From Usitatibacter rugosus (GTDB taxonomy: Bacteria; Pseudomonadota; Gammaproteobacteria; Burkholderiales; Usitatibacteraceae), in NCBI RefSeq assembly GCF_013003965.1, contig NZ_CP053069.1, forward strand, positions 3,937,419-4,001,418: DNA of 64,000 nt. Direction: 5' to 3'. The stretch's first letter is position 1; every line of letters begins with the position of its first letter. The position numbers and the translations under genes were made by a program. This document shows, piece by piece, positions 1 through 64,000 of this stretch. A model generated the notes under the pieces. The model saw only the letters and a list, made by a program, of their open reading frames with translations. It had not been told where the DNA came from and did no database searches.

Positions 1-864
1 GGCACGATCACCGTGCGCGACGCGACCGGCCTCATCGTGCACGACGGGCGCCTCGACGATCCGGCCCGCGGGAGCGCGGGCGGCGCGGCCGCCGTCGTGA
101 TCGCACCGGGGCCGCCGTTGCATCGCATCGAGGATGCCGCCGGCACACGCCGCCTGCAGATCCGCGATGCACCGGGCGATCCGGCGCGCTATCTCGACAA
201 GGCGCCGGGCGATCGCTTCGCCGACGAAGACAATGCCGACTTCATCGACCGCACCGACACGCGCGCGGTCAATGCGAACGGCTTCATCGCCGGTCCGGTG
301 CTGCTTGCCGACGGTACGCTCGCGGTGAACGACCGCATCGTCGCCATCACGCCCTCGGACCTCCTGCCGCGCGTGATGCAGCGCGTGGCGCAGGAAGTGC
401 TGCAGTGCCTGCGAGGCCAGGGATTGCCCGCACCGGCGACGTGCGGGTCCGTCGATGCGACGCCCGGTGCCCGCTTCGGCCGCGTGCCGGTGGAAATCGC
501 ACGCGCCTGCCAGCTCGCCCCGGAGGAAGGTCCGGCGTGGTGGAACGCGTGGCGGCGGCATGTGTTCTATGCGCTCGACGTGCAGCCCGTGGATGCCGGG
601 GGCCGACCGGTGGGCGGGCCGCGTCCGGCCGCGGTCCTCGTCGCCGGTCCACCGCTCGCGGGCCAATCCCACGGAGCCGGTGCCGAGGGCGACGTGCGCC
701 AGTGGCTCGAAGGCCCGCACCGCGAGCTCGAGCGTTTGAATCCCGCATCGCCGGAGCCGCGTTGCGCCGGCGTGCCGAGTGCGCCATGCGCTCCGGGCCC
801 GTGCGACCGCGTCGTCGTGGCGCCTCCCGCCGCCGATCGCAACGATGCGGTGGTGGCGCCGTGA
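1..864 (+). CDS. Prepilin-like (pseudopilin family) protein, C-terminal part; 5' end outside window
   Basis: The reading frame is open at base 1, so the real start lies upstream. The visible part (about 287 residues) has a pattern seen in large prepilin-type proteins: an 'AAVVIAPG' strand, a 'YLD...DFID' segment, and then '[12 protein letters not shown]' followed by an amphipathic '[11 protein letters not shown]' helix. A second half carries W/R-rich '[13 protein letters not shown]'. No N-terminal methylation motif can be seen because that end is missing. Its TGA overlaps the GTG of the next gene, a clear prepilin, which supports a shared pseudopilin operon. The family assignment is inference from pattern resemblance and the neighbour; the function is unproven. 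Confidence 0.6.
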
Positions 865-1604
865 AGCGCGCGCTGCGGGGCTTCACGCTGATCGAGGTGA
901 TGGTGGTGCTCCTCGTCATCGGACTCCTCGCCGCGGGGCTCTCGATGCCGTTCGCCGCGCAGGTGCAACTGCGCCGGATCGACGAGACGCATCGCCGCCT
1001 CGACGAAGCACGCGAGGCGCTGCTGGGCTTCGCCGCATCGCACGGGCGCCTGCCCTGCCCCGCGAGCGAGGCTTCGCGTGGCGAGGAACGCTTCGCGCCC
1101 GGCGGCGACGCGGTGAACGGCCAGTGCGAGCGCTTCCACGACGGCTTCCTGCCCGCGGCCACCCTCGGGCTGGCCCCGCTCGACGACGAAGGATTCCTGC
1201 GAGACGCCTGGGGCTCGCGCGCCAACCGCATTCGCTACGCGGTCGCGGGTGTGCCGGTGGGCACCGTCACGAGCCCGTTCACGCGCGCCAACGGATTGCA
1301 GGCCTCGGGACTCGCGGCGATCGGCGCCGCATCGCACTTCCTCTTCATCTGTTCGTCCGCTTCGCCGATCGGCGGCGGATCGTGCGGCCCCGCGTCGAAC
1401 CAGCTCACGCGCCGCGCGGCGTTCGTCCTGGTGTCGCTGGGCGCCGATGCCCAGGCGGCGCCGGCTGCCGACAGCGCGCGCAACATCGACGGCAGCGGCC
1501 TCTTCGTCGCGCACGAGGCGGGGCCGGGCTTCGACGACCTCGTGACGTGGGTACCCGCCGCGATCCTGGCCAGCCGCCTCATGGCCGCCGGCCGGTTGCC
1601 CTGA
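861..1604 (+). CDS. Prepilin-type N-terminal cleavage/methylation domain protein
   Basis: 247 residues starting at a GTG that overlaps the upstream TGA (GTGA). Residues 1-30 form a class III signal: a short basic leader, Gly7 as the PilD cleavage site, then '[11 protein letters not shown]' with Glu at mature position 5 and a hydrophobic helix. The rest is globular with several cysteines ('LPCPASEA', 'LFICSSAS') and a '[14 protein letters not shown]' segment found in pseudopilin heads. It should be processed by prepilin peptidase and assembled in a type IV pilus or type II secretion-like pseudopilus. Together with the upstream gene this is a pilin locus separate from the one at 16-24 kb. The exact system is not determinable here. 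Confidence 0.8.
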
Positions 1605-1618
1605 CCCCTCCGGGGCAT

Positions 1619-1654
1619 GGGGACATTACCCGACTGAATCAGTCGGGAATCGTC
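1619..1654. repeat. REP-like palindrome upstream of folE2
   Basis: A perfect 9-1-9 palindrome, CCCGACTGAATCAGTCGGG, occupies 1629-1647. It is flanked by a short outer pair (GAC at 1622-1624 and GTC at 1652-1654) and preceded by GGGGAC. The GGGGAC head and tight palindrome resemble REP elements mobilised by RAYT transposases. The one-base centre makes it equally plausible as an operator, because it sits where the -35 region of the folE2 promoter would be. No second copy was noticed in this window. Confidence 0.5.
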
Positions 1655-1663
1655 GACGCGGTT

Positions 1664-1669
1664 TATAAT
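1664..1669 (+). promoter_or_regulatory. Perfect -10 box (TATAAT) for folE2
   Basis: TATAAT ends 6 nt before the folE2 ATG at 1676, so transcription would start at or next to the A of the ATG, giving a leaderless or near-leaderless mRNA. No Shine-Dalgarno sequence precedes the ATG apart from a short GCGGG. No good -35 box is visible; that position is occupied by the palindrome at 1629-1647. Confidence 0.55.
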
Positions 1670-1675
1670 GGCGGG

Positions 1676-2470
1676 ATGAATCCCCGTGACGCCAAGCTTC
1701 CGATCCCCGACGTCCAGGCCACGCCCGACACGCGGCACCTGGCCATCGACCGCGTCGGGATCAAATCCATCCGCCACCCGGTGAAGGTCGCCGAGCGCTC
1801 GGGCGGCGTGCAACACACGGTCGCGATGTTCGACATGTACGTGGGCCTGCCGCACCACTTCAAGGGCACGCACATGTCGCGCTTCGTGGAGATCCTGAAC
1901 GCCCACGAGCGCGAGATCTCCCCCGACACCTTCCGCACGATGCTGCGCGAGATGGTGAAGAAGCTCGAGGCGCAGAGCGGCCACGTCGAGATGACGTTCC
2001 CGTACTTCGTGAGCAAGAAGGCGCCGGTCTCGGGCGTCCAGAGCCTGATGGACTACGAGGTCACCTTCATCGGCGAGATCGCCGACGGCGTCGAGACCTT
2101 CACGCTGAAGGTCCTGGTCCCGGTGACGAGCCTCTGCCCGTGCTCGAAGAAGATCAGCGACCGCGGGGCGCACAACCAGCGCTCGCACGTGACGATCGCC
2201 GCGCGCATCAACGACTTCGTGTGGATCGAGGAGCTGATCGACAAGGTCGAGAGCCAGGCGTCCTCGGAGCTGTGGGGGCTGCTCAAGCGCCCCGACGAGA
2301 AGTACGTCACCGAGCACGCCTACGACAACCCGAAGTTCGTCGAGGACATGGTGCGCGACATCGCGGCCGACCTGAACGCCGACGCGCGCATCGAGGGCTA
2401 CGTGGTCGAGTCCGAGAACTTCGAGTCGATCCACAACCACTCCGCCTACGCGATGATCGAGAAGCGCTAG
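1676..2470 (+). CDS. folE2: GTP cyclohydrolase FolE2 (type IB)
   Basis: 264 residues, the usual length for FolE2. It converts GTP to 7,8-dihydroneopterin triphosphate, the first step of folate and queuosine-type pterin synthesis. The family signature '[11 protein letters not shown]' lies at residues 151-161 with the Cys154-Pro-Cys156 pair that contributes the metal-binding catalytic cysteine, followed by 'GAHNQRS'. FolE2 is the metal-promiscuous alternative to zinc-dependent FolE and is often zinc-regulated, but no clear Zur box is seen. The start is the ATG 6 nt after the -10 box; upstream in-frame sequence runs back through the prepilin gene and is not coding. Its stop overlaps tail-to-tail with the next gene on the other strand. 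Confidence 0.95.
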
Positions 2471-3105
2471 TAGCGCTTGGTGAGGGTGAGGATCTCGCCC
2501 TCGCGCCGCATCTCCGTCCGGCTGAGGAAGCTGTTGCCGAGCAGCATGAAGTCCATCCCCGGCGATTCCGACACCGAAGCCTCCACGCCCATCAGCGTGA
2601 TGCCCCCGACCGACACCGATTCCAGCTTCACGCGATAGGACGGCACGACGCCGCCCGCAGTGGACGAGTAGCCGCGCTGGCCCTTCTCGTAGTCGATGCC
2701 CAGGCGGCGTGCCTCCGAAATGGACATGGACACGAGCGTGGCACCCGTGTCGACCAGGAAGCGCACGGAGTTGCCGTTGACCTGCCCGGTCGTCATGAAG
2801 TGGCCGCCCTGGCCCGCGGCGATGGTGACGGTGCTGAGCCCTCCCGTGGAGGCAGCCGACTCGAAGTGCTGGCCCATCTCGAGCGACTGTTTCTTGCCGT
2901 CGATCTCGAGCACCGCGGAGGATTTGTCGACCGACACGAGGACCACGCCCTCGGCCGTCTTCTGCCCGACCGACAGGGTGCGCGGGGCCCCGCGGTTGAT
3001 CGTGACGACGGCCTTGCCGGGGAACAGGCCCACGACAGTCACGTCCGTGGCCGCCGCAAGAGACGGCACCAGCAGGAGCGCGAGCGCGATAAGATTGCGG
3101 ACCAT
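2467..3105 (-). CDS. Retropepsin-like aspartic protease, TIGR02281/clan AA family, exported
   Basis: 212 residues with an N-terminal signal sequence (about residues 1-19, '[15 protein letters not shown]'). An N-terminal beta region (about 20-85) resembles the PilP-like strands common in this family, and a retropepsin domain follows with catalytic 'VDTGAT' (Asp119-Thr-Gly121) and the second conserved strand 'MLLGNSFL' at 187-194. Such proteins work as homodimers in the periplasm; substrates are unknown. A longer in-frame extension upstream would run through the divergent amidotransferase gene, so the ATG at 3105, directly before the signal peptide, is preferred. Only 15 bp separate this ATG from the divergent GTG at 3121. 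Confidence 0.85.
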
Positions 3106-3120
3106 GGAGAGGGGAAAATC

Positions 3121-3834
3121 GTGAAGCCCGTACTCGTCTTCCGCCACGCGCGGACCGAAGGGCCGGGCCATTTTGCCACATTCCTCGACACCAGCCGGCT
3201 CGCCTGGAAGCTCGTGAAGTTGGACGAAGGCGAGGCCGTTCCCGAAGATGCCGGCCCCTACGCGGGCCTCGCGTTCATGGGCGGACCGATGAGCGCCAAC
3301 GACGAGCTGCCGTGGACGCGCCCCGTGCTTTCCCTCATGCGCGACGCCGTCCGGCGCAAGGTCCCGGTGATCGGCCATTGCCTGGGCGGGCAACTCCTCG
3401 CGCGCGCGTTGGGCGCCGAGGTGAAGGCGAACGCGGTGAAGGAAATCGGCTGGAACCGCGTCGAGGCCGAGGACACCTCGCTCGCCCGCAACTGGCTCGG
3501 CAACGACCTGCGCGAGTTCACCACGTTCCAGTGGCACGGCGAGACCTTCGCGATTCCCGAAAGCGGCGAGCGCATCCTGCGAGGCACGCACTGCCGCAAC
3601 CAGGCCTACGTCGTGGGCGACCGGCACCTCGGCATGCAGTGCCACGTGGAGATGACGCCGGAGATGATCCGCTCCTGGTGCGACACCGGCGGCGACGAGG
3701 TGCGCGAAGCGAGCGGAAGCCCCGCGGTTCAAGACGTGGCGACGATCCAGGCGCAGATGGCGGAGCGCTTGCCGGCGCTGAGGAACGTCGCCGAGCGGCT
3801 CTACACGCGCTGGGCCACGAAGCTCGAGACGTAG
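3121..3834 (+). CDS. Class I glutamine amidotransferase domain protein
   Basis: 237 residues, a stand-alone class I (triad) amidotransferase. The nucleophile elbow 'GHCLGGQLL' holds Cys87, and 'QCHVEMTPEM' gives the His175/Glu177 pair, so the triad is intact. 'FQWHGETFAIP' is typical of the GMP synthase-like/GuaA-domain subgroup. The GTG start at 3121 follows a purine-rich GAGAGGGGAAAA ribosome-binding stretch. No synthase partner is encoded next to it, so the amide acceptor is unknown; it could hydrolyse glutamyl compounds. It converges with the OmpA-family gene with 4 nt between stops. Confidence 0.85.
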   Translation: MKPVLVFRHARTEGPGHFATFLDTSRLAWKLVKLDEGEAVPEDAGPYAGLAFMGGPMSANDELPWTRPVLSLMRDAVRRKVPVIGHCLGGQLLARALGAEVKANAVKEIGWNRVEAEDTSLARNWLGNDLREFTTFQWHGETFAIPESGERILRGTHCRNQAYVVGDRHLGMQCHVEMTPEMIRSWCDTGGDEVREASGSPAVQDVATIQAQMAERLPALRNVAERLYTRWATKLET

Positions 3835-3838
3835 CGCC

Positions 3839-4708
3839 CTACTTCTTCACCAGCTCCACCCGGCGGTTCTTCGCGCGGCCCTCTTCGGAGCGATTGTCCG
3901 CGATGGGCTTTTCCTGCCCGAAGCCCGCGGCCGCCAGCCGCTTCGCGTCGACGCCGCCCGCCACCACGGCGGCCATCACGCTTTGCGCACGTTTCTCGGA
4001 CAGCGCCTTGTTGGCAGCCGCCGTTCCCACGTTATCCGTGTGGCCCTCGATGGAGATCCTGAGCGCGGATGAGGACTTGAGCGCCGCCACGATCTCGGCG
4101 ACGGCGGCCTTGCCCTCGGGCTTGAGATCCCACTTGCCGGTGTCGAAGGGGATGTAGAGCGCGATGAAGCCGTTGCGGTTCAGCTCGTCCAGCAGCTTGT
4201 TGGCCGTGACCACCTGCTGCATCGCGGCGACCTCGACCACCCACAGCTTGTAGCTCTGCGTCGGAGCGCTGAAGATGCCGGGCTCGAGACGGACCCACAC
4301 TTCCTTGCCGCCGGTGGCGACCCGGAGCGTGGTCTCGCCGCCGTCGCCGTCGCGAGGCAGGCGCTCGTAGACGACCTCGCCCCCGATCGCCTTCACCGCG
4401 TTCTGGTAATTGCGGATCACCTGGAGCGCGCTCGGCTGCTTGTCCACGTCGTTGTGGAAGTACGTGAGGACCGTGGCGTCGCCCTCGACGGCCTTGCGCT
4501 TCGGCTCGCCGTTGGCGGTGCCGGTCGCGAACTCCACGCTGTTGTAGTTCTTCTCGTACTCGACGATGTGCGAGCCGGGGTAGCGCGTGAGCAGCGGATG
4601 GTCCTTGGCACCGCGCGCGTCCTCCGCGGCAAGCGCGGCGGAGGCGAGTGCGAGTGCACCGAAGGCGAGGAGGAACGGGCGGAACAGACGGCGTGCAAGA
4701 AGCGACAT
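3839..4708 (-). CDS. OmpA-family outer-membrane/periplasmic protein
   Basis: 289 residues: a signal peptide (about 1-27), a region of about 130 residues without a recognised domain, and a C-terminal OmpA-like peptidoglycan-binding domain (about 175-289). The OmpA signature is clear: 'EGHTDNVG' at 221-228, then 'ALSEKRAQSVM', 'GFGQEKPIADN' and 'AKNRRVELV' near the end. Such domains bind meso-diaminopimelate in peptidoglycan. The N-terminal part ('YEKNYNSVEFATG') resembles DUF4892-type regions of OmpA-family lipoproteins, but there is no lipobox. It probably anchors the outer membrane to the cell wall. It is transcribed with yajQ, which lies 38 bp upstream. Confidence 0.88.
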   Translation of the reverse strand: MSLLARRLFRPFLLAFGALALASAALAAEDARGAKDHPLLTRYPGSHIVEYEKNYNSVEFATGTANGEPKRKAVEGDATVLTYFHNDVDKQPSALQVIRNYQNAVKAIGGEVVYERLPRDGDGGETTLRVATGGKEVWVRLEPGIFSAPTQSYKLWVVEVAAMQQVVTANKLLDELNRNGFIALYIPFDTGKWDLKPEGKAAVAEIVAALKSSSALRISIEGHTDNVGTAAANKALSEKRAQSVMAAVVAGGVDAKRLAAAGFGQEKPIADNRSEEGRAKNRRVELVKK

Positions 4709-4746
4709 GGATTTCTCCCGGGCAGAGACGCCGCCTGGAGCCCGCG

Positions 4747-5232
4747 TCAGTCGCGGAAGTTCTCGAAGGCGACGGGGACGTCCTTCACGTTGGCGCGCAC
4801 CATCGCGATCGCCTCCTGGAGGATGTCCTTCTTCGCTCCAGTTACGCGCACGGCCTCGCCCTGGATGCTGGCGGTCACCTTGAGCTTGTTGTCCTTGAAC
4901 ATCTGCACGATCTTCTTGGCGATCGTCTGCTCGATGCCCTTCTTCACGGTGATCTTCTGCTTCACCTTGTCGCCGCCGATCTTCTCCATGTCGCCGACCT
5001 CGAGGAAGCGCACGTCCACGCCGCGCTTGGCGAACTTGCCGTACATGACGTCGCGCACCTGGCCCAGCTTGAACTCGTCGTCGGCGTAGGCGGTGAGCTC
5101 CTGCTCCTTCTGCTCGATGCGCGCGTCGGAGCCCTTGAAGTCGTAGCGGTTCGCGATTTCCTTGTTGGCGGTGTCGAGGGCGTTCTTCACCTCGACCATG
5201 TTGGCTTCGCTGACGATGTCGAACGAGGGCAT
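4747..5232 (-). CDS. yajQ: YajQ family nucleotide-binding protein
   Basis: 161 residues, full length for the family, beginning with the hallmark '[20 protein letters not shown]'. It has two tandem ferredoxin-like folds, the second containing '[17 protein letters not shown]'. YajQ proteins bind nucleotides, and Xanthomonas homologues act as cyclic-di-GMP effectors that cooperate with a transcription factor. That role is known for the family and not shown here. The start ATG lies 8 nt after the stop of the upstream methyltransferase gene on the same strand, so yajQ may sit in the same transcript as the arg operon. Confidence 0.95.
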
Positions 5233-5240
5233 GGGGTCTC

Positions 5241-5825
5241 CTAGGGAAGGCGGAAGATGGCGCGCTGGCCGGGTGTGGGGCGCGCCTTGAAGGCGATCGC
5301 GGCCACCTCGAAGGGCTTGGAAGCGGTGTAGACCTCCGTGAAGCCGGCGCTACGCAACACCGCCGTCAGCGAGTTGCGGGTGAAGCCGTTCTTGTGCGCG
5401 TAGAAATCCTTGCCGGAGTCGGCGATCTCCTTGCCGTAGCCGTAGATCACGTCGTTCACGGTGATCGGGCCGGCGGGGGAGACGTAGAGCGTGTCGTCGA
5501 TGTCCAGGCCCTGCTGCAGCATGGCCTCGAACACGGACTTCATGTCGGGCACGCGCACCTCCGCGAAGCCATCGGCCTTGAGCACGTGGAGGAAGCCGGC
5601 GAGGACCTTCGGCAGGTCATGTCGCCAGTAGTGCTCGAGGTTGTGCGAACACCAGACTGCGTCGTAGCCCGCCGCCGGCAGGGTCGCGAGCTCGCGCGCA
5701 TCGCACACAACGTCGGCACCGCCGCGCGGGTCGATGTCGAGAAGGTCGTGCCGCCAGCCCTCGTAGTGCGGGGGGAGGGGGATCTGCTTGCTGTTGCCGC
5801 CGACGTTGAGCACGCTCTGCGTCAC
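5241..5825 (-). CDS. Class I SAM-dependent methyltransferase (hypothetical substrate)
   Basis: 194 residues starting at GTG 5825, which overlaps the TGA of the upstream gene (GTGA). The Rossmann-type SAM-binding motif appears as '[14 protein letters not shown]' with a later acidic '[15 protein letters not shown]', then '[14 protein letters not shown]' (motif IV) and '[14 protein letters not shown]' (motif V/VI), a pattern seen in type 11 methyltransferases. The glycine-rich loop is unusual ('GGNS' where 'GxGxG' is usual). 'WCSHNLEHY' is characteristic of methyltransferases acting on glycans or small molecules, but no substrate can be assigned. Its position as the last gene behind argD-argF is unexplained. 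Confidence 0.8.
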
Positions 5826-6715
5826 GGCCTTGGCGTCACCGGCTTGGGTTCGCTCACGGTCACGGTGCCGACCGCTTCGCGCAGCGACCGCGCGGCCGAG
5901 CGCTCGACGAAGGCATCGACGGCCGTGGCCATCTGCTCCGGAGTGAAGTTGCGCTGCACGTCCGTCGCGGTCCACTTCGGGTCGTAGATCTTCTGGAAGT
6001 CGTAGCGCTCGTCGTAGTCGAGGACCGTGAGCGTCTTCGCATCGAGGATCCAGAGCTTCGTGTAGAAGTACGGCGCGATGTAGCGCTTGGCGGGCGTGTA
6101 GTCGCCGTCGGGCGTCACCGCGGACTCCTCGGCCGAAACGCCGGCGGGCGCGAGATCCTCCACGCCGCCGCCGATGGGGCCGGTGGCGTTCTCCGTCGCG
6201 GAGTACAGCGGCTGCACGTAGACCCCCAGGCCGCCCAGCTTGGAGCCCATGCCGCGGTGCCCAGGAAGCAGGTAGCCGGGCGTGATGATCACGATCTTGT
6301 CCCAGCCCTGGCGCTCGGGCATGCCATCGAAGGCCTTGGCGAGCTTGCCGATCGCGACCGCGCCCTTCTGCTGCGGGCGCAGGCCCTCCAGCTCCTTCGG
6401 GTTCAGGCGCATGTAGTGGATGACGGCGTCGGGCTCGTTGCTGCGCAGCACCTTGGCCAGCCCGCGCAGGACGGCGCCATCGAGGCTCGCATCGGGAACC
6501 TGGAGGGTGAGGCGGTTGTACGTGTCCACGCGGTTCGAGCCGACCTGCTCGCGCTGGCGCACGAACGTGAGGTCGCCCCCGACGGCGGACACCACCGCGT
6601 ACACGGTGGGTTTCGGCGGCGGGGGAGCGGGATCGGCGGCCTTGTTGTCCTGGGCCGAAACGACGGGGGCGAACGCGAGCGCGCCCGCGAGGCACAACGC
6701 GAGGATCGGTTTCAT
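5822..6715 (-). CDS. Exported protein of unknown function in the arg operon
   Basis: 297 residues. A signal peptide (about 1-21, 'ILALCLAGALAFAPVVSAQ') is followed by a Pro-rich linker and a globular domain that I do not recognise. Notable segments are 'KPTVYAVVSAVGGDLTFVRQ', 'VLRGLAKVLRSNEPDAVIHYM' and 'WDKIVIITPGYLLP', and a late 'KLWILDAKTLTVLDYDERYDF'. These resemble uncharacterised betaproteobacterial periplasmic proteins. It overlaps argF at its start (ATGA) and the methyltransferase at its end (GTGA), so it is translationally coupled to both. No transmembrane helix other than the signal is apparent. The function is open. Confidence 0.75.
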   Translation of the reverse strand: MKPILALCLAGALAFAPVVSAQDNKAADPAPPPPKPTVYAVVSAVGGDLTFVRQREQVGSNRVDTYNRLTLQVPDASLDGAVLRGLAKVLRSNEPDAVIHYMRLNPKELEGLRPQQKGAVAIGKLAKAFDGMPERQGWDKIVIITPGYLLPGHRGMGSKLGGLGVYVQPLYSATENATGPIGGGVEDLAPAGVSAEESAVTPDGDYTPAKRYIAPYFYTKLWILDAKTLTVLDYDERYDFQKIYDPKWTATDVQRNFTPEQMATAVDAFVERSAARSLREAVGTVTVSEPKPVTPRP

Positions 6716-7622
6716 GACTCCACCTTTCCGAGCAAGAGGTACTCCATCAGGGCCTTCTGCACGTGCATGCGGTTCTCGGCCTCTTCCCAGACCACGCTCT
6801 GCGGGCCTTCGAGCACGTCGGCGGCGACTTCCTCTCCGCGGTGCGCGGGGAGGCAATGCATGAAGAGGGCATCGGGGGCGGCGCGCGCCATCATCGCGCG
6901 GTCCACGCAGAACCCCTTGAAGGCCTCGAGGCGCTTCTGCGTCTCGGCCTCGAAGCCCATGCTGGTCCACACGTCGGTGGTGACCAGGTGCGCACCCTCG
7001 ACCGCCCGCATCGGATCGGTGAAGGCTTCGAAGAGGCCGGCAGCGTTGGCCGGCACGCGCGACGGATCGAGCGCGTAGCCCGCGGGCGTGGCCACGCGCA
7101 GGCGAAAGCCCAGCAGCGGCGCGGCTTCGAGCCACGTGTAGAGCATGTTGTTCGCGTCGCCGACCCAGGCCACGACCTTGCCCTTCAGCGGGCCGCGCTG
7201 CTCCACGAACGTGTACGCGTCGGCGAGGATCTGGCAGGGGTGGTACTCGTTGGTGAGGCCGTTGATCACCGGCACGCGCGAGTGCGCCGCGAAGCGCTCG
7301 AGGATCGACTGCTCGTAGGTGCGGATCATCACGAGGTCGACCATGCGCGTGACGACGCGCGCCACGTCCTCGATCGGCTCGCCGCGCCCGAGCTGCGTCT
7401 CGCCCATGTTCAGCACGATGGACGAGCCGCCCATCTGGTAGATGCCGGCCTCGAACGAGACGCGGGTGCGCGTGGAGCTCTTCTCGAAGACCATGGCCAG
7501 CATGCGGTCGACGAGCGGCTGGTACACGACGTAGTTCTTGAAGCGCTCCTTCAACGTGCGCGTGCGGTCGAAGAGGTGCTGCACCTCTTCCACGCTGAGG
7601 TCGGAGAAGCGCAGGAAATGCT

Positions 7623-7626
<4 letters not shown>
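6712..7626 (-). CDS. argF: Ornithine carbamoyltransferase
   Basis: 304 residues, full length. It transfers the carbamoyl group of carbamoyl phosphate to ornithine, giving citrulline in arginine synthesis. Carbamoyl phosphate-binding 'STRTR' lies at 51-55 and 'HPCQ' at 129-132; the ornithine site is seen as 'VWTSMG' at 219-224 and the catalytic-cysteine motif 'HCLP' at 257-260. All key residues are present. It is overlapped at both ends by 4-nt ATGA junctions with argD upstream and the exported protein downstream, a tightly coupled operon. In many betaproteobacteria argG follows argF; here that place is taken by unknown genes. Confidence 0.97.
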
Positions 7627-8825
<1,199 letters not shown>

Positions 8826-8849
8826 GACGACGGTCCTCCAGAAATGGCA

Positions 8850-8869
8850 ACGGCGGCCTCGGCCGCCGT
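8850..8869 (-). terminator. Terminator-like hairpin after rpsT
   Basis: ACGGCGGCC (8850-8858) and GGCCGCCGT (8861-8869) form a 9-bp GC-rich stem in the 64-bp gap between rpsT and argD. On the minus strand the stem is followed by TGCCATTTC, not a clean U tract, so it may be only a partial terminator or a stabilising 3' hairpin for rpsT mRNA. Confidence 0.5.
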
Positions 8870-8889
8870 CGCTCGGAAATCTCAGATTA

Positions 8890-9162
8890 CTACGACTTCT
8901 GCGACAGCGCTTTGACCTTCTTGGCGAGGCGGGACTTCTGTCGCGCGGCCTTGTTCTTGTGGATGATGCCGCGGGACGCCGTGCGGTCGATGGTCGCCGC
9001 GTTGGCGTTCAGCGCGGCCGAGGCCTGGGCGGCGTCGCCCGTGCCCAGGGCAACCTGGACCTTCTTGATCGCGGTGCGAAGCGCGGTACGGAGGCTCACG
9101 TTCTTGCCGCGCTGGTCGATGGACTTGCGGGCGCGCTTTGCAGACTGCTTGGTGTTGGCCAT
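8890..9162 (-). CDS. rpsT: 30S ribosomal protein S20
   Basis: 90 residues, very basic and alanine-rich, starting 'MANTKQSAKRARKS' as in nearly all bacterial S20 proteins and containing 'IHKNKAARQKSRL' near the end. It binds 16S rRNA early in 30S assembly. It is divergent from murJ, the usual betaproteobacterial and gammaproteobacterial arrangement. A perfect -10 box lies about 50 bp upstream. Confidence 0.97.
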   Translation of the reverse strand: MANTKQSAKRARKSIDQRGKNVSLRTALRTAIKKVQVALGTGDAAQASAALNANAATIDRTASRGIIHKNKAARQKSRLAKKVKALSQKS

Positions 9163-9212
9163 GGCCTTGGACTCGATCCTTGAGATTTTAGGACTACGAA
9201 AATGAGCCTGCT

Positions 9213-9241
9213 ATTATACCCTGCTTGGCCCAACAAAACAA
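9213..9241 (-). promoter_or_regulatory. Probable rpsT promoter
   Basis: On the minus strand a perfect TATAAT -10 box (9218-9213) is preceded at 17-bp spacing by TTGTTT (9241-9236), a partial -35 match. Transcription would begin near 9206, leaving a leader of about 45 nt before the rpsT ATG at 9162. The same AT-rich segment may also serve murJ on the plus strand. Confidence 0.55.
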
Positions 9242-9256
9242 AGTGTTAGGACGCGC

Positions 9257-10789
9257 ATGAACCTGCTCCGCGCGGCCGCCTCGGTGAGCGCCATGACGCT
9301 CGCCTCGCGCATCACCGGCTTCATCCGCGACACGCTGATCGCCATCTTCTTCGGCGCCGGCGCCGCGACCGACGCATTCACCGTCGCGTTCCGCATTCCC
9401 AACCTGCTGCGCCGCCTCTTTGCGGAGGGCGCATTCACGCAGGCGTTCGTTCCCATCCTCGGCGAATACCGGGCGAAGCACGGCGACGAGAAGACGCGTG
9501 AGCTGGCAGGCAAAGTGCTGGGGCTGCTGTCCGTGGTCCTCTTCGTCGCGACCGCGATCGGCGTGATCGCCGCCCCCCTCATCGTCTACGCCACGGCCGC
9601 GGGCTTCGCGAAGGACGCCGGCAAGTTCGCGCTCACGGTGACGATGCTGCGGATCTGCTTCCCGTACATCTTCTTCATCTCGCTCGTCTCGTTCGCCGCG
9701 GGGCTGCTCAACACCTTCGGCTCGTTCAAGGCCCCGGCCTTCACGCCGGTGCTGCTGAACGTCTCCTTCATCGCCTGCATCGTGCTGCTCTCCCCGCACC
9801 TGCCGCAGCCGATCGTCGCTCTCGCAGTCGCGGTGTTCCTGGGCGGCGTGCTCCAGCTCGCTTTCCTGGTGCCTTTCCTCGCGCACGTGCGCCAGCTCCC
9901 GCGCCCGCGCTGGGATCCGAAGGACGAAGGGGTGCTGCGCATCCTCAAGCTCATGGCGCCGGCCGTGCTCGGTGTGTCCGTGGCGCAGATCAGCCTCGTC
10001 ATCAACACGCAGATCGCTTCGTACCTGGGCGACGGGGCGGTGTCCTGGCTCTATTTCGCCGACCGGCTGATGGAGTTTCCGTCCGCGCTGCTGGGCGTGG
10101 CGCTGGGGACCGTGCTGCTCCCCTCGCTCGTCCGGCACCACGCGACCGACGACCGCGCGGCCTACTCGCGCCTGCTGGACTGGGGCCTGCGCCTGTCGCT
10201 GCTGCTCGCCCTTCCCGCGGCGCTCGGCCTCGCCATGCTGGCGCTGCCCCTGGTGGCCACGCTTTTCTGGCACGGGGCCTTCACGCAGCACGATGCCTAC
10301 ATGACGCGCAGCGCACTCATCGCGTATGGCGTGGGCCTGGGAGGGCTCATCCTGGTGAAGGTCCTCGCTCCCGGCTTCTACGCGCGCCAGAACATCCGCA
10401 CGCCCGTCAAAGTGGCCATCGCGTCGCTCATCGTGACGCAGGTGTTCAACGCCCTGCTGGTCCCCTACATCGGCCACGCGGGCCTCGCGCTCTCGATCTC
10501 GCTCGCGGCGTGGTTCAACGCGGGCTGGCTCTGGTTCCTGATGCGCCGCTCCGGCACCTACGTGGCCGAGCCGGGCTGGGCCGCGTTCCTGATGAAGCTC
10601 GCAGTGGCCCTGTACCTCATGGGCGGGGCGCTCTGGTTCTCCATGGGCCGGGAGTCGTCGTGGTTCGAGCTCGCCGTCGGCCCGCGCGCCCTGAAGCTCG
10701 GCCTCGTGATCGCGTTGGGCGCCGCGACGTATTTCGCCGCACTGTGGCTGATGGGCATCCGCCTGCGCCACTTCTCGCGCAACCCGTGA
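9257..10789 (+). CDS. murJ: Lipid II flippase MurJ (MviN)
   Basis: 510 residues with about 14 hydrophobic segments, a MOP-superfamily membrane protein. The start 'MNLLRAAASVSAMTLASRITGFIRD' is the canonical MurJ N-terminus, followed by 'FGAGAATDAFTVAFRIPNLLRRLFAEGAF' with the conserved arginines and charged residues of the substrate cavity. It flips lipid II to the periplasmic side of the inner membrane for peptidoglycan synthesis. ribF follows after 2 nt, so murJ probably heads the murJ-ribF-ileS-lspA-ispH transcript. Confidence 0.96.
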   Translation: MNLLRAAASVSAMTLASRITGFIRDTLIAIFFGAGAATDAFTVAFRIPNLLRRLFAEGAFTQAFVPILGEYRAKHGDEKTRELAGKVLGLLSVVLFVATAIGVIAAPLIVYATAAGFAKDAGKFALTVTMLRICFPYIFFISLVSFAAGLLNTFGSFKAPAFTPVLLNVSFIACIVLLSPHLPQPIVALAVAVFLGGVLQLAFLVPFLAHVRQLPRPRWDPKDEGVLRILKLMAPAVLGVSVAQISLVINTQIASYLGDGAVSWLYFADRLMEFPSALLGVALGTVLLPSLVRHHATDDRAAYSRLLDWGLRLSLLLALPAALGLAMLALPLVATLFWHGAFTQHDAYMTRSALIAYGVGLGGLILVKVLAPGFYARQNIRTPVKVAIASLIVTQVFNALLVPYIGHAGLALSISLAAWFNAGWLWFLMRRSGTYVAEPGWAAFLMKLAVALYLMGGALWFSMGRESSWFELAVGPRALKLGLVIALGAATYFAALWLMGIRLRHFSRNP

Positions 10790-10791
10790 CC

Positions 10792-11721
10792 ATGCGCGTC
10801 CTGCGCCATCCCCGGACCGCGCGGCGCGACTGCGCCATCGCGATCGGCAGCTTCGACGGCGTGCACCGCGGCCACGCCGAGATCCTCGAGCACGTGCGCA
10901 CGGCCGCGAACGGCCACGGGCTCGACAGCGCCGTGCTGACGTTCGAGCCGCTGCCGCGCGAGTTCTTCTCGCCGTCCACCGCGCCGGCCCGCCTCACCTC
11001 GCTCGGCGAGAAGGTCGCGCTCATCGCGGAGCACGGCATCCAGACGATGTACGTGCAGCGCTTCAACCAGGCGTTCGCGAGCCAGGAGCCCGATCAATTC
11101 GCGTGGCGGCTCCGAGACGCGCTCGGCGCTCGCTGGGTGCTGGTGGGCGAGGACTTCCGCTTCGGCGCCAAGCGTGCGGGTGACGTGCACAAGCTGATCG
11201 AGCTCGGCGCCCGCCTCGACTTCCACGTCGAGGTGCTGCCCGACGTGCAGGACGACGGCGAGCACCGCATCTCCTCCACCCGCATCCGCGAAGCGCTCGC
11301 GGCGGGTCACTTTCCGGAGGCCGCCCGCATGCTGGGCCGGCCCTACACGATCACGGGCCGCGTCCAGCACGGCGCCAAGCGCGGCCGCGAGCTGGGCTTC
11401 CCCACGGCCAACGTGCGGCTCGGGCGGGCGAAGCCGGCCCTGACGGGCGTCTTTGCGATAAAATGCTTCGGTGCAGCAACTCGCGGACTCGAGGGAGTGG
11501 CGAGCCTTGGTTACAACCCGGCCGTGCAGACTGGCGGCCCGGCGACACTCGAAGCGTTCCTCTTCGATTTCCAGGGCGACCTCTACGGACGCCGTCTCAC
11601 CATCGAGTTCCTGAAGAAGCTGCGCGACGAGGCCCCTTTCGCCTCGCTCGACGCGTTGCGTGCGCAGATCCACCGGGACTGCGACGAGGCGCGCGGGTAC
11701 TTCGCCGCGGGAACGAGATGA
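10792..11721 (+). CDS. ribF: Bifunctional riboflavin kinase/FAD synthetase
   Basis: 309 residues. The N-terminal FAD synthetase (nucleotidyltransferase) domain has '[10 protein letters not shown]' at 19-28 and 'SSTRIR' at 161-166; the C-terminal flavokinase domain has 'GFPTAN' at 202-207. It makes FMN and FAD from riboflavin and ATP. The ATG follows murJ by 2 nt and the stop overlaps ileS by ATGA. This is the standard proteobacterial neighbourhood. Confidence 0.96.
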
Positions 11722-14507
11722 ACGACACGAAGAAGACCGACTACAAGAGCACGCTGAACCTGCCCGACACGCCGTTCCCGATGCGCGGGGACCTGGCCAA
11801 GCGCGAGCCGGCGTGGGTGAAGGCCTGGCACGAAGGCGGGCTCTACCACCGCATCCGCGAGGCCTCGAAGGGCCGCCCCAAGTTCATCCTCCACGACGGC
11901 CCGCCGTACGCCAACGGCGACATCCACATCGGGCACGCGGTGAACAAGGTCCTGAAGGACATCGTCGTGAAGTCGAAGACGATGGCCGGCTTCGATGCAC
12001 CCTACGTGCCGGGCTGGGATTGCCACGGGCTGCCGATCGAGCACCAGATCGAGAAGAAGCACGGCCGCAACCTCGAGCCGAACGAGCAGCGCAGGCTCTG
12101 CCGCGCCTACGCCGCGGAGCAGATCGACAAGCAGCGCGAGGATTTCAAGCGCCTCGGCGTGCTGGGCGACTGGGATCACCCGTACCGCACCATGGATCCG
12201 AAGACCGAGGGCGGCGAGATCCGCGCGCTCGGCCGCATCTGGAAAGCGGGCCTGCTCTACCGGGGCCTCAAGCCCGTGAACTGGTGCATCGACTGCCATT
12301 CGGCGCTGGCCGAGGCCGAGGTCGAGTACGAGGACAAGACTTCTCCCGCCATCGACGTCGCGTTCCACGCCGCCGATCCCGCGCACGTGGCGAAAGCCTT
12401 CGGTGCGTCGCCCGTGCCGCAGAAGATCTCCGCCGTCATCTGGACCACCACGCCGTGGACGCTTCCGGGCAACCAGGCGATCGCGGCCCATCCCGAGTTC
12501 GACTACGAGCTCGTGGACACCGACAAGGGCGCGCTCATCCTCGCCGCGGAGCTGCGCGAGGCCTGCCTCAAGCGCTACGGCCTCGCCGTGAAGTCCGTGC
12601 TCGGCCGCGCGAAGGGCGCGCAGCTCGCGGGCCTGCGCTTCCAGCATCCGTTCGAGTCGCGCATCGTGCCGATGGTCGTCGGGGCGCACGTCACCACGGA
12701 AGCCGGAACGGGCCTCGTGCACACCGCGCCCGCGCACGGCGCCGAGGACTTCGACGTCGGCGTGAAGAACGACCTGCCGCTCGACCAGCCCGTCGACGAC
12801 CTCGGCCGCTTCAAGTCGAACGTGCCGCACTTCGCGGGCATGAGCGTGCGCGAAGCCGAGAAGCCGATCCTCGAGCGCCTGCAGGCCTCGGGCTCGCTCC
12901 TCAAACACGAGCCCTTCCGCCACAGCTATCCGCACTGCTGGCGCCACAAGACGCCGATCATCTTCCGCGCCACCGTGCAGTGGTTCATCGGCATGGAGAG
13001 GAAGACCCCGACGGGCAAGACGCTCCGCGAGACGGCGAAGCAGGCCATCGACGCGACGCAGTTCTTCCCCGCGTGGGGACGCCCGCGCCTGGAGGCGATG
13101 ATCGCCAACCGCCCCGACTGGACGCTCTCCCGCCAGCGCAACTGGGGCACGCCGCTGCCGTTCTTTTTGCATCGAGAGACCGACGAGCTGCATCCGGACA
13201 CCGAGCGCTTCGTCGAGCAGGCGGCCGGCCTCGTCGAGAAGGGCGGCGTCGAGGCGTGGTTCGCCGCGACCTGCGAGGATTTCGGCGTCGATCCGAAGGT
13301 CTATCGCAAGATGACCGACACCGTGGACGTCTGGTTCGACTCGGGCACGACGCACTTCACGGTGCTGCGCGGCCTCGCCGACCATCGCTGGCCCGCCGAC
13401 ATGTACCTCGAGGGCAGCGACCAGCACCGCGGCTGGTTCCAGTCCTCCTTGCTCTCGTCCTGCGCCATGGAAGGCCGCGCGCCGTACGACGCGCTCCTCA
13501 CCCACGGCTTCGTCGTCGACGGCCAGGGCCGCAAGATGTCGAAGTCGATCGGCAACGTGATCGCGCCGCAGAAGGTCTCCGATACGCTCGGCGCGGAGGT
13601 CATCCGCCTCTGGGTCGCGTCCACCGACTATTCCGGCGAGCTCTATATCTCCGACGAGATCCTGAAGCGCGTGGTGGAGAGCTACCGGCGCATCCGCAAC
13701 ACGCTTCGCTTCCTGCTCGCGAATATCGCCGACTTCGATCCGGCGAAGGACGCGCTGCCGGTCTCCGAGTGGGTCGAGATCGACCGCTACGCCCTCGCCA
13801 TGACGCGCGCCATGCAGGCCGAGGTCACCGCGGCGTACGAGCGCTACGAGTTCCACGCCGTCACCCAGCGCCTGCAGATGTTCTGCTCGGAGGATCTCGG
13901 CGGGTTCTACCTCGACATCCTCAAGGACCGGCTCTACACCACGGGCCGCGATTCGAAGCCGCGCCGCGCCGCGCAGTCCGCGCTGCACGCCATCACGCAG
14001 GTGCTGCTGCGCCTCATGGCGCCCGTGCTCTCCTTTACTTCGGAAGAGGCGTGGTCGGTGCTCCATCCCGGAAAAGACGAGAGCATCTTCTTCCACACGT
14101 GGAAAGACGCGCTGCCGGAGCAGGCGGGAGAGGCGGAGCTGATCGCCCGCTGGACGCGCATCCGCGAGATCCGCGCCATCCTGTCGCCGAAGCTCGAGGA
14201 ACAACGCGCAGCAGGCACCGTGGGTTCCTCGCTGCAGGCCGAAGTGGATCTCGGCGCCTCGAAGGACGACCTGGCGCTCCTGCGCTCGCTCGGCGACGAT
14301 CTGCGCTTCGTGACCATCACGTCGCAGGCGAAGGTGTTCGAGGCCCCGGGCGAGCTCACCGTCGGCGTGCGTCCCAGCGCGTTCGCGAAGTGCGACCGCT
14401 GCTGGCACTACCGCGAGGACGTGGGCCGCGATCCGGCGCATCCGTCGATCTGCGGGCGTTGCGTCTCCAACCTCACCGGCGCCGGCGAGGCGCGCGTGCA
14501 TGCATAA
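11718..14507 (+). CDS. ileS: Isoleucyl-tRNA synthetase
   Basis: 929 residues, class Ia synthetase of bacterial type. Signature 'HIGH' lies at 70-73, the editing (CP1) domain spans roughly 180-400 with '[11 protein letters not shown]', 'KMSKS' lies at about 606-610, and the C-terminus carries a zinc finger ('CDRCWHY...CGRC'), the form found in mupirocin-sensitive bacterial enzymes. It charges tRNA-Ile and hydrolyses mischarged Val-tRNA. Its ATG overlaps the ribF stop (ATGA), and its last 8 nt overlap the start of lspA. Confidence 0.97.
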
Positions 14508-14997
14508 GCCCGCCCCTCCCTGGCACCGCTGGCTCTGGATCAGCGCCGCGATCGTCGTGCTCGACCTCGCCACCAAGGCGTGGATCACGCACATCTTCCA
14601 GCTGGGCGAGACGCTCTACGTCCTGCCGTTCTTCAACCTCGTGCTCGCGCACAACACCGGCGCCGCGTTCAGCTTCCTCGCCGGGGCCGGCGGCTGGCAG
14701 CGCTGGTTCTTCGTGATCGTGACGCTGGGGGTCTCCGCGGTGCTGGTCGTGATGCTGCGCAAGAGCACCGGCAACCGCCTGCTGTCGACCGCGCTCGCGC
14801 TGGTGCTGGGCGGGGCCGCCGGCAACCTGTGGGATCGCGCCACGATGGGCTACGTGGTGGACTTCGTGCAGGTCCATGCCGCGGGCTACTATTTCCCCGC
14901 CTTCAACGTCGCCGATTCGGCGATCACCCTCGGGGTCATCCTGCTCCTGCTGGACAGCCTGCGCGGCGAGCCGAAGCCGCAGAAGGAAACGCCATGA
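14500..14997 (+). CDS. lspA: Lipoprotein signal peptidase (signal peptidase II)
   Basis: 165 residues, four transmembrane segments. The catalytic aspartates are Asp121 in 'GYVVDF' and Asp139 in 'FNVADSAI', and '[10 protein letters not shown]' precedes the first. It cleaves prolipoproteins after diacylglyceryl modification; local substrates include the lipobox proteins at 25.0, 36.1 and 54.8 kb. The start ATG lies inside the 3' end of ileS with an 8-nt overlap, and the stop overlaps ispH (ATGA). ileS-lspA-ispH is a conserved order in proteobacteria. Confidence 0.96.
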
Positions 14998-15941
14998 CCG
15001 AATCCAGCGAGATCCTGCTCGCCCAGCCGCGCGGCTTCTGCGCCGGCGTCGACCGCGCCATCGCCATCGTCGAGAAGGCCCTGCAGATGCACGGCGCGCC
15101 GATCTACGTGCGCCACGAGATCGTGCACAACAAGTTCGTGGTCGAGGATCTTCGCGCCAAGGGTGCGGTCTTCGTCGAGGAGCTGGACGAGGTCCCGGCG
15201 GGATCGACCGTCATCTTCTCCGCGCACGGTGTCTCGCTCGCGGTGCGCGCCGAGGCCGACGAACGCGGCCTCAAGGTCTTCGACGCGACCTGCCCGCTGG
15301 TGACCAAGGTGCACGTGGAGGTCTCGCGCATGCGGGAGGCCGGCCGCGAAGTCATCATGATCGGCCACGAAGGCCACCCCGAGGCCGAAGGCACCATGGG
15401 TCAATCGGATTCCGGCATGTACCTCGTGGACAACGAGGAGGACGTGGCGAAGCTCCAGGTGCGCGACCCGGCGAACCTCGCCTACGTGACGCAGACCACG
15501 CTCTCGATCGACGACTGCCAGCGCGTCATCGCCGCGCTGAAGAAGCGCTTCCCCGCGATCGTGGGCCCGAAGAAGGACGACATCTGCTACGCCACGCAGA
15601 ACCGCCAGGACGCCGTGAAGTTCATGGCGCCCAAGTGCGACGTGGTAATCGTGGTGGGCTCGCCCAACAGCTCGAATTCCAACCGGCTGCGCGAGGTCGC
15701 GCAGAACCTGGGGCGCGAGGCCTACCTCATCGACAAGGCGGACGAGCTGAAGCCCGAGTGGATCGAGGGCAAGCGCACCATCGGAGTGACCGCGGGCGCT
15801 TCCGCGCCCGAGGTCTTGGTACAGGACGTGATCCACCGCCTGCAATCGCTCGGCGCCAAGCGCGTTCGCGAGCTGGAGGGCATCACGGAATCGGTGACCT
15901 TCCCGCTGCCCAAGTCGATGGGCCGCGGCGACAACGCCTGA
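14994..15941 (+). CDS. ispH: 4-hydroxy-3-methylbut-2-enyl diphosphate reductase
   Basis: 315 residues, an iron-sulfur enzyme and the last step of the MEP isoprenoid pathway, producing IPP and DMAPP. The three cluster cysteines are Cys16 ('[10 protein letters not shown]'), Cys100 ('[11 protein letters not shown]') and Cys198 ('[10 protein letters not shown]'). Catalytic '[11 protein letters not shown]' (His128, Glu130) is present. It is the last gene of the murJ-ispH run and converges with a small minus-strand gene 4 nt downstream. Confidence 0.97.
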
Positions 15942-15945
15942 CCGC

Positions 15946-16266
15946 TCAGGCGGCGCCCTTCGGTGCCTTCGGATCGGCCGGCGGCGGCTTGGCCGGCGTG
16001 AAGTCGGGCCGGGGCGGCGGCGGAATCTGCGCCCCCGGCGAGACCGCGATGCAGCTCGCTTCCCGCTTGCCCAATTCCATCCGGAAGCCTTCCGCGCACT
16101 GCTTCGCGCAGTAGGCCCCGTTCATCACTTCGTCCTTCATGCAGGAATCCAGCGCTCCGGCCCTCAGCCGCTGCGGCGGGTCGTAGCGCTTGCCCTGCGC
16201 CAGGACCGGCGGCATCGCCGCCAGTCCTGTGCAGGCAATCATCAGGGTCGTCAGCAGTTTGCGCAT
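15946..16266 (-). CDS. Small exported Cys/Pro-rich protein, last gene of the pil operon
   Basis: 106 residues with a signal peptide (about 1-23, 'LLTTLMIACTGLAAMPPVLAQ'). The mature part has four cysteines ('SCMKDEVMNGAYCAKQCAEGF', 'EASCIAV'), which could form two disulfides, and a Pro-rich tail. I do not recognise a family. It starts 7 nt after the pilY1 stop on the same strand, so it is probably co-transcribed with the minor-pilin operon and could be a pilus-associated periplasmic protein. That role is inferred from position only. Confidence 0.7.
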   Translation of the reverse strand: MRKLLTTLMIACTGLAAMPPVLAQGKRYDPPQRLRAGALDSCMKDEVMNGAYCAKQCAEGFRMELGKREASCIAVSPGAQIPPPPRPDFTPAKPPPADPKAPKGAA

Positions 16267-16273
16267 GGCGACC

Positions 16274-19200
16274 TTACTTCTGGATCAGCTCGCGCCACGA
16301 GGTCCGGCGCGGTACACCTGCACCACCGATCTGGGGGCACGGGAGCGTGATCTTCTCGCCCGTGGCCAGGGTAAAGATGATGCGGCACTTCAGGTCCGGG
16401 ATCTCCGGCGGCGGGTCGCCCGGCTTGTCACCCGGAGCCGGGGGACGCACGCCCGTGATCGACGTGTATCCGACGATCGTCTGGCCGGTGATCTTCTGGC
16501 CGACGGTCGTGAATCCCGCGGGGTCGGGGAATCCACCGCTGTTGTACGAGAAGAAGTACGCGAAGGCATCGCCACCGATCGAGCACTGCTCGTTGTTGGG
16601 GATGTTACCGACCACGACGAGAATCCCGGAAACCAGCAACGGATCGAGGTTGATGCGCTCGCCCGGTGTCGTGTTGTTCGGATTCAGGTCGATGAACCAG
16701 CCGTCGTTGACCGCCCAGTTCACCGTCTTGTTCGTCGCCGTGCGGGACGTGCCCTTGTCCGTGAGGACGTTCTCCACCACGTTGGCCGTCCGGAAGTTCG
16801 CGTACGTCCCGCCCAGGCCCTTGTCCTTGATGGCGTAGAGCGAGTTCTCATAGGCGAACGGCTGCGCCGGCACCAGCTTGGCCGGATCCTTCAGGTCGTC
16901 GATGCCCAGGTAGCGGCCCGTGCCGACATAAACGACCGGGTAGACCGGGTCCGAGGCTTTCGTGCCCGCGCGGATCGCCGTCAGCTCGGGGCGCGTCGTG
17001 ACCGACTGGGGCTTGCCGCCCTTGTCCTTCAGCGTGGCGAGGACGGTCTTCACCGGCGGGTTCACGCTCGTGTCGAAGCGGTACACGTTGCCGAAGAGGT
17101 CGCCGCCATAGATCGTGGTGATCGTGCGGTCCTTCTGCGGATCGGCGACGAATCCCGAGATGCGGGAGAAGCCGGTGGGCGCCGCGACGGTTCCCTCGCC
17201 GGTGGCGACCTTGTTCAGCACCGCGCCCGTCGCGAGGTCCAGGACATACAGGAAGCCCTTGCCCGTGCCGGGGGTGATGTTGTTCAGGCCCGAGGTGATG
17301 TACACCACCCACTTGCCGTCGAACTTGCGCTTGCCGATCTCCGCGTTGCCATACGAGAAGCCGAGGTCGGTGTCGACGATCGCGCACAGCGAGGCATCCG
17401 CGCAGATCTCCCACAGCACGACCGGGCTGGCCGGGTTGGTCACGTCGAGCGCGTAGAAACCGCGTCCGCCCGAGCTGAGGCCGGCGACGAGGATCGTCTT
17501 CCAAGCGCCGCCCACGAAGACGTCGGCCGTCGACGGCGTGCCATCCACGCTGAAGCGGTGTGTCGCGCCCCAGTTGGCGTTGGCGAGCTTGTGCAGGTTG
17601 GGCATCACCATGCGCGGGACATACGACCACAGCTCCTGGCCGGTGTTGGCGTTGAGGGCGTGGAGCATGCCGTCGTTCGCCGCCGCATACAGCACCGGCG
17701 TACGCGCGTCCTGCGCCGTCTTGTAGTCCTCGTACGTCGGCGAAACCGCATCGTTGTAGGCGAAGAACGGCGAGCCGACGAAGACCGGGCTGGCGTTCAC
17801 CACGTCGCCGAGGATGTGGTCGCGCTTGCGGAACGACGGAGTGCTCTCCCCGGTCGCGATCTTCTCGTGCTGGCGCTGGCCCCGCAGGTAGTTCACGAGG
17901 TTCGTGCCGTCGTTGGCGATCGCCTGCTGGTCGGCCGTGAGCAGTACGCATTGGCCGAACGCCCCGCACTTGCTGGCGAAGTACGGTTGTTCCGCGGCAA
18001 TCGCCCCGGCCGCAGCGGCCTTGAGGGAGGCGTACTTGAAGTCCTTGCGCTTGCTGGCGCCGCCTTCGTCGATCGTGTAGATCAAGCGCGAGTCGGTGGC
18101 ATCGGCAGCGCGTGCGTCGAGGAGGGCTTGGGCCGCCCATTCGATGCCCGGGATGACCTTGCCCGTCTTGATGTCGATCCGCTGCGCCACGATCTCGCCG
18201 TCCCAGATGCCGGTGCGGAAGGTGGACGAGAAGATGTAGTTGTCGCTCTCCGTGATGTTGGGGCTGGACGTCGCCGAGGCGGACGCCGCGGCCGTCGCGA
18301 CCTTGAGCTTCGACAGTGCCGACAGCAGGCCCTGGGCCAGCGAGTTCGGGTCGCTCGCGCTGAAGTACGCGCCACGCCCGTTCACCGCCGCATGCCAGAG
18401 GTCGTCCAGGGTGGCCGGTTGGTTCTCCACCGGGACCGGCCAGTCGCAGACGCCCGTCTTCCACGAGCAGTTGCTGGCACCTTGCTTGATCTTGTAGAAA
18501 TCGCCGGACAGCCGGGTGTCGTAGTCGGGGATGTAGTCCATCAGCCCCTCGAGGCCGAGCCCCAGGCCGAACGTCACCATGTGCTGCTTGTTGTTGTCGT
18601 CCGCCTTGCCGCTCTGGGTCGGCACGTTGTCCGTCATGTCAGGCCGCAGGTCTTCGATGTAGTAGTAAGCCGCCACGTCGGCGAGCGACCCGCTGGCGCC
18701 GCTGCCGCCGTCCCAGGTCCCCGTCGCCCGCGTGATGAAGGGAGCCGATTGGGTGCCGTCCTTGTCCGGGATGTTGGACCCGTCGATCTGCTGGCCCGGC
18801 TGGTTGGTGGCCTGGTTCCAGTAGCCGTCCGTCGTGAGCAGCGCGTAGTTCGCCTGGCACGTGTACTGGACCGGGTCGTCGGTTCCCGACTTGTCGCGCA
18901 TGCCGCTGTTGATCCTGTCCTTCTGGCCGGCGTAGTAGCGGCCGACGCGCGACAGCGCCTCGCGAAGCGGCGTGCCACTGGTCCCGGAAGAGGCGTAGAG
19001 CTTTTCGTACCAATTCTTGCGCTGATCCGCCACGAACTGGCCGACCTTGAGGTACTTGTCCACGGACACCGGATCGCCCGGGTTGATGGTGATGAAGCCG
19101 ACGCGATAGCGGTCGTCGATCGACAGGAAGGCGCGGCCCGTCGCGGTCTTCATGAGCGCCATCCGGATGCGGTAGTAGCCGTACCAGTTGGCGAAGTTCT

Positions 19201-20800
19201 GCACCTCCTCCGCGTACGTGCAGGTCGTCGCCGCGACGCAGTCCGGACGCACCGCGCCGGTCACCTTGGCGTAGTTCGCGGTCGACGTGACGATGTCGAC
19301 GCGCGAGAAGCGGCCGAAGCGCGGAAAGATGTAGTTGGTGCTGAACTCGAACTTCTTGCGGCACTTCGGGTTCGACGTCGAGGACACGACCGCCGTGGTC
19401 GTCGCATCCGCCTTCGTGTTACACCAGCGGAGCGGCGCGGGCTTGCTGAAGTCGCCACTGGGCGTCGTGGTGAGCATGCACTCCGTCAGGTTCTCGTCCT
19501 TGCAATGCTCGACCGGGGCGATGTTGTAGTAGTGGGGGTTGCTGGTGGTGAGCTGTTCCTTGTTGAAGAACACGCTGTTCGGATAGCCCTCGTTGCCCGG
19601 GGCGGTGGCTTTGTAGTACGTGAAGTAGCCGCTCGGGACGTTGTCCTTCCCGTTGCGCCTGCACTTCGTCGTATCGAGCAGGTCTGCCGTACTGGGGGTC
19701 GTGGTGTTGCAATAGACGACCTCGTTGAAGGCGGTCGTGAGATTCTTCGCCGCACCCTTCATGAAGTAGTCGCTGGTGGCGTTCTTGGAATCGATGTTGC
19801 CCAGGCTCGTGCCGGTGGAGTCCACGGCAGGCGCGTAGCTGATAGCCGGGTTGTACCAGATCTTGTTGAAGACCGGCGCGTAGAAGAGCGCCTCGGCGAC
19901 TTCCGGACTGGAACTCCGGCTGTGGACGTTGGCGTCCTGGCCTTGGTCCGTTCCGCAGGCCATGCCCTCGCCATTTCCCAGGCCGGTGTTGTTTTGCGGC
20001 GCGGGTGTGCCCGGGCCCTGGCAGTAGCCGCCGTTCACGTCGAGCGTGGCGCTGGAGCCCGCGTCCGTGAGGACGATGGGAGATCCGCCCGACGTCGCCG
20101 AGACCTGGAGCGTCTTGCCGTCCGAACCCGCCAATGTGATGTAGTAGACGGTGTTGAGCGTCAAGGGCGACGGGGGAGTTCCCGAGGTGAACACGACGGT
20201 CTGGCCGACGGACCCACCGTGGTTGCTCACCGTGGTGAAGTCGGCGTCGTAGATGGTGAACGTGGCACCCGTCGGATTGGTCAGCAGGTTGACCGCCGAG
20301 CCGCCGGATGCGAGGGCCACGGAGAACGCCGTCGTTCCGTTGATGTCCCTCATGTAGTACGTCACGTTGAGCGCGAGGGGCGAGGGCGGCGTGCCGGCCG
20401 TAAACCGGAACGCGGTGCCGGTCGTGCCGCCATGCGCGCCGGAGAGCGTGATGCGCTCCTTGGTACTGCCGGTGTCCACGGCGGTCACCTGGCGGTTCGT
20501 CGGGCTGGTCGTGTTCACCTTGTTCGGCGCCTTGCAGACCTTGCAATGCCGGAACGCGTACTGGGCGCTGTTCAGCTGGACCTGGTCAGGCATGTAGTTG
20601 TAGCCCATCGACCCCGAGTCATCCAGGATGTACATGAGGTTCGGCAGCACCGAGGTCGATGGCGCCTGCGCCAGCGGCACATCGGCGAGCTGGGCGACCT
20701 GGGCGTTCGCGCCCAGGGGCGCCAGTCCGGCGAAGGTGCCGAGCAGCGATCCGGTGACGAGGGCGATGAACGAGCGGCGAAGTGTCTGTTGGATTCTCAT
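16274..20800 (-). CDS. pilY1: PilC/PilY1-type pilus tip protein
   Basis: 1508 residues. A signal peptide (about 1-34) is followed at once by a von Willebrand A-like start 'YILDDSGSM' (DxSxS MIDAS at Asp60-Ser62-Ser64). The C-terminal third is the PilY1 beta-propeller, with 'VLYAAANDGMLHALNANTGQELW' and 'TIYGGDLFGNVYRFD'. PilY1 sits at the type IV pilus tip and governs adhesion, retraction and surface sensing. An unusual insertion (about residues 90-240) has two tandem copies of a 65-70 residue beta repeat beginning 'FTSGTPPSPLTLN'/'FTAGTPPSPLALN'. The ATG at 20800 has GGGAG upstream and directly precedes the signal sequence. Confidence 0.92.
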   Translation of the reverse strand: MRIQQTLRRSFIALVTGSLLGTFAGLAPLGANAQVAQLADVPLAQAPSTSVLPNLMYILDDSGSMGYNYMPDQVQLNSAQYAFRHCKVCKAPNKVNTTSPTNRQVTAVDTGSTKERITLSGAHGGTTGTAFRFTAGTPPSPLALNVTYYMRDINGTTAFSVALASGGSAVNLLTNPTGATFTIYDADFTTVSNHGGSVGQTVVFTSGTPPSPLTLNTVYYITLAGSDGKTLQVSATSGGSPIVLTDAGSSATLDVNGGYCQGPGTPAPQNNTGLGNGEGMACGTDQGQDANVHSRSSSPEVAEALFYAPVFNKIWYNPAISYAPAVDSTGTSLGNIDSKNATSDYFMKGAAKNLTTAFNEVVYCNTTTPSTADLLDTTKCRRNGKDNVPSGYFTYYKATAPGNEGYPNSVFFNKEQLTTSNPHYYNIAPVEHCKDENLTECMLTTTPSGDFSKPAPLRWCNTKADATTTAVVSSTSNPKCRKKFEFSTNYIFPRFGRFSRVDIVTSTANYAKVTGAVRPDCVAATTCTYAEEVQNFANWYGYYRIRMALMKTATGRAFLSIDDRYRVGFITINPGDPVSVDKYLKVGQFVADQRKNWYEKLYASSGTSGTPLREALSRVGRYYAGQKDRINSGMRDKSGTDDPVQYTCQANYALLTTDGYWNQATNQPGQQIDGSNIPDKDGTQSAPFITRATGTWDGGSGASGSLADVAAYYYIEDLRPDMTDNVPTQSGKADDNNKQHMVTFGLGLGLEGLMDYIPDYDTRLSGDFYKIKQGASNCSWKTGVCDWPVPVENQPATLDDLWHAAVNGRGAYFSASDPNSLAQGLLSALSKLKVATAAASASATSSPNITESDNYIFSSTFRTGIWDGEIVAQRIDIKTGKVIPGIEWAAQALLDARAADATDSRLIYTIDEGGASKRKDFKYASLKAAAAGAIAAEQPYFASKCGAFGQCVLLTADQQAIANDGTNLVNYLRGQRQHEKIATGESTPSFRKRDHILGDVVNASPVFVGSPFFAYNDAVSPTYEDYKTAQDARTPVLYAAANDGMLHALNANTGQELWSYVPRMVMPNLHKLANANWGATHRFSVDGTPSTADVFVGGAWKTILVAGLSSGGRGFYALDVTNPASPVVLWEICADASLCAIVDTDLGFSYGNAEIGKRKFDGKWVVYITSGLNNITPGTGKGFLYVLDLATGAVLNKVATGEGTVAAPTGFSRISGFVADPQKDRTITTIYGGDLFGNVYRFDTSVNPPVKTVLATLKDKGGKPQSVTTRPELTAIRAGTKASDPVYPVVYVGTGRYLGIDDLKDPAKLVPAQPFAYENSLYAIKDKGLGGTYANFRTANVVENVLTDKGTSRTATNKTVNWAVNDGWFIDLNPNNTTPGERINLDPLLVSGILVVVGNIPNNEQCSIGGDAFAYFFSYNSGGFPDPAGFTTVGQKITGQTIVGYTSITGVRPPAPGDKPGDPPPEIPDLKCRIIFTLATGEKITLPCPQIGGAGVPRRTSWRELIQK

Positions 20801-20835
20801 GGGTAACTCCCTTAGACCCGCATAACGAGGCGGGA

Positions 20836-21465
20836 TTAGAGCTTCTGCGCGAGGCTGACCTGCGAAATGGACACGGTGTTTCGCGGGCCATCGACCCGTG
20901 AAGTCACCCTGTAGTAGAGGATGGGCGTGCCGTTCGGAGGCGGCGCACCCGGCTTCTTGCTGGCGCCCTCGCCTTCGGTGGCGGCGGTCGTCTGCAAGGC
21001 GCAATCGTTGTCCGGATCGGCCCAGTTCAGGCCGGGCAGCGTGCACATCCGGTGGATCATGAAGCGGGTCTTGTTGCCGGCCGCATCGGCCGCGCCACCG
21101 TTCACCGAGACCGAAGTGGTCTTCCAGGTGTCTTCGGCGAAGAAGTCCGGGTCGGTGGGCGGCAACGACGAGTAGTACCCCTTGGCGGCGTTGTCGTCGA
21201 ACAGGCTCATCGGCGCATCCTTGTTCGCCGTGAGCAGCCAATCCGCGGCGGCGTTCACGCCCTGGTCCGTGCTCTGGATCGCGGCTTCCTTGAAGGCGAA
21301 GTTGCCGGCCACCATGACGGCGGTCTCGACCGAGCGCATCAGGGCCACGCCGGCGAGCGACATCGCCACCAGCATGATGAGGGCGACCATCAGCACGATG
21401 CCCTTCTGGCGTTGGGGGGAGCGCGAGCGCATGGCGGGTGTTCCTTGGTTCCGGGTTGCGTTCAT
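20836..21465 (-). CDS. pilX: Minor pilin assembly protein PilX
   Basis: 209 residues. After a polar leader ('SRSPQRQKG') comes the hydrophobic segment 'IVLMVALIMLVAMSLAGVAL' typical of PilX, which lacks the usual Glu5-containing pilin motif, then 'NFAFKEAAIQSTDQGVNAA', a PilX_N signature. The ATG overlaps the pilW stop (TGATG). It belongs to the priming complex of minor pilins that carries PilY1 to the pilus tip. The C-terminal part is poorly conserved, as usual for the family. Confidence 0.85.
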   Translation of the reverse strand: MNATRNQGTPAMRSRSPQRQKGIVLMVALIMLVAMSLAGVALMRSVETAVMVAGNFAFKEAAIQSTDQGVNAAADWLLTANKDAPMSLFDDNAAKGYYSSLPPTDPDFFAEDTWKTTSVSVNGGAADAAGNKTRFMIHRMCTLPGLNWADPDNDCALQTTAATEGEGASKKPGAPPPNGTPILYYRVTSRVDGPRNTVSISQVSLAQKL

Positions 21466-22670
21466 CACAGCGCCTCGTCCGGTGCCCACGCCAGGTTGCG
21501 GCCGGGGACCGTCACCTCGAATACGCGGTAGCGATAGCACTTCCAGTTGGGGTCGGCGCTCACGTCGATGTCGCGATCCGCGGCGAGCCAGCGGGGCGGG
21601 ACTTGCGTGGGACAGAGTCCCGAGACCGCATCGGCGCGCTCCGGCGTGGCGCTGCGCGAGACGACGGCGAAGCGGATGCCAATGATGCCGGCGTACATCG
21701 CCGTGGTGGGATTGGCGGGCAGGGTATCGGCCCATTGGTCCGCGGCACCCGTCAGCGTGGTCACGGTCGGAGCCGTGCTCACGATCGCACCGTCGCCTTC
21801 GAAGTCGAATCCGTACTGGACCTGGAACTGGATCACGCCGTCGGAGACGACGACCTTCTCGCCGGGGCTCAGCACGTTGTTCGCGACGAGCTGGTTGCCC
21901 TCGATGGCGTAGGTCACGACGGTGGGCGCCTGGCCCATGTTGATCACCCGCCCGCCGCGGCGCTTGGAGAGATCCCACTTGAGATAGGTGACCGGCGTGC
22001 CCGAGCTCGGCAGCACGATCGAGTTGCCGCCCGCTCCCGCGTTGTACGTGGTGGTGCGGGGGTTGCCTGAGTCATCGGTGAAGGAGCCGGGACCGTGGGC
22101 GATGCCGTCGGAGCCCGGACGGTCCTGCACCTGGTACAGCGTGCAAGTCGGTTGGCTCGTCGAGGCGAGGATGAAGAGGTCGCCCGGGGCGATGCCGTAG
22201 CGGCTGTACACCTTGATCACCGCGCCCGCGCTCGCCATGTCGGCGGCAAGCTTGATGGGCGAGGAGAAGCTGCGCGTATCCCCGTAGGCGATCGTGAGCG
22301 TGTCCGAAGCGCCGGCGGCGCCATTGACGATCACATAAGGAGCCATCGCGAAGCCGAACGTCTTCGTGGCCGCGGTCGCGGTCGAGTTGTAGCCGCTGAC
22401 GGGGCACCCGATCATCGGCAGGTAGTTGATGCCGAAGCCGGCCATGCGGGCATCGCGCTCGATCACGAACACGGAGCCGACGCCGTTCTGCTGGGCATCG
22501 CCGGCACCGGTGGTGGTGCGCTTCTGGCCCTCCGACACGGCGAAGACCTGGAACATGACGACGGTGGCGAGAAGACCCACCAGCATGCCGACCATCAGCT
22601 CGATGATGGTGAAGCCGGCCGCCTGGCGCGGGCCCCGGAAAGCGAGGAGAGGGGTTCGGTTCATGGTCAT
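21465..22670 (-). CDS. pilW: Minor pilin PilW
   Basis: 401 residues. The N-terminus carries a prepilin signal, 'GFTIIELMVGMLVGLLATVV', with cleavage after Gly and Glu5. A long beta-rich head follows, with 'GSVFVIERDARMAGFG', a common PilW segment. It is the largest minor pilin and is required for pilus assembly initiation. The ATG at 22670 overlaps the pilV stop (TGATG), and the stop overlaps pilX the same way, so the three are translationally coupled. Confidence 0.88.
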   Translation of the reverse strand: MTMNRTPLLAFRGPRQAAGFTIIELMVGMLVGLLATVVMFQVFAVSEGQKRTTTGAGDAQQNGVGSVFVIERDARMAGFGINYLPMIGCPVSGYNSTATAATKTFGFAMAPYVIVNGAAGASDTLTIAYGDTRSFSSPIKLAADMASAGAVIKVYSRYGIAPGDLFILASTSQPTCTLYQVQDRPGSDGIAHGPGSFTDDSGNPRTTTYNAGAGGNSIVLPSSGTPVTYLKWDLSKRRGGRVINMGQAPTVVTYAIEGNQLVANNVLSPGEKVVVSDGVIQFQVQYGFDFEGDGAIVSTAPTVTTLTGAADQWADTLPANPTTAMYAGIIGIRFAVVSRSATPERADAVSGLCPTQVPPRWLAADRDIDVSADPNWKCYRYRVFEVTVPGRNLAWAPDEAL

Positions 22671-23104
22671 CAATTCGGCTGCGTCACGTAGGCGACCGCG
22701 ACGTGGTTGCTCGGCACGAGGGCATCCGGCGCCTTCCAGCGGACGGTGATCGTGAGCACATAGCCATTCGCGCTACCGGCGACGGAGGTGATGGTCGGCG
22801 GGTAGGTCTTGGCTTGCGGCAGCAGGGTTTCCACCTTGGCGACCCACGCCTTGGTGACGTCGTTACCGCCCGGCCACTTGAAGTCCTTGGTGCCGACGCC
22901 GTTGGCGCCGCGCCCGATCCAGGCCTGCGCGGCGATCTCGTTGGCGAGGAATGCCGCTTCCGAGCGATACCGCGCGTTGGAGACGTTACTGGTCGACACA
23001 GCCTGCATGGCCACCAGCGCCAGCACGCCGAGCGAGAAGATGAGGATGCCGATCATCGCCTCGATGAGGACGACGCCGCCCTGGTTTCCACGGATGGTTT
23101 TCAT
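22670..23104 (-). CDS. pilV: Minor pilin PilV
   Basis: 144 residues. The prepilin segment is 'GVVLIEAMIGILIFSLGVLA' with Glu5; 'NARYRSEAAFLANEIAAQAW' after the helix is the PilV hallmark. It overlaps fimT (ATGA) and pilW (TGATG). It acts with PilW, PilX and FimT as an initiation complex for type IV pili. Confidence 0.88.
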   Translation of the reverse strand: MKTIRGNQGGVVLIEAMIGILIFSLGVLALVAMQAVSTSNVSNARYRSEAAFLANEIAAQAWIGRGANGVGTKDFKWPGGNDVTKAWVAKVETLLPQAKTYPPTITSVAGSANGYVLTITVRWKAPDALVPSNHVAVAYVTQPN

Positions 23105-23667
23105 GGCGTCTGGTTCTGGCAGTAACGGGGATCGGTGGTCTTGATGGCCGCGTTGGGATCGCACATGCGTGCGGCGCCGCCGGGCGGGATCTCGATGTGG
23201 AGCTTCCGCTCGTCGGCCACATCCAACGTCGTGTTGCGGATCTTCAGGCGCGTGATGGTGGCCGAGCCGTCGTACGGGTTCGGATCCACGATGCGGCCCA
23301 GCGCATTGAACGACACGATCCTGCCGTCCGGAGGTTCGGGAATCACGCTCGCGTTCACCGAACCCTCTTCATGGGCACGCGTGGCGACCGGATCAACCGC
23401 CGGATCGTCCACACTCGCGCACACGCGCACGTCCCAGCCCGTCTGCGGCGGGGCCAACAGTCTGGCCTGCACGCAGGCATTGCGGCGGATGGCCTCGTTG
23501 CGCGCGGTCTGGAGGGCGTTGATCATGCTTTCGCTCGCCGTCCGGACCTGGGCGTTCTGGATCCAGTTCTTGAAGCTCGGGATCGCGGCCACGATCAGGA
23601 TCCCCACGATGAGGACGGAGATCATGATCTCGATGATCGAGAAGCCCGAGTGGCGGCGCGGTCCCAT
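23101..23667 (-). CDS. fimT: GspH/FimT family pseudopilin
   Basis: 188 residues. Prepilin motif 'GFSIIEIMISVLIVGILIV' with Glu5, then the GspH/FimT signature 'NALQTARNEAIRRNACV' about 45 residues later. It lies between pilE and pilV in the order typical of betaproteobacterial minor-pilin operons. FimT homologues in some species bind DNA during natural transformation; whether this one does cannot be judged from sequence alone. Confidence 0.87.
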   Translation of the reverse strand: MGPRRHSGFSIIEIMISVLIVGILIVAAIPSFKNWIQNAQVRTASESMINALQTARNEAIRRNACVQARLLAPPQTGWDVRVCASVDDPAVDPVATRAHEEGSVNASVIPEPPDGRIVSFNALGRIVDPNPYDGSATITRLKIRNTTLDVADERKLHIEIPPGGAARMCDPNAAIKTTDPRYCQNQTP

Positions 23668-23669
23668 GG

Positions 23670-24089
23670 TCAGCAGGACCCCTTGCGGGTGACGAAGCAG
23701 TTCGCCGACGGGGTCGGCATCCAGCCGCTCGGCGCGGCGGTCGTCGCGCGAGCGCCCTTTTCGTTGATGGTCATCGCGAAGCCCGTGGTGCGGCCTTCGC
23801 TGCCGGTGGCGGTCAGCAGGAATTCCTGGTCGTTCGCCTGGGTGCAGGCGAGCGTGAACTTCTCGACCTTGGGCAGCGGCGCCGTCTTGCAGTTATAGGC
23901 GCGGTTGTCCTGGTAGAACTGCTCCATGATCACCCGTCCGCCGTTCAGGCCGGTATGGGCGGACACGAGCTGGGCGCGCGTGATGTAGTCGGTGTACATC
24001 GGTACCGCGATCGCAGCCAGGATGGCCACGATGGCCACAACGACCATCAGTTCGATCAGCGTGAAACCCTGGTTCTTTTTCATAGTCAT
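23670..24089 (-). CDS. pilE: Type IV pilin, PilE-like
   Basis: 139 residues. The leader is 'MTMKKNQG' followed by 'FTLIELMVVVAIVAILAAIA', a textbook type IVa pilin start with Glu5, and a short globular domain with a C-terminal disulfide loop candidate ('NCFVTRKGSC'). It heads the operon; GGAGG lies 10 nt before the first ATG, and the second ATG (24083) is an alternative start. It could be a major pilin or a PilE minor pilin; the operon context (fimT-pilV-pilW-pilX-pilY1 downstream) favours PilE. A short inverted repeat lies 32 bp upstream (24121-24140). Confidence 0.88.
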   Translation of the reverse strand: MTMKKNQGFTLIELMVVVAIVAILAAIAVPMYTDYITRAQLVSAHTGLNGGRVIMEQFYQDNRAYNCKTAPLPKVEKFTLACTQANDQEFLLTATGSEGRTTGFAMTINEKGARATTAAPSGWMPTPSANCFVTRKGSC

Positions 24090-24254
24090 GTCGGATAGAC
24101 CTCCACGGATGGGAATACTAGGTAGGGCTGCATGCCTACCCCACTCCGCCCGATCAACGGCGGAAGCCGACCGATGGACGGCTGGGGACCCCGACGAACG
24201 GCAATCCGGGGCTCCGCGGGCGGCAAAAGGGGGGCGGCAGGGCTGGCGCTGCGC

Positions 24255-24260
24255 TATAAT
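24255..24260 (+). promoter_or_regulatory. -10 box of the tRNA-Thr gene
   Basis: TATAAT sits 14 nt before the 5' end of the tRNA, giving a short 5' leader for RNase P to remove. No recognisable -35 box is found in the G-rich segment upstream. Confidence 0.55.
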
Positions 24261-24274
24261 AGACGTCCCCTTGT

Positions 24275-24350
<76 letters not shown>

Positions 24351-24366
24351 CTCTTTCAGATGTAAG

Positions 24367-24391
24367 AAGCCGCCCCTCGGGGCGGCTTTTT
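24367..24391 (+). terminator. Rho-independent terminator after tRNA-Thr
   Basis: AAGCCGCCC (24367-24375) pairs with GGGCGGCTT (24380-24388) around a CTCG loop, followed by a T5 run. It ends the tRNA transcript. The convergent DUF421 gene ends exactly at the T run, so the same hairpin may work in both directions. Confidence 0.85.
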
Positions 24392-24867
24392 CATTTCTTC
24401 TTCACCACGCTCAGCTTGCCGTCGCCCTCGAGGAAGGCCGCCTTCACCTCCTCGGGTCCGGCGAGTCCTTCCTGTCGCAACTGCGCGCGCAGCTCGTCGT
24501 GCGTGATCATCTCGGCGCGCATGTTGCGGTTCAGGAACTGTCCGTCGCGGATCAGCAGCGTGGGCTTCGCGCGGTTCAACCATCGCAGCGCCGGGAAGCG
24601 CCAGGCGAGCCAATCGATGAGGTAGTCCCAGAAGGCGATCGTCGCCACCGAGAGCAGCCCCCCGATCACCGAGTGCTCCATCCCCTGCAGCCCGCTCTGC
24701 GCGGCGTCGGCCATGAGGACCACCACCAGCACATCGGCCACGTCGATGCCCCCGGCCGAGCGCCGGAAGAATCGCATGTATGCGAAGAGGACGAGGTAGA
24801 TGGCCGTGCCGCGCAGGAAGATCTCGAGCAGCGTGGCCTGGGGCAGGAAAACATCGGCTAGATCCAT
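24391..24867 (-). CDS. DUF421 (YetF-like) membrane protein
   Basis: 158 residues. Two or three N-terminal membrane helices ('LRGTAIYLVLFAYMRF', 'VADVLVVVLMADAAQ', 'IGGLLSVATIAFWDYLIDWL') are followed by a cytosolic DUF421 domain with 'PTLLIRDGQFLNRNMRAEMITHDEL', the family signature. The function is unknown; homologues respond to stress and sporulation in other phyla. The ATG at 24867 with an upstream GGGAG is preferred to a TTG 12 nt further upstream. The C-terminus ends in lysines directly at the tRNA terminator. Confidence 0.85.
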   Translation of the reverse strand: MDLADVFLPQATLLEIFLRGTAIYLVLFAYMRFFRRSAGGIDVADVLVVVLMADAAQSGLQGMEHSVIGGLLSVATIAFWDYLIDWLAWRFPALRWLNRAKPTLLIRDGQFLNRNMRAEMITHDELRAQLRQEGLAGPEEVKAAFLEGDGKLSVVKKK

Positions 24868-24884
24868 GGAGGCTCCCAAAATGG

Positions 24885-24916
24885 AAAAGGGGCGGTGCCT
24901 TCCGGCGCCGCCCCTT
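24885..24916 (-). terminator. Rho-independent terminator after the entericidin gene
   Basis: Read on the minus strand, AAGGGGCGG (24916-24908) with an inner GCC/GGC extension pairs with CCGCCCCTT (24895-24887) around a 4-nt loop and runs into TTTT (24888-24885). It closes the DUF1328-entericidin transcript and insulates it from DUF421. Confidence 0.85.
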
Positions 24917-24945
24917 CATGTTCCCGCGTGAAACCGCGAGGAGAC

Positions 24946-25095
24946 TTACATCTTCTCCTTCGTCTTCACTGCGGCGTCCTGCACCTTCTCGCCGCCCCGC
25001 TCGATGTCCTTGCCGGCACCCTGCACGGTGTTGCAGGCGGAAAGGACGAAGCTCGAAACGAGGATAGCGCCCAGCGCGATGACGGTCTTCTTCAT
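24946..25095 (-). CDS. Entericidin-like small lipoprotein
   Basis: 49 residues. A lipoprotein signal with lipobox 'LSAC' (Cys21) is followed by the short amphipathic tail 'NTVQGAGKDIERGGEKVQDA' typical of the entericidin A/B family. Entericidins are stress-induced membrane lipoproteins first described as a toxin/antidote pair in E. coli; single copies like this are common in betaproteobacteria and have no proven toxic role. It starts 2 nt after the DUF1328 gene. Confidence 0.88.
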   Translation of the reverse strand: MKKTVIALGAILVSSFVLSACNTVQGAGKDIERGGEKVQDAAVKTKEKM

Positions 25096-25097
25096 GG

Positions 25098-25265
25098 TCA
25101 AGGCCCCCGGCGAGCGATGCCGACCACGAGCGAGACCACGGTCAGGATCAGGAAGATGAAGAACAGGATCTTGGCGATCTCGACGGCACCGGCCGCGATG
25201 CCACCAAAACCAAACAGGGCGGCCACCAGCGCCACCACGAAAAAGATCAAGGCGTAATAGAGCAT
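25098..25265 (-). CDS. DUF1328 small membrane protein
   Basis: 55 residues, almost entirely two transmembrane helices: '[30 protein letters not shown]' and '[17 protein letters not shown]', with the family's conserved 'FGFGGIA' turn. The ATG at 25265 has AGGAG 8 nt upstream. DUF1328/YtjA proteins are often induced with envelope-stress genes, and pairing with an entericidin is frequent. The 132 bp upstream to the next gene show no clear promoter. Confidence 0.88.
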
Positions 25266-25397
25266 GAGCCGCTCCTCTAGGACTTGACGGCGAGGTCGCA
25301 CCGATTGATGCGGCAGCGCGCCGGTAGTGAGTGCATTGTGGGGACGGGGGCGGGGAACGCCTGTCCGCCCGCTGCGGAAACCCGTGTCGGTCCCCGC

Positions 25398-27383
25398 CTA
25401 CAGGGCGAGACGGCGCGCGGCCTCGGCGACGAGCGGTTCCCACCCCTGCGCGCCGGACACGATCCCCAGCGAGGGATACCAGAGCGAGGTGTCGCCGGAG
25501 CGCGCCGCCCAGTAGTTCATGGGCGCGAATGTGCCCGTATAAAGGAGCAGCCCGCGAGCGCCGCTCGCGCCCGCGAGATGGGCCGTGACGTTGCTGATGG
25601 TGAGCACGCCCCGGCAAGCCTCGAGCGCGGCCATCAATCCTTCGAAGTCGTTGAAAGTGTCCAGGCCGTCGAGGCGGGTCATGAGCCCGGGATGCGCAGC
25701 CTCGAAGGCTGCGCGGTCGCCGGCGACATCGCCGTACTGCACGTCGAGCAGGCGTACACCCGGAATCGCGGCGAGCCCCGCGAGTGCCTCGACCGGCATC
25801 GACTTGCGGATCTCGTGATGGCGGCGACCGCGGCCCTGGAAGCTGTGCCAGGACACGGCGATCCAATGCCCCGGCCCGAGGGCCTCACGCGTTGCCGCCA
25901 CGCGGGCCGGATCGGCGCGAAAGAGGCCGCGGGGCTGCGCGGCGAAGCTCGCGACGTCGCGGCGGAAGAGACCCGGTAACGAGCCGAGCGGGAAATGGCG
26001 GTCGCACTTCGCGAAGGCGGCCGGCGCGTCCTCGGGCGAGACGACCTCGATACCGGGAAGGTTTCGCGCGAAGAGCGCGACCATGCGCGCATCGACTTCC
26101 AGCACGACGCGCGTGCCGGTGGCCGCGAGCTCCGGCAACAGCGTGCCGAAGAGCAACAGGTCGCCCACGCCCTGCTCTCGCCACACGGCCACGCGATGGC
26201 CTTCTTTCAGCTCCGCGGGCGTCAGGCGCGGCAGCGCCGGAGCGCGCCACTGCGCCATCGGTGGATGCGTGGCGAAGCGCAGCTCGAACGCATCCCAGCC
26301 CCGCGCGAAGTCGAGGTCACGAAGCGCGAGCTGTGCCAGGCTGAAGCGAGGGTCGGGGAAGTCCGGACGCGCCTCGAGCGCGCGCGCATAGAAGGCCTTC
26401 GCGGCGGGCGTGTCGCCGGACTCGAGCGCCACATTGGCGCGGTTGTTGAGCGCATCGGCGAAGCGCGGATCGGCGGCAATCGCCTGGTCGAAGCGTTCCG
26501 CGGCGCCGACGAGATCGCCGCCATCCTTGAGCGCATTGCCCCAGTTGTTCAACGCCGGAGCGAATCCGGGACGGGCCGTGAGCGCCTCGCGATAGCGCGC
26601 GATCGCATCGGCGACGCGGCCCTCGCCCTGCAGCGCGAGGCCGAGCGACGTGAGCACTTCCGGATTGCCCGGAGCGATGCGCACGCCCTGTTCGAGAACC
26701 GGGATCGCCTCGCCCGCGCGGCCCGTGCGCGTGAGGATGACGCCGAGGTTGTTCATGGCGAGCGAGTTCTGCGGGGCCCTTGCGAGCGTCGCGCGAAACG
26801 ACCCCTCGGCGGCGGCGAGCTCGTTCGCCTCCATCTGCAGGTTGCCGAGGTTGTAGTGCGCCGACGGGTTTCGCGGATCGAGTGCCAGTGCGGCCGCATA
26901 CGCCGCGCGCGCTCCCGGGATGTCTCCGCGCGCACGCAGCACGTTGCCCAATCCCACGTGGGCTTCGGACGAGCGCGGATCGACGGTCGAAGCGCGCCGG
27001 AACGCGGCGGTCGCTTCCTCGAGGCGGTCCTGGCGGCGCAGCACGCTCCCGAGCTGGATCCACCCGGCGACGAACAAGGGATCGAGCTGCACCGCGCGCC
27101 GCGCATCGCGCTCCGCATCGACGAAGCGCCCTGCCTCGGCCAGCAGCATGGCGCGGTTGTTGAGGAAGGCCGGGTTGCGCCGATCGCGCTCGATGGAGCG
27201 ATCCACGAGCGCACGGCCTTCCGCCGCGCGGCCCGTGCGGGCGAGGATCAGCCCCAGCATGTGCAGCGCCTGCGGATCGTCGGGCCGGGCGGCCAGCAGC
27301 GCGCGCCACGCGACCTCGGCCGCATCGAGCCGCCCCGACTGGAAGAGCGCGAGGGCCGCGGCCTCAGGCGTCGAGGCGCTCAT
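25398..27383 (-). CDS. TPR-repeat protein with glycosyltransferase-like C-terminal domain (copy 2)
   Basis: 661 residues. Residues about 1-360 are nine to ten tetratricopeptide repeats with regular 'NNLGV', 'YNLGNLQ', 'NRANVAL' elements. The C-terminal ~260 residues have a GT-B-like pattern: 'VAVWREQGVGDLLLFGTLLPELA', 'WIAVSWHSFQGRG', 'VLTISNVTAHLAGASGARGLLLY', which resembles heptosyltransferase/O-GlcNAc-transferase-type donor-binding folds. It may glycosylate proteins or glycans, but donor and acceptor are unknown. Its ATG overlaps the end of the upstream paralogue by 20 nt. The C-terminus is clearly homologous to copy 1, indicating tandem duplication. Confidence 0.8.
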   Translation of the reverse strand: MSASTPEAAALALFQSGRLDAAEVAWRALLAARPDDPQALHMLGLILARTGRAAEGRALVDRSIERDRRNPAFLNNRAMLLAEAGRFVDAERDARRAVQLDPLFVAGWIQLGSVLRRQDRLEEATAAFRRASTVDPRSSEAHVGLGNVLRARGDIPGARAAYAAALALDPRNPSAHYNLGNLQMEANELAAAEGSFRATLARAPQNSLAMNNLGVILTRTGRAGEAIPVLEQGVRIAPGNPEVLTSLGLALQGEGRVADAIARYREALTARPGFAPALNNWGNALKDGGDLVGAAERFDQAIAADPRFADALNNRANVALESGDTPAAKAFYARALEARPDFPDPRFSLAQLALRDLDFARGWDAFELRFATHPPMAQWRAPALPRLTPAELKEGHRVAVWREQGVGDLLLFGTLLPELAATGTRVVLEVDARMVALFARNLPGIEVVSPEDAPAAFAKCDRHFPLGSLPGLFRRDVASFAAQPRGLFRADPARVAATREALGPGHWIAVSWHSFQGRGRRHHEIRKSMPVEALAGLAAIPGVRLLDVQYGDVAGDRAAFEAAHPGLMTRLDGLDTFNDFEGLMAALEACRGVLTISNVTAHLAGASGARGLLLYTGTFAPMNYWAARSGDTSLWYPSLGIVSGAQGWEPLVAEAARRLAL

Positions 27384-29475
27384 GGACCCGTTCGAAAAGG
27401 CGCGGCCAGCTATCCAGCTCGCGGCCCGTCACGATGCGCAGCGACGGATACCACGGCGAGCGGTCCTCGCCCACGCGAACCCAGTAGTAGAAGGGCGGGT
27501 TGTCGGCGAGGTAGAGGAGCCACGTGGGCTTGCCGAGCGCCGCGCCCAGGTGCGCCGTCACGTTGCTCGTCGTGATCACGAGGTCGCAAGCGTCGATCAC
27601 CGCGAGCACGCCCTCCAGATCGTTGCGCAGGTCGAGGCCGTCCACGCGGCGGATCGTATCGCCGTGCTTCGCGACGAAGCCGGCCCGCTCTTCGGCCGTG
27701 TCTCCGTATTGCACGTCGACCAGGCGAACGTCGTTGCGCGCCGCCAGCGGAGCGAAGGCTTCGAGCGGCGCGGATTTCTTCGCCTGCACGAAGCCGCGCG
27801 CCACCGGCTGGAAGCTACGCCACGAAATGGCCACGAGCCGGCGGCCTGGTTCGGCCAGCTGCTGGCGATAGCCCTCGCGACGCAGCGGATCCGCGAGCAG
27901 GATGGATGGCGGTTGCGCGTCGAAGCTCGCGACATCGGGGCGGAGGATGCGTCCCAGCGAGCCGCTCGGCAGGTAGCGATCGCAGCCCTCGAAGGCGCTG
28001 TTGGCCACGGGCGTATCGACCATGCGCCAGCCCGGATTCGCGCGCGCGAACGCGGGACGCAGCCGCGGATCGACCTCGAGCACGAAGTCCGTGCCGCGAG
28101 CGGTGAGCGAGGGCAGCAGCGTCGCGGCCAGCAGCCGATCGCCGACGCCCTGCTCGCCCCAGATCGCGACGCGGTGGCCATGATCGAGATCCGCCACGGT
28201 GAGCTCGGGGAGGTCGAAGGCGCGCCGCACGACGGTGGGCGGGGTCGTCTCGAAGCGCGCCTCGTGCAGCGTCCATCCCGGGCCGAGCTCCATCTCCAGC
28301 AGCTGGGCGAGGCCGAGGTTGTAGGCCGCCCGCGTCGCGCGCGGGTTCGCCTGGAGCGCCCGGCGGTAGTACTCCATCGCTTCGCGGCGCTTGCCCTCTT
28401 CCTGCAGCAGGTAGCCCAGGTTGTTGAGCGCATCGAAGTGGTCGGGCTTCACGGCGAGTGCCTGGCGATAGCACGCCATCGCTTCCTCCGTGCGGCGCTG
28501 CTCGTGCAAGACGAGACCGCGATTGCTCAATGCATCGGCGTGGCCGGGGTCGCGATCGAGCACGCGCTGGTAGGCGGCGAGCGCTTCCTCCGGGCGGCCG
28601 AGCGCGCCGAGGGCATTGCCCAGGTTGTTGAGGGCGTCCATCGAATCGGGCTGGATCGCGAGCGCCCGCCGGTGCGCGGCCTCGGCGTCGGCGTAGCGGT
28701 GTGCGGCGTAGTAGGCGATGCCGAGGTTGTCGTGCACGGGTGCCGCGTCGGGCCGCAACGTTCCGGCGCGCTCGAGCGCCGCGATGGCGCCGGGCACATC
28801 GCCGCGCGTCTTCAGCAGCAAGCCGAGGTTGCTGAAGGCATCGCCCAGCCGCGGGTCGATGCGCGTCGCGGCTTCGTAGTGGGTCATCGCGTCGGATTCG
28901 CGCCCTTCGGCGAGGAGCGCGTTCGCGAGGTTGTTGTGCGCCGCCGCGAACTGCGGCCGGAGCTGCAGCGCCTTGCGATAGGAGGTCACCGCTTCGCCCC
29001 CGCGGCCGGCCTCCTGCATCACCAGCCCGAGGTTGTAGAACGCCTCGGCATAGTCGGGCTTCAGCGCTATGGCCTTGCGATACGCCTGCTCCGCACCGGC
29101 TGCGTCGCCCGTCGCCTTGCGAACGCCACCCAGCGCGCCCCATGCGAGCGCGAAATCCGCCTTCAACGCGATCGCACGCTCGAGATCCGCCCGTGCGGCA
29201 TCCAGCTCGCCGCGGCCGATGCGGGCCTGGGCGCGATTCACGAGAGCGGCCGGATGCGCGGGCTGGATCGCCAGGGCCTTGCCGAAGCTCGCGAGGGCCT
29301 CGTCATGGCGGCCCAATTGGCCCAGGACGATGCCGAGGAGGTGATGGCCTTCGGCGTGCGCCGGGCTCGCGGCGACGAACTGGCGCAGCGCACCCTCGGC
29401 CTGCGGGAGCTTGCCCGCCTGGAGCGATTGCACCGCGCTCGCCCAGAGCGCCTCGGGAGATGGGGAGTTCGCCAT
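27364..29475 (-). CDS. TPR-repeat protein with glycosyltransferase-like C-terminal domain (copy 1)
   Basis: 703 residues. About eleven TPR units (residues 5-400; e.g. 'YNLGLVMQEAGRGGEAVTSYRKAL') precede a C-terminal domain with 'VAIWGEQGVGDRLLAATLLPSL', 'LVAISWRSFQPVARG' and 'LVITTSNVTAHLGAALGKPTWLLYL', matching the downstream paralogue position for position. 'WGEQGVGD' replaces the usual nucleotide-sugar loop of family 9 enzymes. It starts 3 nt after the ilvA stop, so both TPR genes ride on the ilvA transcript. Activity is inferred from fold resemblance only. Confidence 0.8.
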   Translation of the reverse strand: MANSPSPEALWASAVQSLQAGKLPQAEGALRQFVAASPAHAEGHHLLGIVLGQLGRHDEALASFGKALAIQPAHPAALVNRAQARIGRGELDAARADLERAIALKADFALAWGALGGVRKATGDAAGAEQAYRKAIALKPDYAEAFYNLGLVMQEAGRGGEAVTSYRKALQLRPQFAAAHNNLANALLAEGRESDAMTHYEAATRIDPRLGDAFSNLGLLLKTRGDVPGAIAALERAGTLRPDAAPVHDNLGIAYYAAHRYADAEAAHRRALAIQPDSMDALNNLGNALGALGRPEEALAAYQRVLDRDPGHADALSNRGLVLHEQRRTEEAMACYRQALAVKPDHFDALNNLGYLLQEEGKRREAMEYYRRALQANPRATRAAYNLGLAQLLEMELGPGWTLHEARFETTPPTVVRRAFDLPELTVADLDHGHRVAIWGEQGVGDRLLAATLLPSLTARGTDFVLEVDPRLRPAFARANPGWRMVDTPVANSAFEGCDRYLPSGSLGRILRPDVASFDAQPPSILLADPLRREGYRQQLAEPGRRLVAISWRSFQPVARGFVQAKKSAPLEAFAPLAARNDVRLVDVQYGDTAEERAGFVAKHGDTIRRVDGLDLRNDLEGVLAVIDACDLVITTSNVTAHLGAALGKPTWLLYLADNPPFYYWVRVGEDRSPWYPSLRIVTGRELDSWPRLFERVHERLDA

Positions 29476-29478
29476 GCC

Positions 29479-30990
29479 TCAGCGCAGGAAGAGGCGGTAG
29501 GCGGGGTTGCGCGACTCGTCGGTGTAGTCGTAGCCCAGCTCGCGGAGGAACCGGCGGAAGGCCCCACGCTCGCGCTCCGGGATCTGCAGGCCCACGAGGA
29601 CGCGGCCGACGTCGGCGCCGTGGTTGCGGTAGTGGAAGAGCGAGATGTTCCAGCCCGAGCCCATGTGCGTGAGGAAGTTCATCAGCGCGCCCGGGCGCTC
29701 GGGAAACTCGAAGCGGTAGAGCATCTCGCCCTTCGCTCCGCGCCCGCGGCCGCCGACGAGGTGGCGCACATGGAGCTTCGCCGTCTCGTTGTCGGAGAGG
29801 TCCACGGTCTTCATGCCCTTGCGGGTGAGCTGGCCGATGATGCGGTCGGTCTCCTCGCGGCTCGACACCGAGATGCCCAGGAAGATGTGCGCGGCGCTGT
29901 CGTCGGCATACCGGTAGTTGAACTCGGTGACACTCCGCTTGCCGAGCAGCTCGCACAGCGCGCGGAAGCTGCCGGGCTTCTCGGGAATGGTGACGCCCAG
30001 CACCGCCTCGCGGTGCTCGCCCAGCTCGGCTCGCTCGGCCACGAAGCGCAGGCGATCGAAGTTCATGTTGGCGCCGCAGGCGATCGCCACCAGCGTGCGG
30101 CCCTTGGCCTTGCGCTTCGCGGCCCAGCGCTTGGCGCCCGCGAGTGCCAGCGCACCCGACGGCTCCACGATCGTGCGCGTGTCCTCGAAGATGTCCTTGA
30201 TGGCCGCGCAGATCTCGTCCGTATCCACGAGCACCATCTCGTCGACGAGCTTCTTCGCGAGGCGGAAGGTCTCCTTGCCGACCTGCCGGACCGCGACGCC
30301 GTCGGCGAAGAGGTTCACGTGCGGCAGCGTCACGCGCTTGCCGGCCTTCAGCGACGCGGTCATGGCGTTCGAATCCGTGGGCTCCACGCCGATGATGCGG
30401 GTGCGCGGCGAGACTCGCTTCACGTACGACGCGATGCCGGCGATGAGGCCGCCTCCGCCCACCGGAATGAAGATCGCGTCGATGGGCTGCGCGTGTTGCC
30501 GCAGGATCTCCATGCCGATGGTCCCCTGCCCCGCGATCACCAGCGGATCGTCGTAGGGATGGACGAACGTGCGGCCCTGCTTGCGTGCGAGCGCACGGGC
30601 GTGCACGTTGGCCTCGTGATAGCTGTCGCCGTGCAGCACGACGTTGGCGCCGCGCGCCGCCACGGCCGCGACCTTGATCCGCGGCGTGGTCACCGGCATC
30701 ACGATGGTGGCCGACGTGCCGAGCTTCTGCGCGGCGAGCGCGACCCCCTGGGCATGGTTGCCGGCGCTCGCGCAGATCACGCCGCGCGCGAGCTTCGCGG
30801 TCGAGAGGTGCGCCATCTTGTTGTACGCCCCGCGCAGCTTGAAGGAGAACACCGACTGCTTGTCCTCGCGCTTCAGCAGCACGTGGTTGGCCATGCGCCG
30901 CGAGATGCCCGCCACGGGCTCCAGCGGGCTTTCCACCGCGACGTCGTAGACGCGCGCGGCGAGGATCTTCTGCAGGTAGTCGTCCTTCAT
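29479..30990 (-). CDS. ilvA: Biosynthetic threonine dehydratase (threonine ammonia-lyase)
   Basis: 503 residues, the long biosynthetic form. The PLP lysine is Lys51 in 'FSFKLRGAYNKM', the phosphate-binding loop is 'GGGGL' at 178-182, and two C-terminal ACT-like regulatory domains (about 325-503) would bind isoleucine and valine. It makes 2-oxobutanoate for isoleucine. It is divergent from rpiA with 35 bp between starts. The start is the ATG at 30990; upstream in-frame sequence runs into the rpiA gene. Confidence 0.96.
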   Translation of the reverse strand: MKDDYLQKILAARVYDVAVESPLEPVAGISRRMANHVLLKREDKQSVFSFKLRGAYNKMAHLSTAKLARGVICASAGNHAQGVALAAQKLGTSATIVMPVTTPRIKVAAVAARGANVVLHGDSYHEANVHARALARKQGRTFVHPYDDPLVIAGQGTIGMEILRQHAQPIDAIFIPVGGGGLIAGIASYVKRVSPRTRIIGVEPTDSNAMTASLKAGKRVTLPHVNLFADGVAVRQVGKETFRLAKKLVDEMVLVDTDEICAAIKDIFEDTRTIVEPSGALALAGAKRWAAKRKAKGRTLVAIACGANMNFDRLRFVAERAELGEHREAVLGVTIPEKPGSFRALCELLGKRSVTEFNYRYADDSAAHIFLGISVSSREETDRIIGQLTRKGMKTVDLSDNETAKLHVRHLVGGRGRGAKGEMLYRFEFPERPGALMNFLTHMGSGWNISLFHYRNHGADVGRVLVGLQIPERERGAFRRFLRELGYDYTDESRNPAYRLFLR

Positions 30991-31025
30991 AACCTGCAAG
31001 GATACCAGTGGGTTATCCTCCGCCC

Positions 31026-31688
31026 ATGGACCAGAACGCACTCAAGAAGCAGGTCGGCGAAGCGGCGCTCAAGTACGTCCGCGACGGAATGATGCTGGGC
31101 GTGGGCACCGGATCGACGGTGAACTTCTTCATCGAGGCGCTGGCCGCGAGCCGCATCCAGCTGAAGGGCGCGGTCTCCTCCTCCGAGGCCAGCAGCCAGC
31201 GGCTGCGCGCCGCGAAGATCGAGGTGCTGGAGCTGAACGACGCGACGACGTGCGACGTCTACATCGACGGCGCGGACGAAGTCGACCGGGGCCTGCGCAT
31301 GATCAAGGGCGGCGGTGCCGCGCTCACGCGCGAGAAGATCGTCGCGGCCGCGAGCCGGCAGTTCGTCTGCATCGCGGACGGCTCGAAGCTCGTGGACGTG
31401 CTGGGGAAATTCCCGCTGCCGGTGGAGGTGATCCCGATGGCACGCAGCTACGTCGCGCGCGAGATCGTGACCCTCACGGGCGGCCAGCCCGAGTACCGGA
31501 TCGGCGTGAAGACGGACAACGGGAACGTGATCCTCGACGTGCACGGGCTTTCGATCACGGATCCCGTGAAGCTCGAGACAGACCTGAACCAGATCACGGG
31601 GGTCGTCACCAACGGGATCTTCGCTCGCCGCCCCGCCGACGTCCTGCTGCTCGGGACCCCTGACGGGGTGAAGACCTCAAAAGCCTAA
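31026..31688 (+). CDS. rpiA: Ribose-5-phosphate isomerase A
   Basis: 220 residues, full length. It interconverts ribose 5-phosphate and ribulose 5-phosphate. Family motifs are 'GTGST' (27-31), 'DGADEVD' (81-87), 'KGGG' (94-97) and 'REK' with the catalytic Glu103. The stop codon TAA is itself the first base triplet of the left arm of the large palindrome that follows. Confidence 0.96.
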
Positions 31689-31819
31689 GGCGAAAGGCGT
31701 CCTCCGCAGATAAACACAGATAAACGCCGATGAAAAAACTTGAGGGGTTTTCGCCCTGCAAGCTTTTGACCTTATCTGCGTTTATCGGTGTTTATCTGCG
31801 GAGGACGCCCTTCGCCTTA
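31686..31819. repeat. 134-bp near-perfect palindrome between rpiA and yggX
   Basis: Outer arms 31686-31733 and 31772-31819 are 48 bp each and complementary at about 44 of 48 positions. Inside, AAAA-CTTG-AGGG (31734-31746) pairs with CCCT-CAAG-TTTT (31754-31767) around a GTTTTCG loop, so the whole element can fold into one long hairpin. The arms contain repeated 'AGATAAAC' words (CGCAGATAAACAC, AGATAAACGC). Its AT-rich words differ from the GC-rich neighbours. It is probably a MITE-like or dispersed palindromic element that now also separates, and may terminate, the convergent rpiA and yggX transcripts. Confidence 0.85.
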
Positions 31820-31821
31820 AT

Positions 31822-32091
31822 TCAGGCCTTAGGGACGTAGCCGGAAGCGACGTCCGCGCCCTCGCCGAAGAGGTAGCGCTTCATCTGCTCCCGCAGGTAC
31901 TCCCGCGCCTTGGGGTCCGCCCCCGAAAGACGGTTCTCGTTCACCAGCATCTTCTGGTGCTCGGTCCAGCCCTTCCAGGCTTCCTTCGAGATCTTCTCGT
32001 AGATCTCCTTGCCCAGCTCGCCCGGGTACGGCGGGAAATCGAGGCCCTCGGCCTCCTTCTTGAGCTTCACGCACTGAATCATTCTGGCCAT
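31822..32091 (-). CDS. yggX: Fe(2+)-trafficking protein YggX
   Basis: 89 residues with the signature '[21 protein letters not shown]' and the single conserved cysteine Cys7 ('MIQCVKL'). YggX protects iron-sulfur clusters and is oxidative-stress related. The ATG at 32091 overlaps the argA stop by one base (TGATG), so it is the last gene of the eight-gene speD-yggX run. The large palindrome begins 2 nt after its stop. Confidence 0.96.
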
Positions 32092-33422
32092 CACAAATCC
32101 TTCACGAAGATCTTCGAACGCCGGTCGTAATTGTAGAGGGACTGCTTCCTCTCCGGCAGCTTGGCGAGGTCGGCTTCGACGAAGCCGCGCTCGAGGAACC
32201 AGTGCGAGGTACGCGCCGAGAGCACGAAAAGGCTCTTCAGCCCCTTGGACCGTGCCTGCGACTCGGCGTGCGCCAGCAGCCGCTCGCCACGGCCGCCGTC
32301 CCGATAGAACGGGTTGACCGCGACCGCCGCCAGCTCCGCCGTCTTTTCCTCGGGGAAGGGATAGAGCGCCGCGGAGCCGAGGATGTTCCCGTCGGCTTCG
32401 AGCACGAAGAAGTTGCCGATCTCGTTCTCGAGCTGGGCTCGCTCGCGCTTCACGAGCACGCCCTGCTGCTCGAGCGGCTCCACGATCTGCAGGATGCCGG
32501 GCACGTCTTCCAGCGTGGCGCCGCGGATGCGCTCGGGCGATTCCGGAATCACCATCGTCCCGATGCCATGGCTGGTGAAGAGCTCGATCAGCAGGGCTCC
32601 ATCGGTGTGGCGCGAGACCATGTGCGAGCGCTTCACGCCGTTCTCGCAGGCCTTGATCGTGCACGGCAGATAGATCCGGATGTCCTCGGGAAGGCTGTTG
32701 GCTTCCTGCAGGCGCTTCGCTTCCGGCACCGTGAGCTCGGGGATGAGGCGGCCCTTCGCGTCGGGGGCACCCATGGTCTCGGTGAGGAAGATCAGCTTGT
32801 CGGCCTTCAGCGCGATGGCGGTCTGCGTGGCCACGTCCTCGAGGGTGCAGTTGAAGATGTTGCCCGTGGGCGAGAAGCCCAGTGGCGAGATCAGCACCAC
32901 CTCGTGGTCGTCCAGCCGCCGGCGGATGCCCTCGGCGTCGATCTTGCGCACTTCGCCGGTGTGCTGGAAATCCACGCCGTTCACCACGCCAACGGGCTTG
33001 GCCGTGACGAAGTTGCCGGACGACACGCGGATGTCGGCGCCCCACATCGGCGAGTTGGCGAGCTCGACCGACATCTGCGCTTCCATCTCGACGCGCACGA
33101 TGCCGTTGGCTTCCTTCACGCAGGCGAGCGCGCGGTCGTCGGTGACGCGGCGATTGCCGACGTAGCGCGGCTCGACGCCGTGCTGGCGCATCTGCTCCTC
33201 GATCTGCGGGCGCGTGCCGTGCACCAGCACCACGCGGATCTCGAGGCTCACGAGCACGTTGATGTCGTGGGTGAGCTGGGCGAACTCCCCGTCGGCCAGC
33301 ACCTCGCCGCCGAAGGCGATCACGAACGTGCCGCCGCCGAACTGGTGGATGTACGGCGTGGCCGCGCGGAACCACTTCACGAAGGCTTCGGTCTTCAGCG
33401 CGGGTTTTGTCTTGGTAGCCAT
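32091..33422 (-). CDS. argA: N-acetylglutamate synthase (ArgA, kinase-like plus GNAT)
   Basis: 443 residues. An amino-acid-kinase-fold domain (about 25-270, '[15 protein letters not shown]', '[15 protein letters not shown]') precedes a GNAT acetyltransferase domain (about 295-440, '[24 protein letters not shown]'), the classical ArgA layout. It commits glutamate to arginine synthesis and is usually arginine-inhibited. The ATG follows the rsmE stop with no gap (TAAATG). The other arg genes (argD, argF) lie 25 kb away. Confidence 0.95.
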
Positions 33423-34154
33423 TTAGCTCGAGAGATCGCCCCAGAGGGCATTGATGACGGAAAGCGCCGCGAGCGGCGCCGTCTCGGTGCGCAGCACGCG
33501 CGGGCCGAGCCCGGCGGATTCGAAGCCGCGGGACTGCGCGAGGTCGCGCTCGCGATCGGAGAGCCCGCCCTCGGGGCCGATCAGCAGCTCCATCGGCCCG
33601 GTGGGCGCCGAACGCGACGCGAGCGGCTCGGCCAACGGCGAGAGCATCAGGCGCGTGGCCTCGGACGGCAGCGCGATCCAGGCCAGGAAGCCGAGCGTGG
33701 GCCGCACTTCGGGAACGCGGTTGCGCCCGCTCTGCTCGCACGCCGCCACCGCCACGCGGCGCCAGTGCGATTCACGGCGGGCGGCGCGCTCGGCGGAGAG
33801 ACGCACGACACTGCGGTCGCACACGATGGGCTGGATCCACGCCACGCCCAGCTCCACCGACTTCTGGATGATGAGGTCCATCTTGTCGGCTTCGGGCAGG
33901 CCCTGCACGAGGCCCACGTCCACGGGCGACTCGCGCTCGACGTCGCGGAAGGCGGCCGTCTTCACGTCGACGTGCTCCTTGTCCATGCGCGTGAGGATGG
34001 CGTCGTACTCACCGCCACGCCCGTCGAAGACCGTGATCGTGTCGCCCGTCTTCAGCCGCAGCGCCTTGCCGACGTGCTGCGCCGCGTCCGGATCGAGCGA
34101 GAACTGCGCTCCGGGACCGAGGCGGACGTCGACGAAGATGCGGGGCTGGCCCAT
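33423..34154 (-). CDS. rsmE: 16S rRNA (uracil(1498)-N3)-methyltransferase
   Basis: 243 residues, a SPOUT-fold (trefoil knot) methyltransferase. '[23 protein letters not shown]' and the SAM-binding knot '[14 protein letters not shown]' plus '[16 protein letters not shown]' are the RsmE signature. It methylates U1498 of 16S rRNA. The stop is directly followed by argA, and the start lies 19 nt after the DUF350 gene. Confidence 0.95.
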
Positions 34155-34173
34155 CGATCGGTTCTGGTGGGTC

Positions 34174-34584
34174 CTAGAAGCTCATGCAGGAAGCGTTGAG
34201 GATGCCCACGCCGAGCGCGGTCGAGCCGAGGAAGAAGCCCTGGGCCGAGTTGCCCTTGGTGATGTCGTCGCACACGGTGGGTACCAGCAGGCGGATCACC
34301 ATGAACGCCGCGATCTGCACCACGAGCGCGATCACGCCCCAGATCGCCATGTCCACGAGGTTCACGCTGTAGCGGACGGCGGCGCCCAGCGGGATCACGA
34401 AGCCCAGGATGGCCCCCGACAGGCTGAAGGCCGCGGCGATGTTGCCCTCGCGGATCAGCGTGAACTCGGGATGAGGTGTCACGCGGATGTAGATCGCGAC
34501 GAACGCCCTCAGCAGCACCAGCGAGACCGCCAGGTACACGAGGAAGTTGTCGAAGCCGGCGAATGAATCCAGCACGTGGCGCAT
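34174..34584 (-). CDS. DUF350 membrane protein (YjfL-like)
   Basis: 136 residues, four hydrophobic helices: 'LVYLAVSLVLLRAFVAIYI', 'NIAAAFSLSGAILGFVIPLG', 'MAIWGVIALVVQIAAFMVIRLL' and 'GFFLGSTALGVGILNASCM'. The family conserved 'NIAAAFSLSGAILGF' and 'NSAQGFFLGS' are intact. In E. coli the DUF350 protein YjfL is encoded beside a DUF1190 lipoprotein (YjfM) and a glutathionylspermidine-synthase homologue (YjfC); the same trio is found here. Its biochemical role is unknown. Confidence 0.88.
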   Translation of the reverse strand: MRHVLDSFAGFDNFLVYLAVSLVLLRAFVAIYIRVTPHPEFTLIREGNIAAAFSLSGAILGFVIPLGAAVRYSVNLVDMAIWGVIALVVQIAAFMVIRLLVPTVCDDITKGNSAQGFFLGSTALGVGILNASCMSF

Positions 34585-34615
34585 GGCGGTTCTCCCTTTT
34601 TCTTCGGTTCGTCGG

Positions 34616-35740
34616 TCAGGTGAAGCAGTGGGGCACGAAACGGCTGGAATTGCGCGTGATGGGCGAGGTGTCCTCGCGGATGCCGATGCCGGCGCTCTCC
34701 GACCCGACAATCCACGAGCCGATCACGGTGTAGTGGGCGCCGAAGCGCGGCAGTTCGTGGTAAGCCTGCCAGATGAAGCCTTCGGATCCGTACTCGCCGG
34801 GCGCCTCGAGCGTGCTGCCGCCCGCGGTGATGGCCACGTTCGCGCCCTCGCGCGAGTAGATCGGCTTCTTCACGAAATCGGTGGCGAAGCGTCCGGGCTC
34901 GAAGCTCGCCTCGAGCAGGTTCGGATGTCCCGGGAACATCTCCCAGAGCACCGGCAGGATCGCCTTGTTGGACAGCAGCATCTTCCACGCGGGCTCGATC
35001 ACGAGCGTGTGGCGGCCGAGCAGGTGCGTGCCGAACTCCTCGCGCACCAGCCATTCCCACGGATAGAGCTTGAAGAGCACGGCGATGGCGCGCTCGTCGA
35101 GGTCGGTGAAGCGCTTGCCGTTCCAGCCGAGGGCGGCCATGTCGATCGCCCGCGCGTCGAGGCCGGCCTGGATGGCGGTGTCCCTGAGGTAATCGAGGTT
35201 GCCCTGGTCCTCGTCGTTGTCGGCGAGCGCGGCGAAATGCACGACGCGATCGCCGGGGACCTTGTGGCCGATCTCCTTCCAGCGCTCGACCAGCTTCTCG
35301 TGCAGCGAGTTGAACTGGTCGCGATCCGGGAAGACATCCTTCAGCCAGTACCACTGCACGACGGAGGCCTCGAGGAGCGCCGTGGGCGTGTCCGCGTTGT
35401 ATTCGAGGAGCTTCGGCGCGCCGTTGCCGTCCCAGGAGAGATCGAAGCGGCCGAAGAGCGAGGGCTCTTCCTCTTCCCACGACGAGCGGATCAACGCATG
35501 GAAGGGATCGGGAATGCGGAAGCGCGAGTAGTCGCCTTTCGCGATCACGCGGCCGACGGCCTCGAGGCAACGCTGGTGCAGCTCCGCGGTCGCTTCCTCG
35601 AGCGTGTCGACCTCATCGGCCGTGAATTCGTAGTACGCGCGCTCGTCCCAGTACACGCCGTCGAGGGTGTGGAAGTGGAACCCGAGCGCTTCGACCTTCT
35701 GTTCCCAGCCCGGGCGCGGCGCGATCTCGTGGCGCTTCAA
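34616..35740 (-). CDS. ygiC: Glutathionylspermidine synthase-family ATP-grasp protein (YgiC/YjfC-like)
   Basis: 374 residues, the length of YgiC/YjfC, which contain only the synthetase (C-terminal) half of E. coli Gss. ATP-grasp features are 'FGRFDLSWDGNGAPKLLEYNADTPTAL', 'LPVLWEMFPGHPNLL' and 'FVKKPIYSREGANVAI', where the Lys-Lys pair and 'REGANV' bind ATP. These proteins lack the amidase domain, and E. coli homologues have no demonstrated glutathionylspermidine synthase activity. Here the gene follows speD and speE, which make spermidine. The ATG is directly adjacent to the ygiB stop. Confidence 0.9.
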   Translation of the reverse strand: MKRHEIAPRPGWEQKVEALGFHFHTLDGVYWDERAYYEFTADEVDTLEEATAELHQRCLEAVGRVIAKGDYSRFRIPDPFHALIRSSWEEEEPSLFGRFDLSWDGNGAPKLLEYNADTPTALLEASVVQWYWLKDVFPDRDQFNSLHEKLVERWKEIGHKVPGDRVVHFAALADNDEDQGNLDYLRDTAIQAGLDARAIDMAALGWNGKRFTDLDERAIAVLFKLYPWEWLVREEFGTHLLGRHTLVIEPAWKMLLSNKAILPVLWEMFPGHPNLLEASFEPGRFATDFVKKPIYSREGANVAITAGGSTLEAPGEYGSEGFIWQAYHELPRFGAHYTVIGSWIVGSESAGIGIREDTSPITRNSSRFVPHCFT

Positions 35741-36121
35741 TCAGCCTCCCGACGAGGAGGACGAGGAGCGCCCGGTCGAACCGAAGCCTCCGCGCGACGA
35801 TGACGACGTCGTGCCGCTGCTCGTGGACTGCGTGGACGTGGAGCCGATGGAGCGCGAGCCCGCGAAGCTGCGGTTGCTGCCCCAGGAGTTGCCCGCGAGG
35901 AAACCGCCGGCCGCATAGAGCGGGCCGTAGTAGAAGCCGCGGTTCGCGTTCTTCGCATCGGTGGCGGGCGTGCAGTCCTCGGCCTTGTTGCCCCAGTCGG
36001 CGAGGCAGTCTTCCTTCGAGGCGTAGACGTCGCGCCGGTCGTCGCTGCAGCCGGCCAGGGCCGCCACGCCGATCAGCACCAGCGTGACCGTTCCCGAAGA
36101 CTTGCGGAGCTTCTTCAGCAT
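35741..36121 (-). CDS. ygiB: DUF1190 lipoprotein (YgiB/YjfM-like)
   Basis: 126 residues. Lipobox 'LAGC' with Cys25, then a cysteine-bearing segment 'SKEDCLADWGNKAEDCTPA', then 'GFYYGPLY' and a Ser/Gly/Thr-rich low-complexity tail. This matches DUF1190 proteins (YgiB, YjfM), which are nearly always next to a YgiC/YjfC gene. An outer-membrane or periplasmic lipoprotein is expected. It starts 11 nt after the speE stop and abuts ygiC with no gap. Confidence 0.86.
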   Translation of the reverse strand: MLKKLRKSSGTVTLVLIGVAALAGCSDDRRDVYASKEDCLADWGNKAEDCTPATDAKNANRGFYYGPLYAAGGFLAGNSWGSNRSFAGSRSIGSTSTQSTSSGTTSSSSRGGFGSTGRSSSSSSGG

Positions 36122-36132
36122 CGACGCCTCCC

Positions 36133-36978
36133 TCAGGAGACCAGCTTGCGCACGTAGTTCGGCAACGCGAACACCGCGCGATGGATTTCACCGTTGTAGT
36201 ACTGCAGGTCGCGCACGTCTCGCTTCCCGAGGCGAACATCGATCTCTTCCGGCGTCACGGCTTTCGGATCCAGCGCGTCGGAGGCGATGGCGAAGCCCCA
36301 GATCGAACCGTAGAGCGGGATGTGCACGAAGTAAGGCGTCACGCGCGCGAAGACCTGGCGGAGGTTCGCCATCGTAGCGCGCACGCGATCCGGGTGGGAG
36401 AACGGCGAGCCCAGGTGCAGCGTGAGCGCGGCTCCGGGCGCCATCGCCCGCTTGGCGAGCGCGAAGGTGGCCGGCGAATAGAGCTCCATCGATGGGCCCA
36501 CGGGATCGGTGAGGTCCATGCCGACGATGTCGTAGCGGGCCGCCGTCTCGCGCAGGTAGGCGAGGCCGTCGCCCACCGTGACCTTGAGCTTCGGATTGTC
36601 GAAGACGTGGTTGTGCACCTTGGCGAACTGCGCCTTCGAGATCGCGATCACGTCCGGGTCCAGCTCGGCCATGTGCACCTGCTCCATCGTCGAGTGCTTC
36701 AGCAGCTCTTCCGACGAACCGCCGTCGCCGCCGCCGATCACGAGCGCTCGCTTCGGCGCCGGATGGGCGGCCGCGGCCGGGTGCACGAGCGCCTCGTGGT
36801 AGAAGAACTCGTCGCGCTCGGACGTCATGTTGAAGCCGTCCAAACGGAAGATGCGGCCGAGCTCCGGCGTCTCGTACACCTCGAGCAGTTGGAACGGCGT
36901 CTGCCGGCGCTCGACCAGCGTGCCCTCGAAGTACACGCCGGACGCGTCGTTCAGGCGCTCGTAGATCTTTTCGGTCAT
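36133..36978 (-). CDS. speE: Spermidine synthase (polyamine aminopropyltransferase)
   Basis: 281 residues. The SAM-type nucleotide loop 'VIGGGDGGSSEELLKH' and the catalytic-aspartate motif 'GMDLTDPVGPSMELYSPATF' are present, and the gate/tetramer segments 'ERNDASG', 'LLEVYETPELGRIFRLDG' look normal. It transfers aminopropyl from decarboxylated SAM to putrescine. It lies 40 bp behind speD with a GC hairpin in between. Confidence 0.95.
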   Translation of the reverse strand: MTEKIYERLNDASGVYFEGTLVERRQTPFQLLEVYETPELGRIFRLDGFNMTSERDEFFYHEALVHPAAAAHPAPKRALVIGGGDGGSSEELLKHSTMEQVHMAELDPDVIAISKAQFAKVHNHVFDNPKLKVTVGDGLAYLRETAARYDIVGMDLTDPVGPSMELYSPATFALAKRAMAPGAALTLHLGSPFSHPDRVRATMANLRQVFARVTPYFVHIPLYGSIWGFAIASDALDPKAVTPEEIDVRLGKRDVRDLQYYNGEIHRAVFALPNYVRKLVS

Positions 36979-36990
36979 CGGATGGAGAAA

Positions 36991-37008
36991 GCCCCGCGGG
37001 TGCGGGGC
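36991..37008 (-). terminator. Hairpin between speD and speE
   Basis: GCCCCGC (36991-36997) and GCGGGGC (37002-37008) form a 7-bp stem with a 4-nt loop. On the minus strand it is followed by TTTCTCC, a weak U tract, 13 nt before the speE ATG. It could attenuate speE relative to speD or simply stabilise the mRNA. Confidence 0.5.
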
Positions 37009-37018
37009 CTTCGGGCGT

Positions 37019-37429
37019 TTACTTGACGGCCGCCAGGCGCTTCTTCTTGACCGGAAGGTCCCGGCCTCGCCACACGCGCTCGATCATCACGTCGGCCGGC
37101 TTCAGCGCGGCGACGAGCTGCTCGTAGAGGCTTTCCGCCTTGCCGCTGTTGTCGCAAGTGACGTTGCAGACGTACACATCGAGCGTCGCGCCGCTGCGTT
37201 CAGGCCAGGTATGGATCGCCAGGTGCGATTCCGCGAACACGACAGTCCCAGTAGTGCCCCCATCCTGAGTGGCATCCAGCCCGTCGAATTGGTAGAAGTG
37301 GTCCCCGAGGACCGTGAGCCCCACCGTCTTGCACGCGGCCACGCAGAGTTCGCGCAGCTTCGGTGACGAGGTGAGCATTTCGCTGTTCCGGCAGCCGTAC
37401 AGGTCGGCGATGATGTGCAGTCCCTTCAC
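37019..37429 (-). CDS. speD: S-adenosylmethionine decarboxylase proenzyme (class 1B type)
   Basis: 136 residues from GTG 37429. The self-processing serine is Ser68 in 'FAESHLAIHTWPE', with partner His73 and Cys88 in the same spacing as the Thermotoga enzyme (Ser63/His68/Cys83). It supplies decarboxylated SAM to SpeE. The start choice rests on AAGGAGGGG 7-8 nt upstream and on the homology beginning exactly there; a frame extending upstream to about 37642 has no family similarity and includes the structured leader, so it was rejected. It heads a run of eight same-strand genes ending at yggX. Confidence 0.93.
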   Translation of the reverse strand: MKGLHIIADLYGCRNSEMLTSSPKLRELCVAACKTVGLTVLGDHFYQFDGLDATQDGGTTGTVVFAESHLAIHTWPERSGATLDVYVCNVTCDNSGKAESLYEQLVAALKPADVMIERVWRGRDLPVKKKRLAAVK

Positions 37430-37500
37430 TTCGATACCCCTCCTTGATTCAAGTAAGTTCTGCGGGGGTAGGGACATCACCTCATCAACCGTGGCCGGGC

Positions 37501-37549
37501 GTCCCGCGTTTCTCCAGTGGAGAGCGGGATCGCCCTCAGGCCCAGGGCG
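37501..37549 (-). promoter_or_regulatory. Structured 5' leader of speD: two adjacent hairpins
   Basis: Within the roughly 180-nt leader two stems are seen. Hairpin A has outer arms TCCCGC (37502-37507) and GCGGGA (37524-37529) and inner arms TCTCC/GGAGA around AGT. Hairpin B has CGCCCT (37531-37536) and AGGGCG (37544-37549) around a 7-nt loop. They lie about 70 nt before the speD ribosome-binding site. A regulatory function (for example polyamine or SAM response) is speculation; no known riboswitch class is recognised. Confidence 0.4.
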
Positions 37550-37613
37550 GTGGGTGAAATCCTTCCTGCAGAGGTTTACCCAAGCGAAAAATATCGCGCG
37601 AAAAAAGTCCGAA

Positions 37614-37621
37614 AGTATAAT
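37614..37621. promoter_or_regulatory. Shared -10 region between speD and tkt
   Basis: Plus strand TATAAT (37616-37621) would start tkt transcription about 70 nt before its ATG; on the minus strand the overlapping TATACT (37619-37614) would serve speD. Neither orientation has a strong -35 box. This AT-rich island is the only promoter-like sequence in the 266-bp divergent gap. Confidence 0.5.
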
Positions 37622-37695
37622 GGCATATTTCCTGCGTTGCACAAGTTTTTTCGCTGGCTTCGCATCCCGCCACGCTACAACCGAAACCCCATCTC

Positions 37696-39705
37696 ATGCC
37701 TGATTCGCCCGCCCTCGCCGCCTCCCATTCCGACCTCGTGAACGCCATCCGCGCGCTCGCGATGGATGCCGTCCAGAAAGCCAATTCCGGGCATCCCGGC
37801 ATGCCGATGGGCATGGCCGAGATCTCCGAGGTGCTCTGGCGCCGCTTCCTGCGGCACAACCCCGCGAATCCCGCGTGGCCCGACCGCGACCGCTTCGTGC
37901 TCTCCAACGGCCACGGCTCGATGCTCCAGTACGCCCTGCTGCATCTCACGGGCTACGACCTCTCCATGGAAGACATCCGCCACTTCCGGCAGTTGCATTC
38001 GAAGACGCCGGGCCACCCGGAAGTGGGCATCACGCCGGGCGTCGAGACGACCACCGGCCCGCTCGGCCAGGGGCTCGCCAACGCGGTGGGCATGGCGCTC
38101 GCGGAGAAGCTCCTCGCGGCGGAGTTCAACAAGCCGGGGCACGCGCTGGTCGATCACCGCACCTGGGTGTTCCTCGGCGACGGCTGCCTGATGGAAGGCA
38201 TCTCGCACGAGGTGTGCTCGCTCGCGGGCACGCTGGGGCTCGGCAAGCTCGTCGCCATCTACGACGACAACGGCATCTCCATCGACGGCAAGGTGCAAGG
38301 CTGGTTCACGGACAACACGCCGATGCGCTTCGCCGCGTACGGCTGGAACGTGATTCCGAACGTGGACGGCCACGACGCGAAAGCCGTGGAAGGCGCGATC
38401 GCCGAGGCGCTCGCGCAATCCGACAAGCCCACGCTCATCTGCGCGAAGACGGTGATCGGCAAGGGCTCGCCCAACAAGCAGGGCACCGACGGCGTCCACG
38501 GCGCCGCGTTGGGCGACAAGGAAGTCGCTGCCACGCGCGACGCGATCGGCTGGAAGCACGCGCCCTTCGAGATTCCGGACACGGTGCGCGCCGCGTGGGA
38601 CCAACGCACGCGAGGCGCCGCGCTGGAAGGCGAATGGAACGCGAAGCTCTCCGCGTACGAAGCTGCGTTCCCCGAGGCCGCGCGCGAGTACCGCCGCCGC
38701 ATGGCGGGCGAGCTCCCGGGCGCGTGGAAGTCCGCGACCACGGCACTCCTCGCGAAGGCGAACGAGAAGGCGGAAACCGTCGCCACGCGCAAAGCCTCGC
38801 AGCTTGCGATCGAGGCGCTGGCCCCGGTATTGCCCGAAGCGCTGGGCGGCAGCGCGGACCTCACGGGCTCCAACCTCACCAACTGGTCGGGCACGAAGGC
38901 GGTCACGGCCGACAAGCCCGGCAACTACGTCTACTTCGGCGTGCGCGAGTTCGGCATGGCCGCGATCGGCAACGGCCTCGCGCTGCACGGCGGCTTCCTG
39001 CCGTACTCGGGAACGTTCCTCACGTTCTCCGACTACTCGAGGAACGCGCTGCGCATGGCGTCGCTGATGAAGCTGCGCAACGTCTTCGTCTTCACGCACG
39101 ACTCCATCGGCCTGGGCGAGGACGGCCCGACGCACCAGGCGGTCGAGCACACCGCGAGCCTGCGCCTCATCCCCGGCATGACGGTCTGGCGCCCCTGCGA
39201 CACGGTCGAGACCGCGCAAGCGTGGATCGATTCCGTCGAGCGCCGCGACGGCCCCTCCTGCCTGATGCTGTCGCGCCAGAACTCGCCGTTCGTCGCGCGC
39301 TCTTCCGCGGCCATCGAGGCGATCCGCCGCGGCGGCTACGTCCTCTCGGAGAGCGTCGGCACCGCGAAGGCCGTCCTCCTCGCCACGGGCACCGAAGTCT
39401 CGATCGCCATGGCGGCGCAGAAGAAGCTCGCGGAAGCGGGCATTCCGGTGCGCGTGGTTTCCATGCCGAGCACCAACGTCTTCGACCGGCAGGACGCGTC
39501 GTGGAAGGAATCCGTCCTCCCCCGCGGCATCCCGCGCGTGTCGATCGAGGCCGGCGTCACCGACGGCTGGCGCAAGTACGTGGGCCTCGAAGGCGCGTGC
39601 GTCGGCGTCGACCGCTTCGGCGAGTCGGCCCCGGCGCCGGACGTCTACAAGTACCTCGGCGTGGACGTCGATCACCTCGTGGCGGCCGTGCAGGGCGTTG
39701 TCTAG
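37696..39705 (+). CDS. tkt: Transketolase
   Basis: 669 residues. The thiamine diphosphate motif begins 'GDG' at 161-163 ('[10 protein letters not shown]') and ends with Asn192 ('[10 protein letters not shown]'); the substrate-binding '[20 protein letters not shown]' and the C-terminal '[20 protein letters not shown]' are intact. It works in the non-oxidative pentose phosphate or Calvin-type cycle together with rpiA, gap and fba encoded nearby. A GNAT gene overlaps its last 8 nt. Confidence 0.97.
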
Positions 39706-40246
39706 CGTCGACGCGAAGCTCGTCGTACGGGCCGCGAGCGTCGCCGACGCCGCGGCCATCGCCCACGTGCACCGCGAAAGCTGGCGCACCACTTACGCGG
39801 GCATGCTTCCGGTGGAGGTCATCGAGCGCGAGACCGGGCGCAAGTCCGAAGCCACGTGGCGCCGCTGGCTCGAGAACGCCGACCGCCCCACCGCCACGAT
39901 CGTCGCCGAGGTTCCCGGCGCCGGCATCGTCGGCTTCTCCTTCTGCGGCGTCGCGCGCGCCGGGCTCGAGGGGCTGGAAGCGGAGATCTACGCGCTCTAC
40001 GTGCTCCAGGACCATCAACGCCGCGGCATCGGGCGCGAGCTGGTGCGGGAGAGTGCCCGCCACTTCGTGCGCCTGGGCCTTTTCGGCTTCTACCTGTGGG
40101 TCCTCAAGGCCAATCGCGCGCGCCTGTTCTACGAAGCGCTCGGCGGCCAGGCGATCGCCGAGAAGACCGAGCAGTTGGGCGGGCATCCGTTCGGCGAGGT
40201 CGCCTATGCGTGGCACGACCTCACGGGATTGATCGGGGCTGACTAG
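39698..40246 (+). CDS. GNAT family N-acetyltransferase
   Basis: 182 residues from TTG 39698, which overlaps the tkt stop region by 8 nt; no other start lies near enough upstream. GNAT features: '[26 protein letters not shown]' (motif C/D), acetyl-CoA loop '[16 protein letters not shown]' (motif A), then '[18 protein letters not shown]' (motif B). This is the RimI/'ribosomal-protein-alanine-like' branch; the substrate is unknown. It breaks the usual tkt-gap adjacency. Confidence 0.85.
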
Positions 40247-40251
40247 TTCGT

Positions 40252-40403
40252 TTCTCGCTGCGCTCTACACGCAGATGTTCGACGCTTCGACTCACAAAGG
40301 TTTTATCGGCGGCCATCTGCGGTTCCAAGCCTCACCCTAAAGGCGCCTGCGGGCGCCTTTCTTCTGTCCAAGGGGTACATCTGCGAGTAAAGCGCAGCGA
40401 GAA
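40252..40403. repeat. MITE-like inverted-repeat element between the GNAT gene and gap
   Basis: Arms of 27 bp at 40252-40278 and 40377-40403 are complementary at 25 of 27 positions (both contain TTCTCGCTGCGCT and CGCAGATGT in the same reading). They enclose 98 bp that includes a perfect terminator hairpin. The left arm starts 5 bp after the GNAT stop. The size (152 bp), terminal inverted repeats and lack of coding potential fit a miniature inverted-repeat element; no clear target-site duplication is visible. Confidence 0.7.
40339..40364 (+). terminator. Rho-independent terminator after tkt-GNAT
   Basis: AAAGGCGCC (40339-40347) pairs perfectly with GGCGCCTTT (40352-40360) around TGCG, followed by CTTCT. 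The T tract is short and interrupted but the stem is strong. It lies inside the inverted-repeat element and would separate the tkt-GNAT transcript from gap. Confidence 0.7.
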
Positions 40404-40475
40404 GACCGGGAGCAGGAATGTGCCTCTACCATGTTCTAACAACTGGTCTGGTTTCCTCGAAAGCGTCCCGCCTAG

Positions 40476-40481
40476 TAAAAT
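40476..40481 (+). promoter_or_regulatory. Probable -10 box of gap
   Basis: TAAAAT lies 39 nt before the gap ATG, and no in-frame coding capacity exists between the terminator and here. A -35 match is weak, so this is a tentative promoter supported mainly by the terminator upstream and by its position. Confidence 0.4.
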
Positions 40482-40520
40482 ATCGGTTTCCCCGCGTCAC
40501 ATCCCTCCGGAGCCCCAGAA

Positions 40521-41534
40521 ATGCCCATCAAGGTCGCCATCAACGGCTATGGCCGCATCGGCCGCAACATCCTTCGCGCGCACTACGAAGGCGGCAAGAA
40601 GCACGACATCCAGATCGTCGCCATCAACGACCTGGGCCCGGTGGAGACCAACGCGCACCTCACGCGCTACGACACGGCGCACGGCAAGTTCCCCGGCGAG
40701 GTCACGGTGGACGGCGATTCGATGGTCGTCAACGGCGACCGCATCAAGGTCTTCGCGCAGCGCGATCCGTCGCAGCTCCCCTGGGGCACGCTCGGCGTGG
40801 ACGTGGTGTACGAATGCACCGGCTTCTTCACCTCGAAGGAGAAGGCTTCCGCGCACCTGAAGGGCGGCGCCAAGAAAGTGATCATCTCGGCCCCGGGCGG
40901 CAAGGACGTCGATGCGACCGTCGTCTACGGCGTCAATCACAGCGTGCTGAAGGCCTCGCACCAGGTGATCTCCAACGCCTCGTGCACGACGAACTGCCTG
41001 GCGCCGCTGGTGAAGCCGCTGCACGAGAAGATCGGCGTCACCACCGGCCTCATGACCACGATCCACGCGTACACGAACGACCAGGTGCTGACGGACGTCT
41101 TCCACGAGGACCTTCGCCGCGCCCGTTCGGCCACGATGTCGCAGATCCCGACCAAGACCGGCGCCGCCGCCGCGGTGGGCCTGGTGCTTCCGGAGCTGAA
41201 CGGCAAGCTGGACGGCTTCTCGATGCGCGTGCCGACGATCAACGTCTCGTTCGTGGACCTCTCGTTCATCGCCGCGCGCGACACGACGGTGGACGAAGTG
41301 AACGCCGTCATGAAGGAAGCCTCGGGCAAGCCGGAGTGGAAGGGCGTGCTGGGCTACAACACGGCGCCGCTCGTCTCCATCGACTTCAACCACAACCCGC
41401 TGTCGTCCATCTTCGACGCGACGCTCACGCGCGTGTCGGGCCGCCTGGTGAAGGCGTGCAGCTGGTACGACAACGAGTGGGGCTTCTCCAACCGCATGCT
41501 GGACGTGACGACGGCGTGGATGGCCGCGAAGTGA
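40521..41534 (+). CDS. gap: Glyceraldehyde-3-phosphate dehydrogenase, type I
   Basis: 337 residues. The NAD-binding loop 'NGYGRIGRN' (8-16) and the catalytic-cysteine motif '[12 protein letters not shown]' with Cys155 are intact; '[15 protein letters not shown]' near the C-terminus is the type I signature. The dinucleotide site has 'AINDLG', the acidic residue favouring NAD. It starts a tightly packed run gap-methyltransferase-DUF6356-pgk-pyk, all joined by 0-4 nt overlaps. Confidence 0.97.
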
Positions 41535-42292
41535 GCTCGAAGGAGCTCCTCGAGCGCGTCCGCAGCCGGACCTGGTTCTACGAGTTCGAGCTCCCGGACG
41601 GCACGCGCACGAAGAGCTACCTGCCCGCGGGCGTGGAGAAGATCCACGCGACGCGCGCCCAGCTGATGAACCAGGCGCTGGACGCAGCCGTGGGCACCGA
41701 TTGCTCGGCCCTCACGGCCGTGGACCTCGCCTGCCACCAGGGCTGGTTCTCGATGCAGCTCGCGAAGCGCCGCTTCAAGGAGATCGTGGGCGTCGACGGC
41801 CGCGACGAGCACCTCGCCGACGCGCAGCTCGTGTCGCAGGCGCTGGGCGTCCGCGGCTTCCGCACGCTGAAGGCGGATCTCGAGGATGCGAAAGCCGCCG
41901 ACATCGGCCTGTACGACGTGACGCTCATGCTGGGCCTCCTCTACCACCTGGAGAACCCGGTGCGGGTGCTGCGCCTGGCGCGCTCCGTGACGCGCAAGAC
42001 CCTGATCATCGAGACGCAGGTCGTGCCGCACATGTCGGGCGTCGTGGACTGGGGCGCGCATACCTTCCAGCGCCACATGGTCGGCGCCTTCGGCATCATC
42101 GACGAGACCGAGGAGACGCACGCCAACGAGGCGGGCATCCACGGCATCTGCCTCGCCCCCAGCATCGAAGCGCTCGCGTGGCTGCTGAAGCGAGTGGGCT
42201 TCGAGCGCGTCGAGCGCCTCATCCCGCCCGCCGACGGCTACGAGCAGCTCGTGGGCCAGAAGCGCGTGATGTTCGCGGCGCACGTCGCGTAG
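41531..42292 (+). CDS. Class I SAM-dependent methyltransferase within the glycolytic operon
   Basis: 253 residues from GTG 41531 overlapping the gap stop (GTGA). The SAM site is '[20 protein letters not shown]' followed by '[16 protein letters not shown]'; '[37 protein letters not shown]' follows. This is the DUF1698/CmoB-like type found in glycan and small-molecule methyltransferases. The substrate is unknown. Its place between gap and pgk, with translational coupling, is unusual. Confidence 0.82.
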
Positions 42293-42532
42293 ATGCGCAA
42301 CCCGTTCACCGCGCATCCGAACGACGTCGGCGAAACCTACGCCGAGCACGCCGTGTTCGCGATGCGCTACGGCGCCAAGATGACGCTGGGCGGCATCGCC
42401 GCGCTGGCGCACGGGCTCTTCCCTTTCCTTTTCCGCACCACCGCGAGCCGCATCACCGACGAGCTCGGCGAGACGCTGCGGGCCTCGCGCAACCGCGGAC
42501 GCACCGCGAACGAAGATACGAGACAAGCATGA
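42293..42532 (+). CDS. DUF6356 small membrane protein
   Basis: 79 residues. '[26 protein letters not shown]' followed by a hydrophobic segment '[23 protein letters not shown]' matches the DUF6356 pattern of short, single-helix proteins. It begins directly after the methyltransferase stop and its own stop overlaps the pgk ATG (ATGA). The function is unknown; the conserved position may be lineage-specific. Confidence 0.75.
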
Positions 42533-43710
42533 ACGTGAAGCGGATGAGCGACCTCGACCTGGCCGGCAAGCGTGTCTTCATCCGCTCCGACCTCAACGTG
42601 CCGCAGGGCGATGACGGCAGCATCACCGACGACACGCGCATCCGCGCTTCGGTGCCCGCAATCAAGCTCGCGCTCGAGAAAGGCGCGGCGGTGATGGTCA
42701 CCTCGCACCTGGGCCGTCCCACCGAGGGCCAGTTCTCCGAGGCGGATTCGCTGGCCCCGGTCGCGAAGCGGCTGGGCGAGCTCCTCGGCAAGCCCGTGGC
42801 GCTCAAGCGCGACTGGATCGACGGCGTGGACGTGAAGCCGGGCGAGGTCGTGCTGCTCGAGAACTGCCGCTTCAACAAAGGCGAGAAGAAGGACGACGAA
42901 GGCCTCGCGAAGAAGATGGCGGCCCTCTGCGACATCTACGTGAACGATGCCTTCGGCACCGCGCACCGCGCCGAGGCCACGACGCACGGCATCGCGAAGT
43001 TCGCGAAGGTCGCCGCGGCCGGCCCGCTGCTCTCGGCCGAGCTGGACGCGCTCGGCAAGGCGCTCGCGAAGCCGAGGCGCCCGCTGGTCGCGATCGTCGC
43101 GGGCTCCAAGGTCTCGACCAAGCTCACGATCCTGAAGAGCCTGTCGCAGAAGGTCGACCAGCTCATCACCGGTGGCGGCATCGCCAACACGTTCATGCTC
43201 GCGGCGGGTCTGCCGATCGGCAAGTCGCTTTGCGAGCCCGCGCTCGCCCCGGAGGCGAAGGAGATCATGGTGATGATGCAGGCGCGCGGAGCGCAGGTTC
43301 CGCTGCCCGTCGACGTCGTCGTCGCCAAGGCCTTCGCGGCGGATTCGCCGGCAACGGTGAAGGGCGTGAAGGACGTCGACGAAGACGACCTGATTCTCGA
43401 CATCGGCCCCGAGACCGCGAAGCGCTACGGCGGCAACCTCGCCGATGCCGGCACCATCGTCTGGAACGGCCCGGTCGGCGTGTTCGAGTTCGACGCGTTC
43501 GGCAACGGCACGAAGGCGCTCGCCGAAGCGATCGCCGCCTCGAAAGGTTTCTCCATCGCGGGCGGCGGCGACACGCTCGCCGCCATCGCGAAGTACGGCG
43601 TCACGGACAAGATCGGCTACATCTCCACGGGCGGCGGGGCATTCCTCGAATTCCTCGAGGGCAAGACGCTCCCGGCCGTTGCAATCCTCGAAGAAAGGTC
43701 GCGCGCGTGA
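42529..43710 (+). CDS. pgk: Phosphoglycerate kinase
   Basis: 393 residues, full length. Substrate-binding '[11 protein letters not shown]' and 'SHLGRP', the hinge region '[13 protein letters not shown]', and the ATP site 'GGDTLAAI' are all present. It converts 1,3-bisphosphoglycerate to 3-phosphoglycerate with ATP formation. It overlaps DUF6356 (ATGA) upstream and pyk (GTGA) downstream. Confidence 0.97.
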
Positions 43711-45143
43711 GAAGCACCAAGATCGTCGCAACACTCGGTCCCTCCTCGAGCGATCAGTCCACGCTCGAGCGCATGTTCCTCGCGGGCGTGGACGTCGTGC
43801 GCCTCAACTTCTCGCACGGCACGGCGGAGGACCATCTCAAGCGCGCCGAGCTCGTGCGCGAGACCTGCCGCAAGGTGGGCCGCGCCGTCGGCATCATGGC
43901 CGACCTGCAGGGGCCGAAGATCCGCGTCGGCAAGTTCAAGGACGGAAAGATCCTGCTCCGCACCGGCGACAAGTTCATCCTCGACGCCTCGCTCGAGCAG
44001 CTGGGCGACCAGGCGGGCGTGGGCCTCGACTACAAGGACCTCCCGCGCGACGTGCGCGCCGGCGACGTCCTGCTGCTGGACGACGGCAAGATCGTGCTGG
44101 ATGTCGCCAACGTGCGCGGTACGGCCATCCACACGGTTACGCGCCACGGCGGCACGCTCTCGAACAACAAGGGCATCAACCGCCAGGGCGGCGGCCTCAC
44201 GGCGCCGGCCCTTACGCCCAAGGACATCACCGATATCAGCACCGCGGTGAAGATGAAGGCCGACTACCTCGCGGTGTCGTTCCCGAAGAGCGGCGCCGAC
44301 ATGTACATGGCGAAGGAGCTGATGCGCGCCGCGGGCGGCGAGTCGTTCCTGATCGCCAAGATCGAGCGCGCGGAGGCCATCCCGGCGCTGGAGGACATCA
44401 TGAAGGCGTGCGACGGCATCATGGTCGCGCGCGGCGACCTCGCGGTCGAAGTGGGCGATGCATCCGTGCCCGCGCTGCAGAAGCGCATGATCCGGCTCGC
44501 GCGCGAGATGAACAAGCTCACCATCACCGCCACGCAGATGATGGAATCGATGATCTCGAGCCCGGTGCCCACGCGCGCCGAGGTCTCGGATGTCGCCAAC
44601 GCGGTGCTGGACGGCACCGACGCCGTGATGCTGTCGGCGGAGTCCGCGTCGGGCCAGTATCCGGTCGAGGCGATCGAGGCGATGAGCCGCGTCTGCGTCG
44701 AAGCCGAGAAGAGCCACCCGGTCACGCTCGAGAGCGATTTCCTGAACCGCGTGTTCTCGCGCGTGGACCAGTCGATCGCGATGGCGGCGCTCTTCACCGC
44801 CTTCCACCTCAAGGTGAAGGCCATCGCGTCGCTCACCGAGTCCGGCTCCACCGCCCTGTGGATGAGCCGCTTGAACTGCGGCGTGCCGATCTACGCCCTC
44901 ACCTCGCAGACCTCCACGCGCTACCGCACCACGCTCTTCCGCGACACCTACCCGCTCATGGTCAAGTACGTCGGCCATGACCGCGAGGAGCTGCTCGCCG
45001 AAGCGGAGAAGGTCCTCGTGGAGAGCGGCGTCGTGAACGACGGCGACCTGATCGTGCTCACCATCGGGGAGCCGATCGGCAAGTCGGGCGGCACCAACAC
45101 GATGAAGATCGTGCGGGTCGGGGACCACCGCAAGCCCGCGTAG
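43707..45143 (+). CDS. pyk: Pyruvate kinase
   Basis: 478 residues starting at GTG 43707, overlapping pgk. Motifs: 'VRLNFSHG' near residue 31, 'DLQGPKIR' (about 69-76), the active-site loop '[13 protein letters not shown]' and '[10 protein letters not shown]'. The C-terminal domain is present. It is the last gene of the operon; a minus-strand gene converges 12 nt downstream, with no obvious hairpin between. Confidence 0.96.
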
Positions 45144-45155
45144 TCCCCGCCGTCC

Positions 45156-45422
45156 TCAGTTCTTCGTCACCGCATTGACGATGTAGGCCCAGGAATCGCA
45201 CTCGCTCTTCCTGGCGGCGCGATTTTCCTGCACGGTCTTCTCCACCCTCGCCAGCAGCGCGTCGGCATCCTTGTCGCGCTGCGCCGGTGGCGGCGTGGTC
45301 CTCATCGTCTGGACCATCTGGCCGACCAGCTGGCGGCACTGGGCTTCGGTGGGCTGCCTGGTTTCCGCCGAGGCAGCGAGCGGAAATGCGATGGCGAGCA
45401 AGGCGTATGCGGAAATTCTCAT
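45156..45422 (-). CDS. Small exported protein of unknown function
   Basis: 88 residues from ATG 45422 with GGAGA 5-6 nt upstream; a longer in-frame start at 45461 lies in the upstream gene and lacks a signal context. The signal peptide (about 1-17, 'ISAYALLAIAFPLAASAE') is followed by an alpha-helical region with two cysteines ('EAQCRQLVGQMVQTM', 'RKSECDSWAYIV'). No family is recognised. It lies 14 bp after the propeller gene on the same strand. Confidence 0.65.
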   Translation of the reverse strand: MRISAYALLAIAFPLAASAETRQPTEAQCRQLVGQMVQTMRTTPPPAQRDKDADALLARVEKTVQENRAARKSECDSWAYIVNAVTKN

Positions 45423-45436
45423 GCGGTCTCCGGAGA

Positions 45437-47194
45437 TCAGCGCGGACGATGCGTGAACCACGCGACGAAGGTATCACCGTCGCTCCCGCGGCGGTCGAAG
45501 TACAGGCCCTCGCCGGATCGCCCGGCGCCACCCCACCAGAAGCCGTTCACCCAGCTCTTGTCCGCCGCGTCGATGCCCTGCGCCTGGCAGCGCGCGACCG
45601 ACTCGTCGTCGAAGAAGCGCGTGATCGGGTAGCCGCCGTCGCCGAATCCGGCGCTGTCCGCCCCGGTCGAGGTCCACGAGAAGTTCGCCGTCGTGCAGCT
45701 GGTGAACTCGAACGTGACCGTGCCCCAGCGCTTGAGCGTGAGCTCGCTGAACGTCATGCCGGGCCCGAACTTCGTGCCCGTGGCGGAGAGCAGCGGCAGA
45801 GTGAGCGTGCGGCCCACGATGCGGGCGTCCCCCGCGAGCCAGTATTGCGAGCCGACCTGGCTCGCGTCGAACCCGGAGCCGGGCGTCGGACGATAGGTGA
45901 ACCACGCCAGGAACGTCGTGCCGTCGCTGCGCCGGTGCAGGGCGAAGCCCTCGCCCGAATGGGAGTCGCCGCCGAACCACTGGCCGTTCACCCAGCTCTT
46001 GTCCGCGGCGTCGATGCCTTGCTGCTGGCAGCGCGCGGTGGCCTCGTTCGAGAACAGGCGCTGCAGCGGATAGCCGCCGGTGCCGAAGTTCGCGGAGTCG
46101 GGACCGGTCGAGGTGTACGTGAACGTCGCCCGGTCGCAGGAGAGGAGCTCGAAGCGGATCGATCCCCAGCGCTTGTTCGTGAGCTCCGAGGGGCGCATGT
46201 CCGCACCGAAGCCCGTGCCGCCGGCGCTGATCGCATTGTTGAACTCGACCACGCGCCCGTTGAACGCGGAGTCGCCGACGATCCAGTACTGCGTGCCGAC
46301 CTGCGAGGCATCCACCGTGGGCGCGGCGCCGGGTTTGTTGATGACGTTCAGGAACACGAGCCCGTTGACCTGGGCCGGCGCCGGCGTCACGAACGTCGAG
46401 ACCGTCGCACCGGTGGCCGGATCGACCTTGAGGACCGTGGAGCCGCTGTTCACCAGCAGCGTCCCATCGGGCGCATACGCCATGCCGGTAGGCCTGCCGA
46501 GCCCGGCGCGCAGCTGCACGACGCTGCCGCTCGCGAGGTCCCAGCGAAGAAGCTGGCCCGAGAGCTCGGCCGTGATGTACATGCCCTTGCCGTCCTTCGT
46601 CGCGAGGAGCCCGCGCGTGGCCGTGATGCCCGCCGTGAAGGGCGGCACCGCGACGCTCGTCTGGTTGGTGCGCGGATCGAAGCGCACGACGTTGCTGCTG
46701 TCGTAGCCCGGGATGTAGAGGTTGCCGTCGGGCCCGAACGTGGTGCCGTTGTCGGGTCCGCCGAGTCCCGATGCGCCCGCGGGGAAGGCGGGGCCGAGCG
46801 CGGCGCCGGACGGGCCGAACTTGCGCACCTCACCCGTGTTGTACATGGACACGTAGGCCGTCCCGGAGGCGTCCCAGGTGATGCCGGTGGCACCGAGGTT
46901 GGTCACGGAGGCGAACGAGCCCACGTAGGCCAGCGTGGCGTTGTCGTACTTCTCGATCACGCCCGCTTCCTCCGCCACGACGTAGAGGAACCCGTCGGGG
47001 CCGAGGCGCACGGCCTGGGCGCCGCGCAGGCGCGTGCGCGAGTCCAGCTCCTGGAGGTAGGCGCCGGTGCAGGCGTCATAGACCTGGACGGTGGTGAAGT
47101 AACCGCTCACGAAAAGGCGCGACGGGCAGGCCGACTGGGCCAGCGCCGGCAGGACCGCCAGCGTGGCGGCCAGGGCGAAGAGGCGATGCAGCAT
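45437..47194 (-). CDS. Exported NHL/SMP-30-like beta-propeller with two tandem C-terminal beta modules
   Basis: 585 residues. Signal peptide (about 1-19), then a propeller (about 20-290) with repeats such as 'AVRLGPDGFLYVVAEEAGVIEKYD' and 'TTFGPDGNLYIPGYDSSNVVRFD'. The rest is two tandem copies (about 130 residues each) of a module starting 'DASQVGTQYWIVGD'/'DASQVGSQYWLAGD' and ending with 'SWVNGxWxGG...SGEG...FxAWFTxRP'. The same W-SG-G-WF signature recurs in the genes at 52152 and 52966. No catalytic residues are evident; a secreted binding or surface protein is likely. Confidence 0.75.
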   Translation of the reverse strand: MLHRLFALAATLAVLPALAQSACPSRLFVSGYFTTVQVYDACTGAYLQELDSRTRLRGAQAVRLGPDGFLYVVAEEAGVIEKYDNATLAYVGSFASVTNLGATGITWDASGTAYVSMYNTGEVRKFGPSGAALGPAFPAGASGLGGPDNGTTFGPDGNLYIPGYDSSNVVRFDPRTNQTSVAVPPFTAGITATRGLLATKDGKGMYITAELSGQLLRWDLASGSVVQLRAGLGRPTGMAYAPDGTLLVNSGSTVLKVDPATGATVSTFVTPAPAQVNGLVFLNVINKPGAAPTVDASQVGTQYWIVGDSAFNGRVVEFNNAISAGGTGFGADMRPSELTNKRWGSIRFELLSCDRATFTYTSTGPDSANFGTGGYPLQRLFSNEATARCQQQGIDAADKSWVNGQWFGGDSHSGEGFALHRRSDGTTFLAWFTYRPTPGSGFDASQVGSQYWLAGDARIVGRTLTLPLLSATGTKFGPGMTFSELTLKRWGTVTFEFTSCTTANFSWTSTGADSAGFGDGGYPITRFFDDESVARCQAQGIDAADKSWVNGFWWGGAGRSGEGLYFDRRGSDGDTFVAWFTHRPR

Positions 47195-47306
47195 GGTGAA
47201 GCTCCGGAGAGAGTCGAGGAGCCCATGCTGGTCGGCCGGGCTCCCCGAGGCCCGGTGGAGCACCTCCGTTTTTCTTCCGAATTACCTCCGGACCCGGGAG
47301 CGGCCC

Positions 47307-49463
47307 ATGACGCCCCGTAGAATCCCCGGCGTGGCCTCCGATCCCCCGAAAAGCTCCCAACGCGAAAGCCGGCCGTTCCGGCTGGGCGACCTCGAGGTCC
47401 ATCCGGCCTCCGGCGAGGTGCGCGGCCGCCGCGGGCCGGAGCGGCTGCGGCCCCTGCTGGTCGACATCCTGCTGAGGCTGGCCGCGACCCCGGGCGAGGT
47501 CGTGCGGCGCGAAACCCTGCTGGAGGAAGTGTGGCCGCGGCGGATGGTGAACGATGAAGTCCTGTCGCGCGCCATCGCCGAATTGCGGACCGCGCTCGGC
47601 GACGATGCGCGCCAGTCCCGCTACGTGGAGACGCTGCCGAAGATCGGCTACCGGCTGGTGGCACCGGTCGAATGGCTGGACACGCTGGCCGAGACCGCGG
47701 CCGCCGCGGCGGCTCCTCCGCCCGCGCCAACAGCACTGCGCAAATCGACCCCGGTGCGCATCGTGGCGGCGCTCGCCGCGGTCGCGATCGTCGGCGCCTT
47801 CATCTACTTCCTGCGGCAGCCGGCTTCGATCTCGCCGGCCGCGATCTCGGATCTCGAGCGTCGCATCACGGCGGCACAACCGTTCGCTTCGGATCCGGAG
47901 CTCGAGGTCGGGCCGCGCTTCTCGCCCGACGGCAAGCGCGTCATCTACTCGCAGGGCGAGGGCGGCAAGTCGCGCCTCGTGATCCGCTCGGTGGACGGCC
48001 CGGAGCAGCGCGTGGTCGGCGAATCGGGGTGGCTGCAGATCGCGCCGGTGTTCTTCCCCGACGGCCGTCGCATCGCGTACTGGCAATCGCGCGACAACGA
48101 CTGCGCCATCGTCGAGCACGACCTCGAGACCGGCACCACGCGGCCGATCGTCGACTGCAAGCTCTCGCCGCGCGCCCGCTTCGACCTCTCGCCCGACGGC
48201 AAGCGCATCGCGTTCGTGGGCGTCGTGCGGCCGACGTATCCCGCCGGCGTCATCCTCGCCGACGTGGCCACGGGTGAATCGCGCGCGTTCACGCGCCCCG
48301 AGCCCGGCGTGGGCGACGACCTGCAGCCGCGGTTCAGCACCGACGGCAAGCGCCTCTCCTTCTTCCGCGGCTCCGAGTCGCACCGCCAGCTCTGGGTCGC
48401 CGACGTATCCGATCCGGCCACCGCTCGGGCCGCCAGCGCCGCCGAGGGGCTCACGTACGGCTCGGCGTGGATGGGACCCGACGGTCCGATCGTCGTGGCC
48501 GCGGACTGGTTCGGCTTCCGGGCGTTGAACCTGGTCGACGTCGCCACGGGCGAGGCTCGCCTGCTCGGGGCGCGCGGCGCCCGCTTCCCGGATCTCGCCC
48601 CGGGCGGCGCGCTGGTCTACGAGAACGCGACCTACGCGGCCAACCTCTGGGCCTTCGATCCGCGCGACACGGTGATCAAGCCGCGCGTGCTGTGGCCCTC
48701 GACGCGCTACACCAACCAGGCCGAGTACTCGCCGGACGGCAAGCGCATTGCGTTCGTGTCGAACCGGGAAGGCGTCGAGGCCATCTTCGTGGCACCCCTG
48801 GACGGCGCCCCGGCGAAGCTCACGCTGCCCGCGGGATTCCGCCACATCCGGCCGCACTGGAGCGCCGATGGCAAGGCCCTGCATGCCACGCGCATCCCGA
48901 TCGGGCCACTCCGATCGCGCCAGCAGGCGGTGCGCATCGAGATCGCGACCGGCAAGTACGAGATCCTCGAGCCGCTGGGCACGCAGGTGATCGACGTGCG
49001 CGAGAGCCGCGACGGCCAGTGGATCTACGTGGGCGAATCGTCCGGAAGCGCGATGCGGTTGCTCCGGGCCAAGGCCAGCGACCTCCACGCGATCGAGCGG
49101 CTGCCGGTGCCCCTCGTCTCCGAATACCAGCTGAGCAGCACGCGGATCGCCTTCGCCCAGCCGCAGCTTCGGGGCCTCACCAGTTGCCGCATGCCCGAGC
49201 TCACGTGCCAGCCCATCGACATCCCGATCGCGGACTTCAACCGCTTCGCCTGGACGCTGGGCGAGAAGTCGGTGTATTTCCTGCAACCCGGGGACACCGC
49301 CAACAGCCTCGCCCGGTTCGACCTGCGCTCCGGGATCGTCACCCGCCAGTGGGATTACGCGCCCACGGCCTTCGGGGGCTCGGTGGCGGTTTCGCCCGCC
49401 GAGGACTCGGTCATCGTGGTTCGCGAGGAAAAGCTCCTGATCGACCTCATGATTGCCCGGTAA
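47307..49463 (+). CDS. CadC-like winged-helix regulator: wHTH, one membrane helix, PD40 beta-propeller
   Basis: 718 residues. An OmpR-type winged helix (about 22-118, 'LEVHPASGEV...GEVVRRETLLEEVWP...YVETLPKIGYRLVAPVEW') is followed by an Ala/Pro linker, a single transmembrane segment (about 148-167, 'VRIVAALAAVAIVGAFIYFL') and a periplasmic PD40/TolB-type propeller with 'PRFSPDGKRVIYSQ', 'YSPDGKRIAFVSNR'. This is a one-component membrane-bound regulator: periplasmic sensing, cytoplasmic DNA binding. The ATG at 47307 has GGGAG upstream. It is divergent from the exported propeller gene (112 bp), a plausible target. Confidence 0.85.
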   Translation: MTPRRIPGVASDPPKSSQRESRPFRLGDLEVHPASGEVRGRRGPERLRPLLVDILLRLAATPGEVVRRETLLEEVWPRRMVNDEVLSRAIAELRTALGDDARQSRYVETLPKIGYRLVAPVEWLDTLAETAAAAAAPPPAPTALRKSTPVRIVAALAAVAIVGAFIYFLRQPASISPAAISDLERRITAAQPFASDPELEVGPRFSPDGKRVIYSQGEGGKSRLVIRSVDGPEQRVVGESGWLQIAPVFFPDGRRIAYWQSRDNDCAIVEHDLETGTTRPIVDCKLSPRARFDLSPDGKRIAFVGVVRPTYPAGVILADVATGESRAFTRPEPGVGDDLQPRFSTDGKRLSFFRGSESHRQLWVADVSDPATARAASAAEGLTYGSAWMGPDGPIVVAADWFGFRALNLVDVATGEARLLGARGARFPDLAPGGALVYENATYAANLWAFDPRDTVIKPRVLWPSTRYTNQAEYSPDGKRIAFVSNREGVEAIFVAPLDGAPAKLTLPAGFRHIRPHWSADGKALHATRIPIGPLRSRQQAVRIEIATGKYEILEPLGTQVIDVRESRDGQWIYVGESSGSAMRLLRAKASDLHAIERLPVPLVSEYQLSSTRIAFAQPQLRGLTSCRMPELTCQPIDIPIADFNRFAWTLGEKSVYFLQPGDTANSLARFDLRSGIVTRQWDYAPTAFGGSVAVSPAEDSVIVVREEKLLIDLMIAR

Positions 49464-49464
49464 T

Positions 49465-49518
49465 GTCATTCCCGCGTAGGCGGGAATCCAGCCTGGGTCC
49501 CCGCTTACGCGGGATGAC
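49465..49518. repeat. dRS3-like dispersed palindromic repeat, copy 1
   Basis: Two back-to-back hairpins: ATTCCCGC-GTAG-GCGGGAAT (49468-49487) and a second, slightly imperfect CCCGC-TTAC-GCGGG stem, separated by CCAGCCTGGGT. The outer ends GTCATTCCCGC and GCGGGATGAC are inverted too. It begins right after the stop of the wHTH gene and shares its design with the repeat at 58685-58739. Confidence 0.8.
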
Positions 49519-49575
49519 GGGCCTCGCGGGGACGACAGGCTAGTGGTCCTATTTCGCCGCGGTGCCGCAGGCGGG

Positions 49576-49581
49576 TAAAAT
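49576..49581 (+). promoter_or_regulatory. Probable -10 box of fba
   Basis: TAAAAT preceded by GCGGG, 26 nt before the fba ATG; transcription would start near 49588 and include the strong GGAGG ribosome-binding site. No clear -35 box. A separate promoter is needed because the insertion and repeat upstream cut fba off from pyk. Confidence 0.4.
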
Positions 49582-49606
49582 CGACGGTCCAACCGGAGGA
49601 ACTGCC

Positions 49607-50671
49607 ATGGCTCTCGTCTCGATGCGTCAATTGCTGGATCACGCGGCCGAAAACGGCTACGGGCTCCCCGCCTTCAACGTGAACAACCTGGAGCAGGTGC
49701 AGGCGATCATGGAGGCTGCCAGCGAGACCGACAGCCCGGTGATCATGCAGGCCTCCGCGGGCGCCCGGAAGTACGCGGGCGAGACCTTCCTCAAGTACCT
49801 GATCGAAGCCGCGGTGCTGAGCTACCCGAAGACGCCGGTCGCCATGCACCAGGACCACGGCCAGTCGCCCGCGGTGTGCGAAGGCGCCATCAAGCTCGGC
49901 TTCTCGAGCGTGATGATGGACGGCTCGCTCGAAGCCGACGGCAAGACCATCGCCTCCTACGACTACAACGTCGACGTGACCAAGAAGGTCGTCGACATGG
50001 CCCACCGCCTCGGCGTCTCCGTCGAAGGCGAGCTGGGCTGCCTGGGCTCGCTCGAGACGATGAAGGGCGACAAGGAAGACGGCCACGGCACGGACTCCGT
50101 CATGACCCGCGAGATGCTGCTCACCGATCCGGAACAAGCGGCCGACTTCGTGAAGAAGACGGGCGTCGACGCGCTCGCCATCGCCATCGGCACCTCGCAC
50201 GGCGCGTACAAGTTCACGCGCAAGCCCACGGGCGACATCCTCGCCATCGACCGCATCAAGGCGATCCACGCGCGTATCCCCAACACGCACCTCGTGATGC
50301 ACGGCTCGTCGTCGGTGCCGCAGGACCTCCTGAAGATCATCCGCGAGAACGGCGGCGAGATGAAGGAGACCTACGGCGTGCCGGTGGAAGAGATCCAGGA
50401 AGGCATCAAGCACGGCGTGCGCAAGATCAACATCGATACGGATATCCGTTTGGCGATGACCGCGGCGATCCGCAAGTACCTGAACGACAACAAGAGCGCC
50501 TTCGATCCGCGCGACTACCTCAAGCCCGCGCGCGCCGCCGCCAAGGAAATCTGCAAGCAGCGCTACACGCAGTTCGGCTGCGCGGGCCAGGGCTCGAAGC
50601 TGCAGCCGCTCACGCTCGAGAAGATGGCCAACCGCTACGCGAAGGGCGAGCTCGCCGCGGTCGTCAACTGA
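49607..50671 (+). CDS. fba: Fructose-bisphosphate aldolase, class II
   Basis: 354 residues, class II zinc aldolase of the type found in Calvin-cycle and glycolytic operons of betaproteobacteria. Zinc/substrate motif 'HQDHG' at 81-85 (Asp83, His84), then 'SVMMDGS' and '[12 protein letters not shown]'; the later '[11 protein letters not shown]' and 'VMHGSSSVP' are the active-site loops. It cleaves fructose 1,6-bisphosphate. A CGGAGGA ribosome-binding site sits 7 nt before the ATG. purC overlaps the stop (TGATG). Confidence 0.96.
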
Positions 50672-51540
50672 TGTACGAGTCCTCGATCAAGTCGCTGCCG
50701 CTCCTCGGCCGCGGCAAGGTGCGCGACATCTACGCGGTGGGTGACGACAAGCTGCTCATCGTCACCACGGACCGCCTCTCCGCGTTCGACGTGGTGCTGC
50801 CCACGCCGATCCCCGAGAAAGGCCGCGTGCTGACCGAGATGGCGAACTTCTGGTTCGCGAAGTTCGCAAGCATGGTGCCCAACCAGCTCACTGGCATCGA
50901 TCCGGAAACGGTGGTGAAGCCGGAGGAGCGCGAGCAGGTGCGCGGCCGCTCGATCGTGGTGAAGAAGCTGAAGCCCCTGCCGATCGAGGCGGTCGTGCGC
51001 GGCTACCTCGAAGGCGGCGGGCTCAAGGAATACAACGAGACGGGCACGGTCTGCGGCATCAAGCTGCCTGCGGGTCTGAAGCGCGCCTCGAAGCTGCCCG
51101 AGCCGATCTTCACCCCGGCCACGAAGGCCGAGGCGGGCATCCACGACGAGAACATCTCGTTCGAGACGATGATCAAGATTGTGGGGGAAGCGCGCGCGAA
51201 GGAAGTGCGCGAGATCGCGATCAAGCTCTACAAGGCCGCCGCGGAATACGCGCTGACCAAGGGCATCATCATCGCCGACACCAAGTTCGAGTTCGGACTG
51301 GACGATGCCGGCAAGCTGCACATCATCGACGAGGCGCTCACGCCCGACTCGTCGCGCTTCTGGCCCGCCGCCACCTGGAAGGAAGGCGAAGTGCCGGAGA
51401 GCTTCGACAAGCAGTACATCCGCAACTGGCTCGACTCGATCGGCTTCGAGCGCAAGCCGCCCGCGCCCCCGGTTCCCGAGGACGTGGCACGGCGCACCAG
51501 CGAGAAGTATCAAGAGGCGATGAGCCGCCTCGTCGCGTAG
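50671..51540 (+). CDS. purC: Phosphoribosylaminoimidazole-succinocarboxamide synthase
   Basis: 289 residues. '[29 protein letters not shown]' near the N-terminus and '[30 protein letters not shown]' are SAICAR synthetase signatures. It condenses CAIR and aspartate in purine synthesis. It starts at the ATG overlapping the fba stop by one base. fba-purC adjacency is common in betaproteobacteria. Confidence 0.96.
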
Positions 51541-51554
51541 CCTCCCGCCCGACC

Positions 51555-51577
51555 GTCATCCCCGCGAAGGCGGGGAT
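51555..51577. repeat. dRS3-like palindromic repeat, copy 2 (single-hairpin form)
   Basis: GTC followed by ATCCCCGC-GAAG-GCGGGGAT (51558-51577), the same GAAG loop and arm layout as the copies at 49465 and 58685 but with only one hairpin. It ends at the base before the stop codon of the convergent EF-hand gene, and the purC stop is 14 bp upstream. Confidence 0.75.
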
Positions 51578-52045
51578 CTACTTCTTCTTCAGCAGCTGCG
51601 CGTGGGCCTTGTCCAACTCGGCCTGGCTGAGGAAGCCGTCGTGGTTCGTGTCCATCACGTCGAACATCCGCTTCGATCCCGCCTCGTGCTCGCCGGCCGA
51701 CAGCTCGCCGTTGTTGTTCTTGTCGATCGCGCGAATCTTCTCCGCCGAAGTCTTCTCGCCGGCGGCTGCCTTGCGGCCCGTGACCTGCTCGTGGGCTGCA
51801 TCCATCTCCGCGGCGGTCACCTTTCCGTCGTGGTTGGCGTCCATCGTGTCGAACATCTTCTTCGCGGCGGCCGTGTGCTCCTCCATGGAGACCTTGCCGT
51901 CGCCGTTGGCGTCCATCGCCTTGAAGCTCGACATGTCGGAGCCGGCCAGCGAGACGCCGGCGGCGAGCGAGCTCGCGACGAGCGCGACGCGGGTGCCGAC
52001 GCGATTCCATTTGGATTGCCAGGTAGCGGGGGATTGCTTGCGCAT
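51578..52045 (-). CDS. Exported EF-hand calcium-binding protein
   Basis: 155 residues. After a twin-basic N-terminus and hydrophobic segment (about 17-35) there are four EF-hand loops: DANGDGKVSMEE (45-56), DANHDGKVTAAE (69-80), DKNNNGELSAGE (108-119), DTNHDGFLSQAE (132-143). All have Asp/Asn at positions 1, 3 and 5 and Glu at 12, so calcium binding is expected. Location: periplasm or outside. No partner is evident. Confidence 0.88.
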   Translation of the reverse strand: MRKQSPATWQSKWNRVGTRVALVASSLAAGVSLAGSDMSSFKAMDANGDGKVSMEEHTAAAKKMFDTMDANHDGKVTAAEMDAAHEQVTGRKAAAGEKTSAEKIRAIDKNNNGELSAGEHEAGSKRMFDVMDTNHDGFLSQAELDKAHAQLLKKK

Positions 52046-52151
52046 GGTGAGACCTCGGAACGGGAAGGCTCCAAGGTAACCGCCCGTCGCGCCCGGCGAA
52101 GCCAGCGATGCGGGGCGCTCCGCGTAGGACGCGGCCGACAGTTCAAGCCGC

Positions 52152-52958
52152 TCAGTACGTCAGGAGCTGCACCAGGTCGGCGATGCGGTGCGTGCCGCCC
52201 TCATGGACCGAGTCGAACGCGCCCCTCAGCCGGCCTTCCACGACGGCGAACGTGATACGCGCCTCGCCCAAGGCCTCGATCTGCGTGAGGAGCGACGGGC
52301 ACGTCGCGCAGTAGGACGGCGACGACTTCGTTCCGTACATCGTGCCTTCGAGCACCGACCCGTCGCCGGTCCATCGCGTCTGCTGCAACGAGAGCCAGCG
52401 GGGATCGCCGTTCGCATCGTAGATCTGCCACGTCGCGAAGACGGTGTCGCTGCCGGCGTAGCGGTGGTCGAACGTCATTCCGGAGCCGTTCGTCGCCGGG
52501 TCGTACCACGCGCCGTTGATGTTGAACTTCGAGCGCACCGCCGCGCTGTACGACGTGACGAGCATTCCCCGCCCGAGGGCCCCGGGCTCCGTCGTCATGA
52601 CGAGGATGTCCCGGGTGCCCGCCATGTCGGGTGTGTACTCGAGCGAGAAGCTCCAGGTGTGGAAGGTCTGCGCGCAGAGGGTCGTGGAGTGCGGCACCGT
52701 GAGCAGCACGGCGACGTCCAACGTCTGCCGGCCGCGGCCGAGGCGGGCTTCGGTGGGGAAGCACGCGTCGGTCGAGAAGCCGCTCACCTGGATCGTGCGC
52801 TTCACGCCGGGCGGCGCGACCGGGGGATCGACCGAGATGACCAGCACCGGAGGAACGGGGCTCAGCTTCGTGCCGGTCTCGCCATCGCCGCGCCCGGGGG
52901 GTGAGACGAGCGTTGCGATGGCGAGCAGCACGAACGGGGCGAAGGCGCGTGTCTTCAT
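52152..52958 (-). CDS. Exported beta-rich protein with W-SG-x-G module (paralogue A)
   Basis: 268 residues. Signal peptide (about 1-18), a first beta domain (about 35-140, 'DPPVAPPGVKRTIQVSGFSTDACFP') and a second module 'FNINGAWYDPATNGSGMTFDHRYAGSDTVFATWQIYDANGDPRWL' near 145-265. The second module recurs in the paralogue B gene and, in a circularly offset form, at 45437-47194. I know no named family. Four cysteines could form disulfides. It lies 7 bp after paralogue B and is probably co-transcribed with it from the twin-operator region. Confidence 0.7.
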   Translation of the reverse strand: MKTRAFAPFVLLAIATLVSPPGRGDGETGTKLSPVPPVLVISVDPPVAPPGVKRTIQVSGFSTDACFPTEARLGRGRQTLDVAVLLTVPHSTTLCAQTFHTWSFSLEYTPDMAGTRDILVMTTEPGALGRGMLVTSYSAAVRSKFNINGAWYDPATNGSGMTFDHRYAGSDTVFATWQIYDANGDPRWLSLQQTRWTGDGSVLEGTMYGTKSSPSYCATCPSLLTQIEALGEARITFAVVEGRLRGAFDSVHEGGTHRIADLVQLLTY

Positions 52959-52965
52959 GGCGCCC

Positions 52966-53814
52966 TCACTGGATGACCAGGCGCCGCGGGATGAAGCGCT
53001 GCAGGTTCGAGGCGCGGCGCTGCGTTCCGTTGTTGGGCGTGAAGTCCATCGTCGCGTCGAGATTGCCGTGGACGAAGCTCGGCGAGAACGTGAGCCTCAC
53101 GCTGCCCTGGAAGATGACGTTGGACAGCGGCATCGCGCAGGGCGCCGCGCACGAGGACGGCGTGGCCGTCGACTCGAACATGAAGCCTTCCCACACCAGG
53201 CCGTTCACCTTCCAGTCGCCCTGCTGGATCCAGTACCAGCGCGTGGCGCCCGTCGCCGGGTCATAGACGTGCCAGGTCGCGAAGACGTCGTCGTTGTTGC
53301 CGTAGTCGTGCGAGATCATCAGGCCCGAGCCCGCCGTCGCCGGATCGAACCAGGTGCCGGAGACGTCGTGGAACGCCTTCGGCTTCTCGGCCGTCGCGGT
53401 GATCATCCAGCCGGATGTGATCGGCGAGGCCTGGTTGGTCATCACCAGGACTTCGACCTGGCCCACCGCCTCCGGCGTGTAGTCGAGCTCGAACCGGTAA
53501 GGCGCGAACGCGGAGAAGCAGGCCTGGAACGTCTGCTGCTCGGAAAGCAGGATGCCGATCGCCTGCGTCCGGGCGTACGACGGCGGCAGTCCCAGCTTCG
53601 CGCCCGTCGGTACGCACGAGTTCGGCCACATCCCCGCGACGATGATCTTCCGGGCCGTGCCGGGCGGCGCGATCGCCGGTTCCACGGCCACGGCGGCGAG
53701 CGGCGGGAGGATGGAGAGCTTGGGCTTACTTACAGCCGGCTCGGCCGCGGCCGAGCCGCAGGAGACGATGGAGAGGAACACCACGAACAGGGCGGAGAGG
53801 CGTTGAAAGAACAT
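52966..53814 (-). CDS. Exported beta-rich protein with W-SG-x-G module (paralogue B)
   Basis: 282 residues. Signal peptide (about 1-24), a first domain with 'VEPAIAPPGTARKIIVAGMWPNSCVP' parallel to paralogue A, and a second with 'VSGTWFDPATAGSGLMISHDYGNNDDVFATWHVYDPATGATRWYW'. AAGGAAGA lies 6-8 nt before the ATG. A strong minus-strand TTGACA (53903-53898) and an operator palindrome (53858-53876) lie upstream, so it heads the B-A unit. The function is unknown; domain layout and export suggest a surface or periplasmic binding protein. Confidence 0.72.
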   Translation of the reverse strand: MFFQRLSALFVVFLSIVSCGSAAAEPAVSKPKLSILPPLAAVAVEPAIAPPGTARKIIVAGMWPNSCVPTGAKLGLPPSYARTQAIGILLSEQQTFQACFSAFAPYRFELDYTPEAVGQVEVLVMTNQASPITSGWMITATAEKPKAFHDVSGTWFDPATAGSGLMISHDYGNNDDVFATWHVYDPATGATRWYWIQQGDWKVNGLVWEGFMFESTATPSSCAAPCAMPLSNVIFQGSVRLTFSPSFVHGNLDATMDFTPNNGTQRRASNLQRFIPRRLVIQ

Positions 53815-53857
53815 GGAATCTTCCTTTGGATCAGTGAATTGAACGGCTGCATCAAAC

Positions 53858-53876
53858 TGCGGGAATTTTTCCCACA
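53858..53876. promoter_or_regulatory. Operator palindrome 1 (TGYGGGAA-N3-TTCCCACA)
   Basis: TGCGGGAATTTTTCCCACA, an 8-3-8 palindrome with one mismatch. It lies between the paralogue B gene and a minus-strand TTGACA (53903-53898) at the expected place of the -10/+1 region, so a bound protein would block that promoter. The same sequence recurs at 53924-53942. Confidence 0.7.
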
Positions 53877-53923
53877 TTGCGGTATGATGGGCCTCGTTGT
53901 CAAGCCTTGCCCCGGCCAACAAA

Positions 53924-53942
53924 TGTGGGAACACTTCCCACA
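53924..53942. promoter_or_regulatory. Operator palindrome 2 (TGTGGGAACACTTCCCACA)
   Basis: A perfect 8-3-8 palindrome whose half-sites equal those of operator 1. The centre-to-centre distance is 66 bp, about six helical turns. It lies 24 bp before the DUF6502 GTG, downstream of a plus-strand TATGAT (53883-53888) that may be its -10 box. Paired sites between divergent genes suggest one regulator controlling both. Confidence 0.75.
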
Positions 53943-53966
53943 CGCAAGAAATGTCGATCGAAGCCC

Positions 53967-54821
53967 GTGTCCGAATCCGAGTCGAAAACCCGCCAATCCG
54001 CCGTGCTCCGCGCCCTCGCCCGGGTGCTGCGGCCGGTCGCGCGCCTGCTGATCGCGGGCGGCGTGCCGATCCAGGCGGCGAGCGAATCGCTGAAGCGGGC
54101 GTACGTCGAAGCGGCCCAGCGCCACTTCGGCGAGGAGGCCGGGACCGACAGCCGCCTCTCGCTGCTCACCGGCATCAACCGCAAGGAAGTGCGCCGGCTC
54201 ACCACGCCCGCCGCGGACGAATGGGGCCCGGAGTCGGTGACGTCGTTCGCTTCGGCCGTCTACACCGCGTGGACCCTGCGCGAGGAATGGCGCGGAGCGG
54301 ACGGCAAGCCCCGCGCGCTGCCCTTGCGAGGCGAGGGGTCCTTCGACGTGCTGGTGAAGGGTGTGACGCGCGATCTCCGGCCCTCGTCGGTGCTGGCCGA
54401 GCTGGTGCGGCTGGGTTACGCCGAGACGGGCGTGGACGACACGGTGCGGCCCGTCGGAGACGCGTTCCTCTCGCAGCGCGAGTTCACCGACCGGCTGGGT
54501 CCCCTCGCGGAAAACCTGCAGGACCACGCCGATGCCGCCGTCGCCAACGTGCTCGGCGCATCGCCCCCCTTCCTGGAACGCACTCTCTTCGGCGACGAGC
54601 TCTCGGAGGAGTCGGCGAAGGTGCTGCACGAAGAAGCCCGCGCGCACTGGAAGCGCGTGCACGACGAGCTGATCGCCCGCGCGGACGTGCTGGAAGCCGA
54701 GGACCAACGCCTCGGCCGTCCGGCCACGACGCGCATTCGCGTGGGTGTCTACGTTTATGTCGAAACCCCCTCCGGGGACGCGACCGCGTCGCCCCAGAAA
54801 AAGGAATCCGATGAAGACTGA
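53967..54821 (+). CDS. DUF6502 family protein, candidate DNA-binding regulator
   Basis: 284 residues from GTG 53967; an in-frame extension to 53877 would run through operator 2 and is not credited. The N-terminal half is helical with 'VLRALARVLRPVARLLIAGGVPIQAASESLKRAYVEAA' and 'LSLLTGINRKEVRRL', the latter like a helix-turn-helix recognition segment; the C-terminal half has 'AHWKRVHDELIARADVLEAE'. The family is uncharacterised. Its position beside a twin operator and overlap with a DUF5666 gene suggest an autoregulated transcription factor, which is inference. Confidence 0.7.
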   Translation: MSESESKTRQSAVLRALARVLRPVARLLIAGGVPIQAASESLKRAYVEAAQRHFGEEAGTDSRLSLLTGINRKEVRRLTTPAADEWGPESVTSFASAVYTAWTLREEWRGADGKPRALPLRGEGSFDVLVKGVTRDLRPSSVLAELVRLGYAETGVDDTVRPVGDAFLSQREFTDRLGPLAENLQDHADAAVANVLGASPPFLERTLFGDELSEESAKVLHEEARAHWKRVHDELIARADVLEAEDQRLGRPATTRIRVGVYVYVETPSGDATASPQKKESDED

Positions 54822-55974
54822 ACCTCTCGCGCTCCGGCGCTTCGGCGCGATCCTCGCGATCGCCCTCCTCCCCGGCTGCCTCGAGACGAAGACCGGCAGC
54901 AACGGAACCGGCAGCGTGCCCGCCGACGGCAAGTCGCTCGTCGCGGGCACCGTCGTGAGCGTCGAACCGTTCTCGGTCGGTCTGGCCTCGCTCGAGCCGT
55001 CCACCGCGGTCATCCGCCGCGACGAGACGACGAATGCCGGCGTCTCGTCGCTTCGCCTCGGCATGAATCTCGAGGCGGCCGGTACCGTGACGGGCCCCTA
55101 TGGCACCGTCCCCGTCGTGTTGCGCGAGGGCGGTGCCCAGAGCGCCGTGCGCGGGCCGGTGATCTCCGTCGACGCCGCCGCCCAGCGCTTCACCGTGGCG
55201 ACGTTCACCTTCGTCGTCGACGCGAACACCCTCTACGACGGCGTGGCCGGCTTTCCCGGTCTTGCCTCGGGCGCCTACGTGGAGGTCTCGGGCCTGCCGC
55301 TCGCGGACCTGCGCACGATCCTCGCGACGCGCATCACGCAGACGGCCGCGCCCGCCGATGGACGCATCTCGGTCTCGGCGCGGATCGACTCGCTGTCGGC
55401 GACGGGCCTGTCGCTCGCCGGCATCCTGGTGCCCGGCATCTCGAGCGGGAGCTTCAGTCCGCCGCCGCCGATCGGAGGCCGCGCCCGCGTGAATGGCAAC
55501 TACAACGCGGCTGCGGTCGCGATCACGAACGAGTTCGTGTTCCTGCTGCCCGATTTCGCGCCGGCGGCCAGCACCACGGTCGAGCTCGAGGGAATCGCGC
55601 TCAACGTGGCATCGAACGGGAGCTTCGTCCTGCGCACGCCCGCGCACGATTACGACATCGCAGCCGGTGCGCCCGGACCCACGCCGATCTCATCCGGGGC
55701 GCGCGTGCGCGTCGTGGCCACCGCGTCATCGGCCACGTCACTCATGCCGACCTCGGTGACCGCCGTGGGACAGATCGTCTATCGGGTGAGCGGTACCGTG
55801 AGCGACTACACGTCGCTCGCAGCGTTACGTGTGCGGGGAGAACCGGTGGATCTCACGACGGCGGTCATCCGGGGCGGCAATGCCTCGGACATCGCCAACG
55901 GACGGCGCCTCGCGATCGTGGGGACCGCGGGTCCCGGCGCACTGCGCGTGTCGGAGGCGACCCTCCTGCCCTGA
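54811..55974 (+). CDS. DUF5666 lipoprotein
   Basis: 387 residues. Lipobox 'LPGC' with Cys23, then several repeated beta units of OB-like DUF5666 type: 'VAGTVVSVEPFSVGLASLE', 'VRGPVISVDAAAQRFTVATFTFVVDANT', 'VYRVSGTVSDYTSLAALRVRGEPVDLTTA'. AAGGA precedes the ATG, and the gene overlaps the DUF6502 gene by 11 nt, so the two are coupled. The function is unknown; it is an envelope protein and a plausible target of the twin operator. Confidence 0.78.
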   Translation: MKTEPLALRRFGAILAIALLPGCLETKTGSNGTGSVPADGKSLVAGTVVSVEPFSVGLASLEPSTAVIRRDETTNAGVSSLRLGMNLEAAGTVTGPYGTVPVVLREGGAQSAVRGPVISVDAAAQRFTVATFTFVVDANTLYDGVAGFPGLASGAYVEVSGLPLADLRTILATRITQTAAPADGRISVSARIDSLSATGLSLAGILVPGISSGSFSPPPPIGGRARVNGNYNAAAVAITNEFVFLLPDFAPAASTTVELEGIALNVASNGSFVLRTPAHDYDIAAGAPGPTPISSGARVRVVATASSATSLMPTSVTAVGQIVYRVSGTVSDYTSLAALRVRGEPVDLTTAVIRGGNASDIANGRRLAIVGTAGPGALRVSEATLLP

Positions 55975-55977
55975 GCG

Positions 55978-56721
55978 CTACTTCAGGGCTCCGGCGAGCC
56001 ACCCGTCGATCGCCCGTGCGAGCTCATCCTCGTGGCGGACGAAGAAGTGGTCCGCGGCGGCGATGACGGTCTGCCGCGAGCCACGGCCCACGAGGGCCTT
56101 TCGGCGCGCCTCGGCGCCGGCGAGCACCGCGGGAAAATCCTGCTCGCCGTAGATGTCGAGCGTCGGTTGGGCCAGTGCGCGCGCCCCGCCCGTGAAAGGA
56201 CCCAGCCTCCCGACGCAGACCCACGCCGCGAACGGCGACGAGGCCGCCGCATCGAGATAGGCGTTGCTCATGTACGCGCCCATGCTGTGGCTCACCAGCA
56301 CCTGCTTCGCGGGCGTGCGCTCTCGCAGCCACGCCGAGGCGCGCGCGATCCGGTCGAACGCGTCGGGAAATACCTTGGGATAGTCCTCGTGCTTCGCATC
56401 GGCGGCGAGCACGGGCATCTGGATGGAGAGCGTCGTGTAGCCCATGTCGGTGAGCTTGGCGCGCAGGATCCCGATCAGGCCATGGTCCGGGTGCACGCCG
56501 GCACCGTGCACGATGACGAGCGCGCCCTTGGCTTCCTTCGCCGGCGCGTAGAGGGCGAGGAACTTGCGCCCCGATGCCGCGGGAATCCACACGGCATCGC
56601 CCACGACCACGCCGGGCTCGACCTCGTCCGCCCAGCGCTTCTCCCGCTCGTAGTCCTGGGCGAACGCGAGCGTCGCGGCGCAGGACAGGATGGCGACGGC
56701 GGTGCGAATTGCGGTTCTCAT
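55978..56721 (-). CDS. DUF3530 alpha/beta-hydrolase-like exported protein
   Basis: 247 residues with a signal peptide (about 1-22). 'GALVIVHGAGVHPDHGLIGILRAKLTDMGYTTLSIQMPVLA' is the start of an alpha/beta hydrolase, 'QVLVSHSMGAYMSNAYLD' holds the nucleophile elbow (G/S-H-S-M-G), and 'LDIYGEQDFPAVL' plus 'AADHFFVRH' provide the acid and histidine, so the triad looks complete. DUF3530 proteins are poorly characterised periplasmic hydrolases. The ATG at 56721 (GGAGG 9 nt upstream) is preferred to one 9 nt earlier. Confidence 0.82.
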   Translation of the reverse strand: MRTAIRTAVAILSCAATLAFAQDYEREKRWADEVEPGVVVGDAVWIPAASGRKFLALYAPAKEAKGALVIVHGAGVHPDHGLIGILRAKLTDMGYTTLSIQMPVLAADAKHEDYPKVFPDAFDRIARASAWLRERTPAKQVLVSHSMGAYMSNAYLDAAASSPFAAWVCVGRLGPFTGGARALAQPTLDIYGEQDFPAVLAGAEARRKALVGRGSRQTVIAAADHFFVRHEDELARAIDGWLAGALK

Positions 56722-56787
56722 TCCCTGCATCCTCCCTTTCGGCAAGAATAGCCCAGCGCGGCCACCCGGGCCGGGGAGAGAACGACC

Positions 56788-57531
56788 ATGGAATTCTTCG
56801 CGTTCGACTGGATCTCGGATCCGGCGATCTGGCTTTCGCTGATCACGCTGGCCGGCCTCGAGATCGTGCTGGGGATCGACAACCTCGTGTTCATCGCGAT
56901 CCTCACCAACCGGCTGCCGGAGCCCCAGCGTCCGATGGCCCGCAAGGTGGGCCTCGCCATGGCGCTCGGTACGCGCCTCATCCTGCTCGCGATGCTCGCG
57001 TGGATCGTGACGCTCACCGAGCCGCTGTTCACCGTGCTCACCCTGTCGATCTCGTGGCGCGACGTGATCCTCATCGTCGGGGGCGTCTTCCTGCTGGTGA
57101 AGGCCACGCACGAAATCCACAACGAGATGGAGGGCGAGCCCGAGGACAAGGGCCCCGCGCAGCGCGGCGCCACCTTCGGGATGATCGTGACGCAGATCGC
57201 GGTCATCGACATCATCTTCTCGCTCGACTCGGTGATCACCGCGGTGGGCATGGCCGACCAGCTCTGGGTGATGGTGCTCGCCGTCGTGATCGCGATGATC
57301 ATCATGCTGGTGGCCTCCACGCCGCTCGCGAACTTCGTCTCCGCGCACCCGACCGTGAAGATGCTGGCGCTCTCGTTCCTGATGATGATCGGCGTCTTCC
57401 TGGTCGCCGACGGCCTGCATTTCCATATCCCGAAGGGCTACCTCTACTTTTCGCTCGCGTTCTCGATCGCCGTGGAAGCGCTCAACTACTGGGTTCGCAA
57501 CCGCAGGAAGAAAGCACACGCGCATCCGTAG
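56788..57531 (+). CDS. TerC family integral membrane protein
   Basis: 247 residues with seven to eight membrane helices. 'EIVLGIDNLVFIAIL' (from Glu25; Asp31-Asn32) and 'DIIFSLDSVITAVG' are the paired acidic motifs of the TerC family, thought to bind a metal ion. TerC-like proteins have been linked to manganese export and metalation of exoproteins. It is divergent from the DUF3530 gene (66 bp) and followed 26 bp later by the M20 gene. Confidence 0.92.
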   Translation: MEFFAFDWISDPAIWLSLITLAGLEIVLGIDNLVFIAILTNRLPEPQRPMARKVGLAMALGTRLILLAMLAWIVTLTEPLFTVLTLSISWRDVILIVGGVFLLVKATHEIHNEMEGEPEDKGPAQRGATFGMIVTQIAVIDIIFSLDSVITAVGMADQLWVMVLAVVIAMIIMLVASTPLANFVSAHPTVKMLALSFLMMIGVFLVADGLHFHIPKGYLYFSLAFSIAVEALNYWVRNRRKKAHAHP

Positions 57532-57557
57532 CGTCCGCGCCGTGAGATGATTCACGG

Positions 57558-58682
57558 ATGACGGCCCGCATCGATCCGCGGTCGCTCACCCGCGAGCTGC
57601 TGCGCTACAACACGATCAACCCGCCGGGGATGGAGCGCGCCTGCGCCCGCCACCTGGGAGGCCTGCTCGAATCCGCGGGCTTCGCGGTCAAGTACCACGA
57701 GTTCGCCGAATCTCGCACCAGCCTCGTGGCCGAGATCGGCGGAGACGACGATCGACCCCCGATCTGCTTCACCGGCCACATCGATGTCGTGCCGCTCGGC
57801 GCCGCCCCGTGGTCGCACGACGCGTTCGCGGGCGAGACCGAGGGCGACAAGCTCTACGGTCGCGGCTCCACCGACATGAAGAGCGGCATCGCGGCACTGG
57901 TGGCCGCCGCGATCGAGCTCGCGCCGCAGCTCGCCAAGGGACCCGGCCTCGTCGTCGTCATCACCGCCGGCGAGGAAGTCGGCTGCGAGGGCGCGCGATT
58001 CCTCGCCGACCACAAGCTCCTGCCGCGCGCGGGCGCGATCGTCGTCGCGGAGCCCACGGCGAACTATCCGTACATCGGCCACAAGGGTCTCGCCTGGTTC
58101 GAGATCGAGACCACGGGCGTCACGGCGCACGGCTCGATGCCCGAGGTCGGCGACAACGCGATCCTCAAGATGGCGAAGGTGATCGGCGACCTCGAGCATT
58201 TCGAGTTCCCGGTGCACTCGCATGCGGTGATGGGCAAGCCCACGATGAACGTCGGCACGATCCACGGCGGCCTCAACACCAACTCGGTGCCCGACCGCGC
58301 GAAGATCACCGTCGACACGCGCACCGTGCCCGGCATCGACCACGTGCACCTGTGCCACTCGATCGAAGCGCTGCTCGCACCCCGCGGAGCGCACGTCCGC
58401 AAGATCGTCGATACGGCGCCGCTCTACACGGAGCCTTCGAACGAATGGGTGCAGCAGGTCTTCGAGACGTGCACGCCGCTGCTCGACGGACGCCCGACGC
58501 CGAAGACCATCACCTTCTCCACCGACGGCGCGGATCTCAAGCGCGGCTTCGGCGGCCCGCCCGCCGTGATCCTCGGCCCCGGCGAGCCCACCCTCGCCCA
58601 CCAGACGGACGAGTGGTGCTCGATGACGCGCATCGAGCAATCCGTGGATCTCTTCAAGACCTTGATGCTTCGCTGGAAGTGA
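57558..58682 (+). CDS. M20 family metallopeptidase, ArgE/DapE type
   Basis: 374 residues. Zinc ligands: His74 and Asp76 in 'FTGHIDVVP', Asp106 in 'GRGSTDMKSG', Glu139-Glu140 in 'TAGEEVGCEG', and a C-terminal His in 'AHQTDEW'. The lid/dimerisation insert starts about residue 180 with 'THGSMPEVGDNA'-type motif. The substrate could be N-acetylornithine, succinyl-diaminopimelate or another N-acyl amino acid; the sequence alone does not decide. It ends at a dRS3-like repeat. Confidence 0.88.
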   Translation: MTARIDPRSLTRELLRYNTINPPGMERACARHLGGLLESAGFAVKYHEFAESRTSLVAEIGGDDDRPPICFTGHIDVVPLGAAPWSHDAFAGETEGDKLYGRGSTDMKSGIAALVAAAIELAPQLAKGPGLVVVITAGEEVGCEGARFLADHKLLPRAGAIVVAEPTANYPYIGHKGLAWFEIETTGVTAHGSMPEVGDNAILKMAKVIGDLEHFEFPVHSHAVMGKPTMNVGTIHGGLNTNSVPDRAKITVDTRTVPGIDHVHLCHSIEALLAPRGAHVRKIVDTAPLYTEPSNEWVQQVFETCTPLLDGRPTPKTITFSTDGADLKRGFGGPPAVILGPGEPTLAHQTDEWCSMTRIEQSVDLFKTLMLRWK

Positions 58683-58684
58683 AC

Positions 58685-58739
58685 GTCATTCCCGCGAAGG
58701 CGGGAATCCAGCCTGGGCCCCCGCCTACGCGGGGGCGAC
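58685..58739. repeat. dRS3-like dispersed palindromic repeat, copy 3
   Basis: ATTCCCGC-GAAG-GCGGGAAT (58688-58707) and GCCCCCGC-CTAC-GCGGGGGC (58717-58736), separated by CCAGCCTGG, begin with GTC and end with GAC. Same two-hairpin plan and spacing as copy 1. It lies between the convergent M20 and TauE/SafE genes and may terminate both. Confidence 0.8.
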
Positions 58740-58742
58740 GAC

Positions 58743-59540
58743 TCACACCGAGATCGCGAGCTTGATGCCCGTCGCGATCAGGAAGAGCGCGAAGATGCGA
58801 CGCAGCGTGGCGCCACGAAGCTTGTGCGCGAGCCGCGCGCCGAACGGCGCCACGAGCACGCTGGTGGCCGAGATCCCCACGAACGCCGGCAGGTAGACGA
58901 AGCCCAGGCTCCACTCGGGAAGACCGGGGACGGTCCATCCCGCGATGGCGTAGCCGACGGTGCCCGCGATCGCGAGCGGGAAGCCCATCGCGGCGCAGGT
59001 CCCGATGGCGCGGTGCACGGTCATGCTGCACCACGTGAAGAACGGCACGCCGATCGCGGCGGCGCCGCCGCCGAAGAGGCTCGACGCCGTGCCGATGAAG
59101 AACGCCCAGCCGCGCAGGCCGCTGGCGCCCGGAAGCTCGCGGCGCTGCGTCGGCTTGAGGTCGAAGACCATCGTCACGATCATCACGGCCATGAACGCGA
59201 GGAAGACGACCTTCAGCACGCCCGTCGGCACGAAGCGAGCGACGACCACGCCGGCCAGCACGCCCGCGAAGAGACCCGGCACCATCGTCTTCACGATCGG
59301 CCAGTCGACGGCGCCGTGCTTGTGATGGGTGCGGAACGAGGACCACGCGCCCGCCATGATGGCCGCGAGCGACGTGCCGATCGCCATGTGCATGATGAAG
59401 GCCGGGGGGAAGCCGTGCGCCGCGAACATCAGCGCCAGCGAGGACACGATGATGAGCCCGCCGCCGATGCCCAGCAGCCCCGCGAGGAACCCGACGACGG
59501 CGCCGATGCCCAGGTAGGCGCCGAGCTCCGCTAGCGGCAT
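58743..59540 (-). CDS. TauE/SafE sulfite exporter family protein
   Basis: 265 residues, eight hydrophobic helices. 'AVVGFLAGLLGIGGGLIIV' at the N-terminus and 'SSLFGGGAAAIGVPFFTW' in the middle are the duplicated TauE/SafE glycine motifs. Such proteins export sulfite or organosulfonates; the ligand here is unknown. It starts 1 nt after the EVE gene stop on the same strand. Confidence 0.9.
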   Translation of the reverse strand: MPLAELGAYLGIGAVVGFLAGLLGIGGGLIIVSSLALMFAAHGFPPAFIMHMAIGTSLAAIMAGAWSSFRTHHKHGAVDWPIVKTMVPGLFAGVLAGVVVARFVPTGVLKVVFLAFMAVMIVTMVFDLKPTQRRELPGASGLRGWAFFIGTASSLFGGGAAAIGVPFFTWCSMTVHRAIGTCAAMGFPLAIAGTVGYAIAGWTVPGLPEWSLGFVYLPAFVGISATSVLVAPFGARLAHKLRGATLRRIFALFLIATGIKLAISV

Positions 59541-59541
59541 C

Positions 59542-60000
59542 TCACTTCAGCTTCGCGGTGATGAACTTCCACTCGGCTGCCGTGACGGGGGTGATCGACA
59601 GGCGGTTGCCCTTGCGCAGCGTCACCATCTCCGCGAGCTGCGGGTAGCCGCGCATTTCCTCCAGCGGCATGGGACGCGTCTTCCTGGCGAGCTTCACGTC
59701 CACGAGCATCCAGCGCGGCTCCTCTTTCTTCGCCTTGGGGTCGTAGTACGGGCTCTTCTTCTGGAACTGCGTGTCGTCGGGATAGGACGTGCTCGCGACT
59801 TCCGCCAGGCCGTAGATGCCGGGGACTTCGCAGCTCGAGTGGTAGAAGAGCACGCCGTCGCCCACCGTCATGGAATCGCGCATGTAGTTGCGCGCCATGT
59901 AGTTGCGAACGCCGAACCAGGGGGTGGACTGCTTGGGGGCCGCGACGAGATCGTCTATGGAAAACTCGTCGGGCTCGGACTTCATCAACCAGTAATTCAT
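59542..60000 (-). CDS. EVE domain protein (modified-base reader family)
   Basis: 152 residues, one EVE domain. 'YWLMKSEPDEFSIDDL' and 'WFGVRNYMARNYMRDSMTVGDGVLFYHSS' are the family hallmarks. EVE domains bind modified bases in DNA or RNA, as in human THYN1. The start ATG lies 4 nt after the 3' end of the 6S RNA gene, and a zapA-6S-EVE order is common in betaproteobacteria. Confidence 0.92.
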   Translation of the reverse strand: MNYWLMKSEPDEFSIDDLVAAPKQSTPWFGVRNYMARNYMRDSMTVGDGVLFYHSSCEVPGIYGLAEVASTSYPDDTQFQKKSPYYDPKAKKEEPRWMLVDVKLARKTRPMPLEEMRGYPQLAEMVTLRKGNRLSITPVTAAEWKFITAKLK

Positions 60001-60003
60001 CGC

Positions 60004-60180
60004 GATTCCCTGCGGTGTTCGCCCAGGCCGCTAACCTGAACCCAGAGGTTCAAGGCGGTCACCCACCGCGCGCCGCAGGTACGTCCGACGTGGGACGCGC
60101 ACAATAGCGCACTGAGCGGGCGTCCATTTCATACCACTTATCGGTTCAAGGATTTGAGCCTGGACGAACGCCGCAGGAAA
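60004..60180 (-). ncRNA. ssrS: 6S RNA (ssrS)
   Basis: On the minus strand the 5' end TTTCCTGCGGCGTTCG pairs with 3' CGAACACCGCAGGGAA across one G-U, closing the long 6S stem. Near the 3' side, CCTTGAACC...GGGTTCAGG matches the conserved 3' arm of E. coli 6S RNA (CCTTGAACC...GGGTTCAAGG), and 'GTGGTATGAAATGG' is in the central bubble. About 177 nt long. It lies directly downstream of zapA, the conserved synteny. 6S RNA sequesters sigma70 RNA polymerase in stationary phase. Ends are estimated from the stem. Confidence 0.88.
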
Positions 60181-60190
60181 CCGAAAACGC

Positions 60191-60514
60191 CTAGAACAAA
60201 TTGTCCTGGTCCGACGCGAGCGCCGATTCCAGCGTCTCCTGCATGGCAACGATTCTACGCCGAACGGCGGCGCTGTCGCCACCGGAATCGCCGCCCTTGC
60301 GCGACAACATTTCGTGCGCGATGTTCAACGCGGCCATGATCGCGATGCGCTCGTTGCCGACGACCTTGCCGGTGTCGCGCACTTCCTTCATGCGGCGGTT
60401 CAGGAAATCGACGGACGCGAGGAGCTGCTTCTCTTCGCCCTCGGGACAGCCCACGCGGAACTCGCGGCCGAGCACGGTGATCGTAAGTGCGCCTTTTTCC
60501 GCGGCGTCCTTCAC
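60191..60514 (-). CDS. zapA: Cell division protein ZapA
   Basis: 107 residues. 'TITVLGREFRVGCPEGEEKQLLASVDFLNRRMKEVR' is the ZapA dimerisation domain, and a C-terminal coiled coil follows ('AVRRRIVAMQETLESAL'). It bundles FtsZ at the division site. The start GTG overlaps the stop of the upstream coiled-coil gene (GTGA). 6S RNA follows 10 nt after the stop. Confidence 0.93.
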   Translation of the reverse strand: MKDAAEKGALTITVLGREFRVGCPEGEEKQLLASVDFLNRRMKEVRDTGKVVGNERIAIMAALNIAHEMLSRKGGDSGGDSAAVRRRIVAMQETLESALASDQDNLF

Positions 60515-60711
60515 GACTCGGTCTCGGGAATCTGCTTGAGGAGCGCCTCGATGCGCGTCTTGGCGGAGGCGAGCTTCTCGCCGAGGCGCGCGTTCTCGTC
60601 GGCGCGCGCCGCAACCTGCTGGCGAAGGTCACGGTTCTCCTCGCGCAGCGTTTTCAGGCGCTGCACGACCTGCGCAAGCTTGGCCTCGAGGTCGTGGAGT
60701 TCCGCTTCCAT
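60511..60711 (-). CDS. ZapB-like short coiled-coil protein (TIGR02449 type)
   Basis: 66 residues from ATG 60711, almost one continuous coiled coil ('EAELHDLEAKLAQVVQRLKTLREENRDLRQQVAARADENARL'). The family is always next to zapA in betaproteobacteria and probably bridges FtsZ and the nucleoid as ZapB does. A TTG 36 nt upstream is an alternative start; there is no strong ribosome-binding site at either. Confidence 0.82.
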   Translation of the reverse strand: MEAELHDLEAKLAQVVQRLKTLREENRDLRQQVAARADENARLGEKLASAKTRIEALLKQIPETES

Positions 60712-60784
60712 GGGAACCAAGATAGGTGAATTTCCTTGGCCCGTCAATGCGTAAGCATCTCTTTTGAAAGTGCTTTATCATCGC

Positions 60785-60930
60785 CGGTGCGTTGGGATGC
60801 TCGGGAAGCCGGTTCGAAGCCGGCGCTGCCCCCGCAACGGTAGGCGAGCAGGCGCTCGCGAGTCCGGAGACCGGCCCCCTCGTGCCCTCAACCTTGCAGC
60901 CTGCGGGGACGCTCGCTGCCAAGCCAAGGA
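60785..60930 (+). promoter_or_regulatory. Cobalamin (vitamin B12) riboswitch controlling btuB
   Basis: The aptamer core has 'GAAGCCGGTTCGAAGCCGGC', then the B12-box region GCTGCCCCCGCAACGGTA and AGTCCGGAGACCGGCC. Downstream, CCTTG (60892-60896) is complementary to CAAGG (60925-60929), which includes the btuB Shine-Dalgarno AAGGA, so B12 binding could block translation. Exact ends are estimates. Confidence 0.9.
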
Positions 60931-60935
60931 TCACC

Positions 60936-62780
60936 ATGCAACCCTCGAAGCTCGCGGGCCTGTTCGGCCTCGCCGCCCTCGGCGCCCAGGCGCAAGTTCC
61001 CCCTCCCGCGCAGCCGACGATGCTCGACCCGATCGTGGTCACGGCCACCCGCAGCCTCAAGCCCGAGGTGCAGACCGTGCGCGACACGATCGTCATCACG
61101 CGCACCGACCTCGACGCCGCGGGCAACCTGTCGCTCGCCGAAGTGCTGCAGCGAAACGCCGGCATCGAATTCCGCGGCACGGGCGGCCCGGGGCAACCGG
61201 GCGGCCTCTTCATCCGCGGCTCGACCTCCGGACAGACGCTGGTGCTGATCGACGGCATCCGCGTGAACAACCCGCTCGGCACGACCTCGATCGAGAACAT
61301 CCCGCTCGAGATGATCGAGCGGATCGAGGTGGTGAAGGGCCCGGTGTCGAGCCTCTACGGGGCCGATGCGATCGGCGGCGTGGTGCAGGTCTTCACGCGC
61401 GGCAAGAAGGTCCCGCACTTCTTCGCCAACGCGGGCTACGGCGAGGACAACGACTGGCGCGCGAGCGCGGGCGTGACCGGCGTCGACAAGACGACATCCT
61501 TTTCGGTCTCCACCGGCTACCGCAAGGTGGACGCACCCAGCGCCACCAACTCGCGCAACTTCTGCCACGACCCGGATCGCGATCCGTACGAGAACGCGTT
61601 CTTCAACGCCAAGGTCACGCAGCAGCTCTGGAACGGCGAGATGCTGTCCTTCAACGGCTTCGTCTCCCAGGGCAAGACGCACTTCGACGGCTGCGCCGAC
61701 AACGACGGCAACCTGCACGACGACCTGAACAAGCAGACGCTCTACGGCGCGAGCGTGTCGGCCGCCTCGCTCTTCGCGACCGGCTGGACCAGCCGCCTCA
61801 CGTACAACTTCGGCCTCGACGACACGCAGGTCACGGGCGCCTTCCCCAGCACCTTCAAGACGCAGCAGGACCAGCTCTCGTGGGTGAACGAGTTCACCAT
61901 CCCGGGCGGCTCCATGCTCGCGGGCGCCGAGGGCCTGCGCCAGACGATCGTGCAATCGAGCTCCACGTTCGCGAAGGACCATCGCGAGGTGGCGGGCGTG
62001 TTCGCGAGCATCAACCAGCTCTGGTACGGCCAGCGCACGGAAGCGAGCATCCGCCGCGACTACGACCTGGACGAATCCTTCGGGGACAGCACCACCGGAA
62101 GCTTGAGCTACGGCGTCGATTGGCCCTGGGTCGGCGCGCTCTCGGCCACGTACGGAGAGGGCTTCCGCATGCCGACGTTCTTCGACCTCTACGGCCCGAC
62201 GTCGGACTTCTACGTGCCCAACGCGAACCTGCGCCCCGAGCGCAGCCACAGCACCGAGATCTCGCTGCGCAGCGCACCGAAAAGCGCGTGGACCTGGCGC
62301 ATCACCGCATTCGACAACCGCATCGAGGACCTCATCACGTACGTCTTCCCGACGGTGGAGAACGTGAAGAAGGCGCGCATCCGCGGCGCGGAGGCGAACG
62401 TGCAGGCGACGTGGCTCGGCATCGACTGGCGCGGGGCTCTCACCGTGCAGCGTCCGGAGGACGACGAGACCGGCAAGCGCCTGCAGGGACGTGCCGAGCA
62501 GTTCGGCACCCTCTCGGCCTCGAAGCGCTTCGGCTCGGCATGGACCGTGGGCGCTTCCGTGTTCGCGAGCGGCGACCGCTTCGACTCGGTCACCGAAGCG
62601 CCCGACACGCGCCTGCCCGGCTACGCGATCCTGGACGCGCGCGTTCGCTACCAGGTGGACCGGCGCTGGGCGGTCGAGCTCTCGGCCACCAACCTCACGG
62701 ACCGCAAGTACGAGAGCGCCGTGGGCTACAACGCTCCGGGGCGCGGCGTGCTGCTCACCGTGCGCTTCGACGCGTTCTAG
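60936..62780 (+). CDS. btuB: TonB-dependent vitamin B12 receptor BtuB
   Basis: 614 residues. Signal peptide (about 1-20), TonB box/plug start 'DPIVVTATR' (31-39), plug domain with 'LAEVLQRNAGIEFRGTGGPGQPGGLFIRGSTSGQTLVLIDGIRVNNP' and 'SLYGADAIGGVVQVFTRG', then a 22-strand barrel ending 'GVLLTVRFDAF' with the terminal Phe signal. The B12 riboswitch upstream identifies the ligand as a corrinoid. AAGGA is 5 nt before the ATG. Confidence 0.93.
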   Translation: MQPSKLAGLFGLAALGAQAQVPPPAQPTMLDPIVVTATRSLKPEVQTVRDTIVITRTDLDAAGNLSLAEVLQRNAGIEFRGTGGPGQPGGLFIRGSTSGQTLVLIDGIRVNNPLGTTSIENIPLEMIERIEVVKGPVSSLYGADAIGGVVQVFTRGKKVPHFFANAGYGEDNDWRASAGVTGVDKTTSFSVSTGYRKVDAPSATNSRNFCHDPDRDPYENAFFNAKVTQQLWNGEMLSFNGFVSQGKTHFDGCADNDGNLHDDLNKQTLYGASVSAASLFATGWTSRLTYNFGLDDTQVTGAFPSTFKTQQDQLSWVNEFTIPGGSMLAGAEGLRQTIVQSSSTFAKDHREVAGVFASINQLWYGQRTEASIRRDYDLDESFGDSTTGSLSYGVDWPWVGALSATYGEGFRMPTFFDLYGPTSDFYVPNANLRPERSHSTEISLRSAPKSAWTWRITAFDNRIEDLITYVFPTVENVKKARIRGAEANVQATWLGIDWRGALTVQRPEDDETGKRLQGRAEQFGTLSASKRFGSAWTVGASVFASGDRFDSVTEAPDTRLPGYAILDARVRYQVDRRWAVELSATNLTDRKYESAVGYNAPGRGVLLTVRFDAF

Positions 62781-63542
62781 TTACTTGCGGATCAGGCCCT
62801 GGCCCGTGGGGAGCGACAGGATCATCACCCCGTGCGCGAGCGCCCAGGCGTCCCAGGCCTTCTTCTGGTTGAGGTGCGCGGCCCAGCCGTAGTCGTCCAG
62901 CAGCATGAACGCGCCGGGCACGAGGCGCGGCCAGAGGAACTCCGCCGCCGCCATCTCCGCCGCCGCCACGTTCATGTCGATGGAGGCGTAGGCGACCTTC
63001 GTGGAGCCGGCCATGGCCGAGAGCGTGTCGGGAACGCGCCCGCGCACCACCACGGCGTTGGGCCAGCGCGAGAATTTCTTCACCACGTCGGCATGCAGCG
63101 CATCGCCGTTCTGGTACTTGCGGTTCATCTCGAGGACGCCGAAGCGCTTTTCCTCCTCGTTCACCTGCTCGGCGGGGATGCCGGCCCAGGTGTCGAAGAG
63201 GTAGAACTTGCGCGAGGCCTGCTTCGCGAAGTCGAGCCACGTCATCACGGCGCCGGAGAGGATCCCCGTGTGCACGCCGCACTCCACGAAGTCGCCCTCG
63301 AGGGCGAGCGCCTGGGTGGCGCACCAGAGCGCCACGTGCGTGCGCCACTCGACCTGCGTGCCGGGCCGGCCGTTCTCGAGGCCGACCCCGTACGCCCGCA
63401 GGAAGCGCGCGTCGCGCATGAAGTCTGCGTTGTGCTGCGAGGCGAGGCCGTCCTGGTTGTACGTGAGCGGCCCCTGGACGAGCAGGCGCCCGTCGGGGAG
63501 CGGGAACTTCACCTCGAGGCTGAGGCTGTCGAGCTTGCTCAT
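62781..63542 (-). CDS. TylF/MycF-like class I methyltransferase
   Basis: 253 residues. 'FVECGVHTGILSGAVMTWLDFA' is the SAM loop, 'FYLFDTWAGIPAEQVNEEE' follows, and 'VAYASIDMNVAAAEMAAAEFLWPRLVPGAFMLLDDYGW' supplies the acidic metal-binding residues of the macrocin O-methyltransferase (TylF) family. Such enzymes methylate sugars, often in surface glycans. The acceptor is unknown. Its stop abuts the convergent btuB stop without a gap, and its start overlaps the next gene (ATGA). Confidence 0.83.
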   Translation of the reverse strand: MSKLDSLSLEVKFPLPDGRLLVQGPLTYNQDGLASQHNADFMRDARFLRAYGVGLENGRPGTQVEWRTHVALWCATQALALEGDFVECGVHTGILSGAVMTWLDFAKQASRKFYLFDTWAGIPAEQVNEEEKRFGVLEMNRKYQNGDALHADVVKKFSRWPNAVVVRGRVPDTLSAMAGSTKVAYASIDMNVAAAEMAAAEFLWPRLVPGAFMLLDDYGWAAHLNQKKAWDAWALAHGVMILSLPTGQGLIRK

Positions 63543-64000
63543 GGGGCGAGCTTCGCCTCGACGACCCGCGACTCGCAGTCGAACTCGCGATAGAGGCCGC
63601 GCATGAGCGTATCCATCTGCTTGGCATTGCGCATGTCGAGCCAGCGATAGCCGTCGTAGTCGCCGCGGGGCGCGGTCACCACGTGGTGGATGCGCTCCGA
63701 GCGGATCACCGCGGGCCGGGCGTCCATCAGGACCGCTTCCCATTCCTCGGTGGGCGTCTCGCTCCACAGCCAGCGCATCCAGTCGGCGAGGAAGAGGAAC
63801 ACGCTGTGGTCGAACACGCCGTCGGGCGTGGACTGCAGGCGCTCCGCGTGCCCGCGGATCAGCTCGCGGCGAAGGCGCTTCTGCAAATCGCGCGGGACTT
63901 CGTAGAGGGTCTGGTAGCCGTAGCGCTGCACGAGCTCGCGCGACGGGTCCGTGATGGGAGCGGCGCTCCCGGCGAGCTGGGTCGCGAGGGAAGCGATATC
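63539..64000 (-). CDS. Gene cut by the window edge; unknown, possibly a P-loop kinase-like protein
   Basis: The frame is open to base 64000, so the N-terminus lies outside; 153 residues are visible. Segments 'LQKRLRRELIRGHAERLQ', 'FDHSVFLFLADWMRWLW', 'IHHVVTAPRGDYDGYRWLDMRN' have an alpha-helical, kinase/ATPase-like character, but a Walker A motif, if any, would be in the missing part. A GTG at 63931 is internal rather than a convincing start. It overlaps the TylF-like gene (ATGA), so the two are coupled. Confidence 0.6.
   Translation of the reverse strand, partial: DIASLATQLAGSAAPITDPSRELVQRYGYQTLYEVPRDLQKRLRRELIRGHAERLQSTPDGVFDHSVFLFLADWMRWLWSETPTEEWEAVLMDARPAVIRSERIHHVVTAPRGDYDGYRWLDMRNAKQMDTLMRGLYREFDCESRVVEAKLAP

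Follow-up and report, generated by a model that had tools for sequence, protein, structure and literature searches.

Autoregulated one-component helix-turn-helix (HTH) repressors, such as those of the TetR, MarR, and GntR families, bind palindromic sites in front of their own gene and a divergent gene and control a small local regulon. The locus described here is built in a comparable way, with palindromes preceding a DUF6502 gene and its divergent neighbor, and DUF6502 would work like these autoregulators; however, it shows no convincing similarity to them, and its candidate operators fall into two classes that lie one base apart in spacing. The DUF6502 protein belongs to PF20112, to which Pfam assigns no function, and our literature search found no paper naming either DUF6502 or PF20112. 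The partner gene, here and in most of the loci scanned, carries the DUF5666 domain (PF18914). DUF5666 occurs in table rows of PMC10714799 and PMC12455991, and those rows contain no description of a DUF6502-DUF5666 operon; the other material retrieved for DUF5666, in excerpts, likewise held nothing about a module of these two families, and the listings returned for the motif letters included no DUF6502-like regulator. Regulators with palindromic operators are known; what appears to be new is this family, DUF6502, with operators of two classes and a connection to DUF5666 and to secreted proteins. Judged from the sequences, DUF6502 and its operators resemble a type of gene switch not described before, one that would join DUF6502, DUF5666, and an unnamed secreted-protein family in a single module.

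Twin Palindromes and Gene Layout in the Window

The window is the whole stretch of 64,000 nucleotides of Usitatibacter rugosus DNA that was analyzed. The sequence-only reading had singled out two palindromes in the region between a DUF6502 gene and two secreted paralogues, and it had proposed DUF6502 as their regulator. The features concerned are the following.

52152..52958, minus strand: PAR2, a secreted paralogue of PAR1; no Pfam family matched
52966..53814, minus strand: PAR1, a secreted protein divergent from DUF6502; no Pfam family matched
53815-53966: divergent region between PAR1 and DUF6502, 152 bp, given the PAR1 start at 53814 and the DUF6502 GTG at 53967
53858..53876: candidate operator 1, TGCGGGAATTTTTCCCACA, that is, TGCGGGAA-TTT-TTCCCACA, 43 bp before PAR1
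53897..53909: TTGTCAAGCCTTG, between the operators, with TTGACA on the minus strand (53903-53898)
53924..53942: candidate operator 2, TGTGGGAACACTTCCCACA, that is, TGTGGGAA-CAC-TTCCCACA, 24 bp before the DUF6502 start codon
53967..54821, plus strand: DUF6502 gene (GTG start assumed; 284 aa), the proposed operator-binding regulator
54144..54200, plus strand: HTH-like segment TDSRLSLLTGINRKEVRRL, residues 60-78 of DUF6502
54811..55974, plus strand: DUF5666 gene, with a lipoprotein-like N-terminus

The coordinates, the 8-3-8 form of the palindromes, and the start-to-start distance of 66 bp within the 152-bp region were all confirmed. Both TGCGGGAATTTTTCCCACA and TGTGGGAACACTTCCCACA fit TGYGGGAA-N3-TTCCCACA without a mismatch; the second palindrome is perfect, and the first contains one mismatched pair. 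When up to three mismatches were allowed, the window gave four strand-wise matches compared with a shuffle mean of 0.42, and none of 100 shuffles reached four. In the whole genome (4,563,145 bases), the two palindromes were the sole exact places for this pattern; at up to two mismatches two further places were found, and the reversed control gave four forward matches and one reverse match. The twin palindromes are therefore more than a chance occurrence. Operator 1 was kept with small changes in two near relatives (L028 and L026), and operator 2 was kept in L028 and carried two changes in L026.

The suggestion that the palindromes flank a minus-strand TTGACA and a plus-strand TATGAT held only in part. 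Both elements are present, and TTGTCAAGCCTTG was nearly invariant among the three nearest relatives, with TTGACA retained in both L028 and L026; it may represent a shared -35 region, as we infer from this conservation. TATGAT (53883-53888) was not conserved in L028 and L026, where most of the remaining divergent region had drifted as well, and a sigma-70 promoter scan of 53790-54010 returned no sigma-70-like pair, so that its role as a promoter element was not upheld.

The gene assignments were sustained. PAR1 and PAR2, taken as two secreted paralogues beside DUF6502, are 37% identical over residues 26-272. The DUF6502 protein scored 59.2 bits against the Pfam profile of PF20112 (cut-off 27), and the product of the following gene scored 55.2 bits against that of PF18914 (DUF5666; cut-off 27). 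The ATG of this gene at 54811 overlaps the end of the DUF6502 gene at 54821, and its product begins with a lipoprotein-like N-terminus containing LLPGC, which we take to be lipobox-like. An EF-hand protein gene (51578-52045) follows PAR2 on the same strand, and it had no homologue at E 1e-4 among the DUF6502 loci searched.

The DUF6502 Protein

Of the five stretches for which information was computed, residues 58-81, which hold the HTH-like segment, are the most conserved in the family, with a mean of 2.42 bits compared with 1.03 to 1.95 bits in the other four. By eye, SRLSLLTGINRKEVRRL fits what we take to be HTH spacing. A Pfam scan of 68 DUF6502 members at E values up to 10 gave no convincing match to an HTH or regulator family: the profiles of TetR, MarR, GntR, and other named HTH families did not claim these proteins, and the matches obtained were at chance level and confined to single members (Prok-TraM, 0.05; HTH_54, 0.11; AlpA, 0.18; TetR_C_13, 1.8). 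Searches of the PDB with the whole profile, the N-terminal profile, and the HTH segment alone likewise gave no convincing match.

Conservation of the Palindrome Upstream of DUF6502 Genes

A search with the Pfam profile found DUF6502 in 12 of 28 genomes of the window's taxonomic family, 66 of 399 of its order, and 99 of 369 of its class, and a family of this spread thereby gains a specific proposed function with a defined candidate binding site. The first locus set consisted of 91 loci from the family and order, the window included, and another 80 loci taken from named records (from Pseudomonas, Nitrosomonas, Methylobacterium, Aromatoleum, Bradyrhizobium, and others); after short ends and duplicates were removed, 158 non-redundant upstream regions of about 350 bp each were retained. 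GGGAA-N3-TTCCC was present in 40 of these regions, whereas the runner-up of the 1024 possible five-base half-sites at this N3 spacing occurred in 4 and the mean was 0.12. With a weight matrix, built from 40 loci that are themselves among the 158 regions, 98 regions scored higher than any of 3160 Markov shuffles and 115 exceeded the 99% level of the null; the remaining 43 loci fell short of it. The consensus of the sites was aTGYGGGAA-WWW-TTCCCRCAt. Two or three sites were present in 55 of the 115 loci having a site of at least 12 bits, often 27-34 or 57-67 bp apart. The palindrome is thus clearly enriched near DUF6502 genes across many taxonomic families, contrary to the lack of palindromes that the sequence-only reading had named among its refuting outcomes, and a palindromic site that stands upstream of the gene itself and is conserved with it is what an autoregulated regulator would be expected to have.

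In genome G009, a second DUF6502 gene (L025, on contig C10) is preceded by three sites spaced 27-28 bp; one of these, TTGGGA-N5-TCCCAA, mixes both operator classes.

Proposed Regulation by DUF6502

We propose that DUF6502 is a dimeric HTH autoregulator that also controls its DUF5666 partner and secreted proteins, in each case probably as a repressor. TDSRLSLLTGINRKEVRRL would act as the HTH, with the two copies in a dimer reading the half-sites of TGYGGGAA-N3-TTCCCRCA, and a dimer that reads two GTGGGAA half-sites would account for the palindrome. Binding at the two operators would block both presumed divergent promoters, giving autorepression together with repression of the envelope genes, and a signal would release DUF6502 from the operators. 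We infer the roles of binder, dimer, and repressor, as well as the cooperation of the twin sites, which may act together, from sequence patterns; on these grounds, DUF6502 very probably binds DNA at its palindromes and regulates itself.

Provided that DUF6502 binds, repression is fairly likely to be the outcome, since the operators lie close to both start codons. The best sites of the DUF6502 loci lie at about -26 to -315 relative to the gene start, and some are far enough upstream for activation; DUF6502 might accordingly bind, a step common to both explanations, and activate the DUF5666 and secreted-protein genes or act on them as a mixed regulator. We regard activation as a possible but distinctly less favored outcome, because the window's own operators stand only 24 and 43 bp before the start codons of DUF6502 and PAR1, and sites so near start codons are typical of repression.

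Two Operator Classes That Follow the DUF6502 Protein

The operators were of two spacer classes, TGGGA-N5-TCCCA and TGGGA-N6-TCCCA. When exact TGGGA-Nx-TCCCA was counted in 235 loci for x from 0 to 14, x = 5 was found in 42 loci, x = 6 in 29, and all other spacers in none. Most of the highest-scoring ("canonical") DUF6502 proteins of the first set were without an N5 site and had, by eye, TTGGGA-N6-TCCCAA or close variants. Before the class-level set was assembled, we fixed the prediction that proteins with an H- or N-type presumed recognition helix would go with N5 sites and those with an S- or T-type helix with N6 sites. This set comprised 90 loci (L265-L354), a part of the listed places, and yielded 92 usable DUF6502 genes; an N5 or N6 site was called when at least 11 of 12 positions agreed. 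H-type proteins had N5 sites in 8 of 25 cases and N6 sites in none, and S/T-type proteins had N6 sites in 17 of 44 cases and N5 sites in none. The nine N-type proteins had no N5 site and two N6 sites (L306 and L310), against the prediction. The other 14 proteins (12 uncaught by the helix-motif pattern, one Y-type, and one D-type) had N5 sites in two cases, N6 sites in three, and both in one. Thus, the idea that a single residue of this presumed recognition helix (H/N versus S/T) sets the operator was rejected for N; it is the clade of the protein, not this residue, that the class follows.

Over the 235 proteins, 86 were labeled N5, 29 N6, one both, and 119 neither class at the 11/12 level. On the protein tree, a quick FastTree reconstruction with some long branches, the N5 and N6 labels required 2 changes compared with 26.1 after shuffling, and none of 500 shuffles was as low. 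When the operator class of each protein was predicted from its nearest relative in another genome (leave-one-out), 114 of 115 predictions were right, the miss being L121. Paralogues of one genome also differed in class: L066 had an N6 and L106 an N5 site in G284; L306 had an N6 site and L332 an N5-like site (10/12) in G786; and L338 had an N5 site and L318 an N6-like site (10/12) in G908. Operator class therefore co-varies strongly with the DUF6502 protein, but the independent events are few, because the class changes only twice on the quick tree. In these paired spacer classes, the joint change of a dimeric regulator and its operator can be studied as a natural experiment.

Six loci (L080, L086, L103, L108, L128, and L132) combine changed helix residues with changed palindromes; by eye, the helix variants RKY, RAE, and NRRE go with the palindromes GTGTGA, GTGTAAC, and ATGTGC. 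They are possible specificity changes.

Co-occurrence of Site and Gene, and the Question of Another Regulator

In the window's family, the AT-centered pattern TGYGGGWAWWWWWCCCRCA, which was written after sites from a looser search had been seen, was found in 11 of the 12 DUF6502-carrying genomes and in none of the 16 that lack the gene (reversed control, 0 of 28); several of the 28 genomes are drafts, and the absences are therefore not absolute. A pattern with two mismatches and a free spacer gave 59 forward matches in the 12 DUF6502 genomes compared with 51 in the reversed control and was hardly commoner, so that the AT-centered pattern alone is informative for presence and absence. The exception among the DUF6502 genomes, G027, carries a canonical-type DUF6502 alone, which agrees with its lack of an AT-centered site. 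In the draft genome G017, an N5 site lies next to a PAR gene close to the end of a contig, yet only a canonical-type DUF6502 was found. DUF5666 was detected in 10 of the 28 genomes and PAR homologues with E values of 5e-16 or lower in 11, in both cases exclusively among the 12 with DUF6502; six more genomes, G027 and five without DUF6502, had weaker PAR matches alone.

In the reverse direction, 91 of the 399 genomes searched in the order contained the looser core YGGGAAWWWTTCCCR. Among the matches listed, 40 loci held 41 such sites away from a known DUF6502 gene, and a DUF6502 gene was found in none of the 40. The flanking R and Y were kept in 4 of these 41 sites compared with 31 of 35 sites next to DUF6502; thus, the core alone is unspecific, and the full site is largely specific. 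At the phylum level, the strict pattern GYGGGAAWWWTTCCCRC matched in 6 of 398 genomes, with two of the six matches beside DUF6502, the window's own included, and the other four not within 1.5 kb of it. At L232 (position about 2045), a core match lies within a far longer perfect inverted repeat that extends it by 13 pairs in either direction, which sets it apart from the other core sites retrieved with it.

Core motifs away from DUF6502 leave room for the explanation that the palindromes are operators of some other regulator and that DUF6502 is merely one of its targets, as does the lack of any convincing resemblance of DUF6502 to an HTH family or a solved structure. We consider this improbable, because the class of an operator follows the DUF6502 protein tree and can differ among the paralogues that a genome carries, the site is missing in all 16 family genomes that lack the gene, and the sole recurrent Pfam family in the adjacent genes scanned is DUF5666, in lipoprotein-like proteins. 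That the palindromes instead form RNA hairpins (attenuators or terminators) in leader transcripts is highly improbable and was rejected: each repeat could fold into a stem of at most 8 bp closed by a 3-nt loop, but in the 98 best sites, chosen by a weight matrix that favors the consensus, changes in the inner five pairs were one-sided 71 times and compensatory once, only 38 sites were fully complementary there, loci often carry several sites, and the exact sites have N5 or N6 spacers only. One-sided changes of half-sites fit the reading of DNA by a protein, not an RNA stem.

Partner Genes and Unlinked Sites

Under the proposed autoregulation by DUF6502, the neighboring genes would be its targets. 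The gene after DUF6502 carried DUF5666 in 30 of the 40 exact-operator loci and in 79 of the 95 scanned loci without an exact operator. On the divergent side, a Pfam scan of the operator loci found no family in more than 2 of 34 divergent genes, and PAR stood beside DUF6502 in 8 non-redundant loci out of 171 loci searched, all in the window's taxonomic family. The divergent gene was thus rejected as a universal partner; by these counts, PAR is a local partner, and DUF6502-DUF5666 is the general unit.

AT-centered sites far from a DUF6502 gene, or on other contigs, were found in two relatives, four in G024 (same genus) and two in G009; in the window's own genome, there was no AT-centered site other than operator 1. 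Each unlinked site lies at position 1501 of its locus. Signal-peptide-like starts nearby were judged by a crude hydropathy and ribosome-binding-site filter or by reading.

L399 (G024): site 12 bp from a gene with a signal-peptide-like start
L401 (G024): site 62 bp from a PQQ-type beta-propeller protein gene with a signal-peptide-like start
L402 (G024): site 11 bp from a signal-peptide-like gene, by reading; unreported by the filter
L403 (G024): site 444 bp from a gene; a weak case
L394 (G009): site beside a beta-propeller protein gene with a signal-peptide-like start, by reading
L400 (G009): site 78 bp from a PAR homologue (E 8e-69)

The earlier proposal that envelope or secreted proteins are under control gained support from the divergent PAR genes of the family and from these unlinked sites, which lie mostly beside secreted-protein genes. 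The sites suggest a dispersed regulon in relatives and, drawn from two genomes, would be the best support for secreted-protein control beyond the local operon. For G024, the predicted regulon consists of the genes next to C1:1659375-1659459, 2143089, 3079752, and 3627717, and perhaps 3968626. A more tentative extension, which we put forward as unlikely in its entirety, is that DUF6502 is a widespread and hitherto undescribed transcription-factor family of Pseudomonadota whose N5 and N6 classes changed with dimer geometry and which would run a regulon of the secreted and outer-envelope proteins, with the DUF5666 lipoprotein as an input or feedback arm, the cytoplasmic regulator and this lipoprotein together forming an envelope-sensing pair.

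A DUF6502-DUF5666 pair, annotated as such, is also present on a plasmid of Rhizobium sp. BT03 (L355), where it lies shortly after flagellar hook genes.
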